Below are positions 1 through 24,800 of a stretch of DNA of 24,800 nucleotides, piece after piece. The stretch covers positions 1-24,800 of the IMG/VR virus record IMGVR_UViG_3300018041_000058. The stretch is one strand, 5' to 3'. Below the pieces are notes generated by a model. It was not told the origin of the DNA. It ran no database searches and was given only the letters and a program-made list of their open reading frames with translations. A program made the translations under genes and the position numbers. How positions within the stretch are numbered: the stretch's first letter is position 1; every line of letters starts with the position of its first letter. The stretch comes from a virus.

Positions 1-1487
1 GCTTGTCCGGGCATACCAGCTTGTCTTCTGAATATCTTACCCGGATATATTTCCATTGATTGTCCACCAACTAAAGCAGACTCATCTACATCAAACACCA
101 AAGACCCAGCCATTGCTAGGTTATCTACAGCCATACGTGCATGACCGTTCATAATTTGTTGAGAATCATCCATGTTCTCAGCTACACCAATACCAAAGAA
201 GTTATAAGGATTTCTTTCATATGGGAAAGCGTGGTAAGGTATTCTATAAGGAGTAAATGGATTGACCACTGCTCTTAGTAAACTATCACCACATATCCAA
301 GCATTAACTTGGACTTCATCTAAATCATCAATATCATCTGAAAGCTCTATACCGACTTCACGTGCATACTCTGCATCCATGATTCCCCAGTATTCAAGAA
401 CTTCAAAGTTTGTTTGATAATCTTCATCAGCTCTTGCATCATCTTTTAAATGAGACTCAAAAGTTTTCTCTTCGTAGTTAGCTCCCATCTGGATACAATT
501 ACGTATAGCATCCTCATCAAAATAAGGCATGTTACGTAGTTGTCTAAGTTGAGATTTGTTTAGTTTGTGTCTGTGAATTACATACTCACATTCTTCAATG
601 CTAGTAGCTGCAGGGTCTGGATAAAAATCCCAACAACTAACAAACTCAATTCTAGGTACTCTAACTTCTAATGGGTTATAACTTCTTTCACCATCTTCAC
701 CGGTTTCCCACTTGTGAAGTTTTTTGTTAAAGTTAAATGGTCCTTTTACAATCCCTGTACCTAGTAAAGTAGATTCTAAAAGAGCACTTCTAATTTCTGA
801 AGAACCTTTTGATTCTTCTATTTGGTCATGAATAAGCTTTTCCATTCTTCGTGCAGCTTTTTGTGCAGGAGAAATTTCTAAAACTGTAGGAATAGGACTA
901 AATCCTTCAACTAGTTGGTCTTCTACTTTATCTTCTAAAGAAGTTTCAATAACTCCATTACTAAAAGTTGTGCCAGGTTTTAAAGTTCTACCGTCTCCTT
1001 CATAACCAATATCATATGGGTTTTCTACACGATTACCTATATCATCTGGTAACTCACCGCCACCCATAGTATTTTCAATACCAGGTGCTGCTGTTTGTGC
1101 ATCTAAATGAGCATTAGCTAACTCACCTTCGGGTATTTTAGTTTCAGCAATACCGATAGGAAACTTACCTGTACCAAAGATTACATCAACAAGTTGACCA
1201 AAAGCAGCCAGTACTTTTGTTTTAGTAATCTTTACAAAGATACGAGACTTCTCAGAGTCTCTAAACTTAACAGACTTGTTGTAAAGTCCTCTATAGTTTT
1301 CGTAAGCTTTTAACCAACGATGTTCATCTGAACGTCTAGAGTCTTCTGCAACAGTAAAACGAGATTTAATAATACCTACAAGATTAGTACGCTGTTCTAT
1401 TTCAAGGTCAAGAGTTTTACCAGCTTCACCTTCAACATCCATGTAGATATTATCAGCGTTTAAAAATGTATTATCGTTGTCTGCCAT
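1..1487 (-). CDS. portal protein, P22-like (partial, C-terminus outside window)
   Basis: Forms the dodecameric ring at the head vertex through which DNA enters and leaves. The frame is open from an ATG at 1487 to base 1, about 495 codons, so the C-terminus lies beyond the left edge. The translation resembles the P22-like portal family of marine phages: a charged N-terminus (MADNDNTFLNADNIYMDVEG) and, near residues 280-310, the stretch FYPDPAATSIEECEYVIHRH followed by KLNKSQLRQL, which is typical of these portals. It starts 5 bases after the stop of the large terminase gene, the usual terminase-portal order, so the two are surely co-transcribed. The upstream RBS is weak (TTAAAG), suggesting translational coupling. 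The family call is by recall of sequence patterns, not a database search. Confidence 0.85.
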   Translation of the reverse strand, partial: MADNDNTFLNADNIYMDVEGEAGKTLDLEIEQRTNLVGIIKSRFTVAEDSRRSDEHRWLKAYENYRGLYNKSVKFRDSEKSRIFVKITKTKVLAAFGQLVDVIFGTGKFPIGIAETKIPEGELANAHLDAQTAAPGIENTMGGGELPDDIGNRVENPYDIGYEGDGRTLKPGTTFSNGVIETSLEDKVEDQLVEGFSPIPTVLEISPAQKAARRMEKLIHDQIEESKGSSEIRSALLESTLLGTGIVKGPFNFNKKLHKWETGEDGERSYNPLEVRVPRIEFVSCWDFYPDPAATSIEECEYVIHRHKLNKSQLRQLRNMPYFDEDAIRNCIQMGANYEEKTFESHLKDDARADEDYQTNFEVLEYWGIMDAEYAREVGIELSDDIDDLDEVQVNAWICGDSLLRAVVNPFTPYRIPYHAFPYERNPYNFFGIGVAENMDDSQQIMNGHARMAVDNLAMAGSLVFDVDESALVGGQSMEIYPGKIFRRQAGMPGQ

Positions 1488-1492
1488 AAACT

Positions 1493-3265
1493 TTAATATC
1501 CAAATGTAGAATCAGATGGTTGATGGATATCTCTTTTTAATCCTCTCAGCCTATCGAATGTACTTACCATTCGTGGTCTACTCATTATCATATAACGCAG
1601 TGCATCATATGCATGGTCTGAAGCATGTGTATCTACATCTTCAGGATTATTTTTTGATAATGGTATAGACTGTAATTCTCTTATTAAGTTAGGACATGTA
1701 TTAAATATCTGTAACTTAGGTCTTCCATTTTCCTGTATCTTTAAAAACTCGTGTATTTGAATTTTACCTTGTATTCTATTTTTATCTGCAGGTCTAAGCT
1801 TGTGTCCTTGTCTAACCAAAGCTTCTCCTACAGTAGGACCAGTTGTTCCTGTTCTAGCCCACGCTGCTGTATCCAAAACACCTGAAACTGAATAAGGGTC
1901 TTCTAGTTCCATATCTGTTATTATACTGCCTAATTCTTCTCCTGTCAAGCCTTTTTTGTATAATTCTCTATAAATTATTAAAGTTCCGTCATTTTGGTCC
2001 ATTATTCCCCATAAACAACAACTTTCTGATGCATAACCATAGTCAATACCTTTTACTCTTTCCCAATGTAAAGGTAATTCAAAAGGAGTTATAACATGCT
2101 GCACTGGAGAAAATTCTACAAATGCTGCACCTTCTGCTACATCCCAGTTACCTTCAAGTAATTGTCTACGTTGAATCGGTGGTAAAGATTTAAGCATCTG
2201 CTCATAAACACCATCCTCTGCAAGGTAGGGGTTATCAGCTAACTTAGCCGGAATAAACTTTCGTGTTAATCCATCTTTACCTAAAAAACTTGTATTATGT
2301 TCAGCCGGTTGAATGTATCTTGTTTTTACCCAATGAGAACCAACACCACCAGGGTTAGCAGTGCATCGTAAGTAAGTTGTAATTGAGGGGTCAGTAGTAC
2401 GAAGTCGGGAAGCTAAATAGTTCCAACTAAACTCAGTAGGTAAATGAGTAATCTCATCAAATCCTATCCAAGAATAAGCTTGTCCTTGATAACGGTACAC
2501 GTCTGCATCTCGTTCAAGGAATCCAAACTCTACCTTCGCACCACTGGGAAAGTTCCAAAGTTTTTCTACTTCTCTAAACTTAGCACCGGGAAATGCTTGA
2601 GGGTATAGCTCACGAGATTTATCAATCATCTCTCTAAGTTCTGGCATAGACCTTCTAAGTATCAAAGCTCTATGTGCTTTCTTGTGACAGTATCTTAGTG
2701 GGTCTACAATCATGGCAAATGATTTACCACCACCAGCAGCACCACCATACAATACGTCTTTTTCTCCGGCAGCTAGAAAGTCTGTTTGTGGACCTTCGTT
2801 AGCGTGAAAAATAACTTTTGAATTTTTTAAAGTTTCTTGTATAGAAGAAGTAGTTGTTTCTAACTCATCTTCTGTAATAACTTTAGATGTTGTTTTTTCT
2901 GTAGCTTTTTTTAGAACTTCTTGTTCAGTTTTTAATCTAGTTTCTTTTTCTTTAAGTTTTTTCTTTGCTTGAGCAAGTTCTTTTTTCTTTTTATCTAAAG
3001 TTTTTTTACGTCTTGATTCTAAAGACGGACCTTTGTCAAGATAGTTTTTTAAAGAAACATGACTTAGTTTTCTATTTGTTTCTTGTTCAATTAAACTAGA
3101 AGCTTCCCGTAACGAACACTTCTGCTCTCGAATTAAATTAAGGTACTTATGTAAAACCTCTAGCTGTTGAGGTATGGGTTTAAAGTATCCTTCTATTTCA
3201 CTTAGTTCATAACCAAATGGAATTGTTTTACTTTTCTTTTTTAGATACTCCGGAGGTATTGTCAT
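1493..3265 (-). CDS. terL: terminase large subunit (packaging ATPase-nuclease)
   Basis: Motor that translocates phage DNA into the prohead and cuts it. The 590-residue protein has a Walker A loop GGAAGGGKS (174-182), Walker B WIGFDE (266-271) and a coupling motif CTANPGG (301-307). The nuclease domain has acidic residues at D408 (GIDYGYA), D465 (VLDTAAW) and D545/D550 (DTHASDHAYDALRY). The first 150 residues are an extra N-terminal part: a helix-turn-helix-like segment around 47-78 and a Lys/Glu coiled coil at about 85-130, which most large terminases lack. The start lies inside the preceding 39-aa gene (38-base overlap) behind a purine-rich AAGAAAAAGAA. Transcribed leftward with terS and the portal gene. 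Confidence 0.96.
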   Translation of the reverse strand: MTIPPEYLKKKSKTIPFGYELSEIEGYFKPIPQQLEVLHKYLNLIREQKCSLREASSLIEQETNRKLSHVSLKNYLDKGPSLESRRKKTLDKKKKELAQAKKKLKEKETRLKTEQEVLKKATEKTTSKVITEDELETTTSSIQETLKNSKVIFHANEGPQTDFLAAGEKDVLYGGAAGGGKSFAMIVDPLRYCHKKAHRALILRRSMPELREMIDKSRELYPQAFPGAKFREVEKLWNFPSGAKVEFGFLERDADVYRYQGQAYSWIGFDEITHLPTEFSWNYLASRLRTTDPSITTYLRCTANPGGVGSHWVKTRYIQPAEHNTSFLGKDGLTRKFIPAKLADNPYLAEDGVYEQMLKSLPPIQRRQLLEGNWDVAEGAAFVEFSPVQHVITPFELPLHWERVKGIDYGYASESCCLWGIMDQNDGTLIIYRELYKKGLTGEELGSIITDMELEDPYSVSGVLDTAAWARTGTTGPTVGEALVRQGHKLRPADKNRIQGKIQIHEFLKIQENGRPKLQIFNTCPNLIRELQSIPLSKNNPEDVDTHASDHAYDALRYMIMSRPRMVSTFDRLRGLKRDIHQPSDSTFGY

Positions 3266-3347
3266 TTCTTTTTCTTAATAGTTTTACTAAATCATCCCAC
3301 TTATAAAGCTTTTGAGTTACATCATCCCAATACTGTCCTTTGTTCAT
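3228..3347 (-). CDS. very small protein of unknown function (39 aa)
   Basis: Not recognised. The 39-residue product begins MNKGQYWDDVTQKLYKWDDL and ends in a basic tail (KLLRKRNDN...KKEK). Its ATG overlaps the stop of the upstream gene as TAATG at 3347-3349, and its 3' end overlaps the start of terL by 38 bases, so it may couple terL translation to the upstream genes. A repeated WDD motif is visible. The support is position in an unbroken stop/start chain and plausible composition; there is no family evidence. Confidence 0.55.
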   Translation of the reverse strand: MNKGQYWDDVTQKLYKWDDLVKLLRKRNDNTSGVSKKEK

Positions 3348-3478
3348 TATATAATCCACATAATAATAAATGCTGATATAAAGCCTATACCACACCACAC
3401 ACCCCAGACTTGCATGTCTGTTAGGTCATTGGTTTCAATAATACTATTTACTTTTTTTTCTAGTAGTTCTTTTAACAT
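3347..3478 (-). CDS. small single-pass membrane protein (43 aa)
   Basis: Not recognised as a family. Residues 1-20 are charged (MLKELLEKKVNSIIETNDLT). Residues 25-43 form one hydrophobic segment (WGVWCGIGFISAFIIMWII) that would span the membrane and runs to the C-terminus. The start has a clear Shine-Dalgarno, AGAGGAAA, just upstream. The stop overlaps the next ATG (TAATG). A membrane role such as a holin-like or superinfection protein is possible from topology alone, but the sequence does not show it. Confidence 0.65.
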   Translation of the reverse strand: MLKELLEKKVNSIIETNDLTDMQVWGVWCGIGFISAFIIMWII

Positions 3479-3581
3479 TGGTTTTCCTCTTTGTTGTTTG
3501 TTTCTTAGGGGTTAAAGCTTTTTTAAATAACTTACCATAAGCTTTCTTTACTTTCTCTAACCATTTATTAATTCCGTACAT
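3444..3581 (-). CDS. very basic small protein (45 aa)
   Basis: Not recognised. 45 residues, starting MYGINKWLEKVKKAYGKLFK and ending in a Lys/Arg/Thr-rich tail (KRKTNVKRTTRKKSK). About half the residues are Lys, Arg or Thr, so nucleic-acid contact is plausible but unproven. The ATG overlaps the previous stop (TAATG at 3579-3583). The 3' end overlaps the membrane-protein gene by 35 bases, so that gene's RBS lies inside this one. One of a run of tiny genes between terS and terL. Confidence 0.55.
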   Translation of the reverse strand: MYGINKWLEKVKKAYGKLFKKALTPKKQTTKRKTNVKRTTRKKSK

Positions 3582-3742
3582 TATTGTTCCTTTTTCTTTT
3601 TGCCGAATATTCTATCCCAATTATCTCTATAGTCTTGTGTATAGAATCCGGGTCTAGGGTTAGCTCCTTTACTGTCTGATTTTTTATAGACGTGGTTTCT
3701 AAATGAAACTGGCTTTTCGTCTGTTCCTATTTGTTTACCCAT
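3581..3742 (-). CDS. small protein of unknown function (53 aa)
   Basis: Not recognised. The product begins MGKQIGTDEKPVSFRNHVYK, has a Gly/Pro/aromatic centre (GANPRPGFYTQDYRDNWDRI) and ends in KKKKEQ. It is joined to both neighbours by TAATG stop/start overlaps at 3742-3744 and 3581-3583, so it is probably translated by ribosomes finishing the upstream 177-aa gene. The tryptophan/aromatic pattern suggests a real folded or binding peptide rather than chance sequence. Function unknown. Confidence 0.6.
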   Translation of the reverse strand: MGKQIGTDEKPVSFRNHVYKKSDSKGANPRPGFYTQDYRDNWDRIFGKKKKEQ

Positions 3743-4275
3743 TACCACTTTACCTTGTCAGCCCAATAGGCTGCTGAGAGTTTACCTTTGGCTATGTTCT
3801 TAGCGTGTCTAGCTTTGAATGATTTACGTTTAGCTTTCATCTTAGCTGACTCACCTGCTTTAGGTTTACCTGCAGTCTTAGCTCCTTGTTCACCAAACCT
3901 AATTGTTTTAATCTTATCACCTACTTTAGCAACAACGATGTGAGACTTAGTAGGATGGTTGGGAGTACGCTTGGGTTTGTTATAACCACTAACTCCTGCT
4001 CGTTTTAACCTACCGTCTGCTTTACCACCTTTAGCCATTCTATACTTTGCTGTCTTTTCTGCAGTCTTTTTAGGTTGAGGTACATGTTGTTTACCTTCTT
4101 TATTGCCTTTAGCTTTTGCTGCGTTGGTTGCAGCTTTCTCTGAAGAACTCAATGCATCCCAAGCTTTATCAGGTAAGTATCTTTTTTTACCTTCACTTTT
4201 AGAACCATCGGAGGTTCTCCATTTTTGTTTGCCCCATTCGACTAATGACTTTTGAGCTTTCTTTAACAGTGACAT
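3742..4275 (-). CDS. basic conserved phage protein (177 aa)
   Basis: Rich in Lys, Ala and Gly. Two segments look conserved in aquatic phage proteins: residues 33-58 (YLPDKAWDALSSSEKAATNA and what follows) and a C-terminal part beginning KSHIVVAKVGDKIKTIRFGE and ending in ARHAKNIAKGKLSAAYWADK. The C-terminal domain occurs in many marine phages and some large viruses, with no established biochemical role that I know of. The charge suggests DNA or RNA binding; placement between the terminase genes suggests a head/packaging link. Start and stop both overlap neighbours as TAATG. Family recognition is from memory. Confidence 0.8.
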   Translation of the reverse strand: MSLLKKAQKSLVEWGKQKWRTSDGSKSEGKKRYLPDKAWDALSSSEKAATNAAKAKGNKEGKQHVPQPKKTAEKTAKYRMAKGGKADGRLKRAGVSGYNKPKRTPNHPTKSHIVVAKVGDKIKTIRFGEQGAKTAGKPKAGESAKMKAKRKSFKARHAKNIAKGKLSAAYWADKVKW

Positions 4276-4484
4276 TACTTGTATCCTCCACCAGCTTTCT
4301 TGTATGCTTTGGCTAACATCTGAGCTTTACGTGCAGACCACTGACCTGCTTTACCACCTTTAGTTCCTGCTTTAATTCGTTGAAATATTCTTTTACGTAG
4401 TCCAGGCTTAGTATAGTTACCTGCTTCGTTTACTTTTGATTTAGCTTTACCACCTTTTCTAAACTGTAATCTATTTAATAACAT
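4275..4484 (-). CDS. small basic protein, DUF5872-like (69 aa)
   Basis: 69 residues with the run TKPGLRKRIFQRIKAGTKGG, then GQWSARKAQMLAKAYKKAGG. I associate this pattern with the DUF5872 family of phage and large-virus proteins; the family name is tentative. Its character matches the 177-aa protein next to it, and the two are coupled by a TAATG overlap at 4275-4277, so they may act together. No catalytic residues are apparent. DNA-binding is a guess from charge. Confidence 0.75.
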   Translation of the reverse strand: MLLNRLQFRKGGKAKSKVNEAGNYTKPGLRKRIFQRIKAGTKGGKAGQWSARKAQMLAKAYKKAGGGYK

Positions 4485-4702
4485 TAGTGTACTATCCTAT
4501 CTTCTTCTTTAGGAATTGTGTTTAAGTATTCTTTTTCTAACTCATCATCTACATAGATGCTGTCTAACTCACCTACAACCACTAAATGGTTTTGAGCTGC
4601 AGCTATCTCTGCTTTCTCATAGGATGAAGCTACAATGTTAGGACCTGCAAAGGTTGTACCGTAAGCTTCGATTTCAGTCAGAAATATCTTCATAGTCTCC
4701 AT
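4484..4702 (-). CDS. small acidic protein of unknown function (72 aa)
   Basis: Not recognised. Acidic, unlike its basic neighbours: METMKIFLTEIEAYGTTFAG then PNIVASSYEKAEIAAAQNHL and an acidic C-terminus. Predicted pattern is beta-strand followed by helix, as in small single-domain phage proteins. Two starts are possible: ATG at 4702 (purine-rich AAGAGCAGAAG upstream) or ATG at 4693 (GGAG only 3 bases upstream). Either way it overlaps the end of terS by 20-29 bases. Its stop overlaps the next ATG (TAATG). Confidence 0.7.
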   Translation of the reverse strand: METMKIFLTEIEAYGTTFAGPNIVASSYEKAEIAAAQNHLVVVGELDSIYVDDELEKEYLNTIPKEEDRIVH

Positions 4703-5093
4703 CTTCTGCTCTTAGGTTTATAGTTTCTTTTTCTGGAAGAATAAATATTCCACCATTAACGTTATGATTAACGTCTACTCTATCATGTTTACCTAAACCA
4801 ACACGGTCTAGGATTGTCTGTGCTGCTTGTAGTTTAACATTAGCTTGTGGTATGGAATCTTCTGATGTCATAACCTCTACTAACTTAAAAGCAGCTTTAG
4901 GGGCTTCCCTTGCAAGTACGTTCTGGGCTAAATCTACTACTTCTTCTTTTAAACTTTTGAGTACTTGATAGTGATTGCCTGAGTATCCTGCAAGTTCGGC
5001 TGAAAGCTTTAAGTCACCCTTCGTTTCAATAAGATTATTCAGAAAACTTTGTTGTTTATCTGTTAATTTACGTTCGGAGGGTAAGTTCTGCAT
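4674..5093 (-). CDS. terS: terminase small subunit
   Basis: DNA-recognition partner of the terminase motor. The 139-residue protein has the usual layout: an N-terminal helix-turn-helix region (KLTDKQQSFLNNLIETKGDL, then KLSAELAGYSGNHYQVLKSL), a helical oligomerisation region (about 55-95) and a flexible acidic tail (RAEDGDYEDISD). It opens the leftward operon that contains terL and the portal gene. A consensus promoter ends only 6 bases before its ATG, so the mRNA may be leaderless. No other in-frame Met occurs until about residue 75, which supports this start. Assignment rests on HTH pattern and position. Confidence 0.85.
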   Translation of the reverse strand: MQNLPSERKLTDKQQSFLNNLIETKGDLKLSAELAGYSGNHYQVLKSLKEEVVDLAQNVLAREAPKAAFKLVEVMTSEDSIPQANVKLQAAQTILDRVGLGKHDRVDVNHNVNGGIFILPEKETINLRAEDGDYEDISD

Positions 5094-5099
5094 ATCTTT

Positions 5100-5127
5100 A
5101 TTATACCTACTGATAAAAATTTGTCAA
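5100..5127 (-). promoter_or_regulatory. sigma70 promoter of the late/packaging operon (PterS)
   Basis: On the minus strand, TTGACA (5127-5122), a 16-base spacer and TATAAT (5105-5100) both match the consensus perfectly. The -10 box ends 6 bases before the terS ATG at 5093, so transcription should start at or within about one base of the start codon. It stands back to back with the promoter at 5165-5193. Confidence 0.88.
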
Positions 5128-5164
5128 GTTTTTTGTAAAAAAAAGGATATATTCTAAAAAGGTC

Positions 5165-5193
5165 TTGACAAAACAGTGATATACTTATATAAT
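5165..5193 (+). promoter_or_regulatory. sigma70 promoter facing the non-coding region
   Basis: TTGACA (5165-5170), 17-base spacer, TATAAT (5188-5193): a perfect consensus on the plus strand. The expected start is about 5200-5201. No convincing plus-strand open reading frame follows until 6921, so the product is likely an untranslated RNA (see 5201-5410). The divergent terS promoter lies 37 bases to the left. Confidence 0.88.
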
Positions 5194-5200
5194 ACCTTTA

Positions 5201-5410
5201 GGTCCCCCAGGGTTTGTATAGTAACAAATAGCAACCCCCCACAGTTACAAGTACTTTATAGACTTTAAAGTTACACAAGCCCGACCAAGCCTGTTGAGTC
5301 TCCAACTTAACACTTGAAAATCCCTGGAAATGTATAAGATTTAGTATATATATGGGGGACCGGGGGTGGTACTCTGCCTACCCCTTATCAAGACTTTTTA
5401 ATCTTGATAA
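5201..5410 (+). ncRNA. candidate structured non-coding RNA
   Basis: The predicted transcript from the promoter at 5165-5193 starts with GGTCCCCC (5201-5208), which is perfectly complementary to GGGGGACC (5354-5361) and would close a loop of about 160 nt. Nested inside, CCAGGG (5207-5212) pairs with CCCTGG (5322-5327), TTGT/GTAAC (5214-5225) pairs with GTTACACAA (5270-5278) around a 3-base bulge, and 5286-5316 folds as a hairpin (CAAG/CTTG plus GTTGAG/CTTAAC). Two more hairpins follow: GGGGTGG (5363-5369) with CCTACCCC (5378-5384, one G-U), and TTATCAAGA/TCTTGATAA (5385-5393/5402-5410). No good ORF is present. It does not look like tRNA or tmRNA, and the 3' end is uncertain. A DNA-level role (packaging site) is the main alternative. 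Confidence 0.5.
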
Positions 5411-5420
5411 ATCTTGATAA
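5385..5420. repeat. inverted repeat plus tandem copy, TCTTGATAA
   Basis: TTATCAAGA (5385-5393) and TCTTGATAA (5402-5410) form a perfect 9-bp inverted repeat with an 8-base loop. A further direct copy, ATCTTGATAA, follows at 5411-5420. It could be the 3' hairpin of the candidate RNA or a protein-binding site. Confidence 0.7.
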
Positions 5421-5440
5421 AAAAATAGTTAAACTCTAAA

Positions 5441-5520
5441 GACTTTGAAAACTTTGAAAGCTTTGAAGTTTTTATTGTGAAGTTTGAAAAGTTTTTGAAG
5501 TCTTGAAAAGTTTTTGAAGT
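5441..5520. repeat. direct repeats (iteron-like)
   Basis: A perfect 18-bp direct repeat (TTGAAAAGTTTTTGAAGT) occurs at 5484-5501 and 5503-5520, a 19-bp period. Just upstream, shorter copies of ACTTTGAAA/CTTTGAAG lie in tandem at 5442-5468. The tract is non-coding and AT-rich. Short-period repeats beside promoters resemble replication-origin iterons or terminase-binding sites; which one cannot be told here. Confidence 0.75.
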
Positions 5521-5801
5521 TTGAACAATGAAAAATAAAGAGTTGTGAGCTAGTAATTTAATTTAAGAACCCTTAACAGACTTAACAGAGCTCATATAAC
5601 TAATTGAGCTTGGGACGTTTAAGTGTTCTTGATAGGTAGTATTCGTTAATTCTTAACTTCTCATTAAATAACTTAGTGTTAATTACACTTTACAAGCTCT
5701 TTAGAGCTCATTAGAGAGCTTAAAAAATTAAATAGGTTATAGGGTATTAGTTGAATTATTGGATGGTCTTAAAAGAGCTTAGAAGTTTGTTAGATTTAGG
5801 A
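5521..5801. other. repeat-rich non-coding sequence
   Basis: No credible gene on either strand. It contains a doubled CTTAACAG near 5570-5590, several GAGCTC/AGAGCT sites, and the inverted repeat AAGCTCT...AGAGCTT near 5694-5721. It completes a gene-free stretch of about 750 bases between terS and the two-gene unit, unusually long for a compact phage genome. A packaging site or origin is possible but not shown. Confidence 0.5.
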
Positions 5802-5838
5802 CAAAAAAAAGGGACTAAAAAGCCCCTTTAATTTTAAG
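5802..5838 (-). terminator. rho-independent terminator of the 6472-5847 unit
   Basis: Read on the minus strand, AAAGGG and CCCTTT flank a 10-base loop (GCTTTTTAGT) and run into a tract of 8 T's, just after the stop of the 93-aa gene. On the plus strand the same hairpin is followed by TTTAATTTT, so it may also stop rightward transcripts. It separates the two-gene unit from the terS region. Confidence 0.75.
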
Positions 5839-5846
5839 TATGTTTA

Positions 5847-6128
5847 TTAATTCATTGAGTCCCCCCTAAAAGCTGTATTTTCAAAAGAACCATGTTTTCT
5901 AATCATGCTCAAAGCGTGTCGCCTTGCGTGTTCATAGCAAGTAAAAAGCTCACTATCAACACTTTGTACCCTTTCAATGGATTCACCGCCAAAAGTAAAA
6001 ACAGTTGTTAAAGCAACATAGAAATTTAAATTAGATTGTTTAATACTCAAATAATTTTCAATATCGTGAGCGTGATTCAATATAATTTTTTCTTTCATGG
6101 ATTCATTTAGATATGAAATATTACTCAT
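5847..6128 (-). CDS. protein of unknown function (93 aa)
   Basis: Not recognised. 93 residues, starting MSNISYLNESMKEKIILNHA, with a hydrophobic/beta-looking centre (NFYVALTTVFTFGGESIERV) and a His/Arg-rich helix (YEHARRHALSMIRKHG). The start follows the 113-aa gene by 2 bases, with only a weak RBS (GGA), so it is probably translated from the same mRNA. A terminator follows at once. The two genes sit apart from the terS operon and read in the same direction. Confidence 0.65.
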   Translation of the reverse strand: MSNISYLNESMKEKIILNHAHDIENYLSIKQSNLNFYVALTTVFTFGGESIERVQSVDSELFTCYEHARRHALSMIRKHGSFENTAFRGDSMN

Positions 6129-6130
6129 GA

Positions 6131-6472
6131 TTAAATCCGTTTCGCCTTTGCCTTAGGTTTAGCAGTTGTTTTTGCTTTGCCTAATAGCGTTGATGGAATG
6201 CTTTTAGCTTTCAGCAATGTATCAAGCTTTGAGCTATCCATTATTTGAGTAGCTCTTTTCTTTTCGCTATCGTATGAAACCATCATTGCCCTTACTTGCC
6301 GTTGAAAATCAAAATACTTCTTTTTTCGTAAAGCTGTATCGCTTGGGGCGTTGCTTGTCTCATTCGCTAGATGATAGGCAACACTGTTAATTTTTCTATA
6401 AATTAAATTGGTTGCTTCTTTACTTAATAGCTTTTTAGTAAAAGCTTTTTTAGTTGTAGTTTTTTTAGTCAT
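6131..6472 (-). CDS. basic protein of unknown function (113 aa)
   Basis: Not recognised. The ends are Lys/Thr/Ala-rich (MTKKTTTKKAFTKKLLSKEA at the start, KTTAKPKAKAKRI at the end), around a helical core of about 60 residues with many charged and aromatic positions. Lys-rich tails around a small core suggest a nucleic-acid-binding protein, but no motif proves it. First gene of a two-gene leftward unit. Possible promoter elements upstream on the minus strand are weak (TTGCAA, 16 bases, TATTTT, around 6541-6568), and the RBS (GAAAG) is poor. Confidence 0.65.
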   Translation of the reverse strand: MTKKTTTKKAFTKKLLSKEATNLIYRKINSVAYHLANETSNAPSDTALRKKKYFDFQRQVRAMMVSYDSEKKRATQIMDSSKLDTLLKAKSIPSTLLGKAKTTAKPKAKAKRI

Positions 6473-6838
6473 ATTTTAAGTCTTTCAATTTATTAGATAT
6501 CAAGACAATTTAGAAAAGATTAATTTCTTTTCATTTCCCCAAAATACAGCAATCAAAAATTATTGCAAGTTATTTTTTTTTCTATGGGCTTTTTTGTTTT
6601 TGTTTTTACTTCTATTTAAAATTATTTAAACAATAATCGGTAAAGGTTAAACGTTTGGTTTAAGAATATTTAAACGAGTATGCAGTTTTTGGGTTAGGTT
6701 AGTTTAACCTGGGGTTTAAAACAGCGACACGAGAATGCAGTTTTGGTGGAGTGTTTAAGACAAGTTAGTTATACCCGGCCGTATAAACACTATGCCAATC
6801 CTCGCAAAGCCTTGTGGTTGTGGGCTTTTCGGGGTGGC
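6473..6838. promoter_or_regulatory. AT-rich control region with palindromes and a 55-base repeat
   Basis: No convincing gene. It holds ACGAG(T/A)ATGCAGTTTT twice (6674-6689 and 6729-6744, 15 of 16 identical, 55 bases apart), the inverted repeat AGGTTA-GTT-TAACCT (6696-6710), a palindrome AAACGTTT near 6650, and several GGTTTAA boxes. GTTTAAGACAAGTTA (6753-6767) recurs exactly at 7138-7152. These look like binding sites upstream of the early promoter at 6839. Confidence 0.5.
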
Positions 6839-6867
6839 TTGACAAAAATCTGGGAATATGCCATGCT
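6839..6867 (+). promoter_or_regulatory. early promoter A
   Basis: TTGACA (6839-6844), a 17-base spacer and CATGCT (6862-6867), with a TGC extension in front of the -10 box. The expected start is about 47 bases before the ATG at 6921. Shares the string GGCTTGACA...TATGCCA with the promoter at 7245. The perfect -35 box and extended -10 support it; the -10 hexamer itself is a poor match. Confidence 0.55.
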
Positions 6868-6920
6868 AGGAAAAGGTGGCAGAACACAGATGAGCCACAT
6901 AATTAAAATAGGAGACAACC

Positions 6921-7235
6921 ATGTTAATTATAACATATACATATAAAAACTTTAACGAACAAGGCTTTAGAGATACTGAGAGTATCGAGAAAGTTAATTC
7001 TAAAAACTATACTAAGTACTTAGACAAGGCTAAGAAGTATAACGAAGACTGCGAGAATGATATATTCATATCAGAAATTACTGATACTTCACAGTCCCCA
7101 AGACATACAACTTGCTTACCTTATACTTTACCTACGGGTTTAAGACAAGTTAATTTAAGGGCCAGGGACTTAAAACATAATCCAATAGGTAATAATCCAT
7201 GGGAATGTATTTATGCATTGCCAATGAGTGTTTAA
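6921..7235 (+). CDS. early protein of unknown function (104 aa)
   Basis: Not recognised. Begins MLIITYTYKNFNEQGFRDTE, with a Lys/Asn/Tyr-rich middle and a more basic C-terminal part (GLRQVNLRARDLKHNPIGNN). A strong RBS (AATAGGAGACAACC) precedes the ATG, and a near-consensus promoter lies about 80 bases upstream, so it is probably the first early product. The DNA for the C-terminal part repeats 15 bases found upstream at 6753-6767. A transcriptional or takeover role is a guess from position only. Confidence 0.75.
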   Translation: MLIITYTYKNFNEQGFRDTESIEKVNSKNYTKYLDKAKKYNEDCENDIFISEITDTSQSPRHTTCLPYTLPTGLRQVNLRARDLKHNPIGNNPWECIYALPMSV

Positions 7236-7244
7236 GATGGGGGC

Positions 7245-7274
7245 TTGACAGACCACCACGAACTATGCCACAAT
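7245..7274 (+). promoter_or_regulatory. early promoter B
   Basis: TTGACA (7245-7250), an 18-base spacer and CACAAT (7269-7274) with TGC just before the -10 box (extended -10). The context GGCTTGACA...TATGCCA matches promoter A at 6839. It lies 10 bases after the stop of the 104-aa gene and about 585 bases before the next clear gene. Confidence 0.55.
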
Positions 7275-7860
7275 GGATTTAGGCTAGGCTAGACAGACTA
7301 GCTAGTCTAATTAACTCTATATCTCTATACAGATACTAAACAATAATCTTTATTATTCTTTACTATATCTCTATAGAGTTTTATAGAGCTTTATAGAATT
7401 AATCAGATGTAAGTTGAAAGATTCCAACGAAAGACACAAGGGATTTTGTTTTCATATTTTATCCTTGTGAAACTACAAGTCGACATAAAACACTTTCTGG
7501 TTATATGGTTTGCTAGTTCCATACAGTTATGGGCTACATTCAAAAGGATGTCAAAGGCTACAATTCACTTTGATTTCGTTGAGATTGTTGAGAAAGGTAG
7601 TGATAACTAAAAACTAGCACTTAATTTAAACAGTCATAGCTTAGAAGAGATAAGCATTATAAGTCTTATAAATAAACTGCTATGTCAAGGGTTAATAGAG
7701 AAACACCAGTAAAAATAACTAAACGATAAAACTGCATGAAACTCTCCCGACTTAAAGATACGCTTAAGATATCTTTTTGAAATTCCCACTTGCTAGTTGA
7801 TGGGTACAAATTAACTAGCACCAATTTTTAACGCTAACTATACTATCAAGGAGGTATAAC
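7275..7860 (+). promoter_or_regulatory. long untranslated leader with repeats and hairpins
   Basis: Non-coding or weakly coding stretch between promoter B and the ATG at 7861. It holds the 14-bp palindrome AGACTAGCTAGTCT (7295-7308), a 13-bp direct repeat CTATATCTCTATA (7317-7329 and 7363-7375), and an inverted repeat AACTCTATA/TATAGAGTT (7313-7321/7372-7380). TGCTAGTT occurs at 7511-7518 and 7791-7798, and its complement AACTAGCA at 7612-7619 and 7813-7820. The hairpin AAAGATA/TATCTTT with a short T run lies at 7754-7778. An attenuator/operator region is the best reading. A possible short ORF interrupted by one TAA lies at 7446-7712. Confidence 0.5.
7754..7778 (+). terminator. weak terminator- or attenuator-like hairpin
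   Basis: AAAGATA (7754-7760) and TATCTTT (7770-7776) form a 7-bp stem with a 9-base loop, running into five T's. The stem is AT-rich, so termination would be inefficient; it lies in the leader of the gene at 7861. Confidence 0.4.
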
Positions 7861-8310
7861 ATGGCACAGATGAGAGTAAAAGACCAAGACTTAATTGTTC
7901 AAGAGGTCATAACAAAAATAGAAGATAAAAAACTTCAGGAGTTTAAAGCTCGGAAGGATGTTCAATCTTTACACAGTAAAATTCAAGTTAAGTTAAACGA
8001 TATCAAGGTACTTAAAAACCAACTTGACGAACTTGAAAAAACTATTAGAACTGACAAAGAAAAAGTTCGTGATTTAGTTATGAAGTTTCAAGAAAAAAAT
8101 AATCTTAGAACAGAACGCTATGGTGAAAACCAAGGGTTTAATATAGAATATAATTCTTATTCTACTAATGTTCCTACTTGTAAAATAGTTTGGCAATTAG
8201 ATTACACAACAAGACAAAAGCTAACCACTAAACTCAGACTTGAAACTATGGGTGGAGACTTCAATGCTTATGAACTCATTGAAGAGTTAGTCAATGAATT
8301 TTCTAATTAA
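7861..8310 (+). CDS. coiled-coil protein of unknown function (149 aa)
   Basis: Not recognised. Residues 15-85 are strongly charged and helical, with heptad-like Leu/Ile spacing (KIQVKLNDIKVLKNQLDELE then KTIRTDKEKVRDL), so a coiled coil is likely. The C-terminal 60 residues look like a small mixed fold with Trp and Tyr (CKIVWQLDYTTRQKLTTKLR). It has the strongest RBS in the region (AAGGAGG, 8 bases before ATG). It follows a leader of nearly 600 bases, which suggests controlled expression. It could be an early scaffold or host-interaction protein; not shown. Confidence 0.8.
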   Translation: MAQMRVKDQDLIVQEVITKIEDKKLQEFKARKDVQSLHSKIQVKLNDIKVLKNQLDELEKTIRTDKEKVRDLVMKFQEKNNLRTERYGENQGFNIEYNSYSTNVPTCKIVWQLDYTTRQKLTTKLRLETMGGDFNAYELIEELVNEFSN

Positions 8311-8330
8311 TTTAAAACCAGGAGATAAAA

Positions 8331-8729
8331 ATGTCGTATAAAATAAATGTAAAAACTAACGCTAAAAAGTTTAAAAGTGCCCCACGAAATCCTTTGGATA
8401 TTCCAACAGGCCCTTTAGACAAGCCCTTGACTACGGGTTATGAAGTTTTTGAGTGGTTAAAAAAGAATGCTTTTCTTACAACTAGATATAAATTTAGAGG
8501 TAGGGCAAGAGGTGTAGAGTGGTTTGATTCAAAGCCTTTGAATGAAGCAGAACGCATTGCACTTTACATTGATGAAAAACCCGACTATCATTCTAAGATG
8601 AAAGCAGAACATGAAAGGTTGTCAGACTTGCAAGATATTCAAGATAACATGTACAACCTTAGTCATTCAATTCGTTCTTATGAAAACATTCATGGGGATG
8701 AAGTTGTTATTAGCTTTAAGAAAAGTTAA
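8331..8729 (+). CDS. protein of unknown function (132 aa)
   Basis: Not recognised. The N-terminus is basic with prolines (MSYKINVKTNAKKFKSAPRN, then PLDIPTGPLDKPLTTGYEVF). The middle has a WLKKN/RFRGRARGVEWF-like basic aromatic patch, and the end is a helical stretch ending in VVISFKKS. The RBS is good (CCAGGAGATAAAA). It follows the coiled-coil gene after 20 bases and precedes the methyltransferase-like gene by 25 bases, so all three share an operon. Confidence 0.75.
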   Translation: MSYKINVKTNAKKFKSAPRNPLDIPTGPLDKPLTTGYEVFEWLKKNAFLTTRYKFRGRARGVEWFDSKPLNEAERIALYIDEKPDYHSKMKAEHERLSDLQDIQDNMYNLSHSIRSYENIHGDEVVISFKKS

Positions 8730-8754
8730 ACCAGAAATTAAAATAGGAGACAAA

Positions 8755-9423
8755 ATGAGAGTATTAGTTGCTTGTGAATATAGTGGGGCAGTTCGTGATG
8801 AGTTTTTAAAACGAGGTCATGATGCATACAGTTGCGATATTTTACCTTGCGAGAGTAAATATCTTAACAAAAATATGATTGGGTACAGACAAAGACATTA
8901 TCAACAAGATGTGTTAGAGGTTATCAACGAGGGATGGGACTTGATGATTGCTCATCCCCCTTGCACTCACTTAGCTGTAAGTGGGGCAAGATGGTTTACC
9001 GAAGGTCGTAAGCCTTGGTCATTACAAGAGGAAGCTTTGGAGTTTGTACAGCAACTTATGGATGCTCCTATTGAACGCATCTGTATTGAAAATCCGGTTA
9101 GTGTAATCTCAAGCAAGATTAGAAAGCCTGAGCAGATTATACAGCCTTATCAATTTGGACACGCCACCATGAAAACTACTTGTCTTTGGTTGAAGAATCT
9201 TCCCAAGTTAAAACACACAGAAGTTGTTGAACCTGAGATGGTTGAGATGAAGAATGGTAAGAGAATGTCTAAGTGGCACTATGAAACTTGGAAGCTTCCT
9301 AAAGAACAACGCAGTCATGTTAGAAGTAAAACCTTTGAAGGCATTGCAGTTGCAATGGCAGACCAATGGGGTGATATTACTGACGAATTTAAACTAGAAA
9401 ATGGAGAATATGAAATAGTATGA
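8755..9423 (+). CDS. C5-cytosine-methyltransferase-like protein (222 aa)
   Basis: Belongs to the phage family that starts MRVLVACEYSGAVRDEFLKR, a Rossmann SAM-binding start (motif I, VACEYSG) followed by the acidic SCDILP segment. Residues 61-70 (LMIAHPPCTH) carry a PPC catalytic-type motif like motif IV (PCQ) of DNA C5 methyltransferases, and RICIENPVSV resembles the ENV motif VI. It lacks the usual target-recognition domain, so it may modify phage DNA with little specificity, act on nucleotides, or be inactive. The start at 8755 is chosen for its RBS (AATAGGAGACAAA); the frame is open further upstream inside the previous gene. Homology is from memory. Confidence 0.75.
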   Translation: MRVLVACEYSGAVRDEFLKRGHDAYSCDILPCESKYLNKNMIGYRQRHYQQDVLEVINEGWDLMIAHPPCTHLAVSGARWFTEGRKPWSLQEEALEFVQQLMDAPIERICIENPVSVISSKIRKPEQIIQPYQFGHATMKTTCLWLKNLPKLKHTEVVEPEMVEMKNGKRMSKWHYETWKLPKEQRSHVRSKTFEGIAVAMADQWGDITDEFKLENGEYEIV

Positions 9424-9647
9424 GCAACGAAACAAACAGCATTATCATGGATAACATGAAAGATAATGTGCATGAACTATGGGTGATTGAAGGTCGACCA
9501 GACTTAGAAGCTGATTGCCTAGACTATTGTTATGAGAATATTCATACACCTGTACCACTTGCAATGATTGAGTTTTTATCTCAGCATTGTAGTCAAGCAT
9601 TATCAAGTCAAGATTTAGAACACATGGAGAAAGACAATGGATTATAA
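9420..9647 (+). CDS. small acidic protein of unknown function (75 aa)
   Basis: Not recognised. Acidic, starting MSNETNSIIMDNMKDNVHEL, with a Cys/Tyr pair (LDYCYENI) and a helical C-terminal half. The ATG overlaps the stop of the methyltransferase-like gene (ATGA), a sign of translational coupling. It also overlaps the start of the next 42-aa gene by 11 bases. Confidence 0.65.
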   Translation: MSNETNSIIMDNMKDNVHELWVIEGRPDLEADCLDYCYENIHTPVPLAMIEFLSQHCSQALSSQDLEHMEKDNGL

Positions 9648-9765
9648 AGTAATTATTACAGTTGACATTTATGATTGTGAAGATAAACAAGAAGCTATTA
9701 ATTTTGTAGCAGATAATATTGGTTTATCAGAATTTAATTTAACAATAGATGTAGAGGAAAATTAA
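9637..9765 (+). CDS. very small acidic protein (42 aa)
   Basis: Not recognised. 42 residues, beginning MDYKVIITVDIYDCEDKQEA and ending in DVEEN. The pattern is beta strand, helix, beta strand, a compact mini-fold often seen in phage early proteins. RBS GGAG lies 9 bases before the ATG, inside the previous gene. It ends one base before the start of the Gp88-like gene. Confidence 0.6.
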   Translation: MDYKVIITVDIYDCEDKQEAINFVADNIGLSEFNLTIDVEEN

Positions 9766-9766
9766 T

Positions 9767-10492
9767 ATGCCTAAATATAATTTGCTATCTAGTGGTAGTA
9801 CCAAGATTGAAAAGAGCAACAAGTTATCTGACGAATGGTTTAGTCGGATAATATATCTAGCACCTGATGACTTAGCAGATGGCAAAAGAACTCTATGTCC
9901 CTTTGCTAAAAAAGCAAGTTGTAGTGAAGCTTGTTTGAACACAGCAGGACATGGTAAATTTTCTAATGTTCAACAAGCTAGGATTAGAAAATCTCTACTG
10001 TTCTTAAACGACCAACAAGAGTTCATGAGACAGCTTGTAGAAGACGTAAATAAATTTCTTAAGGAGTGTGGTAGGTTAGGTAAAAAACCAGCCCTACGTC
10101 TCAACGGAACAAGTGATATTCAATGGGAACATATCAAAGTTGATGGACATGAAAACATCTTTTCCATGTTTCCACAGATACAATTCTATGACTATACAAA
10201 AATCCCAACACGAAAGGTAGAGCACATACCTAACTATCATCTAACCTGGAGTTATTCAGAAGCTGATAGTAAGTACGCTGCTTTGATTAAAAATGTCTCC
10301 AACAACATCGCAGTTGTATTTAGGGAAGCTCTACCTGAAGTGTTTAAAGGATTTAAAGTAATTGATGGGGACAAGCATGACATGAGATTCTTAGATGAAA
10401 CTCAAGTGGTGGTTGGACTTGTTGAAAAGGGTGAAGCCAAGAAGGATACTTCAGGCTTTGTAATTGATTTAATAAATGCGAGGGCAATTTAA
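9767..10492 (+). CDS. Gp88-like phage protein (241 aa)
   Basis: Resembles the mycobacteriophage Gp88 family (PF17338 by memory; tentative). The hallmark is a Cys-rich segment near residues 43-62 (TLCPFAKKASCSEACLNTAG), i.e. C-x6-C-x3-C followed by GHGKF and an Arg-rich helix with QQARIRKS. A second conserved part has ALRLNGTSDIQWEH and later FYDYTKIPTRK, where DYTK is typical of the family. The cysteines suggest metal or iron-sulfur binding. No biochemical function is established that I know of. RBS AGAGGAAA is 8 bases upstream. The stop overlaps the next start (TAATG). Confidence 0.72.
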   Translation: MPKYNLLSSGSTKIEKSNKLSDEWFSRIIYLAPDDLADGKRTLCPFAKKASCSEACLNTAGHGKFSNVQQARIRKSLLFLNDQQEFMRQLVEDVNKFLKECGRLGKKPALRLNGTSDIQWEHIKVDGHENIFSMFPQIQFYDYTKIPTRKVEHIPNYHLTWSYSEADSKYAALIKNVSNNIAVVFREALPEVFKGFKVIDGDKHDMRFLDETQVVVGLVEKGEAKKDTSGFVIDLINARAI

Positions 10493-10767
10493 TGGAAACA
10501 CTATTTGAAACTGATTCATTAAGCAGAATAGAACAAGCAGTATCAACTGCATTCTTTAGAGGTTATGGTTTATTCTTTACTTATTACAAAGTTAAAGGAG
10601 ACTTAGAAGAATACGAAAGGAGAACTTTAGAAGTCATTTCTGATTTAAAACACAATGATGATGGCGACATTTTAATCTGTGGTTGCATAGACCATGAAGG
10701 TAATTATCGTAAGTTCTTTTTAGAAAACATGTCTAATGTTTCTGTATTTAAAAAAGTTGTGATATAA
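10492..10767 (+). CDS. protein of unknown function (91 aa)
   Basis: Not recognised. Begins METLFETDSLSRIEQAVSTA, with an aromatic core (FFRGYGLFFTYYKVKGDLEE) and a beta-looking end (DILICGCIDHEGNYRKFFLE). The ATG overlaps the Gp88-like stop. Its last codons contain the TATAAT box of a possible internal promoter serving the next gene. Confidence 0.7.
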   Translation: METLFETDSLSRIEQAVSTAFFRGYGLFFTYYKVKGDLEEYERRTLEVISDLKHNDDGDILICGCIDHEGNYRKFFLENMSNVSVFKKVVI

Positions 10768-10768
10768 T
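10760..10768 (+). promoter_or_regulatory. extended -10 promoter, possible internal start
   Basis: TGATATAAT (10760-10768) is a perfect extended -10 element (TGnTATAAT). The -35 region (TTTCTG, 18 bases upstream) is weak, as is allowed with an extended -10. The ATG at 10775 is 6 bases past it, so a transcript from here would be nearly leaderless. Confidence 0.5.
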
Positions 10769-10774
10769 CTATGT

Positions 10775-11035
10775 ATGATTATTCTTAATGATAAAAAAGT
10801 GACAGCTAAAACTTATGCAAAACATATGGCATATAAACATATGACAAAGTTATATGACAATCCTGAAGAGTATACTGATGAGAATTTCAAACACGCTACT
10901 CAACGAGAGCAAGAAGAAATTGTAAATCAAATTAGTTTACAAGAGGATAGGGTTCGTAAGTCTCTGGGTGTAAAGTTTGATACATTACACAGTCAAAATA
11001 ATTGGTCAGTAAAAGTAGAGGGTAAAAAATTATGA
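10775..11035 (+). CDS. protein of unknown function (86 aa)
   Basis: Not recognised. Hydrophilic and helical: MIILNDKKVTAKTYAKHMAY, then a Lys/Glu/Asp-rich body ending NNWSVKVEGKKL. No clear Shine-Dalgarno precedes the ATG; a TATAAT box stands just upstream instead. An overlapping ATG four bases earlier opens a frame of only five codons. The stop region overlaps the next start (ATGA). Confidence 0.65.
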   Translation: MIILNDKKVTAKTYAKHMAYKHMTKLYDNPEEYTDENFKHATQREQEEIVNQISLQEDRVRKSLGVKFDTLHSQNNWSVKVEGKKL

Positions 11036-11238
11036 CAGAATTTTTAAACGATGTTTTAAAACAAAAAGAAATTTTAAGTGAAGAAGCAAAAGACAAACAA
11101 GTTAGAAGTTTGTATCTTCATAAAACTAAAGATGAAAATTATTTTAAAACAACCTATGAAAGCGATAGGGTTTTAATCGAACACAAAGACAAACGCAAGA
11201 AGAACCAGGAGTTTAAGCATGGCGAAGACGTGGAATAA
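11032..11238 (+). CDS. small hydrophilic protein (68 aa)
   Basis: Not recognised. Highly charged and helical (MTEFLNDVLKQKEILSEEAK, later YESDRVLIEHKDKRKKNQEF). RBS GAGGG lies inside the previous gene and its ATG overlaps that gene's stop (ATGA). The 3' end overlaps the following 49-aa gene by 20 bases. Confidence 0.65.
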   Translation: MTEFLNDVLKQKEILSEEAKDKQVRSLYLHKTKDENYFKTTYESDRVLIEHKDKRKKNQEFKHGEDVE

Positions 11239-11368
11239 ATCTGCTCATGTATCTGCTACACAAGGCAGAGGCAAAAAGACAAGTCAAGGTAGAGGTAATG
11301 TTGCTTTCTCTACCATGAACAAAAACAAAAAAAGCAACTTCAAAAAATATCGAGGTCAAGGTAAATGA
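11219..11368 (+). CDS. very basic small conserved phage protein (49 aa)
   Basis: 49 residues with repeated Gly-Arg/Lys motifs (MAKTWNKSAHVSATQGRGKK) and a C-terminal KNKKSNFKKYRGQGK that resembles the KYRGQG tail of small proteins seen in many aquatic phages. The charge suggests RNA or DNA contact; no function is known to me. RBS CCAGGAG is 8 bases before the ATG. The stop overlaps the next ATG (ATGA), so it sits firmly in the operon. Confidence 0.7.
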   Translation: MAKTWNKSAHVSATQGRGKKTSQGRGNVAFSTMNKNKKSNFKKYRGQGK

Positions 11369-11562
11369 GTATAAAAGAAAAAGTAATAACAGTTAAAGTT
11401 CCTGAAAGAAATTTAACGTGGATTAAAAACAACTATCGTAAATCTAAACAAGGAGTAAACAGTTTGTTTGAATATGGTGGTATAGATATACGAGAGGTTC
11501 ATGCAATCGCAGATTTACTTTATCATCTTGATGAAGCATTTAATATTGAGGAGAACCTATGA
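11365..11562 (+). CDS. small protein of unknown function (65 aa)
   Basis: Not recognised. Starts MSIKEKVITVKVPERNLTWI; the second half (GGIDIREVHAIADLLYHLDE) is an amphipathic helix. Start and stop both overlap neighbouring genes in the ATGA arrangement, and an AAGG lies just upstream. The pattern of one strand pair then helix is typical of small phage regulators, but nothing more specific can be said. Confidence 0.65.
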   Translation: MSIKEKVITVKVPERNLTWIKNNYRKSKQGVNSLFEYGGIDIREVHAIADLLYHLDEAFNIEENL

Positions 11563-12056
11563 ACATATTTTATTTTGATGATTGTCCGGTTGAATCAGCA
11601 CGAGCACAACCTGATAAGATGTTAGTTAAAATGCCCCTGGAAACAGCACAGATGTTGTGTACTGCACACCGAGAGCTAGATGGTGATGAGTACGCTGACA
11701 AACATGGTCTTTACAAAAGAGCCTATTGGAATCATCCTTGTACTATTTGGGCAAGAGAATCTAGCTCAAACTATTCGTGGTTGTATCGTCACTTTGTGGC
11801 ATTGTGTATTGAATACAGCAGTAGATATGGAAGAAGTCATTTGAGTTTTGACAAACTCTCTGGCCCTCTTATGACACTACCTCAGAACATTGAGATAGGA
11901 GACATGACTACTGTTGCTCAAGCTATGCCTGACGAGTACAAACATGAAGACCCAACTGTTGCATATCGTAGATATGTGATTAACGAAAAACACTATGCCA
12001 AGTGGGAACAGAACAGAGCTAAACCTACATGGTGGACTACTAAGGAGGTAGCGTAA
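11559..12056 (+). CDS. conserved phage protein of unknown function (165 aa)
   Basis: Matches a family common in cyanophages and other marine phages with the N-terminal pattern MNIFYFDDCPVESARAQPDK followed by MLVKMPLETAQMLCTAHREL. In relatives the Lys/His there is nearly invariant (DKHVVKM). Other conserved parts are WNHPCTIWARESSSNYSWLY and IEYSSRYGRSHLS, with TTVAQAMPDEYK near the C-terminus. Some annotations link the family to DNA repair, but I cannot confirm that from sequence. Here the otherwise typical HCDKH is changed to QPDKM. RBS GAGGAGA, ATGA overlap with the previous gene. Confidence 0.7.
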   Translation: MNIFYFDDCPVESARAQPDKMLVKMPLETAQMLCTAHRELDGDEYADKHGLYKRAYWNHPCTIWARESSSNYSWLYRHFVALCIEYSSRYGRSHLSFDKLSGPLMTLPQNIEIGDMTTVAQAMPDEYKHEDPTVAYRRYVINEKHYAKWEQNRAKPTWWTTKEVA

Positions 12057-12057
12057 A

Positions 12058-12741
12058 ATGAAATTTAATATCATAATAGGGGCTGTGTTAATTGCTATGA
12101 TAGTGGCAATGTTTAACATAGTAAATATAACTACAGATAATATATCTGAAAACAAGTCCGGACTTACTAGATTAAACAAATCTTTTTTGTCTCTCAGCGA
12201 AGAGTTTCAAAGCGTAGGTAGACAAGCAGAGTTAATAGAATCTACTAGAGAGAGCTATAGAAATTCTTTAGTTGAGCTATCAAATAGATTAGATTCTATG
12301 GATGAAACAAACTCAGAAATTTATCGTATTTTAAATGAGTTAGATGAAAAGTTAAACAAACCACCCATAGCTACTGTTGTTATAGAAAAGTTTATTGAAC
12401 CTGAACCAACAGAAGACATTGGAGTTAATGGGGGACTAGGTGTACTAACCGGAACTCAAATAGTTGGGCAGCCTGAAACAAAAGAACTTGAAGTTGTTCC
12501 TTGTCCTAAACCAAAGGCAACAAGGAGTTTTGATTCTTATCTTTCTCGAATTACAATCAACAGAAAAATATCTTTTACTGTTATTTATGATGTTATCTCT
12601 GGCCAAAGTACAAACACAAGGTACGATGGTGCAGTTCCAAGCAAATTAAAACGAGCAGTTGATAAATATATTTCTGAGTTAGAATTTCCAGGAGAGATAA
12701 CTGTACAAGGTTGTACTCTACCATTTACAATAAATATTTAA
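12058..12741 (+). CDS. membrane-anchored coiled-coil protein, possible TonB-like C-terminus (227 aa)
   Basis: Residues 4-23 are one hydrophobic span (NIIIGAVLIAMIVAMFNIVN). Residues 25-105 are helical and charged (coiled coil: ELSNRLDSMDETNSEIYRIL). A Pro/Glu linker follows at 110-160 (KPPIATVVIEKFIEPEPTED). The last 65 residues (ISFTVIYDVISGQSTNTRYD ... AVDKYISELEFPGEITVQGC) show the strand, helix, FP and strand order of TonB C-terminal domains. The order anchor, coiled coil/Pro linker, C-domain also fits TonB-type periplasmic proteins. A spanin-like or unrelated envelope protein is the alternative. Strong RBS (AAGGAGG); it follows the previous stop directly. Confidence 0.6.
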   Translation: MKFNIIIGAVLIAMIVAMFNIVNITTDNISENKSGLTRLNKSFLSLSEEFQSVGRQAELIESTRESYRNSLVELSNRLDSMDETNSEIYRILNELDEKLNKPPIATVVIEKFIEPEPTEDIGVNGGLGVLTGTQIVGQPETKELEVVPCPKPKATRSFDSYLSRITINRKISFTVIYDVISGQSTNTRYDGAVPSKLKRAVDKYISELEFPGEITVQGCTLPFTINI

Positions 12742-12751
12742 GGAGAATGAC

Positions 12752-12967
12752 GTGTATGTTTATATGAACACAGAAAGCGAAACAAGAGTTTTAACTCGTG
12801 ATGAGTACAGAATCTTTACAGATTTTACTAACGATAACTATGAAGATATGTATTCAGAGAAGGTTGGTTATGAAGTAAATTATAATCCAGGAAAGGATAA
12901 TTTTACAGTCACATTACCATCCAATGATGTAATAAGTTTTGTTGATTTATTCAACGAAAGGGGTTGA
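12752..12967 (+). CDS. small acidic protein, GTG start (71 aa)
   Basis: Not recognised. The product is tyrosine- and acid-rich, with segments RVLTRDEYRIFTDF and VNYNPGKDNFTVTLPSND. The start is GTG at 12752 because AAGGAGA (12740-12746) is spaced well for it; the in-frame ATG at 12764 is too far. Its last codons overlap the -35 box of the SSB promoter. Confidence 0.65.
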   Translation: MYVYMNTESETRVLTRDEYRIFTDFTNDNYEDMYSEKVGYEVNYNPGKDNFTVTLPSNDVISFVDLFNERG

Positions 12968-12991
12968 CTTTTTAGTCAGCAAGTGTATAAT
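12964..12991 (+). promoter_or_regulatory. sigma70 promoter of the SSB unit
   Basis: TTGACT (12964-12969), 16-base spacer, TATAAT (12986-12991): one mismatch to consensus. The predicted start near 12998 leaves a leader of about 30 bases with AGGAGAAAATAA before the SSB ATG at 13029. It drives a short unit that ends at the terminator at 13785-13823. Confidence 0.82.
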
Positions 12992-13028
12992 AACTAATGC
13001 AATAATGCCAAACCATAGGAGAAAATAA

Positions 13029-13466
13029 ATGGCAATACAACAAGGAATAGCCTATTGGGCTAGTGTAAGAACACCTAATACCAAGTTCGAACCCTGTTAT
13101 ACAGTGGACTTAGTAGTAAGTGATGAGGTGGCAAATGACTTTGAAAGTCGTGGCTTCAGGGTTAAAGAACTGACAGTCAATGATGAAGTTGTTGGTCGGT
13201 CTATTAACTTTAAAAGAAAAGTCAATGGTCCAAATGGAATGGTTCGTAAAGCACCATTACTAATGGATGCTGATAAAGTTCCAATGGATGAAAACGTTGG
13301 GAATGGTTCTAAGGTTAGAGTTCAATACAATGAGTGGGAAGCCACTAATAAGTTTGGAACTTTTAAGGGCCTGGACTTTCAAGCTATGCAAGTAGAAGAA
13401 TTAGTCTCTTACAAAGCCGGAGACGGAGATGAGTTTGATTCTATCGAAGGTGGCGAGGAGTTCTAA
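13029..13466 (+). CDS. single-stranded DNA-binding protein, gp2.5-like
   Basis: Coats single-stranded DNA during replication and recruits other replication proteins. The 145-residue protein has an OB-fold-type pattern of strands (GIAYWASVRTPNTKFEPCYT, VDLVVSDEVANDFE..., SKVRVQYNEWEATNKFGTFK) and an acidic C-terminal tail ending in Phe (GDEFDSIEGGEEF), as in T7 gp2.5, which uses its acidic tail to touch polymerase and helicase. It is shorter than T7 gp2.5 (232 aa). Own promoter upstream, strong RBS, and it precedes the primase-helicase, fitting a replication role. Confidence 0.82.
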   Translation: MAIQQGIAYWASVRTPNTKFEPCYTVDLVVSDEVANDFESRGFRVKELTVNDEVVGRSINFKRKVNGPNGMVRKAPLLMDADKVPMDENVGNGSKVRVQYNEWEATNKFGTFKGLDFQAMQVEELVSYKAGDGDEFDSIEGGEEF

Positions 13467-13774
13467 TGCAAATTACTATCCAAGACAATGTCTATGAGAT
13501 AGACAATATTAGTGATGAAAAAATCAAATTAGAAACTAATGTTTTAATTGCTAAGATTAATCATCATAGATTATGTTTAGAAGGTTCTCAAATTCTAGTT
13601 AATACTTTTGAAACTAGATTGGGTGAAGTTCTCAAACCAAGAGACGAAGCTTTGGTAGAACCTACAAGAGCACGAGATGAGAAGGGGCACTTTATTGCAG
13701 ACGACCCTTCAACTCCTGATGTAAACGAAGCTTGGGAAGGTGGTAAGAAACCATCTAAGTCTAAGTCTTCTTAA
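13466..13774 (+). CDS. small phage protein, DUF6447-like (102 aa)
   Basis: The N-terminal 55 residues (MQITIQDNVYEIDNISDEKI, then a helix) recall a small phage family I know as DUF6447 (tentative). The C-terminal half is flexible (RARDEKGHFIADDPSTPDVN EAWEGG) and ends in a KSKS tail; similar DEKG-F..DDPSTPDVNEAW strings occur in other phage proteins. The start overlaps the SSB stop (TAATG), with GAGGAG as RBS, so it is made with SSB. A strong terminator follows. It may be an SSB partner; not shown. Confidence 0.7.
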   Translation: MQITIQDNVYEIDNISDEKIKLETNVLIAKINHHRLCLEGSQILVNTFETRLGEVLKPRDEALVEPTRARDEKGHFIADDPSTPDVNEAWEGGKKPSKSKSS

Positions 13775-13784
13775 TTCTAACTAT

Positions 13785-13823
13785 GCTAGGACACAGATTA
13801 AGTTCTGTGCCTAGCTTTTTTTT
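13785..13823 (+). terminator. strong rho-independent terminator after the SSB unit
   Basis: GCTAGG-A-CACAG (13785-13796) pairs with CTGTG-CCTAGC (13805-13815): an 11-bp stem with one bulged A and an 8-base loop (13797-13804), followed by eight T's (13816-13823). The helicase-primase ATG is 9 bases further on. Confidence 0.92.
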
Positions 13824-13832
13824 GGGTCAAAC

Positions 13833-15506
13833 ATGGAAAACAATTTAAAATTTGTAAAGTATCATCAGCCTTGTCCTTCATGTGGTAGTAGCGATGCTCT
13901 CTCACTCAACGAGGATGGGTCTGGTAAGTGTTTTAGTTGTCATAAGTTCTTTCCTAGTATTGATAAACAATCTACATTTAAATCAAGCCAGGTAAAAACA
14001 AGGATGAAAGAAACAATAAAAGAATTGAATGCACATGGTGGTGTGTTCGCAAAATTAACAGATAGAAACATAGCAAAGGAGACTGCTGAAAAGTATGGTG
14101 TCAAAGTTGTCTATGATTCTAATGGTACGTTAGCTCAACATATATATCCTTTATATATTAACAATGAGCTTACGTCTAACAAAATTCGATACGTCAGGGA
14201 TAAGAAATTTTCTTTTGATGTATCACCTAATGGTGTTGGACTTTTCGGTCAACAGTTATTCAAAGAGGGAGGTAAGTATCTTACCATAACGGAGGGAGAG
14301 TGCGATGCTATGGCAGCCTATGAACTACTTGGTAGTAAGTGGGCTGTCGTATCCGTTGTTAGAGGTGCAGCAGCAGCAGTCAAAGATATTAAAGAAAACC
14401 TTGAGTATGTAGAAAGCTTTGATAATGTTGTGCTTTGTTTTGATAAAGACAAACCGGGACAAGAAGCTGCTAAGAAAGTTGCCACAATATTAAAACCCGG
14501 TAAAGCCAAGATAGTAACTTTACCTAATGGTTATAAAGATGCTAACGATATGTTGAACAAGGGACTCTTCAAAGAGTTTACTAGTTCTTGGTGGGATGCA
14601 AAGGTTTATACTCCTAGTGGTATCATTCGTGTATCAGAAAAACAATCTGAGTTTCTTAATCGTGAAAGAAAAGAAAGCATTCCCTATCCTTGGGAAGGTT
14701 TAAATAAAAAACTGTATGGCTTGAGACAAGGAGAGCTCGTAACTTTAACGGGTGGAACGGGTCTTGGTAAGTCTAGTATTACTAGAGAGCTTGAGCATTG
14801 GCTAGTTAAAAACACTGATGATAATGTAGGTATCATAGCATTAGAAGAAGATTGGAAACGCACAGTTGATGGTATCCTTTCTATTGAAGCTAACGCTAGA
14901 TTATACGTAGACCAAGAGAGAGATAAGTTTGATAAAGAAACTATCATGGATATGTTTGATAAGATATTTTCTAATGACAAAGTATTTATCCATGCTCACT
15001 TTGGAACAAATGAGATAGATGATATCTTTGCCAAGCTTAGATATCTTATTGTAGGATGTGATTGTAAGTGGGTAGTTGTTGACCATCTTCATATGTTAGT
15101 CAGTGCATTAGCAGAAGGAGATGAAAGAAGAGCCATTGATAATATTATGACTAGACTGAGAAGTTTAGTTGAAGAAACCGGGGCTGGATTAATATTAGTA
15201 TCTCACTTGAGAAGAGTTGATGGAAACAAAGGTCACGAAAACGGAGTTGAAGTAAGTCTCTCTCATCTTCGTGGGTCTAACAGTATAGGACAGTTGTCTG
15301 ATTGTGTTATTGCACTTGAAAGAAACCAACAATCCGATGATGATTTAGAAGCGAGGACAACAAAACTTCGTATACTTAAGTCAAGATATACAGGTGATGT
15401 AGGAATGGCTACATCTTTAGTGTATGATAAAGACTCTGGTCGTTTAACTGAATACTCTGATGAAGAGTTAATGAGCAATGAGGAAGAAACCTTACTGCCT
15501 TTCTAG
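13833..15506 (+). CDS. DNA primase-helicase, T7 gp4-like
   Basis: Unwinds DNA at the fork and lays primers in one chain of 557 residues. Zinc-binding domain: C14, C17, C33, C36 (CPSC...CFSC). TOPRIM domain: EGE at 154-156 and D204/D206 (CFDKDKPG). Helicase: Walker A GGTGLGKSS (307-315), Walker B VVVDH (414-418) and later SHLRRVDG and SHLRGSNSI, typical of DnaB-like helicases. The order matches T7 gp4 (566 aa). The TTTTTTTTGGGTCAAAC in front of the ATG has no real Shine-Dalgarno, and a strong terminator precedes it, so expression depends on read-through or an unseen start. The polymerase follows after 8 bases. Confidence 0.96.
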   Translation: MENNLKFVKYHQPCPSCGSSDALSLNEDGSGKCFSCHKFFPSIDKQSTFKSSQVKTRMKETIKELNAHGGVFAKLTDRNIAKETAEKYGVKVVYDSNGTLAQHIYPLYINNELTSNKIRYVRDKKFSFDVSPNGVGLFGQQLFKEGGKYLTITEGECDAMAAYELLGSKWAVVSVVRGAAAAVKDIKENLEYVESFDNVVLCFDKDKPGQEAAKKVATILKPGKAKIVTLPNGYKDANDMLNKGLFKEFTSSWWDAKVYTPSGIIRVSEKQSEFLNRERKESIPYPWEGLNKKLYGLRQGELVTLTGGTGLGKSSITRELEHWLVKNTDDNVGIIALEEDWKRTVDGILSIEANARLYVDQERDKFDKETIMDMFDKIFSNDKVFIHAHFGTNEIDDIFAKLRYLIVGCDCKWVVVDHLHMLVSALAEGDERRAIDNIMTRLRSLVEETGAGLILVSHLRRVDGNKGHENGVEVSLSHLRGSNSIGQLSDCVIALERNQQSDDDLEARTTKLRILKSRYTGDVGMATSLVYDKDSGRLTEYSDEELMSNEEETLLPF

Positions 15507-15514
15507 GAATATTT

Positions 15515-17326
15515 ATGGAATTAGTTTTTGATATAGAAACAAATGGATTGCTTTTTGATTTCAAAGAAAAAGTTTGGGATGAAGAAGCTAAAAAGAACAT
15601 TGAAATTATAAGACCTGCAGCTACAACTATCTTTTGTATTGTTGCTATAGACGAGAATGACAATGTATATTCATTTGAACCCCATCAAATTGATGAGGGT
15701 ATTAAATTTTTAGCTGAAGCTGATAAAATAATTGGTCATAATATTATTGGTTTTGATATACCAGCTATTAAGAAACTTAAAGGGGTGGACCTGTATGAAC
15801 ATACAGAAGCTCTTGATACCTTGACCCTGTCAAGACTTTTCCACCCCACTAGAGAGGGAGGTCATGGTATTGAAGCATGGGGTTATCGTTTAGGTGGTGT
15901 ACAAAAAGTAGAGCATACAGATTGGACTCAGTATAGTCCGGAGATGTTAAAGAGATGTCAAGTAGATACTGTTATAAATAAAAAAGTTCTTGCAGCACTA
16001 AGAAAAGAAAGCCCTGGATTTTCTAAACAATGCATTGAGCTTGAACATTCTGTTGCTAAAGTAATTGCTGACCAACATGTTAATGGTTTTTACTTTGATG
16101 AAAAGTCAGCAACCTTTTTACTTAGTTCTTTAAACAAAAGAAGAAAAGAAGTTGAAGAGGAAGTACACAGAACATTTAAACCTAAGTGGGTCGATGTTAA
16201 AGAAGTACAACCTAAACTTAAAAAAGATGGTGAGCTTTCTAAATCTGGCCTATCTAATATAGAATACGAAGAACGAGTTAAAACAAAAGACCTTACTCCT
16301 TTCATGAGAAAAGAATTAAAAGAGTTTAACTTAGGTTCACGTCAACAAATAGGAGAGTACTTAAAAGACTTTGGATGGAAACCTAAACGCTTTACTCCAA
16401 CAGGTCAACCTATTGTAGATGAGGGTACATTAAAACTAATAACTCATATCCCAGAAGCTAATTTAATTGCTGAGTATTTATTACTACAGAAAAGAGCAGC
16501 TCAAGTTGAATCTTGGATAGATGCTGTTGAACTAACTGGTAAAGAAGATGGTCGAGTACATGCTAGTGTTATAACATTAGGTACAATTACTGGTCGCATG
16601 TCACATAGAAGTCCTAACATGGCTCAAGTACCTGCTGTTTACAGTCCTTACGGTAAAGAGTGTAGGTCTTGTTGGACTGTACCAAGTGGATATAAACTTG
16701 TAGGTGTAGATGCAAGTCAATTAGAATTAAGAATGTTAGCACACTACATGGCTGACGAGGAGTATATAAATGAAATCATTAATGGAGACATTCACACGAC
16801 TAACCAAAACCTTGCAGGACTTGAATCAAGAGACCAGGCAAAAACTTTCATCTATGCCCTCATTTACGGAGCCGGAGATGAAAAGATTGGAAGCGTTGTT
16901 GAAGGAAACAGAGACGAAGGTAAGAGATTGCGAGAACGCTTTCTTAGTGGTAACCCTGCATTTAAAACTCTTAAAGGACGCATTGAAAGAGCAGCAAGAA
17001 AAGGTTTCCTCAAAGGGTTAGATGGCCGGAAGATATTTTTAAGACATCAACACGCAGCCCTTAATACTTTACTACAAGGTGGTGGCTCTATACTCATGAA
17101 ACAAGGCTTAGTTTTACTTGACAAACTTTTAAAACTAAACACGATTGATTATAGATTTGTTGCTAACATTCATGATGAATGGCAGATAGAAGTCAAAGAA
17201 TCTCAAGCAGAATTTACAGGTCAACTTGCTGTTGATAGTCTTGTCAAAGCGGGTGAACATTTACAACTTCGTTGTCCTATGGATGGTGAATACAAGATAG
17301 GAGAAAATTGGAGTGAAACCCACTAA
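15515..17326 (+). CDS. DNA polymerase, family A, T7-like
   Basis: Replicative polymerase with proofreading, 603 residues (T7: 704). 3'-5' exonuclease: D6 and E8 (DIET), D81 (GFDIPA), D151 (QVDTVI). Polymerase motif A: D399 (GVDASQLELR). The O helix is RDQAKTFIYALIYGAG, with K443 and Y447, where tyrosine matches T7 Y526 and the E. coli F762 position. Motif C: HDE at 553-555. A thioredoxin-binding insert as long as in T7 is not obvious. RBS AGGAA. The last 14 bases overlap the next gene. Confidence 0.97.
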   Translation: MELVFDIETNGLLFDFKEKVWDEEAKKNIEIIRPAATTIFCIVAIDENDNVYSFEPHQIDEGIKFLAEADKIIGHNIIGFDIPAIKKLKGVDLYEHTEALDTLTLSRLFHPTREGGHGIEAWGYRLGGVQKVEHTDWTQYSPEMLKRCQVDTVINKKVLAALRKESPGFSKQCIELEHSVAKVIADQHVNGFYFDEKSATFLLSSLNKRRKEVEEEVHRTFKPKWVDVKEVQPKLKKDGELSKSGLSNIEYEERVKTKDLTPFMRKELKEFNLGSRQQIGEYLKDFGWKPKRFTPTGQPIVDEGTLKLITHIPEANLIAEYLLLQKRAAQVESWIDAVELTGKEDGRVHASVITLGTITGRMSHRSPNMAQVPAVYSPYGKECRSCWTVPSGYKLVGVDASQLELRMLAHYMADEEYINEIINGDIHTTNQNLAGLESRDQAKTFIYALIYGAGDEKIGSVVEGNRDEGKRLRERFLSGNPAFKTLKGRIERAARKGFLKGLDGRKIFLRHQHAALNTLLQGGGSILMKQGLVLLDKLLKLNTIDYRFVANIHDEWQIEVKESQAEFTGQLAVDSLVKAGEHLQLRCPMDGEYKIGENWSETH

Positions 17327-17633
17327 AGAATACAATTGGAAATTTGATAGAGTTAATTCTAAAGGAAAAGTAATTTTTAAACATTACACAGAAGAAAAAT
17401 TAGAAGAAGTAAAAGATTATTTATTAAAAAAAAATGTTTACTTTGAAGAAACAAGAACAAAAATGTTAAGAGTTTTTTATAATGATAATATGTACTCATA
17501 CTATTATACCACAGGTAGGTGGGCTCCTTATATACCAGAAAGTAGTGGTTACCCAAAAGAACATTATTATTCAAAAGGTATAGATGATTTTTTTACAAGA
17601 TTTTTAAAAGGAAATTCAAATGAAACCAAGTAA
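17313..17633 (+). CDS. protein of unknown function, GTG start (106 aa)
   Basis: Not recognised. Lys/Tyr-rich: it begins MKPTKEYNWKFDRVNSKGKV and ends with a Tyr/Gly/Pro-rich part (YSYYYTTGRWAPYIPESSGY). The start is GTG at 17313, with AGGAGA about 8 bases before it, overlapping the polymerase end by 14 bases. The 3' end overlaps the next gene by 14 bases. Located in the replication block, but with no domain clue. Confidence 0.6.
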   Translation: MKPTKEYNWKFDRVNSKGKVIFKHYTEEKLEEVKDYLLKKNVYFEETRTKMLRVFYNDNMYSYYYTTGRWAPYIPESSGYPKEHYYSKGIDDFFTRFLKGNSNETK

Positions 17634-18048
17634 AGAAAACAGAAAGAAGTTTGATATAGACTTAGAGTATGGTACAATCAGAGAAGATAAAGTAGCAGAA
17701 ATGCTTACCAATAAAAAGGTAGAAGTTAAATCTGAACGTGGTATGTGGATGAAGACGGGTAACATAGCAATTGAATATCAAAGCTATGGTAAACCTTCTG
17801 GTATCAAAGCAACTGAATCAGATTATTGGTTTCATAATCTTTGTATTGGAGACAATGAATATTGTACACTTGTTTTTAAGACTGATGTTCTTAGAACTAT
17901 TGTTGATAAACTTGATACATTTAGAACTGTATCTGGTGGAGACCATAACGCAAGTCAAATGTACTTAGTTAATTTACAAAAGCTTTTTTCATCTGATGTG
18001 ATTAAAGCTTTTAAGGAGTTTGAAGATGGCAAAAAAGAAAACAGTTGA
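17620..18048 (+). CDS. probable PD-(D/E)XK-type nuclease (142 aa)
   Basis: Small protein of a phage family in which the run KKVEVKSERGMWMKTGNIAI holds the E-x-K catalytic signature (VEVKSE, about residues 33-38), preceded by an acidic residue and followed by EYQSYGKPSGIKATESDYWF. This strand/EXK arrangement is that of PD-(D/E)XK endonucleases. It probably cleaves DNA in recombination or host-DNA breakdown. RBS AAAGGAAA. The gene overlaps the exonuclease gene by about 23 bases. Assignment is by motif only. Confidence 0.65.
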   Translation: MKPSKENRKKFDIDLEYGTIREDKVAEMLTNKKVEVKSERGMWMKTGNIAIEYQSYGKPSGIKATESDYWFHNLCIGDNEYCTLVFKTDVLRTIVDKLDTFRTVSGGDHNASQMYLVNLQKLFSSDVIKAFKEFEDGKKENS

Positions 18049-18901
18049 TACAGTTGTAGAAGATATTTACTCTACTATCTCAGCCTTAACCAAAGGCCAG
18101 GATATAAAACTAACTGATAAAGACTTAAAAGTATTTGGTGAAGACATGGCTGATGCCTTAAAACAATGGGCAACACCACGGGGTGCAGATAAAATTAATG
18201 TTAATACTCTTCGTATGTCTAACATCGGTAAACCTCAACGACAGTTGTGGTATGACATGAACTTAAAGAAAGAAGGAATCACTGAGTTTGAACCTAGTAC
18301 TTTGATTAAGTTTTTATATGGACACCTATTAGAAGTATTGGTTTTATTTTTTGTTAAACTATCTGGGCATAAGTTAGACTCACAACAAAAAGAAGTATCA
18401 GTTAGTGGTATCAAAGGTCACATGGATTGTAAGATAGATGGTGAAGTAGTAGACGTAAAGACTGCTTCTGGATTTGCTTTTAAAAAGTTTAAAGATGGTA
18501 CGCTTGTAGAGTCAGATACCTTTGGATACTTAGCACAACTTGCTGGGTATGAAGAAGCAGAACAAACATCTAAAGGTGGGTTCTTAGTTTTAAACAAAGA
18601 ATCCGGAGAGCTAACTTTATTTAAACCAGAAGAGTTAGATAAACCTAACATCAAAGATAAAATTAAAACAGTCAAGAAAATTATTAAAAGAAAAACACCA
18701 CCTATCTTTTGTTATGACCCCGTTCCAGAAGGTAAGAGTGGTAATATGAAACTTGCAAGAGAATGTAATTGGTGTCCTTACAAACATGAGTGTCATAAAG
18801 AATCAAACGATGGTCAAGGCTTACGAGTTTTTGAATATGCTAAAGGTCCAGTTTACTTTACTGATGTACAAAAAGTTCCAAATGTTCAGGAGATACTATG
18901 A
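18026..18901 (+). CDS. PD-(D/E)XK exonuclease, Cas4/RecB-like (291 aa)
   Basis: RecB/Cas4-type nuclease, probably an exonuclease used in replication or recombination, or to degrade host DNA. N-terminal NTLRMSNIGKPQRQLWYDMN is the family's opening helix. The catalytic core is GHMDCKIDGEVVDVKTASGF (about 132-151), with D, D and K of the motif. The C-terminal CNWCPYKHEC (C-x2-C-x5-C) resembles the iron-sulfur cysteines of Cas4/AddB. The N-terminal cysteine that normally completes the cluster (in ..PxCxR..) is a Gln-Arg here. The ATG at 18026 is chosen over an upstream TTG because AAGGAG is spaced 7 bases from it. Confidence 0.85.
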   Translation: MAKKKTVDTVVEDIYSTISALTKGQDIKLTDKDLKVFGEDMADALKQWATPRGADKINVNTLRMSNIGKPQRQLWYDMNLKKEGITEFEPSTLIKFLYGHLLEVLVLFFVKLSGHKLDSQQKEVSVSGIKGHMDCKIDGEVVDVKTASGFAFKKFKDGTLVESDTFGYLAQLAGYEEAEQTSKGGFLVLNKESGELTLFKPEELDKPNIKDKIKTVKKIIKRKTPPIFCYDPVPEGKSGNMKLARECNWCPYKHECHKESNDGQGLRVFEYAKGPVYFTDVQKVPNVQEIL

Positions 18902-19167
18902 ATGGTAGAAAAGCAAAAGCAATTAGAAAAAAATCTTTAGTCTTGTTAGTTGATTGGGTTAAGACTTTAATTCCAGAAGAAGAAGCAAACAAACTTACAT
19001 TACAACAAGCTTATGATTTAGTTCCAAAAGAAACACATGTTTTTGCCAATGGTAAATTTATGTTATCATCATTTTCTTTGAAATGGATTATTCAAAAAAT
19101 TAAAAAATTAATTAAAACTAAAAACTTAAACGACATAACTGTCAAGGACTTAACAAATGAAATCTGA
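18898..19167 (+). CDS. basic protein of unknown function (89 aa)
   Basis: Not recognised. Begins MNGRKAKAIRKKSLVLLVDW and contains QAYDLVPKETHVFANGKFML then two basic helices (KWIIQKIKKLIKTKNLNDIT). ATGA overlap with the exonuclease gene and a good RBS (CAGGAGA). Its 3' end overlaps the next gene. It may be a nucleic-acid-binding partner of the nuclease genes around it. Confidence 0.65.
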   Translation: MNGRKAKAIRKKSLVLLVDWVKTLIPEEEANKLTLQQAYDLVPKETHVFANGKFMLSSFSLKWIIQKIKKLIKTKNLNDITVKDLTNEI

Positions 19168-19312
19168 TTTAGAAAAAGCAATCATAGCTATGGGTGAAGT
19201 ATTAAAAGAAGAAGGTGAATCACTAGATGGTTTTGATAACCAAACAATACAAGACTTATCAACCTTGTTAGCTGCACATGTTGAAGACAAACTAGATAGG
19301 GTAGTTCACTAA
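19157..19312 (+). CDS. very small acidic protein (51 aa)
   Basis: Not recognised. 51 residues, helical and acidic (MKSDLEKAIIAMGEVLKEEG, then IQDLSTLLAAHVEDKLDRVV). RBS AAGGA about 8 bases before the ATG. Its stop overlaps the endonuclease I start as TAATG, so the two are likely coupled. Confidence 0.65.
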   Translation: MKSDLEKAIIAMGEVLKEEGESLDGFDNQTIQDLSTLLAAHVEDKLDRVVH

Positions 19313-19749
19313 TGCCTAAGAGAGTGCCAAGAAAACCTAGACCTAAAAAGGTTAATGTTCCTAAAGGCTATGATAGTACATGGGAATATAATATACACCA
19401 AACAATTTTAAAAGATTGGGCACATCACTTTGAAGCTATCAAATATATTATTGACAAAAAATATGAAGTAGATTTTGTTAAAACATTTCAAGATAAAACT
19501 ATTTTAATAGAAGCTAAAGGCCGGTTCTGGGACCACGCTGAGTATAGTAAATATTTTTGGATTAGAAAAGCTTTACCAGAACATATGGAGTTAGTCTTCT
19601 TATTTCAAAAGCCTTTCTCTCCTATGCCAGGAGCCAAGGTAAGAAAGGATGGAACAAAACGAACCCATGCTGAGTGGGCTGAAACAAATAATTTTAGATG
19701 GTACAGTGAAGATACACTACCGGATGATTGGAGAAGTGATGAGCTATAA
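19312..19749 (+). CDS. endonuclease I, T7 gp3-like Holliday-junction resolvase (145 aa)
   Basis: Resolves branched DNA and Holliday junctions, and in T7 helps degrade host DNA. Catalytic residues fit T7 gp3 (E20, D55, E65, K67): E25 (STWEYN), D54 (YEVDF), E67 and K69 (LIEAKG). The rest also fits, with KYFWIRKALPEHMELVFLFQ and the C-terminal AEWAETNNFRWYSEDTLPDD. The N-terminus is a basic tail (MPKRVPRKPRPKK), as is usual in this family. The last bases overlap the start of the DUF3310 gene. Confidence 0.92.
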   Translation: MPKRVPRKPRPKKVNVPKGYDSTWEYNIHQTILKDWAHHFEAIKYIIDKKYEVDFVKTFQDKTILIEAKGRFWDHAEYSKYFWIRKALPEHMELVFLFQKPFSPMPGAKVRKDGTKRTHAEWAETNNFRWYSEDTLPDDWRSDEL

Positions 19750-20011
19750 ATTTAACGAAGGACATATACTACAAGAACTTAAAGCATACATTGATGGTAC
19801 ATATAATGAACACTATGCTTCTGATAAATACCAAGCAACAGATATAATTGTTGACTCTGGACATGGGGAAGGTTTTTGTATTGGAAATATTATGAAGTAC
19901 GCTAAACGCTACGGAAATAAAGAAGGAAAGAACAGAAAAGATATATTAAAAATATTACACTATGGTATAATTATGTTAAACATACACGACATGGAAACAA
20001 ACAATGATTGA
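19739..20011 (+). CDS. DUF3310-like small protein (90 aa)
   Basis: Matches the small phage domain often annotated as nucleotide kinase-like/DUF3310, with the pattern HYASDKYQATDIIVDSGHGE then FCIGNIMKYAKRYGNKEGKN. The function is uncertain; the fold family contains MazG-like or nucleotide-related proteins. The start at 19739 (ATGAGC) is chosen because GGAG lies 5 bases upstream; longer starts in the same frame run through endonuclease I. The 3' end overlaps nrdA by 8 bases. Confidence 0.78.
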   Translation: MSYKFNEGHILQELKAYIDGTYNEHYASDKYQATDIIVDSGHGEGFCIGNIMKYAKRYGNKEGKNRKDILKILHYGIIMLNIHDMETNND

Positions 20012-21899
20012 AAATAAAACAGGAATTAAAGAATACCTCGGTATTAAAATTAATTACAGTAATGAAACTCTACTAGATAAGTTTAGTCTTGATACAGTAA
20101 AAGATAGATACTTATGGGATAAAGAAACACATGCACAAGAAGCATTTGCTAGAGCAGCAGTCTTCGGAGCAACTTACAAAGGGTATACAGATTTTGAATT
20201 AGCTCAAAGATTGTATCACTATGCTTCTAACCTTTGGTTTATGTTCTCAACACCGATACTTTCTAACGGAGGAACAACAAGAGGTCTTCCTATTAGTTGT
20301 TTTTTAAATTATGTTGGAGATTCAATTGATGAGTTAACTGACCACTTTAAAGAAAACGCAAACCTCGCAAGTTCTGGTGGTGGCATTGGTGGATATTGGG
20401 GAGATATTAGAAGTAATGGTATTTCTACTTCTAGAGGAAGTAAATCTACAGGCTCTATTCCTTTTATGCATGTCGTTGATGCAGAAATGTTAGCCTTTAA
20501 TCAAGGAACAACAAGACGTGGTAGTTATGCAGCGTATACAGATATTTCTCATCCGGAGATTGAAGAGTTTATTAACATGCGTAAAGAATCTGGTGGTGAT
20601 ATCAATCGAAAGAATCTTAATCTTCACAACGGTATCAACATTACCAATGAGTTTTTAAAAGCTGTTGAAGAAGATGCAGACTTTAGATTGATAGACCCTA
20701 AAACTAATGAAGCTGTTAAGATAGTAAAAGCTAGAGACTTATGGTGGCAAATATTAAACGCTAGGGCAGAAACAGGTGAACCTTACATGGTTAATATAGA
20801 TACATGTAATGAAGCTTTACCTAAGAACCAAAAAGATTTAGGTTTGGAAATCAAGCAGAGCAATCTTTGTTCTGAGATTACTCTTCCTACAAACGAAGAA
20901 AGAACAGCAGTATGTTGTTTATCTTCAGTAAACTTAGAACACTTTGATGATTGGTCAGAGAATCCAATGTTTATAGATGATTTAATAACCATGTTAGATA
21001 ATGTACTTCAACACTACATTGATAACGCTATTGATACAGATAATTTAGGAGAATACAATGCAAATTTTAAAAGGTTCAAAAAAAATATTAAAGAAGGTAA
21101 AAAAAGTTTTACTAAATCTGCCTACTCTGCTTACAGAGAAAGGTCGTTGGGTCTCGGTGCGATGGGCTTCCATGCGTATCTCCAATCACGCAACATACCT
21201 TTTGAAGGTATCTATGCTACAGGGTTTAATTACAAAGCTTTTAAACACATTAAAAAACACGCAGTGGAAGCAACTAGACGACTTGCTGATGAACGTGGTG
21301 AGTCACCTGATATCAACGGTAGTGGCTCTCGTAATGCTCATTTACTCGCTGTTGCACCTAACGCTTCTTCTAGTATTATTTGTGGTGGGACATCTCCTTC
21401 GATTGAGCCCTATCGTGCTAACGTTTATACGCACAAAACTCTCAGTGGTTCTTTCCAAGTTAAAAATAAATACTTAGAAGAGTTACTGCAAGATAAAGGA
21501 ATAAAAAAACAAGAGTTGGTAGATGTTTGGAAAGACATTGCAGCTCATGAAGGTTCAGTACAGCATCTTGATATCTTAACACTTGATGAAAAAGAAATAT
21601 TTAAGACTGCTAATGAGATAGACCAGATATGGATTGTAGAACATGCAGCTAAACGTCAAGAGTTTATATGTCAATCGCAGTCTGTTAATCTTTTTTTTAC
21701 ACTTCCAAGTGCAACTGAGTCACAAGAAGTTCATGATGAATACATGCAGTACGTTAGTGATGTTCATTGGTATGGGATGAACAAACTTAAATCTTTATAC
21801 TACTTCCGGTCTAACGCTGCTCGTAGTGTAGAAAATGTAAATCTTAAAGTTCAACGTATTAAATTAGATGATGCTGAATGTATCGCTTGTGAGGGATAA
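20004..21899 (+). CDS. nrdA: ribonucleotide reductase class I, large subunit (NrdA)
   Basis: Makes deoxyribonucleotides for phage DNA synthesis together with NrdB. 631 residues. Active-site residues: C99 (PISCF, first redox Cys), N287, C289 and E291 (SNLCSEI), partner Cys at 304/305 (AVCCLSS), radical-transfer tyrosines Y599/Y600 (KSLYY), and C-terminal CIAC (626, 629) that passes electrons from a thioredoxin-type donor. There is no N-terminal ATP-cone domain, so dATP feedback is probably lost, a common state in phages. Start overlaps the DUF3310 end; weak RBS. The small gene 21900-22079 separates it from nrdB. Confidence 0.97.
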   Translation: MIENKTGIKEYLGIKINYSNETLLDKFSLDTVKDRYLWDKETHAQEAFARAAVFGATYKGYTDFELAQRLYHYASNLWFMFSTPILSNGGTTRGLPISCFLNYVGDSIDELTDHFKENANLASSGGGIGGYWGDIRSNGISTSRGSKSTGSIPFMHVVDAEMLAFNQGTTRRGSYAAYTDISHPEIEEFINMRKESGGDINRKNLNLHNGINITNEFLKAVEEDADFRLIDPKTNEAVKIVKARDLWWQILNARAETGEPYMVNIDTCNEALPKNQKDLGLEIKQSNLCSEITLPTNEERTAVCCLSSVNLEHFDDWSENPMFIDDLITMLDNVLQHYIDNAIDTDNLGEYNANFKRFKKNIKEGKKSFTKSAYSAYRERSLGLGAMGFHAYLQSRNIPFEGIYATGFNYKAFKHIKKHAVEATRRLADERGESPDINGSGSRNAHLLAVAPNASSSIICGGTSPSIEPYRANVYTHKTLSGSFQVKNKYLEELLQDKGIKKQELVDVWKDIAAHEGSVQHLDILTLDEKEIFKTANEIDQIWIVEHAAKRQEFICQSQSVNLFFTLPSATESQEVHDEYMQYVSDVHWYGMNKLKSLYYFRSNAARSVENVNLKVQRIKLDDAECIACEG

Positions 21900-22079
21900 A
21901 TGAAACAATCAGAATTTGATAAGGTGTTTAGTCAGAAGTTTTCTGGCTTTACAAGTAGGATGTGGTTAGATTATTGTGATGAAAATAATAATCCATTCGC
22001 AAAAACAAAAGATTACGCAGGATACGTAATTGAAAATTTTAAATATTTAGTTAAGAAATTTAACAAGGAGAACATATGA
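21900..22079 (+). CDS. small protein of unknown function (59 aa)
   Basis: Not recognised. 59 residues, starting MKQSEFDKVFSQKFSGFTSR, with aromatics (MWLDYC, YAGYVIENFKYL) and a basic end. It directly follows the nrdA stop and ends in the ATGA overlap with nrdB. Its last codons carry the AAGGAG that is the nrdB RBS. A role in RNR assembly or control is only suggested by position. Confidence 0.7.
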   Translation: MKQSEFDKVFSQKFSGFTSRMWLDYCDENNNPFAKTKDYAGYVIENFKYLVKKFNKENI

Positions 22080-23059
22080 GCTTACTACACCCAAGAGACT
22101 ACTACAAACCTTTTGAATACCCATGGATGTACGAGTATTACAAGTTACAAAATCAAATGCACTGGATGCCAGAGTCAACACCGTTACATACAGATGTAAA
22201 AGATTGGCAAGATATTACAGATTCAGAACGACATTTATTGACACAAATATTCAGATTGTTTACTCAATCAGATGTTGATGTGGGTGCAGGTTATATTGAC
22301 AAGTACATGCCTTTGTTTAAAAAACCTGAAGCAAGAATGATGATGAGTTCTTTTGCTAACATGGAATCAATACATCAAGATGCTTATAGTTTGCTTCTTG
22401 ATACAGTTGGTATGCCTGAGATAGAGTATAAAGCTTTCTCAGAGTATGAAGAAATGGCTAACAAACATGATTATGTTGGAGATTTCAAACCTCTTAAGTC
22501 TGATAAAAAAACTATTGCAAAAACTTTAGCAGTCTATTCAGCTTTTACAGAAGGACTACAGTTGTTCTCAAGCTTTGCAATCTTGTTAAACTTTCCAAGG
22601 TTCGGCAAGATGAAAGGTATGGGACAGATAGTTACCTATTCAATTAAAGATGAGTCTATGCACGTTGAAGCCATGACTAAATTGTTCAGAGAGTTTATTA
22701 AAGAAAACATAGAAATATGGACCGATGATTTTAAAGGAGAACTCTACCAAATTTGTAGAGAAATGGTAGAGTTAGAAGATAAATTCTTGGATTTAGTTTT
22801 TGAAATGGGAGACCTTGAGGGTCTAACAAAAAAAGATATGTATGCTTACAACAGATACATAGCTGATAGAAGATTGTTACAGCTCGGTCTTAAAACAAAT
22901 TATGACCAACGTGAGAATCCTTTAGAATGGATAGACGAAGTAATGGGTGTAGAGCATCAAAACTTTTTTGAGGGCCGGGCAACTTCTTATATGAAGGCCG
23001 GGTTAAGAGGTAGACAAGATAAAATAACTTTTTCAAAATTGGAGAGTAATAATGGTTAA
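22076..23059 (+). CDS. nrdB: ribonucleotide reductase class I, small subunit (NrdB)
   Basis: Holds the di-iron site and tyrosyl radical that start the NrdA reaction. Ligands match E. coli NrdB: D66 (D84), E97 and H100 (E115, H118), E159 (E204), E193 and H196 (E238, H241). The radical tyrosine is Y104, seven residues after E97 just as Y122 follows E115. So this is a tyrosyl-radical class Ia-type subunit rather than a Mn/Fe type with Phe. Length 327 aa is slightly shorter than E. coli (376). RBS AAGGAG inside the previous gene. Confidence 0.96.
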   Translation: MSLLHPRDYYKPFEYPWMYEYYKLQNQMHWMPESTPLHTDVKDWQDITDSERHLLTQIFRLFTQSDVDVGAGYIDKYMPLFKKPEARMMMSSFANMESIHQDAYSLLLDTVGMPEIEYKAFSEYEEMANKHDYVGDFKPLKSDKKTIAKTLAVYSAFTEGLQLFSSFAILLNFPRFGKMKGMGQIVTYSIKDESMHVEAMTKLFREFIKENIEIWTDDFKGELYQICREMVELEDKFLDLVFEMGDLEGLTKKDMYAYNRYIADRRLLQLGLKTNYDQRENPLEWIDEVMGVEHQNFFEGRATSYMKAGLRGRQDKITFSKLESNNG

Positions 23060-23270
23060 TAAAAATGAAGCAAACTTAGTAAGCTTTAAAGTTTTGTTGA
23101 CACGAGATAATAAAATAGTAACTGAATTTAGTACGTTACCCCTCGAAATGGTGGATGAAATATTTCCACTAGACGAGAGAGATGTAATTAAATCTATATT
23201 AAGAAACGGAAAGTATAAACTTTCTGACTTACATAACTACTTTCAAAGAGAATTAAATGTTTTAAAGTAA
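23052..23270 (+). CDS. small protein of unknown function (72 aa)
   Basis: Not recognised. MVNKNEANLVSFKVLLTRDN is a strand pair with charged loops; the rest is acidic and then helical (EIFPLDERDVIKSILRNGKY). It overlaps the nrdB end by 8 bases, with GGAG upstream. Its stop at 23270 abuts, with no space, the stop of the opposing gene at 23271; it is the last gene of the rightward block. Confidence 0.7.
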   Translation: MVNKNEANLVSFKVLLTRDNKIVTEFSTLPLEMVDEIFPLDERDVIKSILRNGKYKLSDLHNYFQRELNVLK

Positions 23271-23639
23271 TTATCCAGCTAAAGGATTTTTATTTTCTTC
23301 CTTAAATATTTTAATATCAGTCTTAACACTTTCGATATCAGCTTTCATACCTGATATATCAGACTTGATGGCTTCGACTTTGTTAGACTGATTATCAATC
23401 TTAATTAAAATAGTTTCATCAATCGTCTTGTTCATGTAAGACACAGAAGTTTCTAACGCTTCTATTCTTTTTTCAATCTCACCTAAACCATCATCAGTTT
23501 CTTTAGCTTGTCTAGCTTTAGCTTCTAAGTTTTCAATCCTATTGACATAGGTTGCACCTGTGTATCCAAACCCTGCAAGAGTTCCAATGATACCCATCAA
23601 TGCAATAAACTGTGTTGTTTTATTTTGTAACCAATCCAT
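23271..23639 (-). CDS. membrane-anchored coiled-coil protein (122 aa)
   Basis: Residues 11-31 are one hydrophobic span (FIALMGIIGTLAGFGYTGAT), followed by a long charged coiled coil (RIENLEAKARQAKETDDGLG ... KIDNQSNKVEAIKSDISGMK). That topology, anchored at the N-terminus with the coiled coil outside the cytoplasm, fits an inner-membrane spanin-like or holin-associated protein of a lysis module, but the family is not recognised. RBS AGGAGAACATT is good. Last gene of the leftward operon here; it meets the rightward operon end to end. Confidence 0.7.
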   Translation of the reverse strand: MDWLQNKTTQFIALMGIIGTLAGFGYTGATYVNRIENLEAKARQAKETDDGLGEIEKRIEALETSVSYMNKTIDETILIKIDNQSNKVEAIKSDISGMKADIESVKTDIKIFKEENKNPLAG

Positions 23640-23648
23640 AATGTTCTC

Positions 23649-24776
23649 CTATAATTTTGGTTGTAGTTCTTTCATTTCAATCAGTGTTTCTAAACTCTGA
23701 CCTGCCATTTGATAAAAGCCTTCGATGTTATCTGACAACATATTGTTGGCATAGATATCTGTAGACTCGTACCATGTTTCTTGGTCGGGTAATGTAACTA
23801 ACCTATAGTTATTAAAGTTAGGAACAAAGCCCATGTAAGCTATGATAGTATTTTCTGACCCATACTCACCCGTCTCTTCTTGTTTAGCTTCAACATCATC
23901 TTGAGCAGCTTGTAAGTTTTGGGCTATGACATTGGCTACAGTTTGTTCAGCTTCTGTGGCTGATGAATTTGTAGTGACTGATACATCTATTTGACTTTGT
24001 AAAGTTTGAGTAGTGGTTGTATCAACTGCGACACTAACTGTCTCAACTGTCTCAGCTTCTACACTTGTAGAGCTTGTAACACTAGCACTCATATCTAACA
24101 CTTGATTGTTTTGTGCAGTAGAAGATGCAAATTGTTCTGATATACTAGGTGAATTACTAGTACTTACACCGCCACCAGAACTAGACGATGATACGCTAGA
24201 AGCTCCTGTCGTTCCACCTGTAGCGTGTATAGAGTTTCCTGATGTAGTCCCACTAACACTAGACTTAGCTGTGCTTAGAGTAGAGGAGACAACATTCAGT
24301 GCCATTTCTCTACTTATTGAACTCTTTTCCTCTGGTAGTACAGCACCAACAACAACCTCTTCTTCTATTATTTCTTCTATAACTTCTTCTTCTTCAATGA
24401 GTTCTTCAATAAGTTCTTCTTCCGGCTCTTCTGCATACGCAAGTTCTTCTTCCACAGTTGTCTCTTCCTCAAACCACTCCTCCCTTTCTGCAATAAATGT
24501 TTCTTGAAATACAAACTCTTCAACCATTAAATTTTCAACCGGTAGAAAAACTTCTTCTTCAGGCAGAACTTCAAAAGGTTCTACAACTTCTTCATATTGT
24601 TGTACAGGTTCAAAAGATTCTGGTTCGTCAAAAACAAATTCAGGTTCTTCAAAAGTATCATACTCAGGTTCAAAGATATACTCTTCAAATATTTCTGGCT
24701 CTTCATAAGTGTCATACATGTCATACTCTTCTTCGTAACCATAATCAAATTGTTCTTCTTGATAGCCATAATCCAT
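23649..24776 (-). CDS. acidic low-complexity protein, probable virion-associated (375 aa; start uncertain)
   Basis: Residues 1-150 are extremely acidic, with repeats of EEP/YEEP, EFVF and EELIEE. Residues 150-270 are a Ser/Thr/Gly/Val low-complexity stretch. The last 70 residues look folded (YMGFVPNFNNYRLVTLPDQE, then TWYESTDIYANNMLSDNIEG). That LPD...Y..IY....DN pattern recurs, as I recall, at the ends of large marine phage proteins. The reading frame stays open to the window edge (VAYFEEDT before the ATG), and the ATG at 24776 has no clear RBS, so the true start may lie beyond 24800. It is 9 bases upstream of the membrane-protein gene and probably in the late operon. Confidence 0.7.
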   Translation of the reverse strand: MDYGYQEEQFDYGYEEEYDMYDTYEEPEIFEEYIFEPEYDTFEEPEFVFDEPESFEPVQQYEEVVEPFEVLPEEEVFLPVENLMVEEFVFQETFIAEREEWFEEETTVEEELAYAEEPEEELIEELIEEEEVIEEIIEEEVVVGAVLPEEKSSISREMALNVVSSTLSTAKSSVSGTTSGNSIHATGGTTGASSVSSSSSGGGVSTSNSPSISEQFASSTAQNNQVLDMSASVTSSTSVEAETVETVSVAVDTTTTQTLQSQIDVSVTTNSSATEAEQTVANVIAQNLQAAQDDVEAKQEETGEYGSENTIIAYMGFVPNFNNYRLVTLPDQETWYESTDIYANNMLSDNIEGFYQMAGQSLETLIEMKELQPKL

Positions 24777-24800
24777 TGTATCTTCTTCAAAGTATGCAAC

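Follow-up and report, generated by a model that had tools for sequence, protein, structure and literature searches.

Locus beside terS

The window, the whole 24,800-nt stretch of viral DNA analysed here, is a fragment of an HTVC103P-like pelagiphage, and its TerL is ~66% identical to those of HTVC103P, HTVC104P and HTVC115P. Two consensus promoters lie back-to-back before the gene for the terminase small subunit, terS, one for terS and the other pointing away into a noncoding stretch that is closed by the terminator of a convergent gene at 5847-6128. The features of the locus are:

4674..5093, - strand: terS, terminase small subunit (PHROG 2538, E 6.9e-6; homologues adjoin the element in relatives; annotated as terS in HTVC103P and HTVC115P)
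5100..5127, - strand: terS consensus promoter, TTGACA-N16-TATAAT (12/12 match), with a leaderless start
5165..5193, + strand: perfect sigma-70 promoter directed into the element (12/12 match; kept in 146 loci)
5200..5223, + strand: predicted start of the transcript, with a conserved 5' motif (family consensus GCCGGGGTTGAATAGTA) from an alignment of starts
5201..5208, + strand: 5' arm of the proposed +1 stem, clade-specific at best, its conservation refuted
5306..5352, no strand: core of the putative pac element, CTTAACACTTGAAAAT...AAATGTATAAGATTTAGTATATAT, conserved with almost no gaps in 100 loci, with homologues in HMO-2011 and CRP phages
5354..5361, + strand: 3' arm of the proposed +1 stem, in reality the start of the G/C box
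5354..5384, no strand: G/C box ending in CTGCC-TACCCC, ~65% G+C in 33% G+C surroundings; also in CRP-1, CRP-2, CRP-9, CRP-207, HMO-2011 and phiM6
5340..5440, no strand: zone in which homology alone predicts the initial packaging cut (phiM6 PhageTerm cut, Rhizobium record starts)
5395..5540, no strand: phased repeats, [AG]CTTTGAAA and similar, ~10 bp apart
5803..5829, - strand: terminator of the convergent gene (hairpin and U tract), end of the noncoding stretch

The original prediction, made from this sequence, was that a perfect TTGACA-N17-TATAAT promoter with a start at 5200-5201 fires into an untranslated RNA beside terS. The promoter was confirmed, with TTGACA at 5165-5170, a 17-nt spacer, TATAAT at 5188-5193 and a predicted start at ~5200. 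Moreover, and as had been claimed, no ORF of at least 50 aa was found on the + strand in 5200-5850.

Relatives were gathered by terS-anchored scans, giving 146 distinct loci with a divergent promoter pair. The -35 box is TTGACA in all 144 of these loci in which it was callable, and the -10 box is TATAAT in 115/146, counts that are somewhat overstated because locus selection demanded a promoter pair with at most two mismatches. In all 146 loci, a second consensus promoter, that of terS, stands back-to-back with the promoter into the element, and the noncoding stretch is 500-700 nt long in most loci checked. In total, the promoter is real and strongly conserved in pelagiphages, and a transcript through the element, with a putative role, is therefore likely.

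Two smaller regularities were observed at the borders of the noncoding stretch. The -10 box of terS ends 6-7 nt before the ATG in 103/113 loci and, thus, transcription would begin at or beside the start codon, which gives terS its leaderless look. In nearly all loci read, the other border is formed by an A8 tract (GRCAAAAAAAA) that closes the stretch, and this includes L022 and L031, which lack the convergent gene.

Folding of the predicted transcript

The 8 bases at the predicted start had been proposed to form a stem with 5354-5361 that was unlikely by chance. In the window, GGTCCCCC at 5201-5208 is indeed the exact complement of GGGGGACC at 5354-5361, and an exact octamer complement arises in 0.7-0.8% of shuffles; across relatives, however, the stem is at chance level. 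Of 11 distinct close relatives, three to five have lost it, the count varying with the pair. Among these relatives, 64% of cells are paired, against 61 +/- 3% after shuffling, and two-sided changes, the compensatory changes in the 5201-5208/5354-5361 pairing by which the prediction was to be judged, are not in excess over shuffles. Similarly, native helices are no longer than pairings of arms across phages (6.2 vs 6.5 +/- 0.2; 6.48 vs 6.56 +/- 0.12).

The nested pairings held in part. CCAGGG at 5207-5212 exactly complements CCCTGG at 5322-5327, but overlaps the +1 stem; because 5207-5208 is common to both helices, the two are mutually exclusive. The pairing of 5214-5225 with 5270-5278 is present but imperfect. 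In close relatives, neither pairing nor two-sided change in the CCAGGG/CCCTGG helix was above shuffles, and the whole MFE structure was no better than shuffles. Five candidate helices were compared in 47 diverse loci, and none was significantly longer than helices built from arms of different phages. Finally, no covarying column pairs were found in the core against a tree-based substitution-shuffling null, in an alignment in which a few loci were one base out of register at the 3' end.

For the RNA 5200-5410, the folding energy is -68.5 kcal/mol and the z-score -4.4. The low energy comes largely from 5360-5540 and is similar on both strands, a signal that fits repeats rather than a strand-specific RNA. 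Across the family, the folding z-score of the 5' part averages only -0.4, and no match to Rfam or a described RNA family was found; a known RNA family was thus rejected.

Two other RNA candidates were rejected by eye. The core hairpins AAUC/GAUU, CUUC/GAAG and AUGU/RYAU look fine in single phages, but their register slides between relatives; and a boxA/nut-type antitermination site has a boxA-like CUUAACA, but its GCUCUU half is not kept. Also by eye, L046, L075 and L023 keep a shorter +1 stem with changed bases, and the stem may have a clade-level role at best. To the right of the element, the noncoding region 7280-7400 folds strongly on both strands (z about -5).

Conserved element and its homologues

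A 47-nt core with almost no gaps is present in approximately 100 of the 146 loci, in most of them 85-160 nt past the start, and is followed in order by TATATA, the G/C box and CTGCC-TACCCC; variable insertions prevented an alignment of the whole leader. On the transcribed strand, the G/C box is rich in G in 39/47 diverse loci and rich in C in 8/47, and this strand switching suggests, from the sequences compared, that the box may act as a feature of double-stranded DNA. A G-quadruplex or R-loop was rejected as the conserved feature because the G-runs become C-runs in these 8/47 loci. Among otherwise close phages (the window and L031, L033, L035, L063 and L068), the box flips between G-rich and C-rich on one and the same strand, as if inverted or freely replaced.

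In the noncoding stretch, 5-mers recur 9-fold above expectation at a spacing of 10, with further peaks near 19-20, 29, 39, 49 and 58, and this phasing is absent from coding DNA of the same loci. The ~10-bp repeats lie on both sides of the core, including the interval between start and core, and in the window the phasing signal peaks at 5201-5700. A repeated phage promoter was rejected as an explanation of the core, which is single-copy in the window and lacks clear second copies in full genomes.

Outside the window's group, a profile of the pelagiphage element made without CRP sequences detected the same element in the roseophage CRP-1 (E 7e-4), in a divergent noncoding region that heads the late operon, 4.6 kb from terS, and CRP-2, CRP-9 and CRP-207 bear it at the equivalent place. 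A profile of only these four CRP sequences in turn detected it in HMO-2011 at record 53559-53638 (E 7.5e-6), also in a divergent noncoding region heading the late operon, and a profile that included pelagiphage sequences detected it in HTVC103P (E 4e-6), again in a region of this kind. Thus, the element is conserved and linked to the terminase or late operon in ~100 terS loci as well as in HMO-2011, CRP phages and HTVC103P. Weak matches in the noncoding regions of L339 (CRP-3; 3883-3954) and L083 (HTVC033P; 1310-1261) are probably diverged copies.

In HMO-2011, HTVC103P and CRP-1, CRP-2, CRP-9 and CRP-207, the element mostly lacks the promoter and lies several kb from terS. No consensus promoter into the element was found in HMO-2011, the CRP phages or phiM6, and the phased repeats are absent from the same phages; HMO-2011, CRP-2, HTVC115P, HTVC033P and phiM6 do have a perfect promoter toward the late operon. 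Because the element occurs without the inward promoter in HMO-2011, CRP phages and phiM6, it is older than, and separable from, that promoter.

The Sinorhizobium phage phiM6 (MH700630) belongs to the same TerL lineage, with a TerL 40% identical to that of the window. For phiM6, PhageTerm predicted a pac start from reads, which was set as record position 1; the phage was described as terminally redundant, with a TerL similar to that of the circularly permuted HK639 (PMC6256558). For three profiles made without phiM6, the best match across the 68-kb genome was record 94-50 (E 0.11-0.17; next best 3.9 or worse), and 0/20 shuffled genomes scored as high; the profile of the window's group alone missed phiM6, which was reached only by way of roseophage and HMO-2011 sequences. 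The CTGCC of the match is 56 bp from the predicted cut, and we estimate the chance of a match falling within ~100 bp of the cut at roughly 4e-4. By sequence alone this match is weak, and most of its weight comes from its position.

As in the window, phiM6 has GTATAC...CCCCACCC..TGGCC.CTGCC upstream of the gene in the terS position and in the same orientation, with the predicted pac cut adjoining; unlike the window, it has neither a promoter into the element nor phased repeats, and its core can be recognised only in the 3' half. The order of cut, element and terS is the same in both, the cut in the window being predicted. Related Rhizobium phages also carry the element before terS, and the GenBank records of RHph_N3_19, N3_13 and I3_11 start inside the homologous element, which fits a terminus there, the reason for these record starts being undocumented. 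Near-full-length contigs are opened at scattered positions; the ends of IMG/VR contigs show at most a mild enrichment around the site and no sharp peak, and contig-end clustering was rejected as too weak to serve as evidence for physical ends.

A putative pac site and the alternatives

Because the element is conserved beside terS, is homologous to an element beside the phiM6 pac and shows no RNA covariation, we favour, with a probability of roughly two in three, the reading of 5306-5384 as the phage's pac site for headful packaging, which would act as DNA, with an added pelagiphage promoter through it. The original suggestion of a packaging-site structure is thereby supported as a DNA site, by way of the predicted phiM6 pac cut, but not as an RNA structure. 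In the mechanism that we infer, TerS would bind the gapless core and perhaps also the ~10-bp repeats that flank it; the first cut, by the TerS-TerL complex, would fall within the G/C box or shortly past it, at ~5340-5440; and packaging would proceed leftward through terS and the late genes. The promoter at 5165-5193 would be an addition of the pelagiphage branch, sending host RNA polymerase through the site to make an untranslated RNA of up to ~630 nt, the fold of which would not be under selection. Such transcription may serve to open the site or to mark it for terminase, a role played by T7 RNA polymerase at the concatemer junction of T7.

A passive pac site leaves the near-invariant promoter unexplained. 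We therefore entertain, tentatively and at well below even odds, that pelagiphages couple headful packaging to host transcription by means of a dedicated near-invariant sigma-70 promoter, such that a passing or paused polymerase, or an R-loop, would recruit or license terminase. In T7, the RNA polymerase-lysozyme complex pauses at the concatemer junction and recruits terminase (PMC3276506). In T7 and T3, as in the pelagiphage branch here, a promoter reads into the packaging site, a putative one in the pelagiphages; however, T7 uses a phage polymerase and terminal repeats, whereas the promoter here is of the host type and packaging is apparently by headful. If true, such coupling would mean that a T7-like principle had evolved at a pac site, using the host enzyme.

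Among the alternatives to a pac site, it is unlikely that the element is a replication origin, at which promoter RNA would prime or open the duplex at the A+T-rich stretch in an R-loop or T7-type manner and an initiator would sit on the core and phased repeats. A strong promoter with TATATA, G-runs and phased repeats downstream of it would suit an origin, as would a site at the divergence point of two gene arms in a phage with its own family-A polymerase and a primase/helicase-like protein (assigned from translations); but HMO-2011, CRP phages and phiM6 have no promoter into the element, the C-rich transcribed strand of the G/C box in 8/47 diverse loci disfavours an R-loop, and the element adjoins the phiM6 pac. 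A functional untranslated RNA, either a small RNA or a structured RNA of ~600 nt with a target in host or phage, is quite improbable even though it would account for the promoter kept perfect in 146 loci, for the ~500-700 nt consistently without + strand genes, for the fold z of -4.4 of the window sequence and for a slight + strand bias in folding energy of core plus box (p 2e-5). The structured small RNA of the original prediction was not borne out: the +1 stem and the whole MFE structure are at shuffle level in close relatives, the five candidate helices are not longer than cross-paired controls, covarying pairs and Rfam matches are lacking, the mean z is -0.4, and the element is retained without the promoter.

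That the site is instead of the cos type, with the G/C box as cohesive end and the core as cosB, is very improbable. The lambda-like order cosN-cosB-terS and the variable G+C-rich box adjoining a conserved core would agree with it; against it, phiM6 is terminally redundant with a pac start and has a TerL like that of the circularly permuted HK639 (PMC6256558), and near-full-length contigs were opened at many different places. Finally, it is hardly credible that the promoter merely drives early genes and that its leader is incidental: early genes are read rightward further on, and a + strand gene directly follows in L022 and L031, but the next gene is mostly convergent and has a terminator, and the conserved core would be unexplained.

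SPP1- and P22-type phages have terminase recognition near terS and headful packaging; the SPP1 pac has bent DNA, and the P22 pac lies inside the terS gene. The putative pac site described here would share terminase recognition near terS and headful packaging with these phages; unlike that of P22, it stands apart from the gene, as an element of ~80 bp within 600 bp of noncoding DNA. GOLLD and ROOL, giant phage RNAs, comprise hundreds of untranslated bases; the stretch described here also has hundreds of untranslated bases but no conserved structure and no Rfam match.

In the papers that were open to searching, no pac site is described for HMO-2011- or HTVC103P-type phages, and the paper on HMO-2011-type phages makes no mention of a promoter, of circular permutation or of a terminal repeat. 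With a near-invariant host promoter directed into the element, one may ask whether packaging is helped by transcription in phages other than the T7 group. HMO-2011- and HTVC103P-type phages are reported to occur widely and in abundance in the ocean, and the ~80-bp sequence of the element is searchable in metagenomes and usable to orient assemblies.
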